A stretch of DNA of 64,000 bases from a virus. The stretch is taken from IMG/VR virus record IMGVR_UViG_3300013126_000027, positions 1-64,000 of that record; one strand, 5' to 3'. The translations under genes and the position numbers were made by a program. Each line of letters starts with the position of its first letter. Position 1 is the stretch's first letter. Shown here in pieces: positions 1 through 64,000 of this stretch. The notes below the pieces were generated by a model, which was given only the letters and a program-made list of their open reading frames with translations, ran no database searches and was not told where the DNA came from.

Positions 1-304
1 CCGTTGCATCGTTTATGAAGGACAACTTGATCGGCATCTTGCCTGGCTCGGTCACGATTGCCTCGTTCACGATGTCATCAATGGCAATCTCACAGACAGG
101 ATCCATGGACATTTCGCGGTACTTTGCGACAAGTTCGAAGTCATTGCGAACTGATCCGTCAAGATCGACATATTGACCGTAGAACCCACCGGCTTCGACC
201 GGAATGGCACCATCGTCCGTGGTGGGAACCACAAACGACTTGAGTGCCTTGAAATCAGATTGTTGCTTTTTCGACCGTTCTAATTTGAAGCCGAACAATT
301 CCAT
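1..304 (-). CDS. gp20: Portal vertex protein gp20, N-terminal part (cut by left edge)
   Basis: This is the portal ring subunit, which sits at the unique head vertex, passes DNA during packaging and nucleates head assembly. About 101 N-terminal residues are visible. The stretch with GGFYGQYVDLDGS, then a KYREMSMDP segment and AIDDIVNEAI, matches the N-terminal region of T4-like gp20 proteins. The ATG at 304 follows a GAGAGG-like ribosome site and lies 31 bases after the tail tube stop, so the gene is probably co-transcribed with gp19. The order 18-19-20 is that of T4. The C-terminal three quarters lie outside the window, so intactness cannot be judged. Confidence 0.93.
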   Translation of the reverse strand, partial: MELFGFKLERSKKQQSDFKALKSFVVPTTDDGAIPVEAGGFYGQYVDLDGSVRNDFELVAKYREMSMDPVCEIAIDDIVNEAIVTEPGKMPIKLSFINDAT

Positions 305-335
305 GTTTTAAACCTCTCTATTGCCTGACTTCAGA

Positions 336-968
336 TCAGGTTGTTGTGCCGACTAGTTCATAATATTGATAAGAAAGATCGACTGTGAACTCAGAAATGC
401 CTGACTTGCTTTCGAACGCAAGACTGACTTCACTAATAGTTGCAGGGAAGCAACCAATGAACTTATAGGTGCAGATTGCGTTTCCTTCGCGAGTAAGGGG
501 CTGAACCGCCCAATCCATCAAATACGAGTTGAAGTTGTTGGGACCAACATTACTCTGATACGAATTAATGAGGTTAGACCAAGATTCAAACGACTTGCGT
601 AGGTTGTAGGAACCGTCATTGTAAATAGTAAGACCCCAGTTATCATAAGACCGGTCAGCAGGAAACTTCATGGTTCTGCCCATGAAGTTGGCCGTGCCTT
701 CAGTCAATTTCGAAGCAGGGATCTTGGCACCCTTACAGAGGAAGGTAATCTGACTGTTGGAATTGCCGTTGTTCAAAAGGCCACCGACAGAACTGATTGC
801 TCCTGCTGCGGCAGTTCCAAAGATTGCTCCTGCCACTCCTGCTGCTGCATTGATGGCACGGGAGCCTCCGCTTGGAAACGAACCTGTCACCAAGTAGAGG
901 TTGTCTCTCGCACCACCATTGATAAGGTTCGCCCTGAAAGCGTCTATGCTGAATTGGCTGTATGCCAT
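336..968 (-). CDS. gp19: Tail tube protein gp19
   Basis: The major subunit of the inner tail tube, stacked as hexamers from baseplate to neck. It has 210 residues, a little longer than T4 gp19 (163). The extra length is a Gly/Ala-rich insert at about residues 35-70. The C-terminal part with a TYKFIGCFPATISEVSLAF-like stretch and a final FTVDLSYQYYEL strand is typical of the tube fold, also seen here in gp54. The ATG follows an AAGGAG ribosome site 7 nt upstream and a CTAAATA late-type element at 987-993, so this gene has its own late promoter although it lies behind gp18. Confidence 0.93.
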   Translation of the reverse strand: MAYSQFSIDAFRANLINGGARDNLYLVTGSFPSGGSRAINAAAGVAGAIFGTAAAGAISSVGGLLNNGNSNSQITFLCKGAKIPASKLTEGTANFMGRTMKFPADRSYDNWGLTIYNDGSYNLRKSFESWSNLINSYQSNVGPNNFNSYLMDWAVQPLTREGNAICTYKFIGCFPATISEVSLAFESKSGISEFTVDLSYQYYELVGTTT

Positions 969-986
969 TTAGTGTCTCCTTTTCCT

Positions 987-993
987 TATTTAG
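987..993 (-). promoter_or_regulatory. Late-type promoter element CTAAATA for gp19
   Basis: Exact CTAAATA on the minus strand, 18 nt upstream of the gp19 start, with the ribosome site AAGGAG directly downstream. It is one of eleven identical elements placed before gene clusters in this window. Confidence 0.75.
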
Positions 994-1000
994 GGGGTGT

Positions 1001-2791
1001 TTAGCCGCCTACTTCTGTGAACGAAACGCCGGTCTTGGTAGCAATGAAGTTCAGTTGGATGAAGTTGATGCTACGGGCAGGCTTGATGTAAATGTCCGCA
1101 ACGAAACGGTTGCCGTCAATTACCTCTGCGGTATTGTTCGACTCATCGCACTTGACGAGGAAGTCGGTGATACCACGGCGATTCTGAACATCGCGGAGGA
1201 ATGGCTCGACCATCGAACGGAACTGCGAACGAGTGAACGCATCGTTGAATTCGAACAGGCTGTACTTGGCAGCAGTTGCGATTGCCTTCTCAAGGACGAT
1301 GAAGAGGCGGCGAACATTGATGCGGTCAAATGCCGAGGGCTTTGTCTGTGCGGTCTTGTCACCGAACAGCAAGGTTCCCTCTCCTGGCATCGTGATGACA
1401 GGATTGATGGCATTCTGATAGAGTTCGTCACGGTGAGTCTTGCTTGGATTGTAGGCAAGGCGAATCGTGTTGCGAACCACTCCACGGTTGAACCCTGCGG
1501 GAGAGTACCAAGGATCGTTCGACAAGTCTGTACGAGCGCAAAGACCCGCAATGTCAGCATTCAGCGGCACATAACGATATGTGTCATTGTAGGAGTCGTA
1601 TTGGTACTTGTAGCCCGTGTCGATCACGGTGTAGGAAGAGTTGCCCACGGCGTTTCTGAAAGTCTTGGCATTGCTCAACTTAGTGGCTTCATCCGTGGTA
1701 GCGTTGTTGATTTCGGGGGAAACGAAGGCAACGCAGTCCTTTCTTGCATTCACGATGTCACGGAGGCTTGTCACGGCTGTTACTCCGACAGGTCCACCGA
1801 TCAGCAGCGACACATCCGACTGATCAGGATCGGCAAAGAGACTGTATCCTCTGCCATCGGCAAACAGTTGGCTGCCGGAAGATTCAAATTCTCCTGTACC
1901 ACCTTGAAGTTCAAGACGGAAGATGCTTCCTGTTCCACCTGAATGGAAACCAGTCTTGTATCTTCCTCCTGCCGTGGTTGATGAAGAATCAAACGACCAT
2001 GTTCCTGCACCGGAATAGGTTGCGCTTGTAAAACCAGATCCTGTGATTGCTCCTGCAATAAACGGGGCAGAGGAGAAGGTGCTGATGGAACCAACGACCG
2101 CAAGATACTTGGATTCGGAATTGATCTTGCTCTTGAAGTAAGTGCTTGTTCCATCCTGCAATCTTGCATTTGGATCAAGAGACAGACCTTGGAATCTCTC
2201 AAGAACCGTGTTTGTGGTTCCGCTGAATCTTCCCAAGCGGTCAAGGACAATCAGGTGGAATTCATCGTTTGCTCCTGAGATTCCAAGAGTTGTTCCTGCA
2301 TAATAAGAGGAATTCGGTGCAGAGTCAAACTGCGTTCCGTATGTCCATGCTGCGAATGCAGCCGATCCTGCATCTGCACCGGCAATTTCTATGGCAAGGC
2401 TGTTTCCAAGATTGCCTGGATACTTTGCACAGAACATTCCAGATGCCGTGCTGAAGGAAGGAAGATCGGTGTCGCTGTTGGGAATATAACCCTGCGAACC
2501 CGTTTGACCTGCATTTCCTGCCGATACACCGGCGGTAGTTACGCGAACAACCTGAAGGTTGTTGCCGTAACCAAGGAAGTTTGCTGCGCTGAACCAGTAC
2601 TTGAAGTTGTCATCGTTTGGTGTTCCGTACAGAGCAGCAAGATTGGCGACATCGGTGACGATTACGCGCTGATCTGCTGGACCCCATTGGAAATACCCTG
2701 CAATACCGGCATTGGTCGTAGCCACCGCAGGAATGATTGTGGTCAGGTCTCGTTCTGTGATTGTTACGCCAGGACTGATTTGGAATCCCAT
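1001..2791 (-). CDS. gp18: Tail sheath protein gp18
   Basis: The contractile sheath subunit surrounding the gp19 tube; its contraction drives the tube through the host envelope. At 596 residues it is close to T4 gp18 (659). The N-terminus (MGFQISPGVTITERDLTT) is the classic start of myovirus sheath proteins. The C-terminal region contains NARKDCVAFVSP and, near the end, RRLFIVLEKAIATAAKYSLFE-type helices followed by a KPARSINFIQLNF strand, the conserved sheath core that makes inter-subunit contacts. The ATG follows an AGGAGA ribosome site and a CTAAATA element at 2837-2843. Tube and sheath genes are adjacent, as in T4. Confidence 0.95.
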   Translation of the reverse strand: MGFQISPGVTITERDLTTIIPAVATTNAGIAGYFQWGPADQRVIVTDVANLAALYGTPNDDNFKYWFSAANFLGYGNNLQVVRVTTAGVSAGNAGQTGSQGYIPNSDTDLPSFSTASGMFCAKYPGNLGNSLAIEIAGADAGSAAFAAWTYGTQFDSAPNSSYYAGTTLGISGANDEFHLIVLDRLGRFSGTTNTVLERFQGLSLDPNARLQDGTSTYFKSKINSESKYLAVVGSISTFSSAPFIAGAITGSGFTSATYSGAGTWSFDSSSTTAGGRYKTGFHSGGTGSIFRLELQGGTGEFESSGSQLFADGRGYSLFADPDQSDVSLLIGGPVGVTAVTSLRDIVNARKDCVAFVSPEINNATTDEATKLSNAKTFRNAVGNSSYTVIDTGYKYQYDSYNDTYRYVPLNADIAGLCARTDLSNDPWYSPAGFNRGVVRNTIRLAYNPSKTHRDELYQNAINPVITMPGEGTLLFGDKTAQTKPSAFDRINVRRLFIVLEKAIATAAKYSLFEFNDAFTRSQFRSMVEPFLRDVQNRRGITDFLVKCDESNNTAEVIDGNRFVADIYIKPARSINFIQLNFIATKTGVSFTEVGG

Positions 2792-2836
2792 AAGGGCGGT
2801 CTCCTGTGATGATTATTCAAAAGTTGCGAACGCCAT

Positions 2837-2843
2837 TATTTAG
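2837..2843 (-). promoter_or_regulatory. Late-type promoter element CTAAATA for gp18
   Basis: Exact CTAAATA on the minus strand in the 57-base gap between the gp17 stop and the gp18 start, 45 nt before the ATG. Confidence 0.72.
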
Positions 2844-2848
2844 CATTT

Positions 2849-4543
2849 CTACCAGTTAGCCCCGTCATATGTCGGATCATCTCCCCATGGGTTGCGATGA
2901 CGCATTCTTGCTTCTCTTGGTGTTTCTTCTCTGCCAAGTTCAATCTCGTCTTGACTCATGCCGTCATCGACCCCCATTTGTAAAAATCCAAATGGAACCA
3001 AGTCTTCTTCAAGTTTCTTGAGTTTGTCCTCGAATATCTTCTGCCGAATGTCAGTATTGACCAAATCCTTGAAGTAGGGCTGCGTTGAGAGCCAGCCAAA
3101 CATGACCAAGGTCATGATCAAGTCATCGTTGTAACCTGTCGTTGCCTCGTATGCAGCACCCTTGGCGATGAATGTGGAGAGTTCCGCAATGGTATCAAAG
3201 TCATTGAGGATGATCTTGTCGTTTTCAATCATCTCCTTGATGACCAAGCAACCTGTCTTCTTGATCTGATTGGACATCTTGATGCCGTATTGCACTCGTC
3301 CCGTGCCGAAGCCTTCTCCTGCCTTCTGACCTTTCTTGCCCTTGACGGTGATGTTAATGATGTTCTCGTATTCAAGTTCCTCGCGCAGGATGTCCGATAC
3401 CTGTTGACCCGTGTCGTTCAGTTCTATCAAGGCATATGCCTCGTTGTAACGATTGCCAAGAACTTCAAGAAGGTTGGGAAACACCATGACGGGCATGGTG
3501 TTGTTTCTGAATCGTGCAACCACTTGATAGGGCATTTGCGTTGCATCAACCACGGTTGCAGCATGATAATCCTGCCCTTGACCACGCGAGGTATCCACGC
3601 ACATTGCATAGATGTGACCCTTTATCGGAGCCTTGTAGACAACCAGCCCTTCGTCATTTTGGTATATGGGGGATTCGTATGAGAGCGAGGTGATCTTGGA
3701 TGCCCGAATGAGGGTATCCTCCGAGCCAAGGAACTCGCACTCGTATTCCTGATACCAAAGCCGTTCGCTTCCAAGGCTCTTTTTGGTGATTTCCTTCCAC
3801 TTTGCGTCACGACCAGGTATCTCGTTCCATCTTGCCTCAATCGGGATGTAGTCGTTTCTCTTGGTTTCTGCATCCTTCCACAGTTTGTAGAACATGTTCA
3901 TTCCGCGAGGAGTGGACACGATGACCACTTTCGATGTCTTGCCTGACGAAATGGTCGGATATACGGACGAAAAGAATTCCTGCGCTATGTTCTCGGGGAT
4001 GTGGGCAAACTCGTCAAGGAGCAGGAAGTTGAAACTGTCACCACGGACAGCCGATGCGCTTGTTGCGGCAGACACGACTTTTGACCCGTTCTCAAGGGTG
4101 AAACTCAACTTGTTCCATTCGATCACGCCCTGCTGCATCCACTTGGGAAGGTTCTCGTATGCAAACTTCAGGCGGCTCAACAGTTCGCTTGCCGTCTTCA
4201 ACTTGTTTGCAAGGATGGCGACCTTGTAGTTTGGCGTGAAGAGAATGCTGTGAAGGATGTAGCCCAACATGACGGTGGACTTGCCGCTCTGACGAGGAAT
4301 CTTCGAAATGACGAAACGATTCGTGTGTATCGCCTTGACGATCTTCTTTTGGAAAGGGTACATCTTGAAGGCAATCGGTCCTAGGTCAAGGGACACGATC
4401 TTCATGTGGGTTTCAAGGAAATAGATTGGGTCTTTTGAGCAACGGACATACTCTGCCAACTGCTCGTTCGTGTATTGCAGTTGGACATTCGGTCCCTTCA
4501 GGAGGGGATTGCCTAGGTAACTGTCACCTTCCTTGCGCGGCAT
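2849..4543 (-). CDS. gp17: Terminase large subunit gp17
   Basis: The ATP-driven DNA packaging motor and headful nuclease, docked on the portal. With the start at 4543 it has 564 residues. Visible motifs: Walker A variant RQSGKST at residues 84-90, Walker B FLLLDE at 173-178, and the coupling motif STPRG near 210-214. The RNase H-like nuclease domain follows, with CVDTSRG (Asp317), an acidic IELND strand and a late YNDD motif. The reading frame extends to an ATG at 4579, but MPRKEGDSYLGNP at 4543 aligns with the family N-terminus, has a GGGGA site and overlaps gp16 by only 20 bases. Confidence 0.95.
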   Translation of the reverse strand: MPRKEGDSYLGNPLLKGPNVQLQYTNEQLAEYVRCSKDPIYFLETHMKIVSLDLGPIAFKMYPFQKKIVKAIHTNRFVISKIPRQSGKSTVMLGYILHSILFTPNYKVAILANKLKTASELLSRLKFAYENLPKWMQQGVIEWNKLSFTLENGSKVVSAATSASAVRGDSFNFLLLDEFAHIPENIAQEFFSSVYPTISSGKTSKVVIVSTPRGMNMFYKLWKDAETKRNDYIPIEARWNEIPGRDAKWKEITKKSLGSERLWYQEYECEFLGSEDTLIRASKITSLSYESPIYQNDEGLVVYKAPIKGHIYAMCVDTSRGQGQDYHAATVVDATQMPYQVVARFRNNTMPVMVFPNLLEVLGNRYNEAYALIELNDTGQQVSDILREELEYENIINITVKGKKGQKAGEGFGTGRVQYGIKMSNQIKKTGCLVIKEMIENDKIILNDFDTIAELSTFIAKGAAYEATTGYNDDLIMTLVMFGWLSTQPYFKDLVNTDIRQKIFEDKLKKLEEDLVPFGFLQMGVDDGMSQDEIELGREETPREARMRHRNPWGDDPTYDGANW

Positions 4544-5000
4544 CGCTGTCCCCGTTCGCGTTTTCCTTTGATTCTTCAAGAACCTTGGTGTTCATGTTGC
4601 GAATCATCTTCTGCAAGTCAGCCGTGTTGCCAACGAAGATGCTGTTGTTTGTGACATTTGTTGTCTTGCCAGGCTCCTCGCGCTTGATGTCCTTGATCTG
4701 CTTGTGAAGGTGCATCAACTTGTTGTTTGCTTCAAGTGCAGAGGATATCAACTGTGCCACGACCTCGTATGCGCGGGGTTCCTGGCTCTCTGCCGCTACT
4801 TCCAGCAGGTTTTCGACCGCTTCCTCGGACTTCTCTATGATTCGCTTCAGGTTGTCCCTGACCTCGGTATAGTCCCTTTCGGCATCGGTTCTTGTTATCC
4901 TCGCCGTCTTGACTTCTGCTTGGATGATTTCCTGCTTTGGTTCTGGTTCGGGCTTTGGCAAGCCCAAGGCATCGGACAAATTCTCATCGACATTTCCCAT
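4524..5000 (-). CDS. gp16: Terminase small subunit gp16
   Basis: The DNA-recognition/regulatory subunit that works with gp17 to start packaging. It has 158 residues, close to T4 gp16 (164). The central part, about residues 40-110, is predicted helical (RDNLKRIIEKSEEAVENLL and VVAQLISSALEANNKLM), matching the antiparallel helices that form the gp16 ring. The C-terminal part contains a NNSIFVGNTADLQKMI segment seen in other T4-like small terminases. AAGGA precedes the ATG. The identification rests on helical pattern, size and position between gp15 and gp17. Confidence 0.85.
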   Translation of the reverse strand: MGNVDENLSDALGLPKPEPEPKQEIIQAEVKTARITRTDAERDYTEVRDNLKRIIEKSEEAVENLLEVAAESQEPRAYEVVAQLISSALEANNKLMHLHKQIKDIKREEPGKTTNVTNNSIFVGNTADLQKMIRNMNTKVLEESKENANGDSDAAQGR

Positions 5001-5009
5001 GGTGATCCT

Positions 5010-5804
5010 TTAGAATTGTATTATGTTCACGCTTACTTGACCTGTGGTTCCTGGCGTGTATCCTGTCGCTCCCGTGACTGCTTGCGTGGTGATTCTGATG
5101 TTTGAACCCGAAGGACCATACGCAGCCGTGATGCCCTCGGCACCGCTTTTTGGCGTGAGGCTGACTTGAGTGGAGCGAATGACACCGACTGTCTTGATCG
5201 GTCCGTAAAGGTAGAGTTTCATGGTGAAGGAAAGCGTCATGATCGTCACTTTCCTCGTACCATAGTCACCATAACTTCCATCATCCCCTTCCGACAGCAC
5301 GGAATTCTTGAACACGACAGGCACATCTACATCCATGTCGGTGTCATTCATGTTCAGCGATACTGTGTATTCGGGCTGAAAGTAAGGGATTATTTGTTCA
5401 AATATCTGAAGGGCATCTTCCGTGTTCTTGGTCATGATGCTCAACGAGAGATCGATGTTGTAGGGGACTCTTTCGTATCTTCGCTTGACTTGCGAGGAGT
5501 TCAATGCAGCAACCGTGGAATTCATGGTTGACAATTTCCTTGAGGCATCGAATGTGATGTTCTGCATCTCAAAGGAAAGCCTGGGAAGATATGTCTCAAG
5601 TTTTACCGCTGCTTTATCGAAATCCGTGCCTATCCGCTCAAGTCTGCGAATGAATTTTTGCCTCGGACCATATGCAATGGGAACCTTTATTCGCTCGACT
5701 TCCACCTTGTTTGAGTCGTACCTCGCAATGTGAATGTCATTGAAAAGGTTGGCAAAGGCAACTACTGCCTTTCTTATGGTGCCGTGATAGTAGTATTCAA
5801 ACAT
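5010..5804 (-). CDS. gp15: Tail sheath stabilizer / completion protein gp15
   Basis: Forms the ring that caps the finished tail and joins it to the neck. It has 264 residues against 272 in T4. The N-terminus (MFEYYYHGTIRKAVVAFANLF) parallels the T4 protein's aromatic start, and the internal IFEQIIPYFQPEY stretch matches the very conserved T4 segment ending QILPYFQPH. The ATG overlaps the gp14 stop (TAATG), indicating translational coupling. The gene lies in the T4 order 13-14-15-16-17. Confidence 0.92.
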   Translation of the reverse strand: MFEYYYHGTIRKAVVAFANLFNDIHIARYDSNKVEVERIKVPIAYGPRQKFIRRLERIGTDFDKAAVKLETYLPRLSFEMQNITFDASRKLSTMNSTVAALNSSQVKRRYERVPYNIDLSLSIMTKNTEDALQIFEQIIPYFQPEYTVSLNMNDTDMDVDVPVVFKNSVLSEGDDGSYGDYGTRKVTIMTLSFTMKLYLYGPIKTVGVIRSTQVSLTPKSGAEGITAAYGPSGSNIRITTQAVTGATGYTPGTTGQVSVNIIQF

Positions 5805-6676
5805 TACGGCTCTCCAAACGGATGGTTCTCATCGAAGTTGAGGAAACTGTCTGCCTCTGTCTCTATGTCATCATTGGTGTTGTCAACCAATGTTCCAAAG
5901 GCTTCGTTGCTTCCTGTTGCAGCGATGCGATAGTATGCTGCATTGTCGGACTTGGTTACATATCCTCCCGTGAGGCTCCAGCCACCAAGCGAATCCACCA
6001 AAACCATGCTTGTCGGTTCGTTCGGGTTCCAAGCATAAACGGTTGCTTTTGCAGCCGCCGCCGAAAAGTTTCCCGTAATCGACCCACCCGCAGGCTGATA
6101 AACGAGGTCGCCTTTTGTAAAAGTTCCTGTTCCACCTGTTGCTCCTAGTATGAGTTGAAGTTTGAAGGCAACCTCCTCCACCGCGTCTATTTCCGGAATT
6201 CCTGTGTTCAATTTCTCTTCGCTGTATTGGAAGAGTTCACAGGTCATTTGGTAGGAAACGAGTTTGCCTAATTGATAGAATGGGTTCTCATGCTCTACGA
6301 ACTTGATTTCAAACAATCCCCTGTTGAGGGGAAGATACAGAAGATCCCCTTCCATGGGTCTAGCCATTCCTGTCTCCCGCTTGAACCGCTTTCGGGAAAC
6401 CGTGAACTTCACGCTATCTCTCACTTCAAAGCCGAACTTGGTGAATTGGTCACCACCTTCAAATGCGGTGGTGGTGTCCATGTACATCTCTATCATTCTG
6501 AAAGAATTGAATCTTGAATACGGTGCCTCTCCGAAGAAATCGTCCTTGTGAACCATCGTTCTCGGGATGTAGTACATCTCCATGCCATGAATCTTGATGG
6601 CTTCGATGGTCAAATCCTCAACGAGATTCTGCTCGGGAAGATTCTTGAACTTGTTGAAGTATGGGTTTACTGCCAT
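5804..6676 (-). CDS. gp14: Neck protein gp14
   Basis: A head-completion/neck subunit that with gp13 forms the connector between portal and tail. It has 290 residues (T4 256). Recognisable parts are the N-terminal MAVNPYFNKFKNLPEQNLVEDL, then IKIHGMEMYYIPRT, and LYLPLNRGLFEIKFVEHENPFYQ at about residues 115-140. Together these are the signature of the T4-like gp14 family. The C-terminal third is a Gly/Thr/Ser-rich extension not obvious in T4. The ATG is one base after the gp13 stop. Confidence 0.92.
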   Translation of the reverse strand: MAVNPYFNKFKNLPEQNLVEDLTIEAIKIHGMEMYYIPRTMVHKDDFFGEAPYSRFNSFRMIEMYMDTTTAFEGGDQFTKFGFEVRDSVKFTVSRKRFKRETGMARPMEGDLLYLPLNRGLFEIKFVEHENPFYQLGKLVSYQMTCELFQYSEEKLNTGIPEIDAVEEVAFKLQLILGATGGTGTFTKGDLVYQPAGGSITGNFSAAAAKATVYAWNPNEPTSMVLVDSLGGWSLTGGYVTKSDNAAYYRIAATGSNEAFGTLVDNTNDDIETEADSFLNFDENHPFGEP

Positions 6677-6677
6677 G

Positions 6678-7523
6678 TCATCCCATCATGAAATCTACGG
6701 GGAGTTCGTACTTCGTGATGATCTCCTTCTCGATTTCGTCTATTTCCTTCTGTGCTTCCGTGGCGATGTCAACACCACGAAGAGTGACATCGCCTGGCAT
6801 CTTGATGCCGCTGTACTTGCTCATGTTGGTTCCCCATTGCCGCTTGATCAGGGCGGTAAGGTACTTCTTCAGCATTCGATCCTCGTATATCTCGGGATGG
6901 ACGCGAGGATCAAGTATGCGGTAGCATTCGATGATGAGGTATGCGCCAGGCTTGACGATTTGCCAATCCATGTGTATCTCAAGGCGGTTCGTTACCCTAC
7001 TGAATTCGACCTGCTTGTCTGGCGACAGAAACTGCCGAAGCAACGAAAGGTATTGCTGCGTCAGGTCATACTGAACGAGGTCAATCGTTCCGAAGGTGTA
7101 GAGGTCATTCAGGGCATATTGATAACGGACATCGAACATGTCGATTGTCTGCTGCGAAATATGAAATATCTTGGTGACGCTTGTGATGAGGTTGTCGATT
7201 GGAACAACGCCCCCCGCAAGGTGTGCGGGAGTTCCACCTGTCAAGCCAGCCTCGTTTATGGTCTGGTAGCGATCACCATAACTCATGCTTGCGGAGTTGT
7301 CTGCCTCAAGAAGGAGGTATTTCCTGTCGATGTCCGCTTGAGTCAGTTGATACTTGAGGTATACCCGTTCGACTCCATCAAAATGGTATTCCGACATGTA
7401 GCGAAGGGCATCATCAACGCGATCATCCACTTGATCATCATCGACATTTATTTCTACGACAGGTGCGCCCAACTGCCGCAGGCAATAGTCCACCAGTTTC
7501 TGCCGTGTATTGATTGTCGCCAT
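6678..7523 (-). CDS. gp13: Neck protein gp13
   Basis: A neck/head-completion subunit acting with gp14. It has 281 residues (T4 309). The N-terminus MATINTRQKLVDYCLRQLGAP, followed by an acidic VNVDDDQVDDRVDDAL-like helix, is the standard start of the gp13 family. The middle contains IDMFDVRYQYALND. It is the first gene of the 13-20 late cluster and carries a CTAAATA element at 7540-7546 plus a GGAGG-type ribosome site (CGGAGGATTCCG before the ATG). Confidence 0.92.
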   Translation of the reverse strand: MATINTRQKLVDYCLRQLGAPVVEINVDDDQVDDRVDDALRYMSEYHFDGVERVYLKYQLTQADIDRKYLLLEADNSASMSYGDRYQTINEAGLTGGTPAHLAGGVVPIDNLITSVTKIFHISQQTIDMFDVRYQYALNDLYTFGTIDLVQYDLTQQYLSLLRQFLSPDKQVEFSRVTNRLEIHMDWQIVKPGAYLIIECYRILDPRVHPEIYEDRMLKKYLTALIKRQWGTNMSKYSGIKMPGDVTLRGVDIATEAQKEIDEIEKEIITKYELPVDFMMG

Positions 7524-7539
7524 CGGAATCCTCCGATGC

Positions 7540-7546
7540 TATTTAG
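7540..7546 (-). promoter_or_regulatory. Late-type promoter element CTAAATA for the gp13-gp17 cluster
   Basis: Exact CTAAATA on the minus strand, 16 nt before the gp13 start, with GGAGGA downstream. Confidence 0.75.
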
Positions 7547-7573
7547 ACTTTTTTAACCATCACTCAATCGGAA

Positions 7574-8368
7574 TCAAGTTTTAACAATCCATGTCATCCC
7601 GTCCTCATTCTTCAGAGGGAGAGGGATCATGGACAAATCCAATGAGGAAAGCATACAGACTCCTCCTGCAACTTGACTGACCTTGGGAAGTTCATCCGAT
7701 GCTGCAATGGTCAACAGACCTTCGTGGCAGGAGACAACTATTCCCGTGCCGCGCCATCCCAAGGTTTCGATTGACAGCAAGGTTCCTGCCATCATTGTTC
7801 CTCTGTATGACAAAACCATGAGCGAAGAGGATGCGCTGACTATCTGCGCCTTGACGCTCTTGACATCCTCCAAGAGCAACGAATGGAGTCTTGGGTAATT
7901 CTTTTGATCTATGAAGGAACCATCGCAAGAAAGCCAGCCCCGTGGAATTGATTTTCCCGCAAAGGGAAGAAGCGTACCTGTCGGCATTTCGTGCTTGTTC
8001 TCCTGTGGACGAGTGAACATTCCCTCTCCTGCCTTGATTCCCTGCAATACGGGATTGGAACCTTCCGTTGAGAGCGTACCGTCACCTGCAAGATGGTATG
8101 TCTTTCCGTGTTCTATCCATTCGATTCGCACCAAGCCAGAAAGAACGACATCCGCCTCGGTTTTCATCGGAGGATGCAACCTTTCAACGATTCCCAACAT
8201 CGGATCGTTTGGATGGCTTGATGAGCAAGGACGGATTTTCCCATCGGAGCATGAGCAAACGACAGTTCCTTCGGGAAAGTCCGCTGAAAAACCAATGGAA
8301 ACGGTGGTTCGTATGGAGTCCGAACCACCGTCCCTTGGCAGAAAAACGCTTGGATGAGGTGAAGGCAA
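7574..8368 (-). CDS. Tail-collar-domain virion protein (unassigned)
   Basis: 264 residues. Around residues 128-165 it has the phage tail-collar signature: PTGTLLPFAGKSIPRGWLSC, then DGS and a NYPRLHSLL helix. This domain is found in short tail fibres such as T4 gp12 and in many receptor-binding proteins. Upstream are beta-rich segments with several cysteines (CSCSDGKIRPCSSS). The start is a TTG at 8368 with a strong AAAGGAGG site just upstream; no ATG fits the start of the similarity. It lies between a glycosyltransferase and gp13, where T4 has fibritin (wac). A whisker or decoration role is possible but not shown. Confidence 0.7.
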   Translation of the reverse strand: MPSPHPSVFLPRDGGSDSIRTTVSIGFSADFPEGTVVCSCSDGKIRPCSSSHPNDPMLGIVERLHPPMKTEADVVLSGLVRIEWIEHGKTYHLAGDGTLSTEGSNPVLQGIKAGEGMFTRPQENKHEMPTGTLLPFAGKSIPRGWLSCDGSFIDQKNYPRLHSLLLEDVKSVKAQIVSASSSLMVLSYRGTMMAGTLLSIETLGWRGTGIVVSCHEGLLTIAASDELPKVSQVAGGVCMLSSLDLSMIPLPLKNEDGMTWIVKT

Positions 8369-8378
8369 GATGCCTCCT

Positions 8379-9563
8379 TTAGTTGTTCATCAGTTCTTCC
8401 GTTGCAAACTTCAGGTTTGCCTCAATCCGCTCCTTCTGGTCGGGCGGGAACCGATTCTGCTGCAACAAGGCAACAGATGCCTGTCGGGATTCCTTGAAAT
8501 GCCCTGCCCAATAAGCGGCAATCGCAAACTCGTCAAGCAACATCCACTCGTACACGGGAGCCGCGATGAAGAGCGCACCTTCGGGGCAACGGCACTTGAT
8601 ACCCTGCTTGGCAAATGTGTATGCCTGATCAAAACGGATGTTCAGTCGGCAAAGACGGGCAGCAGCCCACAGGCTCTCTGCGCGATAAGGAGCAGCCTGA
8701 TAAGCATTGAAGTACACCTTGATGATCTCATCGATGTTCTTGTTGAGGATTTCCATGATGCGACCTGCCTGATACAGCGAATAGAACACTTCCTCGTTCC
8801 ATCCACCGAGTTCGGCACGCTTCATGTATGCAGCAAGGGACTTCTCCCATTGCTGCGAGTCGCGGTAGGACTGTGCAAGGTAGAAATGGTAGCGATTGAA
8901 GTCCTTTGGATCGACTTCACCCTTCAGGGCTTCCTCGAAACGCTCCGCATCACGCTCATACTTGCCGGTCTGGCTTGAGCGATTGCCATCCTGGATCGGA
9001 GTGTTCATGAATCCACGGGCAAAGTCGCGTGTCTGAATCTCGTCATGGCAATCGACATACTCATGGAGGATGCCGCGATAGTAGAACTTCTTCTTGTTGC
9101 TTGTCATCTGCGGACGATGGTACTTTGTGCCACCGTACTGCGCGAAGATGTTGTACAGGTCGGCGTTCAGGCTTGCCTTGAATGCATCGGGATCGAAGCC
9201 TGGTTCAAAGACAAGAACCTCGTCCGCATCGATCATGTAGGAATAGTCGCCTTCAGCACGAGCAAGTTCAAGTGCCTCGCTGCGGTTGTGACCGAAGTCC
9301 TTCCAAGGACGCTCGTATAGTTTGCCAGGAATGCCGACATTCTCAAAGAACTTGCGAATCTTGTCCTGCGTTCCATCGGTCGAACCCGTGTCAACAATGA
9401 CCCAATTGTCGATGATGGGAAGCACGGAAGCAAGGCATCTTTCGATGACCCTAGCCTCGTCCTTCACGATCATGCACAGGGTGATCGTCTTGGTGTTCTT
9501 GCTTGTGTTTGTGGGTGTCCCCGAAATTACGGCATTGACCGGCTGTTCAATCGTAGTCTGCAT
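8379..9563 (-). CDS. Family 2 glycosyltransferase with TPR-like C-terminus
   Basis: 394 residues. The N-terminal GT-A domain has the family 2 pattern TITLCMIVKDEARVIERCL at about residues 26-44, IVDTGSTDGT at 56-65 and the metal/nucleotide-sugar DADE at 112-115. Residues from about 225 on form helical repeats of TPR type (RYHFYLAQSYRDSQQWEKSL). This architecture is common in bacterial glycosyltransferases that modify surface glycans or proteins. The gene has its own late-type CTAAATA element and sits inside the structural cluster, so it may glycosylate a virion protein or host surface sugars. The substrate is unknown. Confidence 0.88.
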   Translation of the reverse strand: MQTTIEQPVNAVISGTPTNTSKNTKTITLCMIVKDEARVIERCLASVLPIIDNWVIVDTGSTDGTQDKIRKFFENVGIPGKLYERPWKDFGHNRSEALELARAEGDYSYMIDADEVLVFEPGFDPDAFKASLNADLYNIFAQYGGTKYHRPQMTSNKKKFYYRGILHEYVDCHDEIQTRDFARGFMNTPIQDGNRSSQTGKYERDAERFEEALKGEVDPKDFNRYHFYLAQSYRDSQQWEKSLAAYMKRAELGGWNEEVFYSLYQAGRIMEILNKNIDEIIKVYFNAYQAAPYRAESLWAAARLCRLNIRFDQAYTFAKQGIKCRCPEGALFIAAPVYEWMLLDEFAIAAYWAGHFKESRQASVALLQQNRFPPDQKERIEANLKFATEELMNN

Positions 9564-9598
9564 CTTGTATCTCCATATTGATGACCAAAGTCAGAATG

Positions 9599-9605
9599 TA
9601 TTTAG
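9599..9605 (-). promoter_or_regulatory. Late-type promoter element CTAAATA for the glycosyltransferase
   Basis: Exact CTAAATA on the minus strand, 35 nt before the ATG and shortly after the upstream gene's stop. Confidence 0.7.
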
Positions 9606-9633
9606 CATCGCTGAAGGCAACGACAGCAAAGAA

Positions 9634-9960
9634 TCAGGATATTTCCATCAAGGATGTGATTACATGGATGTACCCCGATGTGCCTGCCGTTGCCCGCAAG
9701 GAGTTTCCGTTTTCAAGAACGATGGGAGCATCCAATGCCTGAAATGTGGTAGCGGTGGGTATTGCGATCCCCGTTATCAGGGAGAATCCGGTTGCCCCCT
9801 TGACCATCTCCAAGGTCACGGTTGCTGCCGCCGTTGCGCTTGCGTTGCTGAAATTCACGGAATTCACCAATGATGCGGTTACGCCTGCACCTGATGTATA
9901 CAGGGTAGTCGGTCCTGTGGTACTCAAGATAGTTCCAAAACTCTTGTATGTCTCTGGCAT
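9634..9960 (-). CDS. Small virion-type protein (unassigned)
   Basis: 108 residues, beta-rich and full of Thr, Ala and Gly, with no charged helices. The pattern (a SFGTILSTTGPTTLYTSGAG start, then SLVNSVNFSNASA) is typical of small structural or decoration proteins of T4-like environmental phages, but I cannot assign a named family. The ATG has an AAGGA site, and a CTAAATA element at 9982-9988 precedes it, so it is probably a late gene made in quantity. It is separated from its neighbours by its own promoter and that of the glycosyltransferase. Confidence 0.72.
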   Translation of the reverse strand: MPETYKSFGTILSTTGPTTLYTSGAGVTASLVNSVNFSNASATAAATVTLEMVKGATGFSLITGIAIPTATTFQALDAPIVLENGNSLRATAGTSGYIHVITSLMEIS

Positions 9961-9981
9961 TGTTGATCCTTTGCTCTACGA

Positions 9982-9988
9982 TATTTAG
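9982..9988 (-). promoter_or_regulatory. Late-type promoter element CTAAATA overlapping a stop codon
   Basis: Exact CTAAATA on the minus strand, 21 nt before the small virion gene. The TAA inside the motif is also the stop codon of the upstream BspA-like gene. Confidence 0.72.
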
Positions 9989-11703
9989 TTGATGATTGTA
10001 TTCACATTCCAGCCCTTGGATGTTGCGATTCCAGTCAATGATTCGCCGTATCCCCAATGCCCCAATAGGTTGTATGCATTTCTTGCGCCAGAACCAGAAG
10101 CACCCACAGTTGATAGATTTCGATACATTTCATTCAATGCCTCGGGTGACAGGCATTGTCCGGTTGCTGACACGGATGCTGAAGATATGTTTCCCCTGAA
10201 ATTCGATGACAAGTTTTTCAACACCATTCTGCGTAGATAACCCGTTCCATAAACTACTTTATAACTGCTGCTTATGTTTGCTCCATCTGTGATTATCTCT
10301 CTTATGGGACTGTTGAAAACAGTATCACCTAATGTAAGATCAGATGCATATTTGAATCGAACTGCGTTCAAGTTGTAGCAACTTCCAAATATGCCTAAGG
10401 AATCTTTGACAGGACCCGCAGTACTCAAATGATAGTTGTAAAGATATGCATTTGCAATGTTTGAAGATACAAACATGTTAGCAACAATTTTTGCCGAACT
10501 AAGGTTGATTGGATACAGTTTTTCTATGGATGAAGATGCAAACATGCTGTTGAATGTCAATCCGCTCTGCGTATTGAGCGGCGGAACATATTGCAGACAA
10601 AGGGTATTGTTAAATGTGCTGTTGAATGATTTGACATTGCTGGTATTGATTTCGGGTATTTGCACCAACTTGAAGCAGTTGTTGAACATTGAATCCATGT
10701 TCAAGGCATTGCTTGTACTGAAGGCAGGGATGGTTTTCAAGATCCAGCAATCGGAAAACATTCCCGCAAAATTGGTCACATTGCTCGTATCGAAATGTGC
10801 CACGGTTTCAAGCGAAGTACATGAGTTGAACATGTTTCTCATGTTGGTTGCGCTGCTCGTATTCAGCAAGGGAAGTTCCTTCAATGATGTGCAGTTTGCA
10901 AATGCAGAATCAAAGTTCTGTGCATTTCTGCACCATTCGGTTCCCTTCACGGATGACAGGTTTGTCGAGCCATTGAAAAGATTGCTGCAATTGGTCAGGC
11001 TGGTCGGACCAATCCATTCAAATTCGTGCAAGAAAGGGCAAGCACTTGTGCCTCCCGCTCCTCCACCGATTGTCAGCGATGTCAATGTGCTGGATGCGCC
11101 TTTTATGCTCAACCATTTTGGTCTTGCCTGCGTGTTGATGGCATAACCTGGAGAGGGCTGTATGGCTGTAGATGCCAAATTAGCAGAAATTATGCCGACA
11201 TTCACGGAAGTAAATGCCGTTCCCCCTGCTCCACCATTTGGATAAATCCCATTTGGATAAATCTGAACAAGGACTTGGCGATATCCTGCCGGTATTGATG
11301 CTCCTGAGTTGACAGCAAGCATTTGACCCGTGACTGTGGTCGATGCCGGTAGATCGTCATACTTGACAAGCAATCCTCTTGAACCTCCTCTTGTATCAGC
11401 CGACAATCCATTTCCCCATTCAACGATGTAATTATCGGGGGAATTGACCACAATCAGCGTTCCTGCTGCCGTTGCCCCCAATGCATTGCCTGTTCTTCCC
11501 GATGGATATACGGCACAAAGCAACGCTATCCTTTGGTCTCCTGCGGTCATGTCGGGCATGGAAAGCCAGTTGGACGGGCGAATCCATGCAGCCGTGCCGT
11601 CAAAGGCATTGTTTACGGTGAGTATCCCGCTTTCAAGGCTCGTCGCCCTGTCTGCATTCAGACCGATGAAGCCGTTGCTTGACCTTGTGCCGCGTGTCTT
11701 CAT
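9985..11703 (-). CDS. BspA-like leucine-rich repeat surface protein (copy 2)
   Basis: 572 residues with an ATGA start/stop overlap at 11700-11703. The longer frame to 11760 would overlap the upstream gene more and lacks a better site. After a basic MKTRGTRSSNGF start comes a conserved block, WIRPSNWLSMPDMTAGDQR at about residues 39-57. Residues of roughly 245-420 are short repeats of the BspA/DUF285 type (MFNSCTSL..., TSNVTNFAGMF). These repeats fold as an open leucine-rich solenoid and in bacteria serve adhesion. The location just after the tail-fibre gene suggests a receptor-binding or accessory fibre protein. It is paralogous to the next gene. Confidence 0.85.
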   Translation of the reverse strand: MKTRGTRSSNGFIGLNADRATSLESGILTVNNAFDGTAAWIRPSNWLSMPDMTAGDQRIALLCAVYPSGRTGNALGATAAGTLIVVNSPDNYIVEWGNGLSADTRGGSRGLLVKYDDLPASTTVTGQMLAVNSGASIPAGYRQVLVQIYPNGIYPNGGAGGTAFTSVNVGIISANLASTAIQPSPGYAINTQARPKWLSIKGASSTLTSLTIGGGAGGTSACPFLHEFEWIGPTSLTNCSNLFNGSTNLSSVKGTEWCRNAQNFDSAFANCTSLKELPLLNTSSATNMRNMFNSCTSLETVAHFDTSNVTNFAGMFSDCWILKTIPAFSTSNALNMDSMFNNCFKLVQIPEINTSNVKSFNSTFNNTLCLQYVPPLNTQSGLTFNSMFASSSIEKLYPINLSSAKIVANMFVSSNIANAYLYNYHLSTAGPVKDSLGIFGSCYNLNAVRFKYASDLTLGDTVFNSPIREIITDGANISSSYKVVYGTGYLRRMVLKNLSSNFRGNISSASVSATGQCLSPEALNEMYRNLSTVGASGSGARNAYNLLGHWGYGESLTGIATSKGWNVNTIIN

Positions 11704-13349
11704 ACGATATTCCATCCTTTTGCGGTTGCTATGCTTCGATTCGATGCACCGTATCCCCAATTTCCCGTTACTGTCAGGGTTTTAGAAGGAGAAACCGTTC
11801 CAAGGCTTTCATACAACTCATTGAGTGCATCTGGAGACAGGGATCTGGTGAAATGATTGAATGCACCTGCTACCGCGCCACCAAGATTAAGTGGTCCTTG
11901 GACAAAGCCATTCAGTCTTATTCTCTGAATGTTGGTGCAGCCGTCAAAAATGTTGGACATTATGAGAACAGCACCAAGGTTGGTTAGGTTGACATCAGTC
12001 AATGAATGACAATTTTGAAACATGCCCCACACCGAGGAACAATTAGGCATATTCATTGATACTGATTGCAATGAACGGCAATTTAAAAACATTGATTGTG
12101 TGTCTCTAAATGTGTTGTTGCTTGGCAAAATCACCTTTTTCAGTTTATGGCAACCATTAAACATGTAGGAAGCGGATATTGCTATCGTCATTGAAGACAC
12201 ATTCACTTCTTCCAATGAAGTACATGACTGAAACATGCCTTGGGGAGCGAACACAGATGAATAATCAAGGTCGGGAACAGATTGCAGCGAAAGACAACCA
12301 CCAAACATGCTGCCCGTGTTTGTCATGTTTTTTGTGTTGAATTTTGGAATAGTCTTCAAGGAACGGCAACTGTTAAACATTACATTGGCATTTTGCACGG
12401 ATTGCGTATTGAACAGAGGCAAATCGGTCAATTGAGAGCAGCCGCTGAACATGCCGCCTGTGGTTGTTACACCACTCATGTCAAACTGTGGAACAGTCCT
12501 CAATGATGAGCAACTGTTAAACATAGAGTTCATGTTCGTTGCGGATGAAGTATCAAGAAGTGGAACATTCGTCAGGTTACGGCAAGACTGAAATGTCTCC
12601 CGAAAAGACAATGCATTTTTGCACCACTCCGTCCCCGATACCTTCTTGAGTTGAGAACAAGTTGAAAACATTGAATTTGCGTTCGTTATTCCCGTTGAAC
12701 CGACTATCTCGACATCCTTCAATGTGCCGCTTGAGTTGAATATGGCACTTGTCACGGTTGGGCTTGCAAACTTGCAGGATATCCAGTCAGGTGCTATTTC
12801 CGCTGTTCTGTATGCAAGGTTGGGAAATCTCGCATTTTGCCCTGCATTTACTTGCGTGGGTCTCAAGTGAAATCCGGCAAATGTGGTTCCTGCAACCGTG
12901 GGATACACCTGAACCAAAGCCTGTCGATATCCGTTGAATTCCTCAAAGTTGAATCCCGTCAACTGAAACGCAAAATCGGGTTTGACCGTGGTCGATGCGG
13001 GCAGTTCATCGTAGTAAAGTCCGTAGGATGCAACGGTATTCGAAGGATACGACTGCGTGAACCCATTTCCCCAATCAACCGTGTAAGTGCATCCCGAAAC
13101 GCTCAAGGCAAACAGGCTTGATGCTCCTATGGTCGCTCCTGTGGGTCCGGCAACTGCCGCAATCAATGCAATTCTTTGGTCTCCTGCGGTCATGTCGGGC
13201 ATGGAAAGCCAGTTGGACGGACGAATCCATGCATTCCATGTCGATTCTGACTTCTGAATGTCCTTGTTTGGAGTGACCGCTCCCTGACTCATGTTCTGCT
13301 TCAGGTTTAACCCAACGAAACCGTTGTTTCTCCGCGAACCCCTTCTCAC
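11700..13349 (-). CDS. BspA-like leucine-rich repeat surface protein (copy 1)
   Basis: 549 residues from a GTG at 13349, whose GTGA overlaps the fibre stop and which has AAGGAG 9 nt upstream. A TTG at 13358 is in frame but touches the ribosome site. The start MRRGSRRNNGFVGLN mirrors copy 2 and is followed by the same WIRPSNWLSMPDMTAGDQR block. From about residue 215 there are many BspA/DUF285 units of about 22-24 residues with MFxxCxxL and a Thr/Ser-Asn segment. The C-terminal LSPDALNELYESLGT block is also shared with copy 2. The repeats differ enough that the duplication is not recent. Confidence 0.85.
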   Translation of the reverse strand: MRRGSRRNNGFVGLNLKQNMSQGAVTPNKDIQKSESTWNAWIRPSNWLSMPDMTAGDQRIALIAAVAGPTGATIGASSLFALSVSGCTYTVDWGNGFTQSYPSNTVASYGLYYDELPASTTVKPDFAFQLTGFNFEEFNGYRQALVQVYPTVAGTTFAGFHLRPTQVNAGQNARFPNLAYRTAEIAPDWISCKFASPTVTSAIFNSSGTLKDVEIVGSTGITNANSMFSTCSQLKKVSGTEWCKNALSFRETFQSCRNLTNVPLLDTSSATNMNSMFNSCSSLRTVPQFDMSGVTTTGGMFSGCSQLTDLPLFNTQSVQNANVMFNSCRSLKTIPKFNTKNMTNTGSMFGGCLSLQSVPDLDYSSVFAPQGMFQSCTSLEEVNVSSMTIAISASYMFNGCHKLKKVILPSNNTFRDTQSMFLNCRSLQSVSMNMPNCSSVWGMFQNCHSLTDVNLTNLGAVLIMSNIFDGCTNIQRIRLNGFVQGPLNLGGAVAGAFNHFTRSLSPDALNELYESLGTVSPSKTLTVTGNWGYGASNRSIATAKGWNIV

Positions 13350-16300
13350 AGGAACCAACTCCTTGCTGCGGTGGAGACATTGATGTTGCTCAAGTTCAGG
13401 CTTGTGGTAAAATTGCCAGTAACTCCCTGAATTGTGGTTGCAGAGATCGTACCCGCGAATGTCGCACCGTTGGAGACATGAAGATGATTTGAAGTCAATC
13501 CGCCGCTGAAGGTTCCAAGACCCGATGAAGCCAATGAGGTCAGGGTTCCGACAGAGGTGATGTTTGGTTGTGCAGCGGTCGATAGGGTTCCCGCTATTCC
13601 TCCCGTTATTGCCGCACCACCATGCACATAAATTCCGCCCGTTATCGATGCACCGCCTGTCAAGTTTGATCCATTTGCAACAGAAAGACTGCTCAACACT
13701 CCAAGGGATGTGATGTTTGACTGTGCAGCGGTTGACAGGGTTCCTGAAATTGTTCCTGATGCCACATTCAAACCACCAAATATGCTTGCTCCTCCTGTGA
13801 TTGTGGCACTTCCCGTGACGCTCAACCCTCCCGTGATTCCTTGAATTCTGACAGCACCCGCAAATGTGGCACCGTTGGAGACATAGAGATGGTTTGAAGT
13901 CAATCCACCATTGAATGTTCCAAGACCCGATGTTGTCAATGAGGTCAGGGTTCCGATAGAGGTGATATTGGGCTGTGCTGCGGTAAGAAGTGTTCCCGTT
14001 ATCCCACCGGCAGAACTGATGCCACCAGCACCGACATCAAGTCTTGCAAGCGTACCAACAGCGGTGATGCTTGTCTGTGAAGCGGTTGACAATGTTCCCG
14101 ATATTGTTCCTGAAGAAACAACAAGACCATTTGCAAATGTTGCACCATTGGAGACATAGAGATGGTTTGAAGTCAATCCGCCGCTGAATGTTCCAAGACC
14201 CGAAGAGGACAATGAGGTCAGGGTTCCTACTGCGGTGATATTGGGCTGTGAGGCAGTAAGAAGTGTTCCCGTGATTCCACCTGCGGAACTGATGCCACCC
14301 GAACCGACATCAAGCCTCGCAAGTGTTCCTACTGCGGTGATGTTTGGCTGTGAGGCAGTAAGAAGTGTTCCTGTGATACCACCGGCGGAACTGATACCAC
14401 CAGCACCCACATCAAGTCTTGCAAGCGTACCAACAGCGGTGATGCTTGTCTGCGAAGCGGTTGACAATGTTCCCGATATCGTTCCTGAAGAAACAACAAG
14501 ACCATTTGCAAATGTCACGCCATTGGAGACATAGAGATGGTTTGAAGTCAATCCGCCGCTGAAGGTTCCAAGACCAGATGAAGCCAATGAGGTCAGGGTT
14601 CCGACAGATGTGATGTTTGGCTGTGCAGCGGTGAGAAGTGTTCCCGTTATCCCACCGGCAGAACTGATGCCACCCGAACCGACATCAAGCCTCGTAAGTG
14701 TTCCTACTGCGGTGATGTTTGGCTGTGAAGCGGTATTCAAGGTTCCCGTGATACCGCCAAACACGCTCATGCCGCCTGTTACGGTTGCACCGCCGGTGAC
14801 GCTCAATCCTCCAGATTGCACGAAGGCACCATCAAATACGCGAATGCCGCTTGTGACTGTCGCGCCAGTTGCCTGTATTCCGGCATTTGCATGGACAATT
14901 CCCCTGATGAATGTCCTTGTTATCGATGTATTGCCTATGGTTACGGTATTCGTTCCCGCACCGACTGCCTGTGAGCCTATTACGATTTCGTTTGTTGAAC
15001 TGTAGGTAAGTCCCGTGGATTCAAAGCCGATGTAAATTGAGTTGTTTGCACCTGACAATCCAAGGGGATTTGCATTTGAATCTTGCCCTGCATTTCCACC
15101 GGCACTTGGTGGAAGAGATGAGCCGAATCCTGCCCTGAATCCGATTCCGACATTGTTCTGACCAGCCAGGTTTCTGTTGAGTGCAAGGTTTCCTATTGCC
15201 GTGTTGTTTGATCCCGTGTCGCTGTTGTACAAGGCTCCAGCACCAACCGCGACATTTTCATTTCCAATGGTGTTTCTGTTCAATGCCTGAAAGCCCATTG
15301 CCACATTCCCAAGACCTGTCGTGTTTGACAGCAATGTGTTTGCACCGAGTGCCATGTTGTAGCCACCAGATGTATTTTCTTGCAGAGTTGAATTTCCTAT
15401 GGCAACATTGTAAATACCCGAGGTGGTATTCAGCAGAGCGGAATTGCCCACCGCAAGATTTTGAACGCCACTATTTGGAAAATGGGGAACAACGGCATTC
15501 AGGGCATTCGTTCCTATTGCAATGTTGTTTTCCGGTCCTGTTGCGTTCGTGGGGAAGTTGCCTCTGCCAAATCTGATTCCTCTTACGAGAATTTCTCCAG
15601 TCAAAGACAATGTTCCTGCAACATTCATGTTTCCTGTTATTCCAACAGTACCATGTGCATAAACACCTCCGGTGAGTGTCAATCCCGATAGGATCGTTGC
15701 CCCGCTTGAAACATACAGATTGCTTGCGGTAGTGATGCCACCGGCGGAACTGATGCCACCAGTACCGACATCAAGCCTTGCAAGTGTTCCTACTGCGGTG
15801 ATGTTTGGCTGTGAAGCGGTGAGAAGTGTTCCCGTGATGCCACCCGTGACATTGAGTCCTGCCGTGACATTGAGTGCCGTAAGTACGCCAACAGAGGTCA
15901 CATTGGGCTGTGCTGCGGTATTCAGGGTTCCCGTGATTCCGTTGGTGACATTGATGCCGTTTTTGAATGTTGCGTTTCCGGTGACATTCATGGAACCCGT
16001 GACATTGAGTGCCGTAAGTACACCAACAGAAGTAATGTTTGGCTGTGCTGCCGTATTGAGTGTTCCCGTTATTCCACCTGATGAAACTATTCCACCAGTA
16101 CCGACATCAAGCCTCGCAAGTGTTCCTACTGCGGTGATGTTTGGCTGTGCAGCGGTGAAAAGGGTTCCCGTGATCCCACCGGCGGAACTGATGCCACCAG
16201 CACCGACATCAAGCCTCGTAAGTGTTCCTACTGCGGTGATGTTTGGCTGTGAAGCAGTTGACAGCGTGGCGGATACAGTACCGGCAAATGTGGCACCGTT

Positions 16301-17221
16301 TGAGACATGAAGATGAGTTGAAGTCAATCCGCCGCTGAATGTTCCAAGACCCGATGAAGCCAATGAGGTCAGGGTTCCGACAGAGGTGATATTGGGCTGT
16401 GCTGCGGTATTCAGGGTTCCCGTGATTCCACCTGCGGAACTGATGCCACCAGAACCGACATCAAGCCTCGTAAGTGTTCCTACTGCGGTGATGTTTGGCT
16501 GTGAAGCGGTATTCAGGGTTCCCGACACGGTTGTTGCGGATATGCTTCCTGCAAATGTGGCACCGTTTGAGACATGAAGATGAGTTGTCGTAAGTCCCGC
16601 ACTCATGGTCTGAAGACCCATGAATGTGTTGGAACCCGTTGTCGCAATTGAAGTCACGGCTCCCGTTGAGCCGTTTACGGAAACCACATAGTTGCTTGTG
16701 AGACTGACCGCTCCTGCGGCAGACACCACGAACTGATTGCCAAAGGACGCAATTCCTGTTGCACTTGCAGAGGCAAGAGGAAGAGCAACGGTTCCCGTTC
16801 TTCCATTGACGGAAATCACATAATTGCTCGTCAAGCCAACGGCACCGGCAGCGGACACCACGAACTGATTGCCAAAAGATGCCGCGCCGGTGGCAGTCGC
16901 AGACGCAACGGGGACAGCGAACCCCACCGCGCCCGTCAAGCCATTGAATGATTTCACATAATTTGCGGTGAGGCTGACCGCACCCGCAGCGGAGACAACG
17001 AACTCGTTGCCGAACGAAGCAACACCGGTTGCGCTGGCAGATGCAATATTGACTATAGAAGATCCTGGTGGACCTGTCTCTCCTTTTTCACCCGTGGCTC
17101 CTGTTGGACCTTGTATGCCTTGCGGTCCTTGGGTGCCTTGCTGACCCTGAAGGACGGTTGAAACTCCTGGAGTGCCAGGAATGCTTACTGTTACGCCTGA
17201 AATGTTTGGGTCCGGTGCCAT
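13346..17221 (-). CDS. Large repeat-built tail fibre protein
   Basis: 1291 residues. In order: nine collagen-like G-x-y triplets at about 25-52; three copies of a unit with FGNQFVVSAAGAVSLTSNYV and VNGxTGAV at about 58-195; a first block of GTLxTAxQPNITxVGTL units (about 215-560); a YadA-head-like region (NIAIGTNAL, NLAVGNSAL, NVAIGNSTL, about 585-740); and a second block of the same units to about 1260. The collagen stretch and the YadA-like turns both imply a trimer. No S74 chaperone domain is seen at the end. The ATG overlaps the upstream stop (TGATG). It is probably a distal fibre, with the two BspA-like genes coupled behind it. Confidence 0.85.
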   Translation of the reverse strand: MAPDPNISGVTVSIPGTPGVSTVLQGQQGTQGPQGIQGPTGATGEKGETGPPGSSIVNIASASATGVASFGNEFVVSAAGAVSLTANYVKSFNGLTGAVGFAVPVASATATGAASFGNQFVVSAAGAVGLTSNYVISVNGRTGTVALPLASASATGIASFGNQFVVSAAGAVSLTSNYVVSVNGSTGAVTSIATTGSNTFMGLQTMSAGLTTTHLHVSNGATFAGSISATTVSGTLNTASQPNITAVGTLTRLDVGSGGISSAGGITGTLNTAAQPNITSVGTLTSLASSGLGTFSGGLTSTHLHVSNGATFAGTVSATLSTASQPNITAVGTLTRLDVGAGGISSAGGITGTLFTAAQPNITAVGTLARLDVGTGGIVSSGGITGTLNTAAQPNITSVGVLTALNVTGSMNVTGNATFKNGINVTNGITGTLNTAAQPNVTSVGVLTALNVTAGLNVTGGITGTLLTASQPNITAVGTLARLDVGTGGISSAGGITTASNLYVSSGATILSGLTLTGGVYAHGTVGITGNMNVAGTLSLTGEILVRGIRFGRGNFPTNATGPENNIAIGTNALNAVVPHFPNSGVQNLAVGNSALLNTTSGIYNVAIGNSTLQENTSGGYNMALGANTLLSNTTGLGNVAMGFQALNRNTIGNENVAVGAGALYNSDTGSNNTAIGNLALNRNLAGQNNVGIGFRAGFGSSLPPSAGGNAGQDSNANPLGLSGANNSIYIGFESTGLTYSSTNEIVIGSQAVGAGTNTVTIGNTSITRTFIRGIVHANAGIQATGATVTSGIRVFDGAFVQSGGLSVTGGATVTGGMSVFGGITGTLNTASQPNITAVGTLTRLDVGSGGISSAGGITGTLLTAAQPNITSVGTLTSLASSGLGTFSGGLTSNHLYVSNGVTFANGLVVSSGTISGTLSTASQTSITAVGTLARLDVGAGGISSAGGITGTLLTASQPNITAVGTLARLDVGSGGISSAGGITGTLLTASQPNITAVGTLTSLSSSGLGTFSGGLTSNHLYVSNGATFANGLVVSSGTISGTLSTASQTSITAVGTLARLDVGAGGISSAGGITGTLLTAAQPNITSIGTLTSLTTSGLGTFNGGLTSNHLYVSNGATFAGAVRIQGITGGLSVTGSATITGGASIFGGLNVASGTISGTLSTAAQSNITSLGVLSSLSVANGSNLTGGASITGGIYVHGGAAITGGIAGTLSTAAQPNITSVGTLTSLASSGLGTFSGGLTSNHLHVSNGATFAGTISATTIQGVTGNFTTSLNLSNINVSTAARSWFL
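13540..16540 (-). repeat. Coding tandem repeats: sixteen GTLxTAxQPNITxVGTL units
   Basis: Sixteen imperfect copies of a unit of roughly 24 residues, in two blocks separated by a YadA-head-like insert. At DNA level many copies are nearly identical over 30-60 bases, for example those near 14290, 14340, 14670, 15790, 16120 and 16220. Two more copies lie in the neighbouring fibre (about 18480-18690). Positions are approximate. Confidence 0.85.
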
Positions 17222-17559
17222 CAGACTTTGGTTACCTCTGGGTAGACTGTTATCATTCCCTGAACAAGTCTCTGAACGGATGTGCCATTGTTGAACTGTA
17301 TTTCGACATCATAGAAATAGGTTCCTGGCTTTATTGCCGCCGTTGCGGTGTGACCCATGGAAACGCTGATGTATCCTGTTCCTCCCGTTATTGCGGTTGC
17401 AAAATTCACCGGATTGGAGGAACTGTAGTGCTTTCGCATCTGTGCGCTTGCGGTGTATCCTGACGATATGTTGATGGCATTTCCGTTCGTGTCGTTTGCA
17501 CGAATGGTGAATTCAAAGTTTGATCCTTGATCCATGTCGTAATTGATGGTTGCTGCCAT
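17221..17559 (-). CDS. Small fibre-associated protein (unassigned)
   Basis: 112 residues, beta-rich: an N-terminal YDMDQGSNFEFTIRANDTNG strand pair, a hydrophobic middle with YISVSMGHTATAAI, and a C-terminal RLVQGMITVYPEVTKV. The pattern resembles the Ig-like/BppU-type small structural proteins encoded beside tail fibres, but this is a resemblance in layout only. It sits between two giant fibre genes, and its stop overlaps the start of the downstream fibre (TGATG), so it is probably made together with that fibre and may connect or fold it. Confidence 0.7.
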   Translation of the reverse strand: MAATINYDMDQGSNFEFTIRANDTNGNAINISSGYTASAQMRKHYSSSNPVNFATAITGGTGYISVSMGHTATAAIKPGTYFYDVEIQFNNGTSVQRLVQGMITVYPEVTKV

Positions 17560-17571
17560 GTGATTTTTTCT

Positions 17572-20500
17572 TTAGTTGATTTCCATTACTATCAGTCGTG
17601 TATTTGGTTGCAAGGTGCTGGGCGGCGACGCGACGGCGGAGATCAGGTTGTGTATGAGTGAGATTTGCTGTATATTCGCGTCCGTGTAATCTATAGCATG
17701 ACCATATACGCGAACAGCAAGGTTGCTATAACTTCCTGCTGGTACATTAGCGACTGCATCCAAGGAGTTAAAGTCGATTGGATTGCCTGCATTGATTTCA
17801 ACATTACTAAACAACAATTGTGTATCTTGGTCTGAAATGCCAAGATTGGTGGAGGGTTTTCCTGTGGGTGAGGTTAGCGTACCAAATGCTGTTCCATTGC
17901 CGGTAGTATGAGCGTGTATCATTCCCGCGTATATCTTGAAATTATTGGTAAATTCTGCATCAAGTACAAGTCTCATGGGATCAAGCAAAAACAGTAGTTT
18001 TGTGTTGGTGAATTTCTTGGTCAATGTTCCCGTAAAGGTTAATATTTTGAGTTGAGCGGTCATTGAAAATTGATCAGTCGCTATATTTGTTGATCCGGGG
18101 ATTTTTACGCCAGAAAGCACGGTTACCGCAACAACACCATCTCTATTGTCAACATAGTCTTTCGTGGTGCAAGTGGACGCAACATCGCCAGCGACCGTGC
18201 TGTTGCTTGTCACCTTCGCCCCCGCAACGACAACATTATTGTTGAATCTTGATGAACCTGTGACAACCAAGCCACCTGTCACATGAAGTGCATTGGTCGC
18301 CCTGACGATACTGTTGAATCTTGATGCGCCTGTTACCGTCAATCCGGCTTCCATTCCGACTGCTCCCTTCAGAACAGCGGATCCTGTCACCGAAATGGAA
18401 GCCCCTTGAATGGAACTGCCAAAAGTGCCTACGCCAGAAACTGTGGCTGCGCCATTAACGGCAAGTGAAGACAAGGTTCCGACAGAGGTCACATTGGGCT
18501 GTGCTGCCGTCAACAGGGTTCCCGTGATTCCGTTGGTGACATCGATGCCGTTTGCAAATGTCGAGTTTCCAACGAATCTTGAGGCACCGGTAACGGCCAA
18601 TGCACCCGTGACATTGAGTGCCGGTGCCGTAAGTACGCCAACAGAGGTCACATTTGGCTGTGCTGCCGTCAACAGGGTTCCCGTGATTCCCACATTGGTC
18701 ACATTGATGCCATTGGTGAATGTAGCCGCACCAGTTACGGTCAGCCTGTTGTTGATGGTGACAGGATTGTTGAATGTTCCGTTGCTGTTGACAACGATGG
18801 TTCCTGCCACATTCAGGTTCTGCAAGTTCAGGGTGGTTCCCGCATCAGCCGTGTCATTGACATCCTTGCGGAAATAACGCGAGTCGTGGTTGTGACCCGT
18901 GAGGATCAGGGCATCTGCTTCCCTGCGGGCGCGAATGACGAAGTTCGTGACCAATCCGCCGTAACCGACTGCGGTCGCTCCCGTGGCTCCTGCCCATGAA
19001 GTTCCGCCGGTTCCCCCGAGGTTGAATTCCTCTCCTCTTGCCCCGAGAGGTCCGTACTCACCGAACGGAGCCTTTCCTCTCATGTCAGGAAGGAGGAAGA
19101 ACTGCCCATCCTTGGGTGTCAGCAAGTCCACGATTATGCCTGGTCCCAACTGCGTGTTCTGCGTGGCTATTCCGCTGCCGGATATCGTGATCGTATTTGC
19201 ATCTGCTGTCAGCGAGGAATATGTCGCGGAGTATTCCTGATGCACGGAGTTCGGTCCGCTTCTTCTTATTGCACGAACAACGCCAGAACCAAATGAAAGG
19301 GCAGAAAGGTTCGATGTGCCTCTGTCCATTCGAATTACAATTCTCGGATCTCCATCACTACTCTCAACGGTTCCGCGCATTGGATAGGAAACGCCGATCA
19401 GGTTGTAGAGATCGACAAATCCCGATGCGCCCGTGGCAGACACGGCACGACCATCGCAAGGCAGGTAATTTTCGTTGTACTGTATGTCGCTGACGGGAAT
19501 GGATCCGCCCAAAAGTCCCATGGTCAATCCTGCCAATGCACCTGCATATGGCTGAATCATGCCGATTGGGATCATTCCCCTCATGTACACCTCATCGGTG
19601 GCGTTGGGGAATATCTGCTCTCCCTCGTTTCCGTACACGATTCCTGCACTACCGCCCAATGCAAGGAACAGGGGTTGGTAGACATAACCCGATGGAGTAT
19701 TGGTGTTCGTGGTCAACCCACCCTGGACATTCCAGTCCAAGACATAGTATGCACCGGTTGCGGGAGTTCCTATTCCCTTCAGCCTGTTTGCCGAAAGTTC
19801 CATGTATCCTTTCATGGTCACGGAAACCTCGTTTGCGCTGATTACCCTGTCAACGATGCCGATTGCCTCCGTGAGGGGGTTGTTTGCCTGTGCGCCCGTC
19901 AGGGTGCCGCGCAACGCCGCGTTTCCATTTGTGCTAGGAACGACCGTAACGGCTTCGCCTGTCGTGAGACCGTGGTTTGCCTGCGTGAATCTTCGCTTGA
20001 TTTGCCCTGCGTTGTGGCGGTCAGGACGAAGTTCTCCCAATCCATCGCTCACGGGAATCGTCCATGCACTTGCACCCGTGACCGCGTGTGCGCCATCAAC
20101 CATGTCAACATTGGCAAACTGTATGAATGCGTTTGCGGTCACTCCTGCATACTGCGAAGTTGCCCCCGCTCTGATGTAGGCAACGGATGTGATTCCCGCA
20201 CCGTTATAGACATTCAGGTTGACATTGCTTGAAGCCGAGTCCTTGACGATGCCAAAGTATGGATTTGAACCGCTTTCCGTGAGCCACAAGCGAGTCGAAG
20301 TGGAACCGGCGGCTTCAAATATGAAGGTATTTGCGGTTGTTCCTGCCACAAAGTCCCGAGATATGAACTTGGAGGCAACAAGAGGAATATTCGGTTCATT
20401 TGCACCGAATCGAGTGTTGAAGGTCCAATAGGATTTATCGCTTGCCGTATTGTATTTCCACAGGAACTGCTTGTTTACATTGCCTGCTCCCGTCATTGCA

Positions 20501-21147
20501 AGGACTACGCCTCCCTCCAATAATGAAGCCTCTGTATCATATGCTCCTGCCGTGGCCGACCCTGTGGTAGCAAGGTAAACATACTGCGAATTGATTGACA
20601 GGCTTCCTACTGCGGTGCTGTTTGCACCACCCGCATAGAACTTACCCTTTACATTCAAATCACCATAAAAATCTAAATTCGGTTGATACACTTCTCTTGG
20701 AAGCATATACTTTGCTTGTACTCTCTTGGTTGTTCCATCTGCATTTTGCGTGGAATCGCTCACATCCTGAACAACAAGCCAATCATTTACATTTACTTCT
20801 GATGTTCTTGGAGAGCCGCCTGTGATTGTGTAATCCGGATTTCCCGTGAGAGTATACGCATCACCGCTGATACCCGAATAGTCAAGACCAACGACTCCTG
20901 TCCACGGCTTTCCGGTACCGCTGCCCACGGCAACTCCGTATCCTGCATTCACATTCACGGACTTCACGCCGTTGTAGTCCGTTCCGCTCAATCCATAGGT
21001 GACATATGTGCCGCTTCCGCCGTCAAGGTCATAGATGTTCACGGGATTCAATGCATCGACAATCTCGTTGGTCTTTGCAAACCAAGTCTGAAAGGTGTCG
21101 GTCAGTTGTATCTTCTGAACATCTATGATGTTGCCGGTGATGGACAT
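17572..21147 (-). CDS. Large tail fibre protein with collar and GHNHDSRYF motifs
   Basis: 1191 residues. The N-terminus (DTFQTWFAKTNEIVDALNP) is the virion-attachment type seen in fibres of environmental T4-like phages. A collar-type segment (IPIGMIQPYAGALAGL, then LPCDGRAVS) lies near 520-580, and GHNHDSRYF near 755 resembles the His/Asp metal-binding motifs of T4 long fibre proteins. Two GTLLTAAQPNVTSVG repeats (about 820-890) match the other fibre. The last 180 residues are a non-repetitive globular tip. TAATG couples it to the small gene upstream. It is a proximal fibre or attachment protein by inference. Confidence 0.83.
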   Translation of the reverse strand: MSITGNIIDVQKIQLTDTFQTWFAKTNEIVDALNPVNIYDLDGGSGTYVTYGLSGTDYNGVKSVNVNAGYGVAVGSGTGKPWTGVVGLDYSGISGDAYTLTGNPDYTITGGSPRTSEVNVNDWLVVQDVSDSTQNADGTTKRVQAKYMLPREVYQPNLDFYGDLNVKGKFYAGGANSTAVGSLSINSQYVYLATTGSATAGAYDTEASLLEGGVVLAMTGAGNVNKQFLWKYNTASDKSYWTFNTRFGANEPNIPLVASKFISRDFVAGTTANTFIFEAAGSTSTRLWLTESGSNPYFGIVKDSASSNVNLNVYNGAGITSVAYIRAGATSQYAGVTANAFIQFANVDMVDGAHAVTGASAWTIPVSDGLGELRPDRHNAGQIKRRFTQANHGLTTGEAVTVVPSTNGNAALRGTLTGAQANNPLTEAIGIVDRVISANEVSVTMKGYMELSANRLKGIGTPATGAYYVLDWNVQGGLTTNTNTPSGYVYQPLFLALGGSAGIVYGNEGEQIFPNATDEVYMRGMIPIGMIQPYAGALAGLTMGLLGGSIPVSDIQYNENYLPCDGRAVSATGASGFVDLYNLIGVSYPMRGTVESSDGDPRIVIRMDRGTSNLSALSFGSGVVRAIRRSGPNSVHQEYSATYSSLTADANTITISGSGIATQNTQLGPGIIVDLLTPKDGQFFLLPDMRGKAPFGEYGPLGARGEEFNLGGTGGTSWAGATGATAVGYGGLVTNFVIRARREADALILTGHNHDSRYFRKDVNDTADAGTTLNLQNLNVAGTIVVNSNGTFNNPVTINNRLTVTGAATFTNGINVTNVGITGTLLTAAQPNVTSVGVLTAPALNVTGALAVTGASRFVGNSTFANGIDVTNGITGTLLTAAQPNVTSVGTLSSLAVNGAATVSGVGTFGSSIQGASISVTGSAVLKGAVGMEAGLTVTGASRFNSIVRATNALHVTGGLVVTGSSRFNNNVVVAGAKVTSNSTVAGDVASTCTTKDYVDNRDGVVAVTVLSGVKIPGSTNIATDQFSMTAQLKILTFTGTLTKKFTNTKLLFLLDPMRLVLDAEFTNNFKIYAGMIHAHTTGNGTAFGTLTSPTGKPSTNLGISDQDTQLLFSNVEINAGNPIDFNSLDAVANVPAGSYSNLAVRVYGHAIDYTDANIQQISLIHNLISAVASPPSTLQPNTRLIVMEIN

Positions 21148-21359
21148 TATGGCTTCTCCTGCCGCTCAATGATTTGTTCGATCATCTGCTTCAATTGTTG
21201 AATTTCCTGCTTCAGCATATTTATCTGCGTGTTTTGATCGTCTTTTTCGGCTTTCAACTTGCGATAGGTCTCGGTCTCCTGTTTGTTCGTGAACAGCAAG
21301 GCACGGGAAGCAGAATCCCTGACCAAGCCACTCTCGCCCTTTACTCTGTACCTTCTCAT
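21147..21359 (-). CDS. Small coiled-coil protein (unassigned)
   Basis: 70 residues. The N-terminal 25 are basic and polar (MRRYRVKGESGLVRDSASRAL). Residues 27-68 form an uninterrupted heptad pattern (NMLKQEIQQLKQMIEQIIE), a clear coiled coil. The ATG overlaps the stop of the DUF4815 gene (ATGA) and its own stop overlaps the next start (TAATG), so three genes are translationally chained. A short coiled coil between a baseplate protein and a fibre could be an adaptor or fibre chaperone; this is inference only. Confidence 0.75.
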   Translation of the reverse strand: MRRYRVKGESGLVRDSASRALLFTNKQETETYRKLKAEKDDQNTQINMLKQEIQQLKQMIEQIIERQEKP

Positions 21360-24300
21360 GCCGCAGTTATCCTCAAATTCTTGAACTTGGGAACGATTGC
21401 CCCGTTGGTTGACTTCATCACGATCTTCACCGCAAACACCCTGAAGTCGGATTGACCCGTCAGGCTGTACGCCATTTCCTGGTATTCACCGACCGCCGTG
21501 TTTGGATAGGACATTGCAGGTGTCATTTCGACATACTGACGAAGTTCAAACGGCAATCCCGTGCCATTTTCGGGAGACATCCTTGCATAAACCCTGAAAT
21601 CTGTCTCTGCGGGTTCGCTTGCCAGCATTTCAACGCGAATGTTGTTTGCTTCCATGCCAGGCTCAAGAACCACTCTCTTGGTGATGTATCGGGCATTGTG
21701 GCGATTTGCTTCCGCCACCCCAAGATTGCTTGGTCCTGTCTCTCCCGTGAAGGGTATAGTAGGATTGTTTATCCTGTTTTCTATGCAGTAGACATTTGCA
21801 CGATCCGTGTCAAAGAGCGGAGAGACATACTTGTCGGATGTTTCCATTCTTATCGTTAGATCCGTGAATTTCGTATTTGCATTTTGAATTGCCTTGCTGC
21901 TTGGCAGAGTTATTGTCTTGTTGATGCTTATTCCTTCACCGACAAGCACGCTTTCCGTTACTGTCATCGTTGTTTCGGGTGGAACTATGACAGGAACATT
22001 GAATCTTACGGCATCGGCGTTCAATGATGCTCCATAGTATGCAGAACCGGCGTTGCTCAAGACAATGCTGGTTGGCGTGGACTGCGTGAATTCACATATG
22101 TGGAGAAGGAACTTGATGTCCTCCACATCGGTCTTCTGCACGCCAGATGAAGTCTGATTCTTGTACAGGCTTCTTGCATATGGCTGCTTTGTGGCTCTGA
22201 CGGTGCTTTCATTCGTGGTCTTCTTGATGACATTCGAGCCAATTTGAGAACTGTATATCTCAAAGTTGTTGCTCGGTGTCAGCAAGGAGAAGGCATATTC
22301 GCCAGGATTGAGGAACACGGGGCTTGTGAACTCAAAATCAACACCGACCGATGCTTCCGCGCTTGTGGTGACTGCACTTGATGCAACGGTCACATCGGAA
22401 AGCGGCAAGAACTTCGATGGATGCGGATATCCATTGACCACGGGCTTGAGAACCAATGTCAACGGAGAGTTTCCGTTTGAATCCTTGCTCTTGAAATACA
22501 GGGTGATTTTCTTCGCATAGACTCCCGAAGGATAGGTCGAAGGATCGACATAGAAACTCTGCGAAAGCGGATCGGTATATCCAAGAAGTTTGGTGAATCC
22601 CGATCTCTGTACATTCTTTCCGAAGATGTTCGTGACTATCTTCTCCGAACGGACGCTTTCCCTTCTTGTCTGAACCGTTCTTGTCGAAACGATGCCATCC
22701 TTGTAGTTGCCCCATGTTCCCTGAATCGGCAGGACGCAATCTGCGGCAGTCGTTGTGGTCAACAAGTCATTGGTTGGGCTGTCTGTCAGGCGAATGCTCT
22801 TTCTGCCTGTGGAAAAACTAGCAGAAGGAATGCTGAAATTCAAGTTCGTGACGGAACCGCTGGCATCGCTTGTCACATTTGTTGCATTATCCAATATCCC
22901 GTCCACAAAGAGGTAAAGTCTCGTGTTGGGCTTGAGGTTCTTTGCATCCAAGCGCACATTGATGCTTCTTGCATATGGAAGAATGTCGTTTCTCACTTGC
23001 AGGTCGCCAATGTTGTTGACGATTGAGTTTGGCAGTATGGAATTGATGCTTGAAGGTGGTTGCAGACGAGAGCCTGCTGCGTTGACGAACACGCTTCTGC
23101 TTGAATCCAAGTTGTCGGGAATCGAACTGTTTGTCCTTGAAATTCCGGACCAATTGGATTCCCAGTCATTCCATTGCGTCCCGAATCCTCTTCCCTGACC
23201 AGGACCGGTTCCCGATGCAGGAGCAAATGCCCATGCATCGTTCTCGCCTTCCGTGTTGATTCTAACCACGGGCGCGGAAACATCGTCATACCAGAAGTCG
23301 CTGCTTGGAGTGGAACGGATGAATCCAAGGTAATTGAAGACTCCCGATGGGTTTATGTTCAGCGATGTGGTTGCAAGCGGTTGATTGATCAGGGGACTTG
23401 TGGTGTATGACAGGGTATAGATGCCGTCACTTGAACCCGTGATGTTCACGGGATCGGAAGCATTGTTCAATCTGTATACCCTGTTCCTGAAAGCGGGTCT
23501 CATCTCGCCGTTTTCAAAGTCAATTGAAGCAGAATACATTGAATCCTGCACATCGCTCACGGAGTGACCCCTGAAGCCATCGACAAGGATTCCCTTCTTT
23601 GGAATTTCCAATCCTGCGGAATCGAGTATCGGTGAGTTCTTGGCTTGCTGCTCAAGCAAAGACAGATTGGTGAAATACTCAACAGCATCAAGACGATCCT
23701 CAATCTGTGCGATGTCCTGCATCGTGTATCTCTTGTTTTCGATCCGCTTGATCTGAACATCGTCCTTCGTTGTCGTGAATCCGTTCAGCGTCACATTGTA
23801 AAGGGTCATTGCATCGGGATCGTCTGTCGGCGGCAATGCTTCCAACGAGGGAATTCCTTGCAGCAACTTGAAGTTCCTGTCCCTTCCAAGGACGATCTTG
23901 TCGGTTCTCGGCAGATAGTGGATGTAGGTGAACTTGTTGTCATTTGCCGCGCCAACCGGCATTGGAATGACATGACCCGTCAGGCTTCCATTTGGTGTCT
24001 TCACGGAACGGAAATCAAGCACATCGGAAAGCCTGTAGGCTCGTCCTGTAGTCGGGCTGATGTAGACGGGAATGTCCTTGTAGTCAATAGAGGAATAGGA
24101 ATCAACGGTGAAAGGACCATCTGCTCCAAGATGCGAGAATCGCGTGACGGTCATATCATAGGAACCCGTGATGCCGAACAAACCGCCGCCTGGATTAGTT
24201 GCAGATGGAACTGCGTTGCTGTTAAACACCAATCTTGACCAATCGTAATAATCATCGCGTTGACCGTTGTCGAATGTGAAGTAATTCAGCAATTGGCTTG

Positions 24301-26281
24301 ATGAAGTTCCATTCAATGTTCCCGTAATCGAAGACACGGAGACCACATCGGTGTACGCAGTTGCACCCTTGCCGATGTAAAGGAAGTTTCTTCCTGTTTG
24401 GGGATCGGTTTGTGCCGCAAATGTTATTCCCGAAATTGTCTCGTTCACCAAATTCTTGGTTCGCTTGATGTAATTTGTACTTCCTCCCATGTCTGTTGTG
24501 TAGAACACATAGACATTCTGATTCAGGGGTGCATTTGCCGTGATCACAAGTTGCGTTGAAAGCGGAACAGCAGCGGTGAATCCTACTGGCGCACCTGTCG
24601 TTGACAGGACAAAGAGGTCTACCGAAGGAGTCGTTATGTTTGATTGTGGAGATCCAGAAAACAAGGCAATCGTCTTGAGGCTGTTTCCCGTGATTATTGG
24701 AGAAATGCTTCCATTTGCACCGACAGCAACACGAACAAAGTTGGTGGTTGCGTAATTTACGCCTTCGACCGACTTGACTCTCTGTCCTTTCGGAAGTTCA
24801 AAAAGCAATCCCGAGTCATTTGGGTTCAGCAGGGTTCCTGTTGCTCCGTTCCAGACTATGTTGAAGGCTTGTTGTGCGGTTGCGCCTCCTTGAACAGCGT
24901 TTGCTGCCACAAATATGCGTGTGGCATTTGCAAGAGTGAAGGAACCTGTCATCGAAATGTCATACAGATATGCCGAATAGTTGGCACCGCTAGGAAACAG
25001 TCCACGAATTCTTGCTGAACCTATGTTGTTGAAAGTGGCTCCAACCGCACCGCTAGAGAAGAAGACGATTGGCTGCGTATTCAGGTCAAATCCAGTCAGG
25101 CTGTTTGCCGACCCACCCATGGAAACAAGAAGCGAAGGACCAACAGAGCCAATCGATCTTTGATCCGACTGCTGCTTTGTGGTTCTTGCCCTTGGTATCG
25201 GCAATACGCTTGTTCCCTGTGTTTCAAACTCATAGCCAAACACATAAGCCTTTCCTTCACCTATTTCGGCGGAAAGGGTTGCTCCGGTCACTCCACCGAC
25301 CACATCCCGATAGGTCATGTTCAGGTCAAATGGTTCTACCGTGTAGTTTCCGCTTTCGTCATAGGTTCTTCTTGCAAGAGTGTCCTCAAGAACGGCGTAT
25401 TCGGGATACATCTCCTTCTTTATCGTCTGTCCATTGACGATTCGGATGATCTCCATGAAATCGGATCTTGCAAAATTCGTTGTTGCATCTGTGTCGGTTG
25501 GATTGAATTCGCATTGAGTCAACCCAAGATCGATCTTGAACCTGTCCGCGCCAGGTGCAGAATAGTTGTAGTAACCGAATGCAGGATCGTTCAGGCTTTC
25601 ATCCTGCAACGCGGATACAAATGACTTGTTTGCCTTGAATCCTATTCTTGTGGTGGGATTCGCAAATACCCTGTATTTTGCTCCTGCTGCACCGGTCAAG
25701 GTGCTTGCTGCGATCATCTGTGCATCGTGCAGGACGAAATAGCCATCAACGAACCGAACACCGGAATCAACCGATATGACCGTGGCCTCTCCGATTGCTG
25801 AAACAGTTGTATTTCCGCTCAAGGAGAATGAGACCGAAACACTTCCTGCGGTTCCCGACAGAACATTGTTCGCGGAGAATCCAGTACCACCACCGAGATA
25901 CTCAAAATAGATCACGGGATACGAATCAAGGGTCGAGGAGGAAAGACCCGATTCTGCGTGAATGACCTTTGCCTGATTCGTGGTTTCCGATCCCACGACA
26001 GAACCTATGAGGGAACTCACATTGGTGAATCCCGTGAGACCCGCGATTCTTGCATATCTGATGTAGTTCTCGGTGACCTGACCATCCAATACGACTGAAC
26101 CATTTTCGAACACATGCTGACCGAATCTGTCGATCTGATTTTGGAGAATCGTCTGCAACTGCGTGACTTCCCTGGCTTGCAGCGCATAGCCAGGCTTGAA
26201 CATGACACGAAGGAATTTCTTTGACTCATTGAAGTCATCAAAGTATGGGTCTACATTGAATAGCGTGGAATCGTATGACAT
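21356..26281 (-). CDS. Giant DUF4815-type baseplate/fibre attachment protein
   Basis: 1641 residues. The N-terminus (DPYFDDFNESKKFLRVMFKPGYALQAREVTQLQTIL, split here as two short motifs PYFDDFNESKKFLRV and GYALQAREVTQLQ) is the hallmark of the DUF4815 family of T4-like phage structural proteins. A helical AQIEDRLDAVEYFTNLSLLE segment follows near 880. The rest is beta-rich with many Thr/Ser-Gly turns, ending in a probable carbohydrate-binding-like domain. A strong GGAGGA site lies before the ATG. It is placed between gp8 and the fibres, where T4 has genes 9-12, so it probably forms the baseplate periphery holding fibres. Confidence 0.85.
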   Translation of the reverse strand: MSYDSTLFNVDPYFDDFNESKKFLRVMFKPGYALQAREVTQLQTILQNQIDRFGQHVFENGSVVLDGQVTENYIRYARIAGLTGFTNVSSLIGSVVGSETTNQAKVIHAESGLSSSTLDSYPVIYFEYLGGGTGFSANNVLSGTAGSVSVSFSLSGNTTVSAIGEATVISVDSGVRFVDGYFVLHDAQMIAASTLTGAAGAKYRVFANPTTRIGFKANKSFVSALQDESLNDPAFGYYNYSAPGADRFKIDLGLTQCEFNPTDTDATTNFARSDFMEIIRIVNGQTIKKEMYPEYAVLEDTLARRTYDESGNYTVEPFDLNMTYRDVVGGVTGATLSAEIGEGKAYVFGYEFETQGTSVLPIPRARTTKQQSDQRSIGSVGPSLLVSMGGSANSLTGFDLNTQPIVFFSSGAVGATFNNIGSARIRGLFPSGANYSAYLYDISMTGSFTLANATRIFVAANAVQGGATAQQAFNIVWNGATGTLLNPNDSGLLFELPKGQRVKSVEGVNYATTNFVRVAVGANGSISPIITGNSLKTIALFSGSPQSNITTPSVDLFVLSTTGAPVGFTAAVPLSTQLVITANAPLNQNVYVFYTTDMGGSTNYIKRTKNLVNETISGITFAAQTDPQTGRNFLYIGKGATAYTDVVSVSSITGTLNGTSSSQLLNYFTFDNGQRDDYYDWSRLVFNSNAVPSATNPGGGLFGITGSYDMTVTRFSHLGADGPFTVDSYSSIDYKDIPVYISPTTGRAYRLSDVLDFRSVKTPNGSLTGHVIPMPVGAANDNKFTYIHYLPRTDKIVLGRDRNFKLLQGIPSLEALPPTDDPDAMTLYNVTLNGFTTTKDDVQIKRIENKRYTMQDIAQIEDRLDAVEYFTNLSLLEQQAKNSPILDSAGLEIPKKGILVDGFRGHSVSDVQDSMYSASIDFENGEMRPAFRNRVYRLNNASDPVNITGSSDGIYTLSYTTSPLINQPLATTSLNINPSGVFNYLGFIRSTPSSDFWYDDVSAPVVRINTEGENDAWAFAPASGTGPGQGRGFGTQWNDWESNWSGISRTNSSIPDNLDSSRSVFVNAAGSRLQPPSSINSILPNSIVNNIGDLQVRNDILPYARSINVRLDAKNLKPNTRLYLFVDGILDNATNVTSDASGSVTNLNFSIPSASFSTGRKSIRLTDSPTNDLLTTTTAADCVLPIQGTWGNYKDGIVSTRTVQTRRESVRSEKIVTNIFGKNVQRSGFTKLLGYTDPLSQSFYVDPSTYPSGVYAKKITLYFKSKDSNGNSPLTLVLKPVVNGYPHPSKFLPLSDVTVASSAVTTSAEASVGVDFEFTSPVFLNPGEYAFSLLTPSNNFEIYSSQIGSNVIKKTTNESTVRATKQPYARSLYKNQTSSGVQKTDVEDIKFLLHICEFTQSTPTSIVLSNAGSAYYGASLNADAVRFNVPVIVPPETTMTVTESVLVGEGISINKTITLPSSKAIQNANTKFTDLTIRMETSDKYVSPLFDTDRANVYCIENRINNPTIPFTGETGPSNLGVAEANRHNARYITKRVVLEPGMEANNIRVEMLASEPAETDFRVYARMSPENGTGLPFELRQYVEMTPAMSYPNTAVGEYQEMAYSLTGQSDFRVFAVKIVMKSTNGAIVPKFKNLRITAA

Positions 26282-26293
26282 TTCTTCCTCCGA

Positions 26294-28651
26294 TCAAATC
26301 TCAATGATGAGTTTGATCTCCTCCTCTTGTGTTTCCGAACGAACAATCGGTCTCATGTTCTGTATGTATTGGACTTGGCCGGAGCGATACTTGAAATCAG
26401 GCTCCCTGATTATCCCCGAAACCAATGAATTCACGGTATTCCCCGCACCATTGATGTACGGAATCATGTTCTGCTGCTGTATGTTCCCGCTGCTGAAAAT
26501 CAAAGACAGGTTTCCTGTCGCTCCATTGCTCGTCCAGTTGACCACGGTGCCGATTCCCGTGGCTGTTGAACCGCTGTAGCCATACACGGATGAATCAAGA
26601 TCAAATGTGTCGTTCGCAAATGAGTCTCCGAATGCAGCAGCGAGTTGGTATTGATAGACCTGATTGTAGACAGTTGGCAGACCTTCGACCAATTCGGTCT
26701 TTTCCACTATCTTTGCGATTCCGGTCAAGCCACTCACCAAAGTCATGTATCGATCTCTCACTCCGACCAATTCGTTCGTCAGGAATTCGCCGTGCGAATG
26801 CTCAAGGTATATCTTTCCCCTGTTGTTGAGACCGGACTGCGGTTCCCATCTGTATATCTTTCCCTTGGAACCCGTGAATTCTATGTTTTCCGCCGCATTT
26901 CCGACTCCAACGGCATTCAAGCCTCTTGGGAATTCGTTTTCAACTTGCGAGAAAGTGCTGCTCGTGGAAGGACTCACCGTCAGGGCAAGCAAGTCCCTTC
27001 CTTCGGAGCCTGCTCTTGTACGCATCATCACATCAAAGACATCCAATGTGTTTGATCCGGTGGTTGATCCGATCTTTGCGCCAGAGATTCCTGACTTGAA
27101 TTCCCCGACTACATTTGTCAGGACCAGTTCCGAGGAACCGGTGAATCCCGTGACACCCGAATACCAAGAAACCACCTTCCCTTCCGCTCCGCTGTGTCCC
27201 GTAACGGCAGTCTGATACGCAGTTGCTCCAACGGTGAAGGACGAAACAGTACCTGACTGTATCGTTGAAATCCTGAACTGCGGTTGCTGCAAATCGGGGT
27301 TCTTGAGCAATCCAAATTGCCTGAACTCGTTCTGATTTGTGATCGTGCCGCTTTCGCTTCCCGTGAATTTCTTGACGATCATCATTGACTTCCCGCCCAA
27401 TTCCGAAACGGGATTCGAACCATGCCCACCTTGCGGGGAAATGACGGGAATCGCAACATTGTCAAAGGAAGTCTTCAGGCTGCTTGGCATCGAAGAAGAG
27501 AAAGTCAAGCCCTTGACGACCTTCAATGTTGCATATGTGAAGTCCTTGCCGGTATCCACCATCTCAAAAGAATCAACAATCCGCTGCTGTCCCGTTCCGC
27601 TGGCGGCGAAGAATCGAACGGAGACATCCGCAAATGTCCTGTTGGGATCAAGTTCGTTGTTCTTTGCGGAGCCATCACCCTGAAGGCAGATGTTCGGGAC
27701 TATGGAAAAGGTCGAACTTGAACCAGACAATCCCACCAAGAACGGAGAGGTCACGGCGACAGTTGCCGTATTTGCGCCGGTTGGTTCATACGATTCAATG
27801 ATTCTTCTTTGCCCCTGCCCCTGCCCCGAATCGATGTAAAGAACCATGTCCTTGTAGTAATCGGAGATGGGGGCAAGAGAGATGGAGAAAATTGATGCTG
27901 TCAAGCCACCAGCACTTACGCTGTTTGAAATCAGGTTTTCGCTGGACGAAAAGATGCACCTGTCGGAAACTATGTACTCTGCATATTCAGGCAAGAAGTA
28001 GATGAAGACCACCTCGCCGTCAACAGCAGCGTTCTGCACCGCAAATTGCAGATATCTTTCATCATCTATTCCCAAAGACTCAAGTCTTTCGACAGGCATG
28101 TAACCAGGTCGCAACAGTCCTGATTTCTTCAGTCCTGATCTCAGGAGAAACTTCCTCTTTGCCTCCGTGATGGAGTACAGGTATTTCCATCTGTATCCAT
28201 CAGAAAGAACCTTGACATCCGTATCGGTATGTGAGGGGGCAATCGTTGAAGGTGCGCCGTAATTGTTGTCAATGCACTTGTACACCCTCTCTTCGTCAAC
28301 AAGCACATAGAAGATGTACGGATTTTCGGTGTTGAAAAGATCGACATTCGATCTGTATGGCTGATAAACCGTGCCTATCGTCCAGTCATGGCGGGGTACG
28401 ACTATCGAAACATCTTCCCTGTCTATCTTCTTGTGGGCTATGATGTTCCGCCAGAACGCTATTTCGGTGTCATTGATGTCCTCTGACGCGGGAGGCAAGC
28501 CGTCCTGTTCGCCCTGCGAAGAAAGCCAAGGGAGCGGTTTGCCTATGGACAGAAACCACTTGTCCGTGGACAAATTGCTAAACATCGAAACAACCTCTTC
28601 CACGAAGGTTTGTTTGAAGTTTTGACGGAATTTGTCACAGACATTTGCCAT
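26294..28651 (-). CDS. gp8: Baseplate wedge protein gp8-like
   Basis: 785 residues, more than twice T4 gp8 (334). The N-terminal 200 residues keep the gp8 pattern: NFKQTFVEEV, FLSIGKPLPW, a VVPRHDWTIGTVYQPY segment and SDGYRWKYLYSI. The last residues YIQNMRPIVRSETQEEEIKL align with the T4 end, which reads YMENRPPIIMAMDQTEEIN. The middle is filled by additional beta-rich repeats not in T4. In T4, gp8 forms part of the wedge with gp7 and gp10. An ATAAATA late-type element precedes it. Confidence 0.85.
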   Translation of the reverse strand: MANVCDKFRQNFKQTFVEEVVSMFSNLSTDKWFLSIGKPLPWLSSQGEQDGLPPASEDINDTEIAFWRNIIAHKKIDREDVSIVVPRHDWTIGTVYQPYRSNVDLFNTENPYIFYVLVDEERVYKCIDNNYGAPSTIAPSHTDTDVKVLSDGYRWKYLYSITEAKRKFLLRSGLKKSGLLRPGYMPVERLESLGIDDERYLQFAVQNAAVDGEVVFIYFLPEYAEYIVSDRCIFSSSENLISNSVSAGGLTASIFSISLAPISDYYKDMVLYIDSGQGQGQRRIIESYEPTGANTATVAVTSPFLVGLSGSSSTFSIVPNICLQGDGSAKNNELDPNRTFADVSVRFFAASGTGQQRIVDSFEMVDTGKDFTYATLKVVKGLTFSSSMPSSLKTSFDNVAIPVISPQGGHGSNPVSELGGKSMMIVKKFTGSESGTITNQNEFRQFGLLKNPDLQQPQFRISTIQSGTVSSFTVGATAYQTAVTGHSGAEGKVVSWYSGVTGFTGSSELVLTNVVGEFKSGISGAKIGSTTGSNTLDVFDVMMRTRAGSEGRDLLALTVSPSTSSTFSQVENEFPRGLNAVGVGNAAENIEFTGSKGKIYRWEPQSGLNNRGKIYLEHSHGEFLTNELVGVRDRYMTLVSGLTGIAKIVEKTELVEGLPTVYNQVYQYQLAAAFGDSFANDTFDLDSSVYGYSGSTATGIGTVVNWTSNGATGNLSLIFSSGNIQQQNMIPYINGAGNTVNSLVSGIIREPDFKYRSGQVQYIQNMRPIVRSETQEEEIKLIIEI

Positions 28652-28669
28652 GTTCGAACCTTTCTAGCC

Positions 28670-28676
28670 TATTTAT
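28670..28676 (-). promoter_or_regulatory. Late-type promoter element ATAAATA for gp8
   Basis: GATAAATA on the minus strand, 18 nt before the gp8 start. It is closer to the T4 TATAAATA form than the CTAAATA found elsewhere. Confidence 0.6.
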
Positions 28677-28680
28677 CAAA

Positions 28681-31600
28681 TCAACCGCAACTTGAAATCG
28701 TGTCAAATGGCGATGGAAGTTCTGCATACTTGTGAGTAAATTGAGTGGATGCTTCGGAACCTGCAATCGTCTTTCCGTAGTAATTCTTCAGACGGAAAGT
28801 CACGGTGTATGGTTTTGGATCGCTGCCTTGCGATTGGAATCCTGAAATCAGGAATTTGCCGTTCCAAGTGGATGATTCGGGACGATATCTGTAGAACTTG
28901 TTCCCATCGCTGATTTCTACCTCAAGTTGGTCTGTGATCCAATATTCCATGTTATCTGCATTCAGTATGGAATAGTTGAAAATGATGGTTCCGTTTGTGT
29001 ACACCACTTCGTTGAGTGCAAATGAAGGGCAGACAGACAACTGCACTTTTGGGACATCGGGTTCGACTATCAATTCGTTCTTGCAATCGAATTGCCTGCC
29101 AACTTCCCTGTCAAGGAAAGCCTCTGCCGTTATCTTCCTGAACGGGGATACCTCCGTGTATTGCAGCATTGCGTGTCTTCCGCTATTGGTTCCCGATGCA
29201 GACAATCCTGTTGCCCAGTTGTGCCTGTTTTCCACGCTCTGTTCCACCCATTCATCCCAATATCCATCTGTGCCTGTTCCTCCTCCGAGGAAATCATTCA
29301 TCTGCGAACGAAGAATTCTTGCGGGATACGGTTGCTCCCTTTCGGAGAGGAAAATGTTTGGATGGCTGTTTATTTCGTGGAAAGGATAGCCAAGAGCCAT
29401 GGTAGTGTTCCCCGAAGCCGTATAACCGCCCTCTGTTGGCAATGCAGGATAAATTCCACTTGTCAGAGAGGCAATCGGAAGATTCCATGCATGGGAATCC
29501 GCACGAATGATGTCATTCTTCCAACGATGATGGAGATATGCTTCGGTCGTTTCTCGTTCCTGCTTTGTCAGTATTCGGTCATAGACCAACACTTCGTGAA
29601 TGACACCGTTGAAGTAATTCTCGCCAAGCCCCAAGGTCAATCTTTGGTTTGCCGTCAGCCCGTCAAGGTTTCCTACGGCAAAGCCCTTGGACACCCCATC
29701 AACGGTAAGTTGATTTACACCATCGGAGTATATTTTGTGAGCGAAGAAATTCTTGAAATACAGAGAATTGCTCGTATTCAAAGATGAGTTGGATGGCTTT
29801 GCTCCCGATGTCAGGGATGGAGTCATCCATATGCGAATGACATCGTTTGGTTGCAAGTCCTTGACGGATACCTTGTGGGTCTGATACTGCAAAGGAGACC
29901 ATGCATTTGCCACACCATCGGACATTGAGGCAAAGTTCCATGATGCGATGTATGAAGGAACATTATTTACAGATCTTGTCGGAGAAGGAAGAGGAAGATT
30001 GTCATTTTTGGTGAGTACTGCTCTCCATCCAAGATTAGCATTGTCCGTCTTCATGTCCATCAGGAATTGGTAGGAACCTGCATCCTGTATCGTCTGTTCC
30101 CCGACAAGTTGGTGACGATAGTACCTTGCCTCCGTTGAAAGATCATCGTTGCTTTTCTTGTCGGAGTAGACATACTCCGTTGAGGTTCCTCCCGCAAACG
30201 AAGTCAAAGAACGGGAATCCGTACTCAATGTCGAGCAGGCAACGGTGGTGTTTGGGTTTCCTGCCGTTAGACTCACAAGACTGCTTGCAAACGGAGAATG
30301 AAGAACCGTGTCATCATTCGTGACAAGGGCAGATCGTCTTGGGGATACTTCGGTTGATCCCGTGTAGATGTCTGTTCCTGTTGGGCTTGCCACCCAAAGG
30401 GACAATGGTCCTGCCCTGTTTCCGAACCCATAGTATGCGGAGATTCTTGGAGTTGTGTTGTCTCCCCCATCGACAATGGTCCGAGAATAGTCAATGCAAA
30501 TCGTATGGTCTTGGTAATGTTGCCCTGTTGCTGCTCCTGTTGATCCTCCCGTTCCTTGTCCTCCCATCAACCCAACGACCAATGAATTTCTCTGGCTTGT
30601 CGAAGTATCGGAAGAAGGAAGGGGAAACGGAGTGAAAGCCGCAAAAATCGTCCTTGCATTCAGATTCAGATTCGGGGTTGTCAGCACCGAACCGAAGGTC
30701 AGGCTTGAACCCGTCAAAGCCAAGCCACCCATGCTTGAAATGGTGGGCAGCAATGTCCTTGAGTAGGATGTCGCGGTGTAGCCATTTCCGCTCGAATCGC
30801 CCCATGTGCTTGTCGTTGCTCCTGCCGCCGCAGTAAGGGTCTTTCCGTCAAGCCATATCTTGAGACCGCTGATGTTTCTTGGATCGAATCCTATTGCATA
30901 TGATCTGTGGATGATTGGTGTTGCATTTGTTTCTATGAGGGGTTTTGCCGTGGTTCCCTCTTCAAGTTGCATACCCCATACCAACATTCCCTCACCGACT
31001 TGCCAGAATGTGATTCCCGATGCCGCACCGGTATCACCAAAATACAGTTGGATGGTGTTTCCTCTTGATATCTTGCTGGTAACTGTTATCTTTATCCGAT
31101 ACCAGCCATCACCGACAGATTCGAAAGATGCGGTTCCGGAAGAATTGCTAAAAGTACTAAAAGTAGTTGCACCATTCGTAAATTTCTGCTCTTGGAAATC
31201 AAAGGTAACTCCGAGAAGATTTTGATCGGACGAACCGTTTCTGAACAAAAGACTGACATATCTTTTTGCATTCGTTGATGGCTGCTTGATGTATACAGAA
31301 TATGTCGCGCTGGTGCTTGACGAATTCCATGTTATTGGTCTTGAGAGTATAGTGGCTAATGTTGTTGTCTTTCTCACCAAGACGGCTTGATTTTTGCCAT
31401 TGGGTGCAAGTCCTTGATTTGCTGTAAAAGCGTAGTTTGTATTGATCTGCCACTTGGTCGCGTCATTGCTCCATGTTGCAAAGTTTTGACCTACTGAGTA
31501 GAATTGCAGATCGGTGGGATTTCCAGATGCACCCGTGATCACAGAATCGTGCAATGAAGGAAAGTAAGGAGTTGGTCTGCTATTGAACAACAGGTTTCCG

Positions 31601-32859
31601 ATGTCAACATAGGTATCAAGGGTATACGGAGAATAGTTGCCTATCAATTCCGTATCCGTCTTTCGTATGGTAGCATCGGTGCTTGTCGCATCCTCAAGGC
31701 AACGATTGATCACCACTTTTCCGAACATTCCCATTCCTGCGGGATGTATCAATCTCCTCAATATCTCCTTGTACCTGTCTATCACCACCTCCGACAAGAG
31801 GACATACGAGAAGTTCTGGTAGTAATGATTGTCCTGCATCACCTTGTTGGTGGACAGCCGACCGTCATTGTTTGAGTAATAACCAGGATATGTGCATAGA
31901 GTTCCTGTCGAGGTCGATAAGGATGCGCCCGATCCGAAGGAAGTGCTTATGGTGTAGAGAGGTGCTGTCTCATATCCAACGCCGAAGTTGTCTATTCGTA
32001 TCTTGTTTATGCCGCCGCCTGTGTCAACTTCCGTGATGGTCGCAACCGCCCCCTGACCCGTATCGCTTGTCGTGCTTGGTCGAAAGAATATTCTTTCGCC
32101 TTTTCGATAATTCGTTCCCTGTGAGTCTATGGTCACCGAAGACAGAACAGGGTATATTCTTGCCTCCGACAGCAGCAAACCATTGTTTCCTTCAAACTCT
32201 ATGCCACCGTAGTTTGATGATGCAACCGTGTTTGAACTGAATTGTCCGTTGATGTTCGTGAGGAAAAGTTCAGCAACTTCCCTGCTTCCCAATTGGTAAG
32301 TCACCACATCAATGACTCTTCCGCTTGCAATCACGGAGCCATCGGTGGAAGGCTGCCTCACCACCTTGCCGCGAGATTCGAATATCCTTGAGCCAATTTC
32401 GTTTGAGCATCGGATGGACTTCTTCTGAATCCACTTTCCATCGGAAAGACGGAGAATGTCCCTTGAAGGATAGTAGAATTCCACAGCCGTGTCATACAGT
32501 ATCCTGAACAGGAATTCGTAGGTTTTCTCCGTTCCCTTGTTGCGGTAGAAGTCCTTGATGTTCTTCAGCAATTGCTTCACATTCACGGTGTTTGAATCGT
32601 CATTGACGGCAAATTGCTCGGGAAAGTCAAGCAAATACTGCTTCTTGAATTCCGACACGAACAGGTCAAGTTCCTGGTCTATGTCCGAGATGTTCCCCAA
32701 TGCCATGGGGCTACGAAGATACCCATCGTACTTCTGCGATTCAAGCCACTCGTAATATGCCTGCACGAACGCCGACAATGTGGGATTGTCCGTCTGCACG
32801 AATTCGGGCAAACGATGCGTTATGATGGAGGAGTGGCTTTTGTCGTTTCCTGTGTTCAT
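28681..32859 (-). CDS. gp7: Baseplate wedge protein gp7-like with inserted LamG domain
   Basis: 1392 residues (T4 gp7 1032). The first 150 residues (LPEFVQTDNPTLSAFVQAYYEWLE, then a FYRNKGTEKTYEFLFRILY helix) are the N-terminal type of gp7-like proteins in environmental T4-like phages. From about 660 to 1080 there is a concanavalin/LamG-like jelly roll (ISGLKIWLDGKTL, WGDSSGNGYTAT, and finally FNGVIHEVLVYDRILTKQE). The C-terminus is beta-rich (KFYRYRPESSTWNGKF). It lies between gp6 and gp8 as in T4. The LamG insert suggests a glycan-binding surface on the baseplate. Confidence 0.78.
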   Translation of the reverse strand: MNTGNDKSHSSIITHRLPEFVQTDNPTLSAFVQAYYEWLESQKYDGYLRSPMALGNISDIDQELDLFVSEFKKQYLLDFPEQFAVNDDSNTVNVKQLLKNIKDFYRNKGTEKTYEFLFRILYDTAVEFYYPSRDILRLSDGKWIQKKSIRCSNEIGSRIFESRGKVVRQPSTDGSVIASGRVIDVVTYQLGSREVAELFLTNINGQFSSNTVASSNYGGIEFEGNNGLLLSEARIYPVLSSVTIDSQGTNYRKGERIFFRPSTTSDTGQGAVATITEVDTGGGINKIRIDNFGVGYETAPLYTISTSFGSGASLSTSTGTLCTYPGYYSNNDGRLSTNKVMQDNHYYQNFSYVLLSEVVIDRYKEILRRLIHPAGMGMFGKVVINRCLEDATSTDATIRKTDTELIGNYSPYTLDTYVDIGNLLFNSRPTPYFPSLHDSVITGASGNPTDLQFYSVGQNFATWSNDATKWQINTNYAFTANQGLAPNGKNQAVLVRKTTTLATILSRPITWNSSSTSATYSVYIKQPSTNAKRYVSLLFRNGSSDQNLLGVTFDFQEQKFTNGATTFSTFSNSSGTASFESVGDGWYRIKITVTSKISRGNTIQLYFGDTGAASGITFWQVGEGMLVWGMQLEEGTTAKPLIETNATPIIHRSYAIGFDPRNISGLKIWLDGKTLTAAAGATTSTWGDSSGNGYTATSYSRTLLPTISSMGGLALTGSSLTFGSVLTTPNLNLNARTIFAAFTPFPLPSSDTSTSQRNSLVVGLMGGQGTGGSTGAATGQHYQDHTICIDYSRTIVDGGDNTTPRISAYYGFGNRAGPLSLWVASPTGTDIYTGSTEVSPRRSALVTNDDTVLHSPFASSLVSLTAGNPNTTVACSTLSTDSRSLTSFAGGTSTEYVYSDKKSNDDLSTEARYYRHQLVGEQTIQDAGSYQFLMDMKTDNANLGWRAVLTKNDNLPLPSPTRSVNNVPSYIASWNFASMSDGVANAWSPLQYQTHKVSVKDLQPNDVIRIWMTPSLTSGAKPSNSSLNTSNSLYFKNFFAHKIYSDGVNQLTVDGVSKGFAVGNLDGLTANQRLTLGLGENYFNGVIHEVLVYDRILTKQERETTEAYLHHRWKNDIIRADSHAWNLPIASLTSGIYPALPTEGGYTASGNTTMALGYPFHEINSHPNIFLSEREQPYPARILRSQMNDFLGGGTGTDGYWDEWVEQSVENRHNWATGLSASGTNSGRHAMLQYTEVSPFRKITAEAFLDREVGRQFDCKNELIVEPDVPKVQLSVCPSFALNEVVYTNGTIIFNYSILNADNMEYWITDQLEVEISDGNKFYRYRPESSTWNGKFLISGFQSQGSDPKPYTVTFRLKNYYGKTIAGSEASTQFTHKYAELPSPFDTISSCG

Positions 32860-32864
32860 CTCGG

Positions 32865-34766
32865 TTATCTATTTGACGGGAACGAGGAACCTGTCTGCCG
32901 TCTTTCGGTTCTGAATGAATCGGGAACAAGGACGATGCTCGTGTTCTCCTTGTCAAACAAGATGATCTGATTCCTTCGCGTGAAGATGTCCTTCAAAACA
33001 GGAACCACGGTGATGGCTATTTCCGTGCTTGTAGAAGGCAGGATATAGACAGGATTGAAGTCTATGAGGCTTATCGTTCCCGTTGAGTAATTTATGGTTC
33101 CTGCCTCAGAGCGCAGAATGACCTTTTCCTCACCAACGAACTTGTATATCCGAATGTTGCCATAACCATCATCCTCAAGATATGCATCGACATTTGAATT
33201 TGTCGTACTGTCGTATATCCCGAATGCGCTGCTTGTAACTACAGGCGGATATCCATCGACAGGATGGTATATCTCGTTGTCAAAGTTGAACTTTACCGTG
33301 TACACTCCTTGTCTTCCGAGAATCGGCTCAAATCGCTTCTGTATCCGAATGTCGGCATCCGTGCTTGTGAAACTCTGGTTGATGGAATCCACGAAGGACG
33401 CGAACTTGGAGAACCTGAAGTTCAAGCCGAACTTGCCGAGTTTTTCAAGAGCATAAGCATCGATGGTATCGCTCACAAGTTGCTCAAGATCGGTTGCCGA
33501 CAGGTTCGTTGCATTTGGGTTGTATCTCACGGTTGCATCAAGCACGATGTAGATGTAGTCGGGATCGACAACCTCGGCAGTTATGCCAAGGACATTCTTC
33601 CTCTGCAATATGGTGTTTTGGATGGACAACTTCTCCAATGTGGAGAGTTTGTCCGCATTCTGCGGCTTTATGGAAACGAATACTTTTCCGTATTGCGGAG
33701 GATCGTTCTCCTCTCCTCCCCACACCAAGATCGAATCAGCCGACTTGTAGTCCCTTGTCAGGATGGTCTTGTAGTCTTCGGCGGTGACCGTTCTTTCCTG
33801 CGCTTGGAAATTCCTGGGCGCATAGTACCTGATCGATTCCACATCTTCAGGATCGCTGCCACCGAAAGAAACCTGTGCATTTCCCTCGCTGTCCAAGACG
33901 GGAGCGACTGTCGGGGTGACTCCCGCATTTGAAATGCTTCCTGAATACCTGAAGTTCTGCACTCCGTTTGCTTCCTCTGCCCGCGTGACCAAGTATTCGA
34001 TTATGATTGCGTTTCCATCGGTGGGCTTCCTTCCAACGATTCCGTCCCCGAACAGGATTTGGTATCTCTGCTCCTCGACTTCCTGAAGATAGTATGCGTT
34101 GGTAGATGCATCGACTGAATTGAGGTCGGTGACGGGAAGCCATATGTCATTGATTCCCGTGATGTCCTTTGCGGATCTAGTCACCCTCACGCGAAGGGTT
34201 CCCGTGTCTATGTTCTTTTCGGGTATGACGAATTTCTGCGAGGTGTCTGACTCGTTGACAATGTATGTGAAGGACTGAAACCTTCCTTCCTTGATTTCGA
34301 CATTCCTCGCAACGCAATTGTCTCCTTCGTTCGATACCTTGTAGTTCTGCAATGGAAGGAAGGTGAACACCGATCCCCCGCCAGTTGCAGCAAAAGTGTC
34401 GCCCCTGACGATGAAGACCTCTCCTCTTGCAACGGCAGCCCTGAATGCAGAGGATGGATTTGTCCACACCACATCGACTATGGCAGTCGAAGCCTTGAAG
34501 GAACGGGGAGTGTATCCCAACTGCTTTGCGATTGAAACGACAGACTGACGCTTGACTGCCGAATCTATGAATGCCTCGTTTGCCACCATGTTCGCGTAAT
34601 ACGCCTGATAGTGCGTGTTGTATGCCAACAAGTCAAGAAGGATGTTCATTCCCGATCCTTCGAAGTCATAGTCCCTGAAGCGATCCTGATTCTTCAGGAA
34701 TATCTTGAGATTCGTCTTGATTGCATCGAAATCAAGGTTGTCAACTGGCAAGTTTGGCGTGGTCAT
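32865..34766 (-). CDS. gp6: Baseplate wedge protein gp6
   Basis: Forms the inner ring of the baseplate that holds the wedges together and rearranges during contraction. It has 633 residues (T4 660). The N-terminus with NLKIFLKNQDRFRDYDFEGS, then LLDLLAYNTHYQAYYANMVA and SIAKQLGYTPRS, is the invariant family signature (also J-protein-like in P2). The ATG overlaps the gp25 stop (ATGA). It belongs to the operon from the PAAR gene onward: PAAR, GAF-like, 25, 6, 7. Confidence 0.95.
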   Translation of the reverse strand: MTTPNLPVDNLDFDAIKTNLKIFLKNQDRFRDYDFEGSGMNILLDLLAYNTHYQAYYANMVANEAFIDSAVKRQSVVSIAKQLGYTPRSFKASTAIVDVVWTNPSSAFRAAVARGEVFIVRGDTFAATGGGSVFTFLPLQNYKVSNEGDNCVARNVEIKEGRFQSFTYIVNESDTSQKFVIPEKNIDTGTLRVRVTRSAKDITGINDIWLPVTDLNSVDASTNAYYLQEVEEQRYQILFGDGIVGRKPTDGNAIIIEYLVTRAEEANGVQNFRYSGSISNAGVTPTVAPVLDSEGNAQVSFGGSDPEDVESIRYYAPRNFQAQERTVTAEDYKTILTRDYKSADSILVWGGEENDPPQYGKVFVSIKPQNADKLSTLEKLSIQNTILQRKNVLGITAEVVDPDYIYIVLDATVRYNPNATNLSATDLEQLVSDTIDAYALEKLGKFGLNFRFSKFASFVDSINQSFTSTDADIRIQKRFEPILGRQGVYTVKFNFDNEIYHPVDGYPPVVTSSAFGIYDSTTNSNVDAYLEDDGYGNIRIYKFVGEEKVILRSEAGTINYSTGTISLIDFNPVYILPSTSTEIAITVVPVLKDIFTRRNQIILFDKENTSIVLVPDSFRTERRQTGSSFPSNR

Positions 34767-35170
34767 CTGATTCTCTCCACAATAACGGTGGCTCGGAACA
34801 CTTCAACCCTGTTCTCAACTTGAAATTCAATGTCTATCCTGTATGCGTTCTGATCCATCAGGTCTATTATGTTTATGTTGGTTGCTCGCACTCTTTTTTC
34901 GTAAGCCTGTATGAGTTCGCTTATCTTCCGCTTCATCTGCAATGCTATCACGGAATTTGCTGGTTCGAACAGCAAGTCCATGATTCCCGACTCTATTTCG
35001 GGATGAAACGGCTTTTCGTAACGCTTGAACCGCAGGAGGTTCTTCAGGGACTGCTTGACTGCTTCTACTCCCGTGACATTCTTGATGTCCTTTGTCAGGG
35101 GATTGGTATCCAAATCCATGTCGATGTCGGAAAAGGCAAGGATGGGGTCTTTGATCTTACTGATCGCCAT
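34763..35170 (-). CDS. gp25: Baseplate wedge protein gp25
   Basis: A small wedge protein of the gp25/gpW lysozyme-like fold family that starts sheath assembly. It has 135 residues (T4 132). FSDIDMDLDTNPLTKDI at the start and PFHPEIESGIMDLLFEP in the middle are the conserved gp25 motifs, including the EIESGI core. It overlaps the upstream GAF-like gene by 14 bases and gp6 by 4, so it is read from a polycistronic message. Confidence 0.95.
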   Translation of the reverse strand: MAISKIKDPILAFSDIDMDLDTNPLTKDIKNVTGVEAVKQSLKNLLRFKRYEKPFHPEIESGIMDLLFEPANSVIALQMKRKISELIQAYEKRVRATNINIIDLMDQNAYRIDIEFQVENRVEVFRATVIVERIR

Positions 35171-35804
35171 TTTTGTTTTCCTTTGACAGTTGCAATTCTA
35201 TGAAACCCCTGTGTTCCTCAAATATGCTTGCAAAGTCCAAAGGCTTGTTGGGAACCATTTCCTCGTCAAGCCAGTCAATATTCACAAATCCTATCACAAG
35301 ATTGTCTTTTCGTATTGGCAGTATGGAGAACGCCTCGGTTCCCTTGCTTCTGCAATAGGTCTTCATTGTGGAATCTGCAAGGTTCCTCACCAAGTGAACC
35401 TGTGGATCATCCTTCTTGACCAATTCAATTTTTTCCCAAAGCAATGTCGCAAGCACGGCCTGCATGTGCATGTATTCGTATGCTACGCCTTGCTTGCAAC
35501 TTTCATGCGTGACCGACATCCTCTTCATCGGTGAGCCATCAAGAAACCTGCCACCGTTGTGGAACTGAAGTATCTGCACTCTGTCCGCACCAGTCTGGCA
35601 GCGCAGGGTCGTTATCAGTTCCTGCATCTGACCGTAGCAGCGTATGTCTTCCACGGTGATTGCCGCATCCCTCTCTTCCTGCTTCTTCCACAGGAGAGTC
35701 CTCTTGCGAAGATAGGATGCACCCGCAAGCATACCGGCAATCACGCCAGCCATTGCGGTTCCGACATTCATCCAAAGATCAAAATTCCCTGAACTAGAAC
35801 TCAT
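35157..35804 (-). CDS. Membrane-anchored GAF-like protein
   Basis: 215 residues from the ATG at 35804, which has GGAGG five bases upstream and follows the PAAR stop by one base; a longer frame to 35843 is not needed. Residues 11-31 are a single hydrophobic Gly/Ala-rich segment (NVGTAMAGVIAGMLAGASYL) followed by basic residues, a likely membrane anchor. From about 55 to 205 the alternating strands and helices (VQILQFHNGGRFLDGSP, AFSILPIRKDNLVIGFVNID) look like a GAF sensor domain. T4 has no such protein in its baseplate operon. The ligand and role are unknown. Confidence 0.72.
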   Translation of the reverse strand: MSSSSGNFDLWMNVGTAMAGVIAGMLAGASYLRKRTLLWKKQEERDAAITVEDIRCYGQMQELITTLRCQTGADRVQILQFHNGGRFLDGSPMKRMSVTHESCKQGVAYEYMHMQAVLATLLWEKIELVKKDDPQVHLVRNLADSTMKTYCRSKGTEAFSILPIRKDNLVIGFVNIDWLDEEMVPNKPLDFASIFEEHRGFIELQLSKENKNGDQ

Positions 35805-35805
35805 G

Positions 35806-36093
35806 TTAGCCTCCGCAAAACACATCTTTGCTTCCTGTGGCAATCGCTGAACCGCAATTCAGGGGATCACCGATTCTTGCCGCTTGGCGGCTGTTCACGA
35901 AAACCATTGAGGAACCCTCTGCTGTATGTGCCTTGTGGCAGAACGGTCCGCAGCAATGTGTTCCCCAATTGTCATATTGGCGATGCCAGCCCTTGCTGTT
36001 GACAAAGACATTCGTGGACCATGAGATGTTTTGTCGTGGTCCGTAGCAATCATGACCTGAACATATGTCGCCTTGTCTATGTGCTGCTGGCAT
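35806..36093 (-). CDS. gp5.4: PAAR-type baseplate spike tip protein (gp5.4-like)
   Basis: 95 residues forming the sharp tip on the central spike. The start MPAAHRQGDICSGHDCYGPR, two NVFVNSKG / MVFVNSRQAARIGDP strands and the final SKDVFCGG are the PAAR repeat pattern. His14, Cys16 and the THCCGPFCH cluster are candidate zinc ligands. It is the first gene behind a CTAAATA element, directly followed by the GAF-like gene and gp25. T4 gp5.4 occupies the same functional place next to gene 5. Confidence 0.92.
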   Translation of the reverse strand: MPAAHRQGDICSGHDCYGPRQNISWSTNVFVNSKGWHRQYDNWGTHCCGPFCHKAHTAEGSSMVFVNSRQAARIGDPLNCGSAIATGSKDVFCGG

Positions 36094-36120
36094 CCTGTCT
36101 CCTTTTGGGACGATTATTGA

Positions 36121-36127
36121 TATTTAG
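36121..36127 (-). promoter_or_regulatory. Late-type promoter element CTAAATA for the PAAR-25-6-7 operon
   Basis: Exact CTAAATA on the minus strand, 27 nt before the PAAR start, with AAGGAG downstream. It lies in the 63-base gap after the 1429-residue gene. Confidence 0.75.
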
Positions 36128-36156
36128 GTTGAAATTTCGTGGCTCAAGTTCCAAAA

Positions 36157-39100
36157 TTAAACCATTCCATGCGCTGTGGCATCAATGATGTTCTTGCTGT
36201 AAGAATCGTATGGATAAGTCAATCCTGTCCATCCTTCAGAAACCGCAGACACAGGTGCAGCGGTGGCGCAGAATGCATCAAGCATCTGAATAAACCCGTT
36301 GAATGTTGATTTCATGACATTGTTCGTCCAAAAGTTTCTTCCATCTATGGTCCAATATCTGTGTGCTGACAATCCAGACGAGGAAGCGGGATTATTCTCA
36401 TAATATGCGGATGGTCCTGCCGCCCAAGACACCGCATCAAAAGTAAGACCGTTCCAAGGTGGGAATGATCCTCTTGGGCCTGTCAATGTTCTTGTGAGAG
36501 GATTTGCCGTGAATAGGTCTCTTCTGTATACGGTCAAGGAGGAACCGTTTGCATCCGCCACAGATTTGTTGGCATCTGCAAACCATGTGGCATCGAAGAC
36601 TATGCTGTTGTAATTGGTCAATCTTGCACCGAACTGTCCCGTATTTCCATTTTTCAAATTGGAATAGTGACGATGATGATCGGCAAGTGCATACAGGTAG
36701 AAGGTGGCTGCATGAGGAGTGAGATATGTGTTGTCGGTCATATCGCTATAATTCCACATGTCATGGGTTTGCCCTCCGATTGAGGTCTTTGTCCAAGCCC
36801 TGTATGGATCATTGTAAATTCCTGATTTGGTCATGTAGAAAGACTGCCAATTTAGTCGATGTATTTTTGCGGGGTCTGAATTGCTCTCCATTTCGTCTTT
36901 TGCGCCAAAATGAGCAACCGCCGCAGGCAAGGCGGTTTTCGATAGACCATTGCTTGTCCAAAAATAGTGTTCAGTTGAGACAATGTTTGGTCTTTCGCTT
37001 CCAATGGCTTCATATGAGGTCAGACCGGCCGGTCCTGATGATATTCCCAATCCGTAATCTACTCGATTCTTGATTTTGGGTGGTCTTGCCTCAATGAATA
37101 CATCTATGCCCATTTCCTGAAGTTTTGTCCACACATAGTAATCACTCAACTCCAAAGCATCGGAAATATAGGAAGAGTCCGTGGGAGTGTTCTTGGAACC
37201 GCTTTCATCTCTTACCTTTCGGTGAAGTTCGATTGATTTTGGAGTAGCCATTGCAGAGCCGACATCAAGGCAAACACTAAGCCTCCCCTTGCCTATGCCG
37301 CTAGGTCTCATGCTGCCAAGCATTTCAAGCATTCCATCAAGTTTTGAATAATAGGCTGCATCCTTGTCTGCGGTTGTTCCTGGCAAAGATCTCCAATATT
37401 TGCTGGCTTTGCGTCTATAGTCATAGTAATTGACATTTGTGGGCATGTACAGACAAACATTGCAAGGTTCGGTTATCCACGAAAGACCTGTCTGTGTAGT
37501 GTATGTCTCGTCTACGGGTATCATGGTTCCTGACAGAAGGGAATTGATTGCACCTGTCAAGCCCTTCCATCTTGCAGGATTGGTATGAGTGATACCTGGT
37601 GTTTCGTATTTGTATGAATCCCTCCATATCTGCGGAGACAGGAAGAACACACCGGCATCCCCCGATATGCTGCGATTTTCATCCATTGCATAAGTTCCAG
37701 TTGCAAAGTGGAAGTGAAAACTACGCGCACCCCATCTGTAAAACGATATGACCGATTCGTATATCGCGTTATGCCAAGGACTGGACATATGCGGATTTCT
37801 TGGATTGTTTTCCCAAGAAAATCCTCTTTTTCCTTGACCTGACCTTGGATTACCTTGGAAGTATGAAACAAAATTATTGGTGAAATTGCCCCATGTTATT
37901 CCATTTGCATCGGCAGCATCTGCAACAGCAGGATTGATCAATACATAATATTGATCCTTGTATCTTGGGATTGCCCAATCTCCAGGAGATTCGGATATGG
38001 AAACCTTGTAGAAGACCGGAGCAGAGGGCAATGCGGTGACCAACCACTTGCCGCCATCAGAATCGACTGTAAGTATCTGTCCCGTTTCATCCCGAAGGGT
38101 AACTCCTGGCTTGGGAGTAACCCGCCAGACATATCTGTTCCAGTTCCTTCCTCCTGCTGCTTTTGTGCCGCTTATCACATAGTCGCATTTGAAGGAAATT
38201 CGTTCCTTTGTGACTGTCTCTGGAGAAAATCCTCCAAGAAGATCATTGATCTCCGTGAATACCTCGTTGAGTTCTGCCGAACTTCTTGCCAGCCTTGATC
38301 CCGTGTCTGCGGTATTCCACCAGTAGAAATGCTCGGCTCCGCAAACAGCAGCATGGCGAACTATTTCGTAGTAAAATCTGCTTCCGCTGATGGGCGACTC
38401 GGGTTGACCTGATGTTATGCCTACGGCGAATCCCGCATCTCCCGCCCAATCTCTTGGACGAATCCACGGTCGCAGTTTTGAATTGGAATCTGCTCTTCTG
38501 ATCCCCCTGACGGTCTGCATATCTATCAAGAAGCAGTTCCAAAGGCTGTTTTGAAAGAACGATGTGGCCTGTGTGACCAAGTTCCAATCGCGTCTGACGA
38601 TGTAAGTGTCATCATAAGGACTTATGACATATGAGGTGGAAAAGTTCCATGCCGCATAGAGGTAAGGAGATGCACCGTCACCTACTGTGTTTTCCTGAAA
38701 TATCGGGTGACCGTAAGGATCATACACCCAATCAAGTTCATTTATCTTGAACGATTCGTAGTTGCTAAACCCTATGTTTGGATAGTTTTGTCGAGCGGTT
38801 TCATATAAGCAGTAATTCAGGCTTGCATTCCTGATGGTATTTCCTGCGGCAGCCCAATAGACATAACTAGGATCTTTTTGCGGATGCCTTGATCCACCTG
38901 GAAATCCTGCGGAAAGACCGGTGTAATTCGGGTATTTTCCGTTTTGCGTAAGTATGGTCTTGAGCGGTCTTGCTCCAAACCACTCTCTGCTTGCCTGTGG
39001 CAATGATTCTATTGTTTGCAGTATTTGTGCGTTGTTTTGATCGAAGTCGAATGGAGTTATGGGAATGCCTTCTTGATCGAATGTAATGTAATCAATCAAC

Positions 39101-40446
39101 GCTCCCCTGATCTTCAAGCCAGCACACATGACTTCCCAATCGTTTCGAACCTGTTGATGCGCGGTCAATCCCCACATTGAGGGAAGCGTCCAACCAGTAA
39201 GTCCATAGACACCGACCAAGTTGTCGGACTTTCTATTGTAGATGAACTGCCCTTTGGCACCATTTCCCGTAATGCCAGGATGTGTGTTGTAGTCGGGATT
39301 CGCAGCAACAAAAGTGGCATAGTCCGATCTTTTGTCGCCTTCATTCTTGTAATAAACATAACCATTCCAGTAATACCAAGGAGCCAGCACCCTCATGCCG
39401 CTTGGCAATCTATTCAATGAATCGACTATTGCATCAAGCCTCGTCTTGTAATCACCTGGTGTGGCTGCTTTGTTGAAATAAGAAGTTGCATCATCATCGA
39501 TGTAGGATTGGCTGTGGTTTGGAGCAGTAAGCCATACCATGGGCTTCACATAGTCATATGTCGTGAAATCCCCGGTAATCATGCGCTCGGCTTCGAGAGA
39601 CTGCGTTGTCATTCCCGAAATGGGAGGAAGCCATCCTGCTACCCAAATCGGATTGGGTTCTTGATTGAAGGCGAATTGTGGTGAAGTGGATAGATTGGGG
39701 GTTTCTTCTATCGTAATTGTCGTTCCCGCAGGAGGACCAGGAAAGTAACCCTTTGCTTTTTGCGCTTGCAGATATTGAAGATTAGTGGCAGTTGCACCGT
39801 TTACATAGAACTGATTCTTCAGATTCAATATCAGGTAATCTCTGTCCGATGACCAATTGTTGCTCAATGTGTATTCAAAAGACCTGTCGATGTAAACATT
39901 CGGATTTGATTTGCTGAACGCCCTGACGGTGAGTCGAACGGGAATTCCAAATCCAACTCCATTTCTGAAATAGGAGGCAGAACCAACGGTGGCATAATTT
40001 TGCTCATCTATCTCGTAATCTGCCGGTATGTTGAGTCCCGACACATATTGATCCATCTCACCTGTTCTACCCAACAGTTTTCCCGTATCAAGGTTCAAAG
40101 CCATATCAGGAGAAAAATCTCCCGTGATTATCAGAAAACCAGGATCGGAAAAAGTAAGACCCGTGCAAAGGACATTTCCGCTTTTTGCGACATAGAACTT
40201 CCAAGCATCATCTACCGTTATATCTTCTTGCTCAAAATACACTCTTGTGGGTGTGACTCTTGGAAAATCAAAGCCGCTGTTGAAGTATGTGCTAGGAGCA
40301 ATGGGAAACTCAAGACGATAGCATTCTTCGCTCACGCCGTATCCAGAGGAATATCCCCCTGTGTCTATGCCATCAGGATAATAAAGGGAGGGATCGAATT
40401 CAGAAATTACTCTGTATTTTCCCTGCCAAAGATATTCTCTAGCCAT
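36157..40446 (-). CDS. 1429-residue baseplate-cluster protein, glycosidase-like (unassigned)
   Basis: Largest unassigned protein of the window. The start at 40446 lies one base after the gp5 stop, with GGAGG 11 nt upstream; in-frame ATGs at 40473 and 40464 overlap gp5. Residues 1-230 are beta-rich with NNWSSDRDYLILNLKN. From about 270 the pattern suggests a TIM-barrel hydrolase: PMVWLTAPNH, VLAPWYYWNG, then DYITFDQEG (acidic pair near 457-459) and AVCGAEHFYWWNT. A second aromatic-rich module (about 850-1400) has SVISFYRWGARSFHFHF and STEHYFWTSNG. No family can be named with certainty. Its position between gp5 and PAAR suggests a virion-associated hydrolase or large spike ornament. Confidence 0.6.
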   Translation of the reverse strand: MAREYLWQGKYRVISEFDPSLYYPDGIDTGGYSSGYGVSEECYRLEFPIAPSTYFNSGFDFPRVTPTRVYFEQEDITVDDAWKFYVAKSGNVLCTGLTFSDPGFLIITGDFSPDMALNLDTGKLLGRTGEMDQYVSGLNIPADYEIDEQNYATVGSASYFRNGVGFGIPVRLTVRAFSKSNPNVYIDRSFEYTLSNNWSSDRDYLILNLKNQFYVNGATATNLQYLQAQKAKGYFPGPPAGTTITIEETPNLSTSPQFAFNQEPNPIWVAGWLPPISGMTTQSLEAERMITGDFTTYDYVKPMVWLTAPNHSQSYIDDDATSYFNKAATPGDYKTRLDAIVDSLNRLPSGMRVLAPWYYWNGYVYYKNEGDKRSDYATFVAANPDYNTHPGITGNGAKGQFIYNRKSDNLVGVYGLTGWTLPSMWGLTAHQQVRNDWEVMCAGLKIRGALIDYITFDQEGIPITPFDFDQNNAQILQTIESLPQASREWFGARPLKTILTQNGKYPNYTGLSAGFPGGSRHPQKDPSYVYWAAAGNTIRNASLNYCLYETARQNYPNIGFSNYESFKINELDWVYDPYGHPIFQENTVGDGASPYLYAAWNFSTSYVISPYDDTYIVRRDWNLVTQATSFFQNSLWNCFLIDMQTVRGIRRADSNSKLRPWIRPRDWAGDAGFAVGITSGQPESPISGSRFYYEIVRHAAVCGAEHFYWWNTADTGSRLARSSAELNEVFTEINDLLGGFSPETVTKERISFKCDYVISGTKAAGGRNWNRYVWRVTPKPGVTLRDETGQILTVDSDGGKWLVTALPSAPVFYKVSISESPGDWAIPRYKDQYYVLINPAVADAADANGITWGNFTNNFVSYFQGNPRSGQGKRGFSWENNPRNPHMSSPWHNAIYESVISFYRWGARSFHFHFATGTYAMDENRSISGDAGVFFLSPQIWRDSYKYETPGITHTNPARWKGLTGAINSLLSGTMIPVDETYTTQTGLSWITEPCNVCLYMPTNVNYYDYRRKASKYWRSLPGTTADKDAAYYSKLDGMLEMLGSMRPSGIGKGRLSVCLDVGSAMATPKSIELHRKVRDESGSKNTPTDSSYISDALELSDYYVWTKLQEMGIDVFIEARPPKIKNRVDYGLGISSGPAGLTSYEAIGSERPNIVSTEHYFWTSNGLSKTALPAAVAHFGAKDEMESNSDPAKIHRLNWQSFYMTKSGIYNDPYRAWTKTSIGGQTHDMWNYSDMTDNTYLTPHAATFYLYALADHHRHYSNLKNGNTGQFGARLTNYNSIVFDATWFADANKSVADANGSSLTVYRRDLFTANPLTRTLTGPRGSFPPWNGLTFDAVSWAAGPSAYYENNPASSSGLSAHRYWTIDGRNFWTNNVMKSTFNGFIQMLDAFCATAAPVSAVSEGWTGLTYPYDSYSKNIIDATAHGMV

Positions 40447-40447
40447 A

Positions 40448-42244
40448 TCAGAAAGAACCTCCATCAAGTACATCCGGCAATATTACGGGTTGTGCAAATT
40501 CCGCAGGGAATGCAATGACAGGAACGCTTGGAAGAGGAGCGACTCCTGGCAATTGATTGGTGGGATCTGTATTTGCAATCCCTGTCTGACCTGGATAACC
40601 CTGCAAGAGGCTTGCTGCTTCGTTGGGGACAGCGTATAGGCTGATTGTCGGCAAGCCTGGCAGTCCTGTGGCTGCCTGTGCCGACCCTGTTCCTCCTGCT
40701 CCCATGACAAGGCTTGAATCGGACACGCCTGGTGCCGTGGGCGGAATCGGAGGAAGGGATACCGCAGCGACTTGCGTGGACGAGGAATCGTTTCGGGATT
40801 CGGACTCATCGCTGAGTGCCGAAAGTGCCGCTGCTCCTGCAACGATTCCCAATCTTGCGGCACCCTCAAGGAGTCTTTGCGTACTTGGCGACAGTTCGGT
40901 TCCTTCTTCAGGCTCGGTGACCTCAGCCCCGCCAACCTCATCGGGAACGGCAGCAGGGGCAGACCCGTTGAAAGTTGTCGTGCTTGCACTTGTCGATGCG
41001 ACTTCCGTGGTCTGCGTGCTTGCTGCCGTGGTTGTCGTGGAAGAGGTTGTCGTTGTTGCTTGACTGGTGGCGACTGCTCCCGCCGGTACTGTTCCCTCAG
41101 ACTGCTTCTGCAATGTGCTTGAAGGCGTGGTATTTCCTGCAACCACGCCCGCCGTGGATGGGCTTCCAAGAGATGGCAAGACTCTCGTATCGCCTGTTGT
41201 GCTTGGATCGGGGAACTCAACTCTTCGCTTCTCTATCTGATCCAAACCACCAACGCTCACGGAAGAAGAGTTGACTCCTTCGGGATTCAGGTCTATTCTC
41301 GGGGCAATCAAGGTCATGTTGCCGCCACTTGACATGGTGTAGGAACCGGAGACCTTGTGTACGAAACTTCCCTTGGTGTGCATGATCACATTTCCATGCA
41401 CCAATGTACGCACATCTCCATCCACCTCAAGGTAGAAATCCCTTCCGACCTTGAACTGCGCCCTGCCCTCGTTGGTATACAGGACATTTCCCTTGATCAT
41501 CGCGGACTTCGATCCTATGGTGATCTCGTAGTCATCTCCAACGATCTTCGTGACCCGTGAACCGGTTGCGCCGATTTCCTCGAAAGATCCTGACTTGTGA
41601 TAGCGGTGCAGTCTTTCATTCTGCGGAGTGTCATCGACTTCGATGATGTGACCCGACTGGCTTTCGTAGACATGGTTGTAGGGATAGGTCGCTCCGTAGG
41701 CACTCTGCGGCTCCTGCCAACTTCCCGTCAACGCCGCAGGAATCTTCGGAATCCTTGCGTCTGCCTTTTCCTTGAGTATGGTCTGCTCAAGGCTTTCGCC
41801 TCTGGCAAGCCTGTTTGTGTCCTGCTCTCCGGCATAGGAATCCAAGGGATATGTGCCGCTTGGGTCGTAGAATCCCTGTTCCGGATCTTTGTACTTTCCG
41901 TTGTCATCGGGGAACGGATAGCCTGCCACCGTACCCATGATGATCGGGTCTTGTGCATGAGGACCATCTCTAAAGAATCCCACTACCCATGTTCCTGGCA
42001 GAACGCCGGTGGGACTTGTTCCCTTACCGCTGATTGCCGCACTTGTGATTGGTTGTATCACGGAAGCCCAAGGCAACGACTCGGTGGGTATCAGAATCTT
42101 GCTGCCCGTGTGAAACCCATAGATGCGAACCCTGCATCGTCCGACTTTCAACGGATCATTTATGTCCTCAACGACACCATGCCACCAGACAAAATCCATC
42201 TTGCCCAAGTAGTCATTGGGATTTTCCCTCATCTCATTGAGCAT
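40448..42244 (-). CDS. gp5: Baseplate central spike protein gp5-like, without lysozyme domain
   Basis: 598 residues. Residues 15-110 are the gp5 OB-fold (WWHGVVEDINDPLKVGRCRV, then LPWASVIQPITSAAISG), very close to T4. T4 next has a lysozyme domain. Here there is only a short linker (about 115-205) with no EGLRLKVY-like catalytic helix. Then comes the needle: SGHIIEVDDTP followed by repeating hydrophobic/polar strands (YEITIGSKSAM, FYLEVDGDVRTLV) of the triple beta-helix, to about 330. The C-terminus is a long Ser/Thr/Ala-rich low-complexity tail. TGATG couples it to gp27. Confidence 0.88.
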   Translation of the reverse strand: MLNEMRENPNDYLGKMDFVWWHGVVEDINDPLKVGRCRVRIYGFHTGSKILIPTESLPWASVIQPITSAAISGKGTSPTGVLPGTWVVGFFRDGPHAQDPIIMGTVAGYPFPDDNGKYKDPEQGFYDPSGTYPLDSYAGEQDTNRLARGESLEQTILKEKADARIPKIPAALTGSWQEPQSAYGATYPYNHVYESQSGHIIEVDDTPQNERLHRYHKSGSFEEIGATGSRVTKIVGDDYEITIGSKSAMIKGNVLYTNEGRAQFKVGRDFYLEVDGDVRTLVHGNVIMHTKGSFVHKVSGSYTMSSGGNMTLIAPRIDLNPEGVNSSSVSVGGLDQIEKRRVEFPDPSTTGDTRVLPSLGSPSTAGVVAGNTTPSSTLQKQSEGTVPAGAVATSQATTTTSSTTTTAASTQTTEVASTSASTTTFNGSAPAAVPDEVGGAEVTEPEEGTELSPSTQRLLEGAARLGIVAGAAALSALSDESESRNDSSSTQVAAVSLPPIPPTAPGVSDSSLVMGAGGTGSAQAATGLPGLPTISLYAVPNEAASLLQGYPGQTGIANTDPTNQLPGVAPLPSVPVIAFPAEFAQPVILPDVLDGGSF

Positions 42245-43548
42245 CAGACTTCCCCACTATCGAAGGTTTGCACTTCAGGAATCTTCTCGTCATATCCATC
42301 CTTGACGAGTTCCATCTTCATGTTGTAACTGCCATCCCCTATTTCGTGGAGTATTGCCGTCACCATGTAACGACCCGAAAGATAAGGATCATACCAATCG
42401 TCCTTGTTCTTTGGGTCTTCGGTGCTTGGTATGTCAACAGACACCATGTCACCGACTCTTCTCCTTGAATCTCCGTTCACGGTGACCGTCAATGTGTTCG
42501 TCCTGAACTGATTCATCTGCGACTGGCGGCGAGTGGAGATCAATTCCATCTCGTCATTGTCTTCCACGCTGTCGTACCTGAAGGAGTGCTTTGGATAGTA
42601 TTTTTGATAGGCGGTTACATTGTAACTCAAGTCATCGGTTATTTTTGAGATAAGCGGATATCTTGAGATGGTGGGAATCCTGTCTCGTTGGGTGCAGTAT
42701 ATGTAAAGATTGGTGGATGCCTTCTTGCCCAGTATGTCAAGAACCAACGCATTGTTTGAGTAAACTCCCGACACGATTTCCCTCATCTTGTCTCCGCGAC
42801 CACCAACGGAAAATGAGATGATGTTGTAGAATTCCTTCTTCATGAATATCTCGCCGGTGTTCTGATCCCTGTTTGTCGGGGTGTGGTGGTACTTGACCAA
42901 TGTCTCCTGTGCCTTCAATATCGAAAGAGGCATGAAGTTGTACTTGCCGTCAAGATTCTCGTAGAAAACATAGTCACACACCTCGGGGATTGATTCCGCC
43001 GATGATCTCTTTGCCAGCCAATTGATCGCATACATGGGATTCCAATTCGGAATGATGGCATTTCTTCTTCCCATGGTAGGGCAGCAGTTTATGCTTATTC
43101 CGAATATGTCGTTTCCTATCCTCTCCACCATTTCGCTGTAGGGCATGTCGTTGAATGATCTTGAAATCTTCAACTTTGCGTTTTCGTAGGCAGGAACGGA
43201 GACAAACTCAAGGCGAACCAATTTCTTTCCTTCGCCCGAGAGTTTTGTCTCGGATGTGACCTTGTATATCTTGAAGGTCTTTTCGATGAAGTCATTGCTT
43301 CCTGCATCGCCTGGTGTCGAGAAGACCACTTTCATTGTCTCTCTTCCCGTGATCTGCAAGTATCGAACGAGGTTGATTGAGTCTATCAGCACCAAGAAGC
43401 CAGACAGACCATTTGCGAATATGTCTTCATAGATGTTGAGCGCAACGAACTGCGACTTCACATCCAATGTTGCTCCTGCCGCCGACTCAATCGTCAGCGA
43501 ATCGACAAGAATGTCACCAGGATTGAGAATTTTGTCGTTATGGAGCAT
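42244..43548 (-). CDS. gp27: Baseplate hub protein gp27-like
   Basis: 434 residues (T4 391). Forms the trimeric torus under the tail tube that holds the gp5 spike. The N-terminal half has a LTIESAAGATLDVKSQFVAL strand, and the middle has the conserved IINCCP-like turn and NWLAKRSSAE helix. The C-terminal SGRYMVTAILHEIGDGSYNM is the typical ending of phage hub (gpD/gp27-type) proteins. It is followed directly by gp5 with a one-base overlap, as expected for two proteins assembled in 3:3 ratio. Confidence 0.87.
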   Translation of the reverse strand: MLHNDKILNPGDILVDSLTIESAAGATLDVKSQFVALNIYEDIFANGLSGFLVLIDSINLVRYLQITGRETMKVVFSTPGDAGSNDFIEKTFKIYKVTSETKLSGEGKKLVRLEFVSVPAYENAKLKISRSFNDMPYSEMVERIGNDIFGISINCCPTMGRRNAIIPNWNPMYAINWLAKRSSAESIPEVCDYVFYENLDGKYNFMPLSILKAQETLVKYHHTPTNRDQNTGEIFMKKEFYNIISFSVGGRGDKMREIVSGVYSNNALVLDILGKKASTNLYIYCTQRDRIPTISRYPLISKITDDLSYNVTAYQKYYPKHSFRYDSVEDNDEMELISTRRQSQMNQFRTNTLTVTVNGDSRRRVGDMVSVDIPSTEDPKNKDDWYDPYLSGRYMVTAILHEIGDGSYNMKMELVKDGYDEKIPEVQTFDSGEV

Positions 43549-43554
43549 GTCTTA

Positions 43555-44406
43555 TCATGTGAAGATCGACCTGAACTGCGTCAATATTGCGCTGATGAAT
43601 TCCGGCTTTACTGCGCGAATGAGCCTTTTTTCGTCATTCAGGCGGTACTCCTGCGTTCTGTTGTCAACGGCAATGACATCAACGAATCCGATGTCGGTAA
43701 CATATCTATTCAATATGGAAGAGGCATTTGCGATGTCGGATGGAGGACCGCTCCTTGGATCCAAAGTATTTCCATCCGAGTCTTCAAAATGATGAATGGA
43801 AAATTGCCTTGGCTGCAATCTTGAGAAGGCAAGGATCTTCGCGGGATCATTGTCAAGATAGAATCTTGCATATCCGTCCTGCGAATAGGCGTAGTCATAG
43901 GCAGGATCAAACAAGGATGCCTGTTCCCCATCGATGACTATGGAATTGTATGTCGGATCCCATTTGATGATGTCTGCGGACACGGTTGTTCCGTTTGACA
44001 AGTCCTGATGTATCGTCTTTGCCCCGCTCAACAGCAATGTGTTCTGCAACTGAAAGGTATCGGGTATTCTTGCCGTATCGGGATAATAGACGGTATACCC
44101 CCTGTGTTTCTCGGAGATGTAACTCTCAAGTTCCGCAGATGACAATGGCCATTCGAATGTCGGATCGTGAATCTCGTTGAAGAGAAGAATGAGCCAATGC
44201 AAATCGGCTCTGTCATAGATCCTGTGGGAAAGGGTCTCTGGTCTCTCGCCGTCCTGAATTTCATAGGGCAGCGAGGTTATTGCGGCATTCTTGAAGTAGT
44301 CGCTTATCTTTGCCCTGACCGTGACATCCTTGACGACCTGTACCTTCGTAAGGTCATTCTTGTCCATCGTGTACGATATTGAGGGAAAGTATGAGAAGTA
44401 GGGCAT
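43555..44406 (-). CDS. gp53: Baseplate wedge protein gp53
   Basis: The last wedge component, joining wedges around the hub. It has 283 residues (T4 196). The signature is in the first half: MPYFSYFPSISYTM, then SYKFNDGERPE-like LPYEIQDGERPETLSHRIYD, and LHWLILLFNEIHDPTFEWPL. The C-terminal part, about residues 150-283, is longer than in T4. It sits between gp48 and gp27 with gaps of 3 and 6 bases. Confidence 0.93.
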   Translation of the reverse strand: MPYFSYFPSISYTMDKNDLTKVQVVKDVTVRAKISDYFKNAAITSLPYEIQDGERPETLSHRIYDRADLHWLILLFNEIHDPTFEWPLSSAELESYISEKHRGYTVYYPDTARIPDTFQLQNTLLLSGAKTIHQDLSNGTTVSADIIKWDPTYNSIVIDGEQASLFDPAYDYAYSQDGYARFYLDNDPAKILAFSRLQPRQFSIHHFEDSDGNTLDPRSGPPSDIANASSILNRYVTDIGFVDVIAVDNRTQEYRLNDEKRLIRAVKPEFISAILTQFRSIFT

Positions 44407-44409
44407 GGA

Positions 44410-45708
44410 TTAGAATCCTTGGTCGATGCGATCCTGTGTGAGGATTTCCATTTCGCTGAACGAAAGGCTCATGGTGATCTGCGTGGGAGCAGCACCTTCC
44501 TCATCCGGTCTGAATGTAGTGAAGGGGTTTGTGCCGTACTTGAGTTGAATGTCCGTCAGCGCACAGCGAGCCATGCGGCTCAAGTAAAGGTTTTCCTTGT
44601 CCGTGTTCACGAATGTCAGCCTGAACTCCGCTGGATAATCAAGGAAACGACCACCGTATGAACGGGAAGGCAAGGAATATCTCTTGAAGGTACGAATGAT
44701 GGAGTAGACTTCATCGACTTCCTTCCTGCTCTTTGGTATGAATTCGAAGTCAAAATCAAAAGTCCTTCGCTCAACGCTTTCAAACAATTGAAGAACAAAT
44801 GGGTTTTGCACTCTTCGCTGACCGGCTTCAAGGTACTTCTTGAGATTCAAGTCTCCTTCAAGACCGAGTTTGTCTCCCACATCCTTCAGAGCCTCGTCCA
44901 TTTGCTTGACCGTTCCCATTCCCAATTGCTTGCTCAATGCTTCCGAAGCCTGCTTTGTGGTTGCATCAAGTTGCCCGTTTGTTGCCATGCTCATCAAATT
45001 CTTGATTCCGCCCTGAATTCCCGTAGCCATGGTATCAAGCGTGGAAAAACTGGTATCTTGACTGTACTTCATGGAGTACTTTGCAGCGATCCCGCCTGGC
45101 ATGTAGAGAAAGACAGTCTTTGTCGCTCTTTGCATCTTTCCGCCCAACCCCAATGCCTCTTGGACGAATCCTTCTTCCCCCTTTCCGAGTTGGTCGATGT
45201 TCTGCTTTCCCGCCTGTGCGAGTTGCTGTATCAATCCTGTTGCAAGACCCGAATTGACGAGATTCGCCGCCGAGACAATATTTCCGACCGAGAAATCACC
45301 GGCAACCTTGATGTCAGTAAATGCCTTGCCCGTGGCTATTTTCTGTACTTTACCCGCCAAAGCACCGCCTATGGTGGATTCAGGAAGAACCTTGCCACCT
45401 GCTTGCGCTCCCTTTGCTATTGAACCTGCAATTCCCTTTCCTTTCTCAAGAGAAGATGCAAAGAAAGGTTTTTCTCCACGAACGGACTTCAACCCCTCGC
45501 CTTGGTTTTCAAAGATGTCAAAGACTATGAAGTTCTGGTGTTCGGGAGAATCCCCAAGATCAAATGGATAACGATAGAAGGACTTCTCCGTTGGTGAGTA
45601 TGGTACGGCAGAGACACGGGACAAATCCCTGTCTGCCTGTCCATCGGCAGAACCCTGAAAGGCTCTGCCATTTCCATAAAGTCTTTGTAGGAATGAGGAT
45701 GAATTCAA
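44410..45708 (-). CDS. gp48: Baseplate tail-tube cap protein gp48
   Basis: 432 residues from a TTG at 45708 (ribosome site AGGAG 10 nt upstream); an in-frame ATG at 45777 would start upstream of the late promoter at 45732-45738 and inside the divergent gp4 control region. gp48 sits on the hub and, with gp54, starts tube growth. Typical parts: SFYRYPFDLGDSPEHQNFIVF near the start, a long Gly/Ala-rich helical middle, and a tube-like C-terminal half (FDFDFEFIPKSRKEVDEV, then SYGGRFLDYPAEFRLTFVN). T4 gp48 is 364 residues. It heads the minus-strand baseplate operon. Confidence 0.85.
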   Translation of the reverse strand: MNSSSFLQRLYGNGRAFQGSADGQADRDLSRVSAVPYSPTEKSFYRYPFDLGDSPEHQNFIVFDIFENQGEGLKSVRGEKPFFASSLEKGKGIAGSIAKGAQAGGKVLPESTIGGALAGKVQKIATGKAFTDIKVAGDFSVGNIVSAANLVNSGLATGLIQQLAQAGKQNIDQLGKGEEGFVQEALGLGGKMQRATKTVFLYMPGGIAAKYSMKYSQDTSFSTLDTMATGIQGGIKNLMSMATNGQLDATTKQASEALSKQLGMGTVKQMDEALKDVGDKLGLEGDLNLKKYLEAGQRRVQNPFVLQLFESVERRTFDFDFEFIPKSRKEVDEVYSIIRTFKRYSLPSRSYGGRFLDYPAEFRLTFVNTDKENLYLSRMARCALTDIQLKYGTNPFTTFRPDEEGAAPTQITMSLSFSEMEILTQDRIDQGF

Positions 45709-45731
45709 GGGGGTAGGTCTCCTGTACCTGT

Positions 45732-45738
45732 TATTTAG
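45732..45738 (-). promoter_or_regulatory. Late-type promoter element CTAAATA, leftward (gp48 operon)
   Basis: Exact CTAAATA on the minus strand, followed by AGGAGA. Together with the element at 45749-45755 it forms a divergent late promoter pair 10 bases apart. Confidence 0.78.
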
Positions 45739-45748
45739 CGCAAATCTG

Positions 45749-45755
45749 CTAAATA
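45749..45755 (+). promoter_or_regulatory. Late-type promoter element CTAAATA, rightward (gp4 operon)
   Basis: Exact CTAAATA on the plus strand. Transcription would begin about 6-8 nt downstream, almost at the ribosome site GAGGAG (45763-45768) of gp4. Confidence 0.78.
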
Positions 45756-45775
45756 TCAAATTGAGGAGACCTATC

Positions 45776-46237
45776 ATTCCAAGAGGAAGTTACAAAGGAT
45801 TTTACAAGCCAACGAACCCGAGCAAGTACCGAGGAGACTCCACTAATTGTGTGTATCGGTCGCTTTGGGAGCGAAGGTTCATGGTCTTCTGTGATACCAA
45901 TCCAAACATCATAGAGTGGTCTTCGGAGGAAGTGATCGTTCCATATCGATCCCCGTTCGACAACAAGATTCATCGCTACTTCGTGGACTTTTGGATCAAG
46001 ACCAAGAACAAGGATGGAGTGATAGAAACTGTGCTTGTTGAGATAAAGCCAAAGAAGAAGACGGTGCAACCCGCACCCGTGAGCGTGGGCGCAAAGGTGG
46101 GCAAGGGCAAATTGATGGAAGTCAGGGATTGGATGATCAACAACGCAAAATGGGAAGCCGCAAGAAACTACTGTGCTGACAGGAAATGGAAGTTTCAAAT
46201 TCTCACCGAAAACGAGATATTCGGAAACAGCAAATGA
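45776..46237 (+). CDS. gp4: Head completion protein gp4 (probable ATT start)
   Basis: Nuclease-fold protein needed to finish DNA-filled heads before tail joining. About 153 residues (T4 150). YRSLWERRFMVFCD, then IEWSSEEVIVPYRSP, HRYFVDFWIK and ETVLVEIKPKK are the family core (PD-(D/E)xK-like, with the late VEIKPKK). The frame opens with TTG at 45761, but that codon lies in the ribosome site and near the expected transcript start. The GAGGAG at 45763-45768 is 7 nt before ATT at 45776, giving MPRGSYKG, which fits the family N-terminus. The start codon therefore appears to be ATT; TTG remains the alternative. Confidence 0.88.
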   Translation: MPRGSYKGFYKPTNPSKYRGDSTNCVYRSLWERRFMVFCDTNPNIIEWSSEEVIVPYRSPFDNKIHRYFVDFWIKTKNKDGVIETVLVEIKPKKKTVQPAPVSVGAKVGKGKLMEVRDWMINNAKWEAARNYCADRKWKFQILTENEIFGNSK

Positions 46238-46821
46238 GCCAACGAAACGCAATTGCAATACTGCGGCGAATGTTTGCGGAGGGCATCGACATGACCTCTC
46301 GCAAGGCTACGAATTGGTTGAGAGACAATTTGACAAATGTGGGAGCAATCAATCCCGAAAGCGTCATAAAGACATCAGGTGAGTCCGTCACATTTCAAAC
46401 TGGCAAGATTTACCTTTTTGGATACAACCCCAAAACAGGACAGGACTTGAAATACTATGATCGTTTTCCTCTTGCTCTTGTGGTTTCTTACACCGAAGAC
46501 GGGTTCTTGGGACTCAATTTTCATTACCTCCACCCAAATGATCGCGCCAGATTTTTCAACAATTTGCAGACCTATGTAAATGATGAGGAATTTGACAGAA
46601 ATCCCAACGCCATCTTCAGCCTGAACTATGGAACCCTGAAGGCAGCAGGAGCCTTGAGATACTACAAGCCGACCATCAAGAGATACTATTACAAGAACAT
46701 CGTGACAAAAGTGACGGAAGTACCTCCTCTTTACTGGAAGTTCATGCTCTTCCTTCCGCTTGATCGGTTTGCAAAGGTGATCAAAGAACAAGTCTGGAAA
46801 GAATCCAGAAGGAAACTCTAA
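46234..46821 (+). CDS. Conserved T4-like virion-cluster protein (unassigned)
   Basis: 195 residues from ATG at 46234, which overlaps the gp4 stop (ATGA); a longer frame starts inside gp4. The N-terminus is basic and helical (NAIAILRRMFAEGIDMTSRKAT). The middle FQTGKIYLFGYNPKTGQDLKYYDRFPLAL and DGFLGLNFHYLHPNDRARFF form a pattern I recognise from T4-like environmental phages. There, proteins of this place are variously annotated as DNA end protector (gp2-like) or hypothetical. I cannot settle which. The basic C-terminus (KVIKEQVWKESRRKL) fits DNA contact. Confidence 0.7.
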   Translation: MSQRNAIAILRRMFAEGIDMTSRKATNWLRDNLTNVGAINPESVIKTSGESVTFQTGKIYLFGYNPKTGQDLKYYDRFPLALVVSYTEDGFLGLNFHYLHPNDRARFFNNLQTYVNDEEFDRNPNAIFSLNYGTLKAAGALRYYKPTIKRYYYKNIVTKVTEVPPLYWKFMLFLPLDRFAKVIKEQVWKESRRKL

Positions 46822-47852
46822 TGTCAGTCTTCCAAACAGCAGTAAACCTAATACCAAGTTACCTGTCATCGTTTTTTCCGCCAAATGTCGGGCAAACCAA
46901 GTTCAGTCAGGACTCGGCATGGCAGAGTTACATACATGATGCGGCATCGAATGGATATGCGCTGCCAAATCGTTTCATGGTTTTCATTGAAAGTCCTTGG
47001 CTAAACGACAAGTTTGGCTTTGCACAGACCAACTTCGACAAAAGGCTTTCGTTTCGTTGCTGGAGCGTAAATGTACCTTCGCAGTATTTCTCGAAATTGG
47101 ACAGAGATATCGCCGGTCCGATTCGCAAAGTACCCTACACGGCAACATTTGACGAGGAACTTGCCATGCAGTTCTACTGCTCACCTGACATGGCCGAATT
47201 AGGGTTGTTCAGGAAGTGGATGGATTCCATAGTAGACCCTGTTTCTCGCTATGTTTCCTTCTACGATGACTTTGCGAAGGATACGAGGGCAACTCTGCTG
47301 TTCATACCAAACAATTACAAGACAATTGCAGACATTCAGTCTGCATATTCACAAAACAAGTTAAGAGGGCTTCGTTTTACCGAAGTGTATCCAGCAAACA
47401 TAAGCGTGAATGGTGGAACTGTCGAATGGGCAAGTTCAACCAAGCCCACATTCTTGAGAATCGGCTTTGCATTCAGAGAGGCGGTGGACATCACCACATA
47501 CGACAAGATGGTCAGTCAGCAGTTGCAGGACTTGGCTGACATTGCAGCAAACCCGTTGTCGAGCAATCTCACCAAGTTCATGCAGGATCAGGGTGCTGAA
47601 AACATCGGCATAGACGGCTCGGTGATCAGGGGCAGCGGAAGCCAAGGCATACTTGCAAACAGCGAGATCGCACAAACAACCATTGCAACAAAGACAGGAA
47701 ATCTTCCTGCAAATGGTCAGGCTTATGCAGATGGAGGCACGGTGAAGACCATAGACTTGGGAGGATTGGAAACATTGCAAGCGGGAGGCGGAAACACCAA
47801 CTTCCCTGCCGGTACTCCGTTTGCGAACAATGGTCAGGTTTCCGTTGCGTAA
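46821..47852 (+). CDS. gp54: Baseplate tail-tube initiator gp54-like
   Basis: 343 residues (T4 320). gp54 is a tube-fold protein that, on top of gp48, seeds gp19 polymerisation. PNRFMVFIESPW, then a SVNVPSQYFSKLDRDIAGP strand pair, FDEELAMQFYCSPDMAELGLFRKWMDSIVDP and a C-terminal FTEVYPANISVNGGTVEWAS match the tube-protein pattern also seen in gp19. The last 120 residues are Gly/Asn-rich and probably flexible. TAATG couples it to the upstream gene. It ends 34 bases before gp26. Confidence 0.83.
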   Translation: MSVFQTAVNLIPSYLSSFFPPNVGQTKFSQDSAWQSYIHDAASNGYALPNRFMVFIESPWLNDKFGFAQTNFDKRLSFRCWSVNVPSQYFSKLDRDIAGPIRKVPYTATFDEELAMQFYCSPDMAELGLFRKWMDSIVDPVSRYVSFYDDFAKDTRATLLFIPNNYKTIADIQSAYSQNKLRGLRFTEVYPANISVNGGTVEWASSTKPTFLRIGFAFREAVDITTYDKMVSQQLQDLADIAANPLSSNLTKFMQDQGAENIGIDGSVIRGSGSQGILANSEIAQTTIATKTGNLPANGQAYADGGTVKTIDLGGLETLQAGGGNTNFPAGTPFANNGQVSVA

Positions 47853-47857
47853 ACCAC

Positions 47858-47865
47858 AATAAATA
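47858..47865 (+). promoter_or_regulatory. Late-type promoter element AATAAATA for gp26 and tape measure
   Basis: CAATAAATA on the plus strand, 21 nt before the gp26 ATG, with AAGGAG between. It is the T4-like form (ATAAATA core). Confidence 0.65.
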
Positions 47866-47886
47866 CCATGTCTTAAGGAGATTACA

Positions 47887-48612
47887 ATGGCTATACCGAT
47901 TATTGCTACCCCAACCTATGAATTGACCCTCCCCTCCACCAAGAAGGTGATAAAGTATCGTCCTTTCCTTGTCAAAGAGGAAAAACTCCTGCTTCTTGCA
48001 ATGGAGTCAAAAGACCCAAAGCAGATTCAAAGCACAAGCAAGGATGTCATCAAGAACTGCACATTCGGTGAAATTGATGTCGAAACATGCCCTCCCTTTG
48101 ACCTTGAGTACATCCTGCTTCAATTACGCATTCGCTCGGTGGGAGAAAAAGTCTCCACGAAGATAAAGTGCCTAAAGTGTGATGAGCCTAATGTCGTGGA
48201 GGTTGATCTTCTTTCCGTAAATGTCTCGGCAAGCGAGAATCACAGCAATACCATCAAGTTGTCGGAAAAGATGGGAGTCATAATGAAGTATCCCAACATG
48301 GGCAACGAGGACTTGCTTGCGGCGGGAGACAAGGAAAAGGATGACCCTGTGCAGAACGCCGAACTTTCCATGAAATTGATCGCTTCATGCATTGAGGTAA
48401 TCTATGACGGTGACAAGACCTATCAAACCAAGAATTTCAGCAAGGAAGAAGTCATGGAATTCATAGAGAATATGTCGCAGGGAATGTTCCAAAAGATCAT
48501 CAAGTTCTTCCAAGACATGCCCGCTCTGCGTAAGGAAGTGGAATTCAAGTGTGCAAAGTGCGATACTGACAACAAGATCACCATCAGAGGTATTCAAGAT
48601 TTTTTTACCTGA
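47887..48612 (+). CDS. gp26: Baseplate hub assembly protein gp26 (chaperone-like, zinc ribbon)
   Basis: 241 residues (T4 gp26 208), of the T4_baseplate family; it assists hub assembly. It contains two CxxC knuckles, Cys95-Cys98 (CLKC) and Cys222-Cys225 (CAKC), which could bind one zinc. The N-terminal YRPFLVKEEKLLLLAMES is a conserved family start. The last codons are GAT TTT TTT ACC TGA. With the T of GAT this gives a T_TTT_TTT slippery heptamer at 48600-48606, and the -1 frame continues into the 63-codon ORF. Position, just before the tape measure, is that of tail-assembly chaperones in other phages. Confidence 0.9.
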   Translation: MAIPIIATPTYELTLPSTKKVIKYRPFLVKEEKLLLLAMESKDPKQIQSTSKDVIKNCTFGEIDVETCPPFDLEYILLQLRIRSVGEKVSTKIKCLKCDEPNVVEVDLLSVNVSASENHSNTIKLSEKMGVIMKYPNMGNEDLLAAGDKEKDDPVQNAELSMKLIASCIEVIYDGDKTYQTKNFSKEEVMEFIENMSQGMFQKIIKFFQDMPALRKEVEFKCAKCDTDNKITIRGIQDFFT

Positions 48613-48663
48613 TCATGCATTATGAGAGTCTGTCGAATGTGTTACAGACCAACTTCATAATGC
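48586..48663 (+). promoter_or_regulatory. Probable programmed -1 ribosomal frameshift signal (gp26 / 63-codon ORF)
   Basis: Three elements in series. A Shine-Dalgarno-like AGAGG lies at 48586-48590. A slippery heptamer T_TTT_TTT lies at 48600-48606 in the correct phase, 9 nt later. Ten nt further is a stem of 9 bp, GCATTATGA (48617-48625) with TCATAATGC (48655-48663), enclosing a second stem of 6 bp, GTCTGT (48628-48633) with ACAGAC (48644-48649). The zero frame stops at TGA 48610-48612; the -1 frame is open and reads YLI then the 63-codon ORF. The fusion would be 306 residues. The stem begins at the G of the ORF's ATG. Confidence 0.78.
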
Positions 48664-48806
48664 TGAAGGAACACAACTTCAGTCTCACGGAGATAGAGAA
48701 CATGATTCCGTGGGAACGACAGATTTACATAGGACTGCTGATAAATTATGTGAAGGAACAGAAGGAGAGAATGGATCAAGAACAGGCTTCGATGAAACAA
48801 GGGTAA
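48615..48806 (+). CDS. 63-codon ORF, -1 frame extension of gp26 (gp51-like place)
   Basis: 63 residues, helical and hydrophobic with NVLQTNFIMLKEHNFSLTEI, then MIPWERQIYIGLLINYVKEQ. A short protein of this look (PWERxIY) follows gp26 in many T4-like environmental phages. The ATG at 48615 has no ribosome site and its G begins a strong RNA stem, so independent initiation looks poor. Reading through the -1 frameshift, or coupling to the gp26 stop three bases upstream, are the possible routes. The layout corresponds to the GT extension of lambda-type tail chaperones. Expressed alone or only as fusion is not known. Confidence 0.75.
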   Translation: MHYESLSNVLQTNFIMLKEHNFSLTEIENMIPWERQIYIGLLINYVKEQKERMDQEQASMKQG

Positions 48807-48821
48807 GCCTGAAAAAGGACA

Positions 48822-51491
48822 ATGGCAGAGAACAATCCCCTCGAAAATTCACAGATGGACAAGACCCTTGGTGACATAAAGCAGCAAGGTACTGTCACCA
48901 ACAAGATTTTGGGCGACATATCAAAGCACGAAAACGACACGGGGGAAATGATTGGTGACTTGCTGAAGAACGAGAAGTCCCTCCTTGACACTATGAAGGA
49001 GAACAACAAGAGCATCAAGGAGATTGCCGATTCAAACAAGAGAATGGCTCATGCCGCCGAAGAGGAAAAGAGAGAAGCAAAGACGGCAGGGGGTGCTGGT
49101 ACCGTTGGATTTGGAAAGCAGTTGCAAGCCTCCATGAAGGAGGCGATGCGCGAAATCAGCCCAATGTATGCAGGGGCAACAAATCCGATAATGACTTTCT
49201 TGAAGGGGAGCAGCCTTGCAGGGGGAAACAAAGGTCTTCTTGGATTGGGTGGAGCGGGTGGTGCAAGCGGTCAGGGAGCAGGAATACTCGGAACGATTGC
49301 CGGTGGAGGAGCAGGATTTCTGATCGGATTCCTGACTCCCGTGGTAAAGGCGTACCAAACCTTGTTCAAGTCTTTCTACACCGGACTTTCGCCCGTATTC
49401 AATGTCTTGGGAAAAGCAGGAAGAGCGGTCTTTCAGACCTTTATGGAGACATTTCCCCTTGCCGATGAATTGAAGGGAATTGTCAAATACATCGGAGAAT
49501 CTTTCAGCATTCTTGGAAAAATGCTGCTTGGTGCAATGAAGTCAATAGGCGGCGTAGTTGATTACGGTCTCGTCATGTTGAGAAGCGTGTTTGGAAGCAG
49601 CATACCAAGGCTCAAGACCATATTGGGTTTCTTCGGTGACATGTTCACGGGCATAGGAGGAAAGTTGCGGGCTTTCCTCAGCGCAGACGGCATTCTCTAC
49701 GGCACCATGAATGCCATAGAGAAATTGTTTGGTTACGGGGCAATAGATCCATTCGTAAAGGCTTTTGAGTTCGCCGGAAAGTTGGCAAAGTTCTTGCCCT
49801 TCCTTACCGTGATTCCCACCGCAATAGAGACCGTGGTCTCGGCATTCAAGAAGTTTGAGACTGAAGGATTCAAGGGAGTCTTCAAGGCAATCATGGTTGG
49901 ACTGCTCAAAGGCGTTGCCGCGTTCTTCACCTTGGGACTCTCTGATTTTGCCTTGGACTTTGAAAAAATGTATTCCACCTTGTCTGCATCCTTGGACGGA
50001 ATATTTTCGGAGATATCAGGGGTTGTCAACCTGTTTGTTGATGTATTCAAGTGGCTGTTCGGAACAATGATGCAACTGTGGAACGGGATACTCAAGCCGA
50101 TATTCGTGTCTCTCTATGAAGATGCACTAAAGCCGATATTCGAAGCATTGAGTGCGCTCGGAGATTTTGCAATGATTCTCTTCGATGTGGTGTTCACGCT
50201 GCTCAAGCCGGTGATTGCCATAGCCAGATTTGCATTCAAGTTGATTTTTGAAGTCGTAAAGTTGGTTTACGATTTTGTGATCTACCCGATCATTTCCCTG
50301 CTTGTGCCGATCTTCAAAGTCCTGTTCAAGACAATAGGAATATTGCTGACTCCCGTGACTGCCTTGTTTCAAATATTGACCATAGTCGTTGGGAACTTCT
50401 GGAACAAGTTCCTCAAGCCCATCGTGAACTTCATAACTGACCTGTTCTCGGCAGGAGCCGAAATGGGTTCGTTGTCTGAACTCATAGGAAATGCATTGTC
50501 ATATTGGGGAGAAGTGATAAAGGCAGGATGGGACTTCATCATCGGTTACTACGAAATGATCACGGACACCATAGCCGATGCAATGATGTTCTGGTGGGAA
50601 CTCATAACCGACACATGGAACTATGTCTATGGACTGTGGGACAAGTTGACCGACATGCTTGCATATGGAATGCTGTGGTGGTGGGATGCTATAAAGTCCG
50701 CATGGAATTATGTGTACAATCTTTGGGATCAAACCACAAGTCTTCTTGCTGACGGCATGTTGATATGGGCAGGATGGATAGAACAAGCATGGGACTATGT
50801 GTACGGAGTATGGGATTCAACAGTAGGGTTGCTTGCCGATGGAATGCTCATATGGGCAGGATGGATACAGGATGGTTATGATTATGTCGTTGGCTTGTGG
50901 GAAGACCTGACTGATGCATTGGCATACGGAATCCTGTGGTGGCACGAAAAGATAACGGCAGCATGGGATTATGTCGTTGGCTTGTGGGAATTTGCAGTTG
51001 AAGCATTGGCAGAATCCTTGGAGCCTGTTGTTTCGCCCATAATGGAGTTCTTTGACTTCGTTGGAAACTTGTTTGGTCAATTGAAGCAATATGCATCAAG
51101 CATTCTTTCATTCATACCTGGCATGGGCGGTGGGGAAGAGACTTCCAAGGAAGTGAAATCGCCGGTTCTTGCGACAACTGCTTCATCAGGAAGCAAAATC
51201 CTAGAGGAAAGACGGCGGGAAAGAGAAGAAAGAAAGAAGCGACTTTCTGAGATGATTGCAAGGGACGAGGCTCAATACGGTGTTGAAGGTGCTGCTGCCA
51301 TGAGACAAAACCTCCGACAGCAGATGTCAGCGGGGGGAGGAGCGGCAGGAGGAGTTGGCATCACCAACATCGTCAACAATGCACCGACCACGAACATCAG
51401 CGGTGGCGGTGGAGGAGCGGCAATACCTGTTCCTCTTTCACCGAATCCGATCCGCCATGCCGATCCGACTCGCGCATTGATTTCAAATTAA
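48822..51491 (+). CDS. gp29: Tail tape measure protein (gp29-like) with Trp-rich repeats
   Basis: 889 residues. It sets tail length inside the tube. The first 90 residues are a charged coiled coil (KSLLDTMKENNKSIKEIADS). Then comes a Gly-rich stretch and a long run of hydrophobic, probably membrane-active segments (FLKGSSLAGG to IYPIISLLVPIFKVLF). From about 570 to 740 there are six tandem 29-residue units with a pattern WxYVxGLW...LAxGML.WW. The C-terminus is charged (RRREREERKKR) and then Gly-rich. T4 gp29 has 590 residues. It follows the gp26 chaperone region directly and ends at a terminator. Confidence 0.85.
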   Translation: MAENNPLENSQMDKTLGDIKQQGTVTNKILGDISKHENDTGEMIGDLLKNEKSLLDTMKENNKSIKEIADSNKRMAHAAEEEKREAKTAGGAGTVGFGKQLQASMKEAMREISPMYAGATNPIMTFLKGSSLAGGNKGLLGLGGAGGASGQGAGILGTIAGGGAGFLIGFLTPVVKAYQTLFKSFYTGLSPVFNVLGKAGRAVFQTFMETFPLADELKGIVKYIGESFSILGKMLLGAMKSIGGVVDYGLVMLRSVFGSSIPRLKTILGFFGDMFTGIGGKLRAFLSADGILYGTMNAIEKLFGYGAIDPFVKAFEFAGKLAKFLPFLTVIPTAIETVVSAFKKFETEGFKGVFKAIMVGLLKGVAAFFTLGLSDFALDFEKMYSTLSASLDGIFSEISGVVNLFVDVFKWLFGTMMQLWNGILKPIFVSLYEDALKPIFEALSALGDFAMILFDVVFTLLKPVIAIARFAFKLIFEVVKLVYDFVIYPIISLLVPIFKVLFKTIGILLTPVTALFQILTIVVGNFWNKFLKPIVNFITDLFSAGAEMGSLSELIGNALSYWGEVIKAGWDFIIGYYEMITDTIADAMMFWWELITDTWNYVYGLWDKLTDMLAYGMLWWWDAIKSAWNYVYNLWDQTTSLLADGMLIWAGWIEQAWDYVYGVWDSTVGLLADGMLIWAGWIQDGYDYVVGLWEDLTDALAYGILWWHEKITAAWDYVVGLWEFAVEALAESLEPVVSPIMEFFDFVGNLFGQLKQYASSILSFIPGMGGGEETSKEVKSPVLATTASSGSKILEERRREREERKKRLSEMIARDEAQYGVEGAAAMRQNLRQQMSAGGGAAGGVGITNIVNNAPTTNISGGGGGAAIPVPLSPNPIRHADPTRALISN
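50530..51051 (+). repeat. Six tandem 87-base coding repeats in the tape measure
   Basis: Six in-frame units of 29 residues each, starting WDFIIGYYE, WNYVYGLWD, WNYVYNLWD, WDYVYGVWD, YDYVVGLWE and WDYVVGLWE. The two central units (about 50700-50875) are the most alike, also at DNA level. Ends are approximate. Confidence 0.85.
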
Positions 51492-51498
51492 AGAACAA

Positions 51499-51520
51499 CC
51501 GCCACCCTTTCGGATGGCGG
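51499..51520 (-). terminator. Hairpin terminator between convergent tape measure and gp32 genes
   Basis: On the minus strand a 9-bp stem CCGCCATCC / GGGTGGCGG (one G-U pair) closed by a GAAA tetraloop, followed by TTGTTCTTT. On the plus strand the same stem has one mismatch and no U-run. It therefore mainly ends the gp32 transcript and may also stop readthrough from the tape measure operon. Confidence 0.8.
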
Positions 51521-51547
51521 CTGCATGACTCTCACGGATGGGGTTGA

Positions 51548-52477
51548 TCAGTCCTCTTCCGCCAACTTGCGGAAGTAGGCAAGGGCATCGTCCTCTCCCT
51601 CGTCCTCGCTTGCCTTTGCGGGAGCGGGCTTCTTGGCAGCGGGCTTGACCGCTTCCTCCGTAGCCTTGTTGCTCTTGGCAAACTTCTGCGACAGGGACTC
51701 ACGGACAGGCTCCTCGTCAGCCTTCTTCTCGGGTGCTTCCGTGAAGAGAACCGTGTGCAGACGATCCTTGAGTTCATCGTAGGACTTGAACTGATCGGGA
51801 GCCACGAACGCCTGTAGCGAATGCTCCTTCTTCCAAAGAGCCTCAAGTTCCGAATCCTCCCCGTCAAGCAGGGCAGACGAAGCCTCGAATGAACTCTTCT
51901 CGTAGTTGACATAACCACCGTCACCAATGGTTGCCTTCAACTTGAAGTTGCAGCCTTGCCAGAAGTCGAACGGATTGATCGGGTTCTCGTCATCGAACTT
52001 CGGGTTCATCTTGTCGTTGATCTTCTCAAAGATCTTCGCACCGTACTTGAAGAGGAACACCTTGCCCTCGTTCTCGGGGTGCGCGGGATCCTTGACAATC
52101 AGGATGTTGCTGATGTAGGACAACTTGCGCTTGCGGTCACGGGCGACTGCCTTGTCGGACTCCACGCCGCTGTTCCACAGTTCGTTGTTTCCTTCGCAGA
52201 TCGGACACTTCTTGCCAATCGTGGTCGGGCAGTTTTCGATCATCCAACCGCCCTTGCCCTTGAAGCCGTGGCTGAACACGCGCACCCAAGGAATCTCCTC
52301 TCCTTCGATTGCAGGAAGGAAGCGAATCACGGCATAGCCGTTTCCCGCCTTGTCGCGCTCAAGCGACCAGAACCGATCATCCTTTTCGTACCCACCCTTG
52401 CTGTTCAACTTCTCCATTTCCTTGGAGAGTTGTTCCGTCATTGTCTTTGACTTCTTCTTGAGGTCTGAGAATCCCAT
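51548..52477 (-). CDS. gp32: Single-stranded DNA-binding protein gp32
   Basis: 309 residues (T4 301). Coats ssDNA at the replication fork and in recombination. The N-terminal basic KKKSKT motif corresponds to the cooperativity (LAST) region. The zinc site is His70-x12-Cys83-x7-Cys91-x2-Cys94, in the same order as T4 (His-x12-Cys-x9-Cys-x2-Cys). DNA-binding core residues follow (KVFLFKYGAKIFEKI). The last 20 residues are acidic, ending DDALAYFRKLAEED, the protein-interaction tail. It has its own sigma70-like promoter and a hairpin terminator, as expected for a protein needed in large amounts early. Confidence 0.96.
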   Translation of the reverse strand: MGFSDLKKKSKTMTEQLSKEMEKLNSKGGYEKDDRFWSLERDKAGNGYAVIRFLPAIEGEEIPWVRVFSHGFKGKGGWMIENCPTTIGKKCPICEGNNELWNSGVESDKAVARDRKRKLSYISNILIVKDPAHPENEGKVFLFKYGAKIFEKINDKMNPKFDDENPINPFDFWQGCNFKLKATIGDGGYVNYEKSSFEASSALLDGEDSELEALWKKEHSLQAFVAPDQFKSYDELKDRLHTVLFTEAPEKKADEEPVRESLSQKFAKSNKATEEAVKPAAKKPAPAKASEDEGEDDALAYFRKLAEED

Positions 52478-52520
52478 ATGTTTAGTGTCCTTTCGTGTGT
52501 TTGTGTGAGAAGTATGGAAT

Positions 52521-52548
52521 AGTATACAGGTATCTAGGTTTCGGTCAA
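52521..52548 (-). promoter_or_regulatory. Sigma70-type promoter for gp32
   Basis: TTGACC (52548-52543), 16-base spacer, TATACT (52526-52521) on the minus strand, about 44 bases before the gp32 ATG, in the 67-base gap after gp59. No CTAAATA is present, which fits early expression. Confidence 0.75.
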
Positions 52549-53174
52549 GTGCTTTCGCACAGGATTTTCCTGACCGATTCCTTCAGATTCTGTAGATTGG
52601 CAGCGTGAACCGCAAACATCCTGTATCCGCGAATGCGCCCACGCATCTCGTCCCAAATGGGATCGTTTTGAAGTTTTGCATCCCAATGTTTCGTAAAATC
52701 CATGATGTGGTCAAGGATGCAGAATGTCTCGGGAGTGATCTTCTTCTGCATCAGGAGTTTCAGAATCTTGGGATGGTTGCTGTTCTCCGCGATGAACAAC
52801 TTGCCCCATGCATTCGGAGTGAACTGCTCATGTATCGATGAATATCGGACGAGTGTCTTGATGTCCTCACCGAACTGATAAGTCATGCGCTCGTTGCGCT
52901 TTCGCCATTCCAAGAATCTTTGGTTCGCTTCCTCACCGACCATGGAGCCGATCCACAGGTTTGGATTCTCATGCATCTGCGAGACAAGGAAACGAACCAT
53001 GCCTTCGTCCGTGCTGTGACGCTTTGCCAACTTGTCGAAGAAGTGGCGATCCTTGCGGTTTTCAAATGTCTGCATCTTGGGAGACAGCCTCCCGAACCTG
53101 AAGAAGTCATATTTGTCTCCTCTGAAATGCGCTTTCAGGGAGACATAGATTCTGTAGGCTTCATACCCGTTCAT
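52545..53174 (-). CDS. gp59: Replicative helicase loader gp59
   Basis: 209 residues (T4 217). Loads the gp41 helicase onto gp32-coated forks. The N-terminal MNGYEAYRIYVSLKAHFRGD, then FENRKDRHFFDKLAKRH and the FLVSQMHENPNLWIG segment are characteristic. A C-terminal helix bundle follows (ITPETFCILDHIMDF). The ATG overlaps the gp33 stop (ATGA). Cluster 33-59-32 is the T4 order. Confidence 0.94.
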   Translation of the reverse strand: MNGYEAYRIYVSLKAHFRGDKYDFFRFGRLSPKMQTFENRKDRHFFDKLAKRHSTDEGMVRFLVSQMHENPNLWIGSMVGEEANQRFLEWRKRNERMTYQFGEDIKTLVRYSSIHEQFTPNAWGKLFIAENSNHPKILKLLMQKKITPETFCILDHIMDFTKHWDAKLQNDPIWDEMRGRIRGYRMFAVHAANLQNLKESVRKILCEST

Positions 53175-53398
53175 AGGGGAAGTTTGGAGTCCTTCTTGAG
53201 GAGATTCAGACGCTGCCCTTCGACTTTGAGTCTTTCCTTGATTGGCTTGCTCAAAATCTTGGAAACCGTGTCAGGCTCCACGCCATGCTTCTCGCAGATG
53301 TGCAGAACCGCGTCAATGTATGACGGTTCCTTCTGCCGCTTGACGAATTCCTCGACTTCCTTTGAGAAGTCTTGGCTGATGTTCACTATCGATCCCAT
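53171..53398 (-). CDS. gp33: Late transcription co-activator gp33
   Basis: 75 residues (T4 112). In T4, gp33 bridges the sliding clamp gp45 and host RNA polymerase and allows gp55 to fire late promoters. The pattern EVEEFVKRQKEPSYIDAVLHI, then CEKHGVEPDTVSKIL, and a hydrophobic C-terminus (LNLLKKDSKLPL, clamp-binding type) matches the short gp33 of environmental T4-like phages. Its presence fits the many late-type promoter elements of the window. gp55 and gp45 are not in the window. Confidence 0.9.
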   Translation of the reverse strand: MGSIVNISQDFSKEVEEFVKRQKEPSYIDAVLHICEKHGVEPDTVSKILSKPIKERLKVEGQRLNLLKKDSKLPL

Positions 53399-53400
53399 GC

Positions 53401-53628
53401 TTACTCCGAGTAGGGGACTACGCCGATTTGTTCAATTGCACGGCGAATTCCGTTTTCCATTTCCTCTTCCGTCAGGAGCATGATCAGTTCGTCCCCCTCC
53501 TTGCGGAAGATGCGAACGCAATGATAACGAGGTTCACCCTTGGAGTCAACCTTCGGCTGCGCGGAATCCTGCGCTTTCACAAAGAAACCCTTAAGCCACT
53601 TCACTAGTCGCTTTAGCCAATTCATCAT
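53401..53628 (-). CDS. Small basic-amphipathic protein (unassigned)
   Basis: 75 residues. The N-terminus MMNWLKRLVKWLKGFFVKA is a strongly amphipathic, basic Trp/Phe/Lys helix that could lie on a membrane. The rest has RYHCVRIFRKEGDELIMLLTEEEMENGIRRAIEQIG, a small alpha/beta look. It overlaps the nuclease gene by 38 bases and ends 2 bases before the gp33 start. No family is recognised. Confidence 0.65.
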   Translation of the reverse strand: MMNWLKRLVKWLKGFFVKAQDSAQPKVDSKGEPRYHCVRIFRKEGDELIMLLTEEEMENGIRRAIEQIGVVPYSE

Positions 53629-54289
53629 TCACTCTTTCTTGAATTTCCTGAAAGTCGTTCTTTGACCAGTACAAGTCAATCGCCTTTTTCAAGCCTTCAC
53701 GGGCTTTCTTGGAATCCTCAATGAATTCCTGATCGACACCGCTGTCACAGGCAACGAGAATCACCGTCTGCGGCAACTTCTTCTGACCCGTTCGTTCGAC
53801 CCACATATGGGCATACGCACAAGCCTGTTGGAAGTAATTCTGAATGTCGGACTTTCGCTTTTCCTTTCGGGAGGACTTGAAGTCGATGATCGAAATGTTG
53901 CCATCGTATTCAGCGATGCAATCGTAGCGTCCTGCAAGGCGCAGGGTATCCGACCACATTGACTGCTCCTGACCGTAGATGTTGGTGATCTTGTCAAGAT
54001 GCTTCTTGATGAGCATGAAAAGGTTCTTATCGCCAAGCGGAGCAGCCTTCACCTTTTCGTGTTCGCCCTTGAGGTAGGCTTCGGTGATTTCGTGCAACTT
54101 GTTGCCACGGGCAATCGCTTGCTTGGAGATTTCCATGTTCTTGGGATCATTGCGCCATGCAGCCCAGAAGTCCTTCTTCTCAAAACCCGTGACCGTGGTC
54201 ACGGACGGATACCACATCCCCGTGGACGGCGATTCGTAAAAGCGACCAAGATCGGAAAGTTCGACAGAGCGTAGTCTTGGGAAATTCAT
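53591..54289 (-). CDS. PD-(D/E)xK exonuclease (RecB/Cas4-like)
   Basis: 232 residues. Nuclease motifs in order: RGNKLHE (His66), LRLAGRYDCIAEYDG (Asp123), ISIIDFKSS (Asp136-x-Lys138) and QQACAYAHM (motif Q-x3-Y, residues 155-159). This is the RecB-type nuclease core without a helicase or iron-sulphur cysteines, so it is not a full Cas4. The N-terminal WYPSVTTVTGF is typical of phage members. It is in the early operon with replication genes, so recombination or DNA degradation is likely. The ATG lies 1 base after the FmdB-like stop. Confidence 0.88.
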   Translation of the reverse strand: MNFPRLRSVELSDLGRFYESPSTGMWYPSVTTVTGFEKKDFWAAWRNDPKNMEISKQAIARGNKLHEITEAYLKGEHEKVKAAPLGDKNLFMLIKKHLDKITNIYGQEQSMWSDTLRLAGRYDCIAEYDGNISIIDFKSSRKEKRKSDIQNYFQQACAYAHMWVERTGQKKLPQTVILVACDSGVDQEFIEDSKKAREGLKKAIDLYWSKNDFQEIQERVNDELAKATSEVA

Positions 54290-54290
54290 T

Positions 54291-54560
54291 TCAATGCATC
54301 CAATCTTGGCGGCTAGTACGCATGTTGTGCCGTGGATGCGCTTGCTTCACCTTTGCCATGACTTCCTGCCAACCCTTGTCGGGCTTGCGAACGCCAATGC
54401 GAACCGAATCGCAGACAGCGGGTGCGCCCACGACAAGTTCTACTTTCTTCTTTCCGCAGGAGGGACACTTCTTCTTGGTGGGCTTCTCCATGTCGGCTAT
54501 GCGTAGCATCTGTTCGAATGCGTGTCCGCAATCCCCGCACTTGTAGTCATAGAATGGCAT
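54291..54560 (-). CDS. FmdB-type zinc ribbon protein
   Basis: 89 residues. MPFYDYKCGDCGHAFEQML with Cys8-Cys11 and a second pair Cys32-Cys35 (CPSCGK) is the FmdB/CxxC zinc ribbon pattern found in small regulatory proteins of bacteria and phages. The C-terminal half is basic (KVKQAHPRHNMRTSRQDW) and may bind nucleic acid. It overlaps the upstream gene by 14 bases. The function in phages is not known. Confidence 0.85.
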   Translation of the reverse strand: MPFYDYKCGDCGHAFEQMLRIADMEKPTKKKCPSCGKKKVELVVGAPAVCDSVRIGVRKPDKGWQEVMAKVKQAHPRHNMRTSRQDWMH

Positions 54561-55128
54561 CCTGAACCTCCTTGGTTGGTACTGTATTTATGCACCACCA
54601 ATCAGGAATGTTCCTATTTGTCCACTTTGCCATCCTGTGCTTTGCGCCGATGTAGTAGTTCTTGTATGCAGTCACGGAGTCGCCCTTGACCTTGAACTCT
54701 TTTGGCATTGCCTGTGGGGGCTGCGTGAAACCCTTGATTCCCTTCAGGCTCTTGGGTGAATTGCGTAGATCATCCCAACAACGACCGACAACAGCATGGG
54801 TCTTCCCATACCGATGCGTGTATTCCTTGCACAGATGCGTGAGCAACTGATAAAGCCACAGATATTGGTCTTCCGACTGCCTAGCCCAAATAGCGCAGGG
54901 ATGGTTGACATGCGATGCAAGGAACAACTTGGTGTTCATGCTCGGATCATCAAGAGTCCAACGCTTTCGCTTGCGATTGTTGACTACGACTACCGATTGC
55001 TTGCCGTCAAGCAAACGATGTGCGGTAGACAGTAGTTGCGTATACTCAAGAATCATCTTGACCGTATGCTTGTCGTTGTGCATACGGGCGCACTTGCTTG
55101 GATCGGGGTCTAAGTAAAAGATGTTCAT
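54547..55128 (-). CDS. Conserved early protein, 193 residues (unassigned)
   Basis: Start ATG at 55128 (MNIFYLDPDPSKCARMHNDK); an upstream in-frame extension to 55170 abuts the tRNA and lacks similarity. The start is an often-seen pattern in T4-like environmental phages, with a following KMILEYTQLLSTAHRLLDG helix, NHPCAIWARQSEDQYLW, and a C-terminal AKWTNRNIPDWWCINTV. Cysteines, histidines and tryptophans are frequent. I do not recognise an enzymatic family. It lies in the early operon directly behind tRNA-Glu. Confidence 0.78.
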   Translation of the reverse strand: MNIFYLDPDPSKCARMHNDKHTVKMILEYTQLLSTAHRLLDGKQSVVVVNNRKRKRWTLDDPSMNTKLFLASHVNHPCAIWARQSEDQYLWLYQLLTHLCKEYTHRYGKTHAVVGRCWDDLRNSPKSLKGIKGFTQPPQAMPKEFKVKGDSVTAYKNYYIGAKHRMAKWTNRNIPDWWCINTVPTKEVQDAIL

Positions 55129-55175
55129 GGTTGTGAGTATAGCAGAAAGTGGTCGAAAAAATGCAACCAAAGTAG

Positions 55176-55249
55176 TAGCCCCAACGGGGATTGAACCCGT
55201 AGTCTCTGCCTTGAAAGGGCAGCGATTTGGCCGATTAATCTATGGGGCC
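55176..55249 (-). tRNA. tRNA-Glu (anticodon UUC)
   Basis: 74 bases. Acceptor GGCCCCA/TGGGGCT (first pair G-U), D-arm GATT...AATC, anticodon stem CTGCC/GGCAG with loop CTTTCAA (anticodon TTC), T-stem ACGGG/CCCGT with loop TTCAATC, discriminator A. CCA is not encoded. The anticodon arm is very like bacterial tRNA-Glu. It would read GAA/GAG codons, which are abundant in the acidic gene just upstream and in the phage in general. Confidence 0.93.
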
Positions 55250-55272
55250 AAAAAGCGGTGGTCGATCACCGC
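55250..55272 (-). terminator. Hairpin with U-run between acidic gene and tRNA-Glu
   Basis: On the minus strand GCGGTG-(6 nt)-CACCGC followed by TTTTT, which runs directly into the 5' end of tRNA-Glu. It could terminate or attenuate the upstream operon, or serve tRNA 5' processing. Confidence 0.6.
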
Positions 55273-55290
55273 GCCAAGGTGGATTCTCAA

Positions 55291-55512
55291 TCAGTAGGAC
55301 TCTTCGTCCTCGTCATCCTCAAAATCATCATCTTCCCAATCCTCTTCGTCCTCCTCCTCATCATCGGAGTCGGACTCATCATCGTCTTCATCGTAAAAAT
55401 CCTCGTCATCCTCAAACTCATCATCCTCATCGTCTTCGATGGGATCATAGTTCACGGGATCGGCGGGATCCAATGCGAGAAGTTCGAACTCGTCAATGTC
55501 AATAATAGACAT
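55291..55512 (-). CDS. Extremely acidic small protein (unassigned)
   Basis: 73 residues from the ATG at 55512 (AAGGAG upstream, TGATG overlap with the preceding stop). After a hydrophobic start MSIIDIDEFELLALDPAD, residues 24-73 are almost only Asp and Glu with a few Phe, Tyr, Trp and Ser. No Lys or Arg is present. Such proteins in phages are often DNA mimics that block DNA-binding host proteins, but this cannot be shown from composition alone. It is the second gene after a consensus early promoter, which fits an early takeover or anti-defence role. Confidence 0.78.
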   Translation of the reverse strand: MSIIDIDEFELLALDPADPVNYDPIEDDEDDEFEDDEDFYDEDDDESDSDDEEEDEEDWEDDDFEDDEDEESY

Positions 55513-55745
55513 CAGTTGTTCTCCTTGTTGCCGTCCTTCACAGGAACAACATCGTTTTCCTTGACCCAATAGTGTTCATAGGGGGCGGTCTCTCCGATCC
55601 ACTCTGGTGAGTAGATGCTGACAAGATACTGAAGACCCCACACGGGATCGCGCTCCACCTTCTTGACCTGACCGACCTTGTTCAACGACTGCACGAAAAC
55701 CTTCTGTGGCTTCGGGCGCGGCTTGCTCTCAATCTTCTCTGCCAT
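55512..55745 (-). CDS. Early protein, 77 residues (unassigned)
   Basis: Start ATG at 55745 with GAGGAG 7 nt upstream. The N-terminus is basic and Pro-rich (KIESKPRPKPQKVF); then a small beta-type domain with SLNKVGQVKKVERDPVWGLQ and a YSPEWIGETAPYEHYWVKE segment, in layout like KOW/Tudor-type small barrels. This is a guess from pattern. It is the first gene behind a consensus sigma70 promoter and carries a hairpin in its leader. TGATG couples it to the acidic gene. Confidence 0.75.
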   Translation of the reverse strand: MAEKIESKPRPKPQKVFVQSLNKVGQVKKVERDPVWGLQYLVSIYSPEWIGETAPYEHYWVKENDVVPVKDGNKENN

Positions 55746-55773
55746 TACAATGCTCCTCTTGTAGAGGCACCCA

Positions 55774-55806
55774 CAACGACTCCAAACGCTTGGAGTGTCT
55801 TCGTTG
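55774..55806 (-). promoter_or_regulatory. Leader hairpin of the early minus-strand operon
   Basis: In the leader between the sigma70 promoter and the first ATG: outer stem CAACG/CGTTG and inner perfect stem ACTCCAA/TTGGAGT with a 4-base loop. No U-run follows, so it is probably an mRNA-stability or translation-control element rather than a terminator. Confidence 0.6.
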
Positions 55807-55816
55807 CGTTGGGACA

Positions 55817-55845
55817 AGTATAAACCACCTTTTCTTCCCTGTCAA
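55817..55845 (-). promoter_or_regulatory. Consensus sigma70 early promoter, leftward
   Basis: TTGACA (55845-55840), 17-base spacer, TATACT (55822-55817): perfect -35 and near-perfect -10 for host housekeeping RNA polymerase. It drives the operon 77-aa gene, acidic gene, tRNA-Glu and onward. Confidence 0.88.
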
Positions 55846-55849
55846 GGGC

Positions 55850-55877
55850 TTGACAGAAAAAAGTCCGATGATAAGAT
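55850..55877 (+). promoter_or_regulatory. Sigma70 early promoter, rightward, back to back
   Basis: TTGACA (55850-55855), 16-base spacer, TAAGAT (55872-55877). The ATG of the downstream gene is at 55886, 8 bases after the -10, so the transcript would have almost no leader. The two -35 boxes of the divergent promoters are only 4 bases apart. Confidence 0.8.
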
Positions 55878-55885
55878 AGTGTACT

Positions 55886-57025
55886 ATGTCCACGAATGCA
55901 GAGAAAGTCCATTGGGGCTTGGAGCCTGAATGGGACAGAACTTTTGAAAATCAATTTCAAGAATCCTGCGCCCTTGCTAGGGCAGAGAACTGGTATCACC
56001 ATATGTCCGATGACAACGACCATCGGCGGTGGATTTGTGAATTCATGAAGTCCCATAAGTTTGAGGACGCGGATATCAAGGCGTACAGCCGTCTTGGGCA
56101 AACAGGCACCGTGGCGGGGGAAGTGGCAGAGAACGAGCCAGGATCAAATCTAGGCGTGGTTGCGAGGCTTGTGGAGCGCGGTGCGCCCATCCCGCCTGTA
56201 CGCAGGGAACGGCTCCTGCGGGCAGTCCGATATCTTGTAGAGAAGGGTCGGCTCCTGCGCGAGGAGGAGAAGGTAGAGGGTGTCCCAAATATTCAAGATC
56301 GCATCCGAGAGCAAGTTTCAAACTTGATCGGTGAACTTGAGGAGATTGAGGATGCCTTCTTTGTCGGCACCACGGCGAATTTCAAAGGCTGCACCGATAT
56401 TGAGAATTACATCAAGAGCAGGAACATTCGCGGAGTGCAAGCAAGCCGCATCGCTGAATGGTTCAAGCGAAGGGTTGATCCGATTGAGGCAGTCCTTGGC
56501 GGCAATGCAGACGAGCAACTGAAGGAGGGATACTCCCTCTACACGAAGAAGCAACTGAAGGAATACCTGAAGTGGCTGAACTGCCTGATCATCGCTTGTC
56601 AGCATCAGGTGGAGATTTCAAAGAAACTCCGCACACCACGCCGCCGCAAGCCCAAAGACCCCATCAAGGCGGTCAAGAACCTGAAGTTCAAGAAGGAGGA
56701 TGCGGAATGGAAGATCAAGTCCGTTTCCCCGACTCGCATCATTGGATGCGAGAAGGTCATCCTTTTCAATGTCAAGACAAGGGTATGCTCCATTCTTGAA
56801 ACCGAGACCCGAAATGGTCTGTCGGTCAAAGGAACGACAATCATCGGGTTTGATTCTTCAAAGTCCAAGTCCAAGAAATTGAGAAAGCCAGAGCAACTGC
56901 TCAAGGCTATCCGCGAAGAGGGTGGCATTCGTGCCGTCAAGAATGCCTTTGGTGCCTGTTCAACGCAGGAAAAAGAGGCAAAAGGACGGGTAAACGAGGA
57001 TACCATTATCCTCGCGGTCTACTAA
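55886..57025 (+). CDS. Early protein, 379 residues (unassigned)
   Basis: The first gene of the rightward early operon, starting nearly at the predicted transcript 5' end without a ribosome site. The N-terminal third is mixed (EKVHWGLEPEWDRTFENQF), the middle is a long charged helix region (ERLLRAVRYLVEKGRLLREEE and IREQVSNLIGELEEIEDAF), then a basic PRRRKPKDPIKAVKNLKFKK stretch. The C-terminal domain (IKSVSPTRIIGCEKVILFNV) is probably beta-rich. A protein of this general type occurs in T4-like environmental phages as hypothetical. The basic segment suggests nucleic acid binding. Confidence 0.78.
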   Translation: MSTNAEKVHWGLEPEWDRTFENQFQESCALARAENWYHHMSDDNDHRRWICEFMKSHKFEDADIKAYSRLGQTGTVAGEVAENEPGSNLGVVARLVERGAPIPPVRRERLLRAVRYLVEKGRLLREEEKVEGVPNIQDRIREQVSNLIGELEEIEDAFFVGTTANFKGCTDIENYIKSRNIRGVQASRIAEWFKRRVDPIEAVLGGNADEQLKEGYSLYTKKQLKEYLKWLNCLIIACQHQVEISKKLRTPRRRKPKDPIKAVKNLKFKKEDAEWKIKSVSPTRIIGCEKVILFNVKTRVCSILETETRNGLSVKGTTIIGFDSSKSKSKKLRKPEQLLKAIREEGGIRAVKNAFGACSTQEKEAKGRVNEDTIILAVY

Positions 57026-57028
57026 ATA
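57022..57028 (+). promoter_or_regulatory. Late-type promoter element CTAAATA for the DUF6433 gene
   Basis: Exact CTAAATA on the plus strand, overlapping the stop of the 379-residue gene, 20 nt before the next ATG, with GAAGGAG between. Confidence 0.68.
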
Positions 57029-57048
57029 GGAATGAAGGAGCATACAAT

Positions 57049-57471
57049 ATGCAACTACTCATCTCCGAGATATTGACGAAGGCTGCGAACGAGAAAACTC
57101 CGAAGGACAAGGCTAATGTGTTGAGGGCGCACTCTTCTGCTGCATTGCAGGAAGTGTTTCGCTACGCCTATGATCCGAAGATCACATGGTTCTGCAAGGA
57201 GGCTCCTGGTTACACAGCCGATCCTGCACCCGAAGGACTTGCATACACAACGCTGATGATTGAATATCGGCGGCTTTACCTGTACACGAAGGAAAACCCC
57301 GTGGCAGAGAAGCGCAAGACAGAACTACTCACGCAACTCTTGGAATCCCTCCATCCTACGGAGTCCAAGGTCGTGGAGCAGATGATTGCTGGAGAAATTT
57401 CAGGAATCGACAGAGAGGTCATCGACCTCGCATTTCCAAATCTTATTTCAACAAAGGTTGTCAAGGCATGA
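57049..57471 (+). CDS. DUF6433 family protein
   Basis: 140 residues. The pattern ISEILTKAANEKTPKDKANVL, then LRAHSSAALQEVFRYAYDP, the WFCKEAPGYTADPAPEG loop, YRRLYLYTKEN and LLTQLLESLHPTESKVVEQM is typical of the DUF6433 family, widespread in T4-like phages and without known function. The C-terminal IDREVIDLAFPNLI is the usual end. It has an AAGGAG site and an own late-type element, so it is expressed also late. ATGA couples it to the next small gene. Confidence 0.88.
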   Translation: MQLLISEILTKAANEKTPKDKANVLRAHSSAALQEVFRYAYDPKITWFCKEAPGYTADPAPEGLAYTTLMIEYRRLYLYTKENPVAEKRKTELLTQLLESLHPTESKVVEQMIAGEISGIDREVIDLAFPNLISTKVVKA

Positions 57472-57644
57472 GCCACGCAGACAATAATGATCGCTCCACA
57501 GAAAAGGGCAATCATTCACGGGATACGCACAAGAAGCAACTGAAGCACCATCGGAATCTGAACGACAGCATTTCTCGTTTGGAGAACATAGATGACGATG
57601 ATTTCTTCTACGAGACAAAGGAGAAGTTCCACCGTGGTCGTTGA
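57468..57644 (+). CDS. Small polar protein, 58 residues (unassigned)
   Basis: ATG at 57468 overlaps the DUF6433 stop (ATGA). The protein is very polar and His/Asp/Lys-rich: MSHADNNDRSTEKGNHS, then KKQLKHHRNLNDSISRLENI, an acidic DDDDFFYE and KEKFHRGR at the end. It is probably helical in the middle, disordered at the ends. No family is recognised. The tight coupling and intact frame support that it is real. Confidence 0.68.
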   Translation: MSHADNNDRSTEKGNHSRDTHKKQLKHHRNLNDSISRLENIDDDDFFYETKEKFHRGR

Positions 57645-57828
57645 TCCAAGAACAAAGCCTTTGCATGACGATGAAGATGATCTTGAGGGGGATGTCCATG
57701 AGGAGATTCCCTACGAGACAGAACGCCGCATACGCACATGGGGACACATGCCAGAGGGATTGTATTGCCCTGACAGCCCACGGTGGCAACGAAGGGAACG
57801 CAATCAGTTCTGGAGCAGGGTGCTGTAA
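57634..57828 (+). CDS. Small protein, 64 residues (unassigned)
   Basis: Start uncertain: GTG at 57634 with AAGGAG 10 nt upstream gives an 11-base overlap with the preceding gene; ATG at 57592 with GGAG gives 78 residues and a 53-base overlap. The protein is acidic in the middle (LHDDEDDLEGDVHEEIPYE) and basic/aromatic at the end (CPDSPRWQRRERNQFWSRVL). Its 3' end overlaps the convergent RuvC-like gene by 25 bases. No family is recognised. Confidence 0.6.
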   Translation: MVVDPRTKPLHDDEDDLEGDVHEEIPYETERRIRTWGHMPEGLYCPDSPRWQRRERNQFWSRVL

Positions 57829-58379
57829 GCGTATTTGCAGATGAAATAAGAGTCCACGATATCCGACACGGGACTCGTCACTTTCTTTGAATCGGGGCTG
57901 ATCTCTTTCATGAGTTCAGCCCCTGTTTCTTTGACGAAGGCTTCGTACATCTTGTCCTTGTCGGCATTGCCCTTGCCGCTTGCGAACTTCTTGACAACGG
58001 TAGGACCGACCAAATGGAAAGCCAATCCGTGCTTCCAAAGTTTCCATTTCAACAATCCGCAGTTTTCCCCAAGATTGAAAACCTTGCCTCTTGCTCCCAA
58101 GGCATAGTCTTCGATGTAGACAAGATCGCAGTCCTTGACGAGTTCCAATGCCCAATTTGAGATTTTGTCATGGCGATCTTCCTGCCTTCCGAATTCCGGC
58201 ATCGACCATTCGGGATAATCCCATCCACGGCAATGAAGACCAGACTCCATGTAGACGGTCGCGTGTTTCAAGGTTTCCGTCAGGTAATGAGACTTGCATT
58301 GGGATAGAAAAAAGCCATCACCGCTATGAACGGTAATGGCTGGTGAACACAACGAATAATCAATCCCTGCAATCTTCAT
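57804..58379 (-). CDS. RuvC-like resolvase/nuclease
   Basis: 191 residues with the RNase H-fold RuvC pattern: Asp7 in MKIAGIDYSLCSPAI, Glu90 in DLVYIEDYALGARGKV, then GPTVVKKFASGKGNADKDKM (the RuvC-type basic loop) and Asp173/Asp176 in SPVSDIVDSYFICKYA. These are the expected catalytic acids. Holliday junction resolution or branched DNA cleavage before packaging is likely; T4 uses the unrelated gp49 for this. CTAAATA at 58387-58393 precedes it, fitting late expression. Confidence 0.85.
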   Translation of the reverse strand: MKIAGIDYSLCSPAITVHSGDGFFLSQCKSHYLTETLKHATVYMESGLHCRGWDYPEWSMPEFGRQEDRHDKISNWALELVKDCDLVYIEDYALGARGKVFNLGENCGLLKWKLWKHGLAFHLVGPTVVKKFASGKGNADKDKMYEAFVKETGAELMKEISPDSKKVTSPVSDIVDSYFICKYAYSTLLQN

Positions 58380-58386
58380 GCAGGGG

Positions 58387-58393
58387 TATTTAG
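58387..58393 (-). promoter_or_regulatory. Late-type promoter element CTAAATA for the RuvC-like gene
   Basis: Exact CTAAATA on the minus strand, 7 nt before the ATG, in the 26-base gap after nrdJ. The very short distance would give a leaderless or nearly leaderless transcript. Confidence 0.6.
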
Positions 58394-58405
58394 GTCATTG
58401 CTTTA

Positions 58406-59938
58406 TTATCTGGGTGAGGGAAAAGAAGCGTTGTCTTCCGATGATAGGTCTACCAATTCACAAGAACCGGCAGAACAAGCATATGTCTGCATTCCTGTTG
58501 TATTGTCTTCCTTCTCGTAGTTAGACAGAAGGCTCCAATCAATGCCCTTTGGTATCTTGGCTACCATTGCCTCGTATTCCTCCTTGGTGCAGTCCTGATA
58601 CGGGGCTTGACGATATGATCCCAAATCTTGAGGTAGGAACGATATGCCAGAGATGCTGTCGATGTGCTTGTAGACCCATGCGCCGACATCAAGCCATTCG
58701 GGTTCACGAACGGTGATTGTCACCGATGGCTTGTGTTCGCACCAGAAGTCCTGATACTTCTTCCAAAGTTCAAGATGCTCAATTGCGGTGAGGTCATTTC
58801 GTGTCGGTGAACCCTTCGGAGACTTCATCGGGAACGAGAAGACCATCGTGTGGTCGGGGCGCATGACGCAAGGCTCTGCGGGGAAGCCTTGGTCGATCAT
58901 GAACTGACAGATCGGATCCTTTCGATCTGCACGAACGGTGCGAATGTAATACTCGTTGTGACGGGCATGGATGCCTGAAGCAGCGTCCACCAACTGCGAT
59001 ACCGTGTTGTGAGAAACCCAACCATTAGACAACTGATAAGAGTGAGTCCCTTCAACTTCGATGTCTACCATAAATTCGGGAGCGAACTTGTTAATCGACT
59101 TGATCGGAGTGTAAGAGTCATCCACCCCGCCAAACGAAATTATTCCATCATCCACTTTCAATTCACGCATGTGCTTCCATCCGTTTGTTGTCAGAAGTCT
59201 GTGTTCCGATGAGAAACGATAGATGTTGCCATCTTCATCCTCGATTTCAAAGACGGGAGAATAGCCCTTAACATATAGATTGGTTATTCTCTTCTTGTCG
59301 TTATTCATGTCAAACACAAACAGATCAACAGGTGGTGTTACCCATTCACCATCTTGCAAGGCTGTTGGGTCTTTGCCACACAGTTCGAATATTTCACCGA
59401 AGGTCATGATTCCGTCCGTGGTCTTGATCTTGGTGTCCAATGTGCCACAACCACTCGGTTTTACGCAAGTGATGGCGGCAGCAGGATTGATTCCCAACTT
59501 CTTTGCCCACTTTGCGTTGGTTTCGATTGCCGCTTGCTTCATGTGACCAAGCAGGACTTCTAAGCCGTTCTCACTACGAAGCATGGCATTGTCAAGGATG
59601 CCCGTGAGGGACACGCCAAGGAGTGCTTCCTCCTCGCAGTTCTTCTTCCACTCACTTGAGATGTAGCGGAAGTTCGTGAGAGAGGCTTGCCAAGTTCCAA
59701 GGATGGCAGCAAGACGAACCTTGCGAATCAGGGATTCAGGAGTGTCATCTGCACGGACAACGACCTCTGACAGGTTGCAGAACTCGCGGTCACGAAGGAT
59801 GATCTCGGAATTGTGTACCAGAATTCCGTTTGCGAAGAAATTGTGATTCGGGGTTTGTATGTCGTAAGTATCGGTCTTCTCCGTCATCTTGCGAATCGAC
59901 TTCACTTTGCCGCGAATTGTTGTCTTATTCTCTTCCAT
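58406..59938 (-). CDS. nrdJ: Class II ribonucleotide reductase, C-terminal half with split-intein C-part and a second intein
   Basis: 510 residues, encoding a fusion. Residues 1-43 are the C-half of a split intein (DTYDIQTPNHNFFANGILVHN, ending HN). Residues 44-163 are extein 2, starting SEIILRDREFCNLSE, the direct continuation of NPC in NrdJ, up to CVKPSG. Residues 164-311 are a complete mini-intein (Cys1 start, SHN end, +1 Thr). Residues 312-510 are extein 3 (TVSQLVDAASGIHARHNEYYIRTVR onward), ending with the redox pair CSAGSC. AAGGA lies 9 nt before the ATG, and the gene overlaps the endonuclease gene by 37 bases. The product must be spliced in trans to the N-half. Confidence 0.93.
   Translation of the reverse strand: MEENKTTIRGKVKSIRKMTEKTDTYDIQTPNHNFFANGILVHNSEIILRDREFCNLSEVVVRADDTPESLIRKVRLAAILGTWQASLTNFRYISSEWKKNCEEEALLGVSLTGILDNAMLRSENGLEVLLGHMKQAAIETNAKWAKKLGINPAAAITCVKPSGCGTLDTKIKTTDGIMTFGEIFELCGKDPTALQDGEWVTPPVDLFVFDMNNDKKRITNLYVKGYSPVFEIEDEDGNIYRFSSEHRLLTTNGWKHMRELKVDDGIISFGGVDDSYTPIKSINKFAPEFMVDIEVEGTHSYQLSNGWVSHNTVSQLVDAASGIHARHNEYYIRTVRADRKDPICQFMIDQGFPAEPCVMRPDHTMVFSFPMKSPKGSPTRNDLTAIEHLELWKKYQDFWCEHKPSVTITVREPEWLDVGAWVYKHIDSISGISFLPQDLGSYRQAPYQDCTKEEYEAMVAKIPKGIDWSLLSNYEKEDNTTGMQTYACSAGSCELVDLSSEDNASFPSPR
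59006..59449 (-). other. Second intein in NrdJ (148-residue mini-intein, cis-splicing)
   Basis: Begins CGTLDTKIKTTDG (nucleophile Cys1), has a block B-like RFSSEHRLLTTNGW (His present, the usual first Thr replaced by Ser), block F-like VDIEVEGTHSYQLSNGWVSHN and ends in His-Asn before Thr. Removing it joins CVKPSG to TVSQLVD, the uninterrupted class II sequence. No endonuclease domain is present. Confidence 0.9.
59810..59938 (-). other. Split intein C-half (43 residues)
   Basis: The first 43 codons of the downstream nrdJ gene: MEENKTTIRGKVKSIRKM, then a block F pattern with NHNFFANGILVHN and terminal Asn before the extein Ser. Closely similar in layout to the C-half of the known NrdJ-1 split intein. 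Confidence 0.92.
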
Positions 59939-60666
59939 TCCTTTAGTTCCTTGTGGTAGTGGCTTCCTGACTTTAGGTATGGCTTTATATCTCGGATCAA
60001 TTCCAAGGTCAAGCCGTGCATCTCACAGATTCGTTTTGCTTTCTCTGATCTGTCATCTGCGTTATCGAAGTAGTTTCCCTTGATCTCTATTACCTTGATC
60101 AATTTTTCATTCTCATAAATGAAGAAATCTGGTCTATATGTTTCGTTAGTTCCCTTCAGGGTTTTTACTTCGCTTTGCCAAGATATGTTGTTCTCATCCA
60201 ACCATTTTGCGTATATGAACTCCAAGCAACTTCGCAACCAAATGAGTTCACCATTCTTGTTTCTATACCATCCTTGCAATGACTTTGTTTTAATCGCCGC
60301 TCTTTCTGGATACTTTTCAACCCAATTGAAGAACGGACTCTTCTCTCCCTTTACATTGTCGCTTCGTTTCTTTCTCAAAACATCAGTAACAATAGACATT
60401 CCCTTTCTTGTATTGATCTCCAGCCAGTTGATCAACAATATCCTTGTTTCTGTGTATGACAGACCCAATTCCTTTGATATCGTTTTGAATCCATGTCCTA
60501 ATTCATAGTATTCGATCAGTTCCTTTTTTGCATTGGCACAAAGAGGATTTTCCTTTGCCCATTCCAGTCTTTCACTAGGAATCTTTGCCTGGTTGACTGT
60601 TCCCTTCCTTTTCTTCAATTCCATTCTCCATGTTCTTATTGCTTTGATCGTTTCCTGTGAAAGCAT
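59902..60666 (-). CDS. Free-standing homing endonuclease (PD-(D/E)xK / Vsr-like)
   Basis: 254 residues from ATG at 60666 with AAGGAGAG upstream; a longer frame to 60741 has no site. It overlaps the split-intein N-part gene by 92 bases and the C-part gene by 37. Residues about 52-83 look like a helix-turn-helix (GHGFKTISKELGLSYTETRI). The nuclease core is WLRSCLEFIYAKWLDE, TYRPDFFIYEN and VIEIKGNYFDN, i.e. a conserved Glu, then Asp and Glu-x-Lys. Endonucleases of this type between split-intein gene halves were described for 'fractured genes' in metagenomes. It would cut an uninterrupted nrdJ and spread the element. Confidence 0.85.
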   Translation of the reverse strand: MLSQETIKAIRTWRMELKKRKGTVNQAKIPSERLEWAKENPLCANAKKELIEYYELGHGFKTISKELGLSYTETRILLINWLEINTRKGMSIVTDVLRKKRSDNVKGEKSPFFNWVEKYPERAAIKTKSLQGWYRNKNGELIWLRSCLEFIYAKWLDENNISWQSEVKTLKGTNETYRPDFFIYENEKLIKVIEIKGNYFDNADDRSEKAKRICEMHGLTLELIRDIKPYLKSGSHYHKELKEWKRIRQQFAAK

Positions 60667-62002
60667 GTGTTGTCTCTCCTTTGGTGTAAATCCCTGCACC
60701 GTATGTATAATCCTTGGAGAAGCAGACAACATCATCTTCATTCAGGTTCTCGGCATCAACATAGCCTCGATTTTCGGTCCAAATCCGGTGATCCGGAGTC
60801 AGCCTAAGCACAGATGTTTCGCCGTTTTCGGACTCAAAACAAATCTCAAGCAACTCTGCATCGGGGCGGGTCAAATCTCCAGTCACAATCCTCGTATACT
60901 CAAGTTCTTTGGTCTTGTGGTTGTATGTCAAAACCAAATGACCATCCGTGTTCGTGATTATTTCTGAAATCGAAATTTGTCCCTTGTCAGTTTGCACCAA
61001 TGTCTTTCCATCAAGACAGCATGGATTCGTTCCGAAATCGTAGTTTGGGTCGCGGCGGTCTCCCAACTTCGCAACCTGACGCTTGGAGGCATCGCGGTTG
61101 AAGATTCCGCGTTCGCCGCTCTTTGACTTGTAGAGCGAGACCCACTCGTCCATGAATGTCCCGATCTCGGGACGCTCCTGATAGACGGCAGAGTTGTTTG
61201 CAAGTGCGCGTTGCGGATCGATCACCCACCATTGCCCGACCTTTGCATTACGCATACGCTCATCGTTCAGGTCAGACAGGCTGATGAGTGCAGAACGGCG
61301 AACGCCGCCAACGACAACGATCTCCGCGATCTTGCAGACGATATCGTGGCATTCGATTGAGGTCAACTTGCGACCCTTCGCCTTGTTGAAGGTGTCGGAT
61401 GTGAACTTGAAGAGATCGACAAGCGGTTCCGGTCCAGATGCACGACCGCCGAATGTCTTGAGCCGTGCGCCCTTTGAGCGAACCTTCGACACATCCCACT
61501 TCGGCAACTGTCCCGATATCAACAGGCTGATGAGTTCCTTGTATGCCTTTGCCCACCCGATCTTGGAATCCTCAACAACGATCACGGTGTCGCTTGGGAA
61601 GAACTCCTCCGCGATTGTCGGCAACTTCTGAACGAAGTGGTTCTCAACGCTGAAGCCTACTCCGGTTCCGCACATGAGGACATAGAGGATTTCGTCAAAC
61701 GAACGAACACGGTTGACCGCAACGAACGCACAGTTGTATCCTGCAACATGGTCGCGCTCAAGTGCAGGACCGGCGGTCATCAATGCCCGCATGGAAGGCA
61801 TGACCTCAAGGTTGAGAACCGCCTCCTCAAGTTCCTTGCGCTGCTCCTTCGTGATCTTGTTCCCAAGGTGCTTGTCGAAGAAGTCGAAGTAACGAGAAAC
61901 GGTCTCTTCCCAGGTCTCCCTGCGGTTCTCTTCCTCCATCCATCTGCTGTAGCGGGAAAGGTGGATGAAATGCTGATATGGAGTGGGAAGACCGTGACTC
62001 AT
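60575..62002 (-). CDS. nrdJ: Class II ribonucleotide reductase, N-terminal half fused to split-intein N-part
   Basis: 475 residues. Residues 1-328 are extein 1 of an adenosylcobalamin-dependent (class II) ribonucleotide reductase: RYSRWMEEENRRETWEETVS, first redox Cys91 in AGYNCAFVAV, then MCGTGVGFSVE and the end YDFGTNPC, where Cys328 is the predicted thiyl-radical cysteine. From 329 the split intein N-half begins (CLDGKTLVQ; block B LRLTPDHRIWTENRGYV). About the last 40 residues overlap the endonuclease gene and may be dispensable. With both inteins removed the mature enzyme would be 328+120+199 = 647 residues. It makes dNTPs for replication. Confidence 0.93.
   Translation of the reverse strand: MSHGLPTPYQHFIHLSRYSRWMEEENRRETWEETVSRYFDFFDKHLGNKITKEQRKELEEAVLNLEVMPSMRALMTAGPALERDHVAGYNCAFVAVNRVRSFDEILYVLMCGTGVGFSVENHFVQKLPTIAEEFFPSDTVIVVEDSKIGWAKAYKELISLLISGQLPKWDVSKVRSKGARLKTFGGRASGPEPLVDLFKFTSDTFNKAKGRKLTSIECHDIVCKIAEIVVVGGVRRSALISLSDLNDERMRNAKVGQWWVIDPQRALANNSAVYQERPEIGTFMDEWVSLYKSKSGERGIFNRDASKRQVAKLGDRRDPNYDFGTNPCCLDGKTLVQTDKGQISISEIITNTDGHLVLTYNHKTKELEYTRIVTGDLTRPDAELLEICFESENGETSVLRLTPDHRIWTENRGYVDAENLNEDDVVCFSKDYTYGAGIYTKGETTHAFTGNDQSNKNMENGIEEKEGNSQPGKDS
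60578..61018 (-). other. Split intein N-half
   Basis: Starts with Cys1 directly after NPC (61018) and shows TRPDAELLEICFE and the block B TPDH. The core probably ends near residue 105 of the intein (FSKD); the remaining codons to the stop overlap the endonuclease gene. Same insertion site and similar sequence to the NrdJ-1 split intein known from marine metagenomes. Confidence 0.9.
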
Positions 62003-62026
62003 GTTTTTCTCCTTTGTTGGTGAGGA

Positions 62027-62033
62027 TATTTAG
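62027..62033 (-). promoter_or_regulatory. Late-type promoter element CTAAATA for nrdJ
   Basis: Exact CTAAATA on the minus strand, 24 nt before the nrdJ ATG, with AAAGGAG between. Confidence 0.65.
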
Positions 62034-62038
62034 AGGGA

Positions 62039-62067
62039 ATGATACCCCGATGTCCCCAAGAAAGCAA
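62039..62067 (-). promoter_or_regulatory. Possible sigma70-type promoter for nrdJ
   Basis: TTGCTT (62067-62062), 17-base spacer, TATCAT (62044-62039). Both boxes deviate from consensus; with the CTAAATA downstream, nrdJ could be read both early and late. Confidence 0.4.
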
Positions 62068-62083
62068 GTTTTTTTGCGTCAAA

Positions 62084-62338
62084 TCATCCTTCGGATTCTT
62101 CCCATTCGGGAGCCGAAAGTATTTGCAAAATCTGCGCCTGCGTGTACGGTCCTTGAGCCGATGAATCAAGATTCTTCACGAAACTTGGAGTCGCATCCGA
62201 CCACTTGATGATGAATTTGGAACCATCCAACGAGTAACGAGTTCCCTGTTCCGTGTTCAGTAATTGGGAAAAGTCAACCAATCCATGATCAGACAGAGGC
62301 AATATCATGTAGGAAATAGGCGTGTTGTCAATGACCAT
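62084..62338 (-). CDS. Small fibre-locus protein, 84 residues (unassigned)
   Basis: ATG at 62338, overlapping the upstream stop by 11 bases; a longer frame to 62428 lies wholly inside the neighbour. MVIDNTPISYMILPLSDHGL, then TRYSLDGSKFIIKWSDATP and a final QAQILQILSAPEWEE look like the small proteins placed after tail fibres in environmental T4-like phages, with a short helical end. Function is unknown; a fibre-tip accessory or chaperone is possible. There are 81 bases between it and nrdJ. Confidence 0.68.
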   Translation of the reverse strand: MVIDNTPISYMILPLSDHGLVDFSQLLNTEQGTRYSLDGSKFIIKWSDATPSFVKNLDSSAQGPYTQAQILQILSAPEWEESEG

Positions 62339-63098
62339 ATCTCTTCTTTGATCTTTCGTAATTGAAGTCCATTTCGCTGCCAGTAAGCAAGCGATTGTAT
62401 ATCTTGACGGCACCAATAGAACCGTCAAAGTATTGTGTTGTGGTTGCCCTTCTTCCTATGTAGAGCGGATTGTTGCTTGTGAATCCAATAGCGGAAGTCA
62501 GGATGGACTGACTTGCGGACACTCCTCCTGGCTTGTATAACTTTGCGGAATATGTCAAACCTTGTCCACTCACGAATTCGAATGTAAAGAATCCATTGAC
62601 CCATTGCCCGCTTGCACCCGTGACTGTCGTGGGATTGAGAAGAAGAGCCGTGGTGCTGGTATTCACCGCAGAACCGCGACAATAATATTCACTTGAACTT
62701 GATCCTTGTATAATTCCAATTCCAAATCCAGGATTTGCAGTTGAGGTAGAATTGTTGGCAACCAAGGTTCTTGGTGGTGTAGATGAAAACGAGTTGACAT
62801 TGAACCATGCGTCCACCGTAAGTACTGTCGTTGTCTGCAATTCCGATATCGCACTTTGAGTGACCAAGTAGTCTGTCGAACCATCAAGACGAATGTTGCC
62901 AGGCGTGGCGGTTGCCCCGAAGACAACCGAGACATAACCGCCAGGAGTCCCGAAATCCTTCTTCGTTGCGCTCAAGTCGAAGGCAGTACCACCCGTGAAT
63001 CCATAGTCGTTGCTGAAATTGACATGACTGACCAAGGACTGCGTGGAGTAATTGCGAAGACCCGCGACAGTACCTATCTTTCCAGAAGGAGTCATCAT
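62328..63098 (-). CDS. LamG/concanavalin-like lectin-fold protein
   Basis: 256 residues. Residues about 75-250 form a LamG-type jelly roll: VSVVFGATATPGNIRLDGST, TTTVLTVDAWFNVNSF, then SGQWVNGFFTFEF and the typical end FDGSIGAVKIYNRLLTGSEM. This fold usually binds glycans. The ATG overlaps the preceding fibre stop by 4 bases (ATGA). It probably forms a fibre tip or accessory receptor-binding protein. Its sequence differs from the LamG domain inside the gp7-like protein. Confidence 0.85.
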   Translation of the reverse strand: MMTPSGKIGTVAGLRNYSTQSLVSHVNFSNDYGFTGGTAFDLSATKKDFGTPGGYVSVVFGATATPGNIRLDGSTDYLVTQSAISELQTTTVLTVDAWFNVNSFSSTPPRTLVANNSTSTANPGFGIGIIQGSSSSEYYCRGSAVNTSTTALLLNPTTVTGASGQWVNGFFTFEFVSGQGLTYSAKLYKPGGVSASQSILTSAIGFTSNNPLYIGRRATTTQYFDGSIGAVKIYNRLLTGSEMDFNYERSKKRYGH

Positions 63099-64000
63099 AC
63101 CGTCAGATTTCCCGAGATGTTGACGATGTTCGTGGTGTACTCAAGCACGGTTGCGGATGCGTGTTGCCCGAGCAACTTGAATTGATTGCCATAACTCTGC
63201 ATGGTCAGACCCGATGCAGCCGTAAATCCAACCTGTCCTGCACCCAACTGAATGACGGTGCAGTTGAACCCCGTGTCAAGACCCGTGGGGATGGTCACGG
63301 TTGTCGTTGCTGCATTGTTGAATGTGACGATCTTTCCGTTGTCAGTTCCTGTCAGCGTATAGGATGTTCCCGTCTGTGGGTTGATTGCGTTTGATGTGAT
63401 ACGGTAGCCCGTATTAGACGCAACCGTGCCACCGAATGTGACACCACCCGCAGAACTGATGCCTGCACCAAAGTTTGTCAGGGCATTGAAGGTGTTTGTT
63501 CCTGTGAAAGTTTGAGTTCCTGCAAGTCCTGCAATAGTTGTAGTGTAATTTGGAATTGTTACTGTTGGATTTATTAAACTTCCAACCTCAATATCAGCCT
63601 TTAGGCTAATGGAATCTCCATCATTACTATTGTAAAACAAAATTTCATGTTGTGCTGGTTTAATTTCTATTGCATGGTAATCTGTAGTGTCAATTACATA
63701 TAAAGGAGTAGATGCTGGATTCTGAATAACAATTGTGCCATTCCCCTGAAAAGTGTTCACAAGTCCATCGAGGTTTATAGTAGAGTATATTCCAGAATTT
63801 CCAATACTAACAGTAGATCCAAATGTTGCACCAGAAGCACTAATACCAGAACTGAAAGACTGAAGTGCGGTAAAAGTATTTGCAACATTTGTCCTAGCAA
63901 CATTCGTAATTGCACCAGTTGAACCATTCACGCTAGCCACATAGTTGGATGTGAGGCTGACTGCACCGGCAGCAGACACAACGAACTGATTGCCGAATGA
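63095..64000 (-). CDS. Second tail fibre protein, C-terminal part (cut by right edge)
   Basis: 301 C-terminal residues are visible. The first visible residues FGNQFVVSAAGAVSLTSNYV and VNGSTGA match the repeated N-terminal unit of the 1291-residue fibre. Then follow a region around residues 30-150 encoded by unusually AT-rich DNA (STINLDGLVNTFQGNGTIVI, then TDYHAIEIKPAQHEILFYNS), a FTGTNTFNALTNFGAGISSA repeat, and a C-terminal TLTGTDNGKIVTFNNAATTTVTIP segment typical of phage fibre ends (hydrophobic tip with QLGAGQVGF). The N-terminus lies outside. Confidence 0.82.
   Translation of the reverse strand, partial: SFGNQFVVSAAGAVSLTSNYVASVNGSTGAITNVARTNVANTFTALQSFSSGISASGATFGSTVSIGNSGIYSTINLDGLVNTFQGNGTIVIQNPASTPLYVIDTTDYHAIEIKPAQHEILFYNSNDGDSISLKADIEVGSLINPTVTIPNYTTTIAGLAGTQTFTGTNTFNALTNFGAGISSAGGVTFGGTVASNTGYRITSNAINPQTGTSYTLTGTDNGKIVTFNNAATTTVTIPTGLDTGFNCTVIQLGAGQVGFTAASGLTMQSYGNQFKLLGQHASATVLEYTTNIVNISGNLTV

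Follow-up and report, generated by a model that had tools for sequence, protein, structure and literature searches.

Gene order and sequence features at the gp26 locus

The window, by which we mean the whole stretch of DNA that was analyzed, comprises 64,000 nucleotides (positions 1 to 64,000) of a 66,029-base IMG/VR virus record (IMGVR_UViG_3300013126_000027) from a T4-like phage, and no phage DNA nearly identical to it was found. On the plus strand, genes for a DNA end protector, a tail tube-like protein, gp26, a 63-codon open reading frame (ORF; gp51, see below) and the tape measure protein follow one another. The relevant features are as follows:

46821..47852, plus strand: tail tube-like gene, directly upstream of gp26 (phrog_45, tail tube, E=1.2e-15)
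47887..48612, plus strand: gp26-like gene, 241 aa, short form of a predicted tail assembly chaperone (PF12322, phrog_150)
48586..48590, plus strand: internal Shine-Dalgarno (SD)-like AGAGG, 9 nt before the heptamer
48600..48606, plus strand: slippery heptamer T_TTT_TTT in phase with gp26 (T_TTT_TTN conserved in relatives)
48606..48806, plus strand: −1 extension carrying the gp51 domain, 66 codons plus TAA (phrog_634; gapless alignment in 90 loci)
48610..48612, plus strand: gp26 zero-frame stop codon TGA, 3 nt past the heptamer
48615..48617, plus strand: ATG at codon 4 of the extension, where the 63-codon ORF opens; a possible secondary, coupled start
48617..48663, plus strand: hairpin beginning 10 nt past the heptamer (outer stem 48617-48625/48655-48663, inner stem 48628-48633/48644-48649)
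48822..51491, plus strand: gene for the 889-aa tape measure protein, immediately following (phrog_1272, tail length tape measure protein, E=5.9e-18)

The gp26 protein matches Pfam T4_baseplate (PF12322, E=4.6e-62) and phrog_150, baseplate hub (E=1.3e-68). The PF12322 profile is matched over its full length with 210 bits against a curated cut-off of 24.5, which places the protein in that family, and 1504 phage records match gp26. In relatives, an ORF of at least 200 aa begins no more than 700 nt downstream at 71 of the 75 loci where this could be tested. As a separate observation, zinc-ribbon models are weakly matched by gp26 relatives, among which pairs of cysteines also recur (C95/C98 and C223/C226 in the window); together these suggest metal-binding ribbons in the chaperone.

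The 3′ end of gp26 reads CAA GAT TTT TTT ACC TGA. An earlier note, made from the letters of this DNA, had proposed a −1 frameshift signal here, and its core elements are indeed present: T_TTT_TTT lies in the correct phase at 48600-48606, followed in the zero frame by ACC TGA, and AGAGG (48586-48590) precedes it with exactly the 9-nt spacing described. The predicted fusion length of 306 residues was confirmed by reading the −1 frame from 48606 (YLI-MHYESLSN...), which stays open across the 63-codon ORF until the stop codon at 48804-48806. Slippage would thus yield QDFF-YLI-MHYESLSN at the junction of 240 residues with 66 more.

The −1 extension carries gp51 and often has no start codon

The 63-codon ORF (48615-48806, plus strand) matches phrog_634, annotated “baseplate hub assembly catalyst,” that is, gp51 (E=6e-21). 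It also matches positions 240-277 of the phrog_150 profile (E=7.4e-5), so some PHROG members of the gp26 family already contain the fused domain. For comparison, we collected 80 IMG/VR loci encoding gp26 relatives, plus named phages from INPHARED. Ninety distinct loci have T_TTT_TTC or T_TTT_TTT in phase, tabulated as 91 rows because one of them (L099) is the window again.

Wherever gp51 could be aligned, its frame is −1 relative to gp26. When the fusions are made in silico, the junction falls in one alignment column, and from the slip site onward the alignment of the extension is gapless (90/90 loci). The residues conserved directly after the Phe-Phe pair are R/L/Y-I/L/V-x-L/M-S-H-x-S/T-L, and conservation of the extension therefore starts at the slip site, ahead of any possible start codon. 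In S-PM2, one predicted peptide across the FF|R junction is SFFRISMFYNNLENYYR.

In 50 of the 91 rows, neither the first eight codons of the extension nor the part of the open frame upstream of them contains an ATG, GTG or TTG, so that gp51 cannot begin there as a complete separate protein at a standard start codon; an early ATG is missing in 60. The window belongs to the minority with an ATG. This ATG had been said to lack a ribosome site, which proved correct: there is no SD sequence at initiation distance, and AGAGG, 24 nt off, is too distant to serve gp51 initiation. None of the public records that we examined annotates a joined gp26-gp51 coding sequence.

These observations bear on the alternative that gp51 is a small separate gene with its own ATG, translationally coupled to the gp26 stop, and that the heptamer is incidental. 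In the window the ATG lies only 2 nt after the TGA, so coupled reinitiation could add free gp51 there, and TGATG or TAATG overlaps occur in several relatives, among them Mendera, Cr30, RHph_I34, phiM9 and schizo-T4 vibriophages. However, coupling does not account for the rows in which the first codons of the domain include no start codon, nor for conservation that begins before any possible start, and it leaves both the heptamer and the SD-like motif unexplained. We therefore regard it as improbable; pure reinitiation, in particular, is rejected, or at least made less likely, by the results on codon use, start codons and alignment.

Conservation of the slippery heptamer

T_TTT_TTN is found in phase at all 99 gp26 loci examined from outside the T-evens and the Ackermannviridae (loci that are not fully independent, owing to shared ancestry, most being only 35-50% identical in protein). 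In addition to the 90 loci above, this total includes L016, L084 (Rhizobium phage RHph_I34), L097 (Pseudoalteromonas phage XG4) and phiM9, as well as L101, Melnitz-2, a second schizo-T4 vibriophage, Aeh1 and phage 65. The distance from the heptamer to the gp26 stop in relatives is 0, 3, 6 or 24 nt. The earlier note had named, as evidence that would count against a frameshift, relatives keeping both proteins with no heptamer or no −1 phase. When these were sought, every relative with adjacent domains proved to have the −1 phase, and T_TTT_TTN is present in all of them but the Ackermannviridae.

A run of T residues could also act during transcription, with mRNAs that contain one extra U fusing the two frames. 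The site is indeed a homopolymer, and one added base would yield the same fusion. However, in 71 of 91 rows the heptamer has C as its seventh base, which leaves a run of only six T. Efficient transcript slippage in bacteria needs longer runs, of about 8-9 or more. Furthermore, a codon-phased T_TTT_TTY together with an upstream SD-like motif is a signature of ribosomal slippage, and we consider the transcriptional route quite improbable. Across the window as a whole (1-64000), TTTTTTY runs are depleted (11 found vs. 40 expected from dinucleotide shuffles).

The heptamer might instead be kept only because gp26 must end in Asp/Ser-Phe-Phe, the −1 ORF being a coincidence. This would account for a Phe-Phe pair that is nearly invariant in gp26, but not for a choice among synonymous codons that is fixed in spite of background usage. 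TTT serves as the first Phe codon in 91/91 rows, compared with 71% TTT elsewhere in the same genes, and the base before it is T in 91/91, against a synonymous expectation of 66%. Other Phe-Phe pairs in the same genes behave differently (of 89, 39 begin with TTT and only five make the heptamer). In four loci (L016, RHph_I34, XG4 and phiM9) the second Phe is replaced by Leu, yet the six Ts are retained as T_TTT_TTA or T_TTT_TTG, so it is the DNA that is conserved and not the peptide. Given also that the −1 extension is a recognized domain, an explanation at the peptide level is very hard to credit, being already refuted by the codon, Phe-Phe pair and residue-change tests. Finally, homopolymers are error-prone, but a single continuous gene split by a sequencing or assembly indel can be dismissed, because the same split is seen in ~100 independent records, including Aeh1, S-PM2 and Cr30.

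Elements that may stimulate slippage

The SD-like motif recurs across the family. The energy of pairing with the anti-SD sequence peaks at −17 to −11 from the heptamer, where the mean is −5.8 kcal/mol (background +0.4), and energies at or below −5 are reached in 53% of loci, compared with 2.5%. At this site GAG is used for Glu 29 times vs. 10.8 expected from synonymous choice, GGG for Gly 23 times vs. 3.7, and CTG plus TTG for Leu 40 times vs. 18.6. This codon use indicates selection at synonymous positions for the motif 9 nt before the heptamer. Its spacing is that of bacterial −1 stimulators.

The downstream stem fared differently. A 9-bp stem enclosing a 6-bp stem, 10 nt past the heptamer, had been proposed, and in the window it stands: the minimum-energy fold of 48607-48670 is that hairpin (−20.5 kcal/mol, z = −3.6, with none of 200 shuffles as stable). 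It did not hold up as a conserved element. In the closest relative (L001), 8 of the 21 stem pairs of the window are broken, and the mean folding z near the slip site is only −0.8 family-wide, with similar dips elsewhere. The suggested check for conservation in related phages thus came out in favor of the heptamer and against the stem, which we rejected as a family feature. Some relatives also have strong hairpins (S-PM2, Milchi, Cr30 and SH-Ab 15599), formed by a different stem from that of the window, and in many others a downstream hairpin is absent or weak, so it is at most an optional stimulator. A search of Rfam gave no relevant match.

T-even phages, Aeh1 and Ackermannviridae

The T-evens (wV7, Merlin) and an Acinetobacter relative carry gp51 as a gene of its own, ~250 codons long and divergently transcribed, and the slip site is absent from their gp26, which has GAA TTC TTT or GAA TTT GTT. 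The profile of the fusions matches T-even gp51 end to end (residues 13-283 vs. 7-247, E=4.7e-20, hhalign), and the N-terminal 203 residues of T-even gp51 are in turn matched by T-even gp26 (E=2.7e-15). From the end-to-end match, T-even gp51 looks like a stand-alone version of the long form, in agreement with the account of Vladimirov et al. 2022 as relayed by a citing paper (PMC10885494) and with the published remark on truncated cyanophage gp51 that follows.

Cyanophage gp51 has been described as only ~20% of the length of T4 gp51, lacking about the first 200 residues, and gp51 was reported missing from Aeh1 (PMC3037559). In Aeh1 (L116, 1001-1180) we find it as an unannotated −1 extension of gp26 that follows GAT TTT TTC; this extension has no early start codon, its first ATG lying 50 nt past the gp26 stop. 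The short cyanophage gp51 and the apparent absence from Aeh1 would both be explained because the remainder is gp26, joined by slippage.

In the Ackermannviridae and related Vibrio phages (L090, L110, L111, L113, L091 and L112), a gp51-like domain (..MPWHL..) follows gp26 in the −1 frame, often with no early start codon. Instead of T_TTT_TTY, these phages have (A/G)_ATT_TTC_ATT_TAA or A_CTT_TTC_AAG_TAA at the junction, which may be a different slip signal. Single-protein scans with gp26 of Cr30, Mendera and the T-evens added few new viral contigs.

Proposed mechanism and function

We consider it very probable (roughly 93%) that gp51 is translated as a continuation of gp26 through programmed −1 ribosomal frameshifting, in which case gene 51 would usually be the tail end of gene 26 and not an independent gene. 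The signal and its phase, their conservation, the loss of gp51 starts, the synonymous selection on the SD-like motif and the match between T-even gp51 and the fusion are all observed in sequence. The majority of ribosomes would read gp26 to the TGA, giving the 241-aa short form. Some would pause over T_TTT_TTT while AGAGG, 9 nt upstream, pairs with 16S rRNA, and in the lineage of the window the hairpin 10 nt downstream may contribute. Both tRNA-Phe would then slip back by one base, and a further 66 codons would be read to give a 306-aa protein with the gp51 domain at its C terminus. Slippage at a useful frequency, its efficiency, and the chaperone function are what we infer from these features.

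The short and long forms are most likely tail assembly chaperones that act on the tape measure protein, as lambda gpG and gpGT do. This role is suggested by homology to T4 gp26 and gp51, by the location just ahead of the tape measure gene, by the pairing of a short with a long form and by the 2022 work cited below. T4 gp26 and gp51 are listed as hub assembly chaperones; T4 gp51 is essential for assembly, absent from the virion and described as of function unknown (PMC3004832). The gp26 structure model is a confident one (pLDDT 92). A Foldseek search with it reached the HK97 chaperone 2ob9 only at an insignificant E=2.0, and a PDB sequence search for a chaperone fold gave no significant match; Pfam TAC_12 (PF12363) matches one of 54 relatives, below its cut-off.

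A broader reading, which we put forward tentatively and think rather likelier to be wrong than right, is that frameshifting is the general and ancestral route to gp51 in T4-like phages (cyanophages, pelagiphages, and Rhizobium, Caulobacter, Aeromonas and Vibrio phages), T4 gene 51 having arisen once by duplication of a gp26-gp51 cassette and loss of the slip site in gene 26. If so, the name “baseplate hub assembly catalyst” is wrongly applied to what is the C-terminal domain of a long tail assembly chaperone, and several hundred genomes lack a gp51 annotation or carry an incorrect one. The frameshift itself, apart from this broader reading, would tie T4-like phages to the common short/long tail chaperone scheme and predicts an action of both gp26 and its extension on the tape measure protein. 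The slip site also supplies a rule for re-annotating gp26 and gp51 in marine and soil T4-like phages.

Comparison with known systems

The T4-like tail assembly chaperone genes gp26 and gp51 were identified by Vladimirov, Gautam and Davidson (2022, Virology 566:9-15), a study known here through papers that cite it (PMC10885494, PMC12846349), one of which credits it with polyT frameshift signals in these genes (PMC12846349). The novelty of a gp26/gp51 frameshift is reduced accordingly. The earlier note knew of none described for T4-type gp26/gp51; the citation points to such signals, and the proposed unification of gp26/gp51 with lambda-like chaperones is, according to the citing papers, a link already made in 2022. 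The proteins are the same as ours. The title of that study stresses a mechanism other than frameshifting, whereas we see the frameshift arrangement in every sampled lineage outside the T-evens, the Ackermannviridae junction being different. In the literature examined, which represents the 2022 study through its citing papers, we did not find stated the universal T_TTT_TTN, the synonymously selected SD-like motif or the start-less gp51.

The tail assembly chaperones of Vandenendeviridae and Andersonviridae have a conserved −1 frameshift with GTTTTT (PMC12846349). They resemble gp26 in that the short gene has a polyT slip site at its 3′ end, the −1 frame is open in every genome, and the ORF that follows is in most cases annotated as a hypothetical protein in its own right. 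They belong to other phage families, and the parts of that paper available to us do not mention an upstream SD-like motif.

Programmed frameshifting in tail assembly chaperones is the mechanism of lambda gpG/gpGT and P2 gpE/E′, and the window has the lambda-type G/GT arrangement, with a short and a frameshift-extended form encoded directly before the tape measure gene. The lambda slip heptamer is G_GGA_AAG. The gp26 heptamer, in contrast, is T_TTT_TTY, no sequence similarity was shown, and here an internal SD-like stimulator is conserved. In this last respect gp26 recalls E. coli dnaX, in which an SD-like element lies ~10 nt upstream of the slippery heptamer A_AAA_AAG, with a hairpin downstream, and frameshifting gives the shorter product. 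The upstream SD-like element, a slippery heptamer and, as a predicted fold, a downstream hairpin are shared with the window, whereas gp26 differs in that its heptamer is T_TTT_TTT and the shift would give the longer product.
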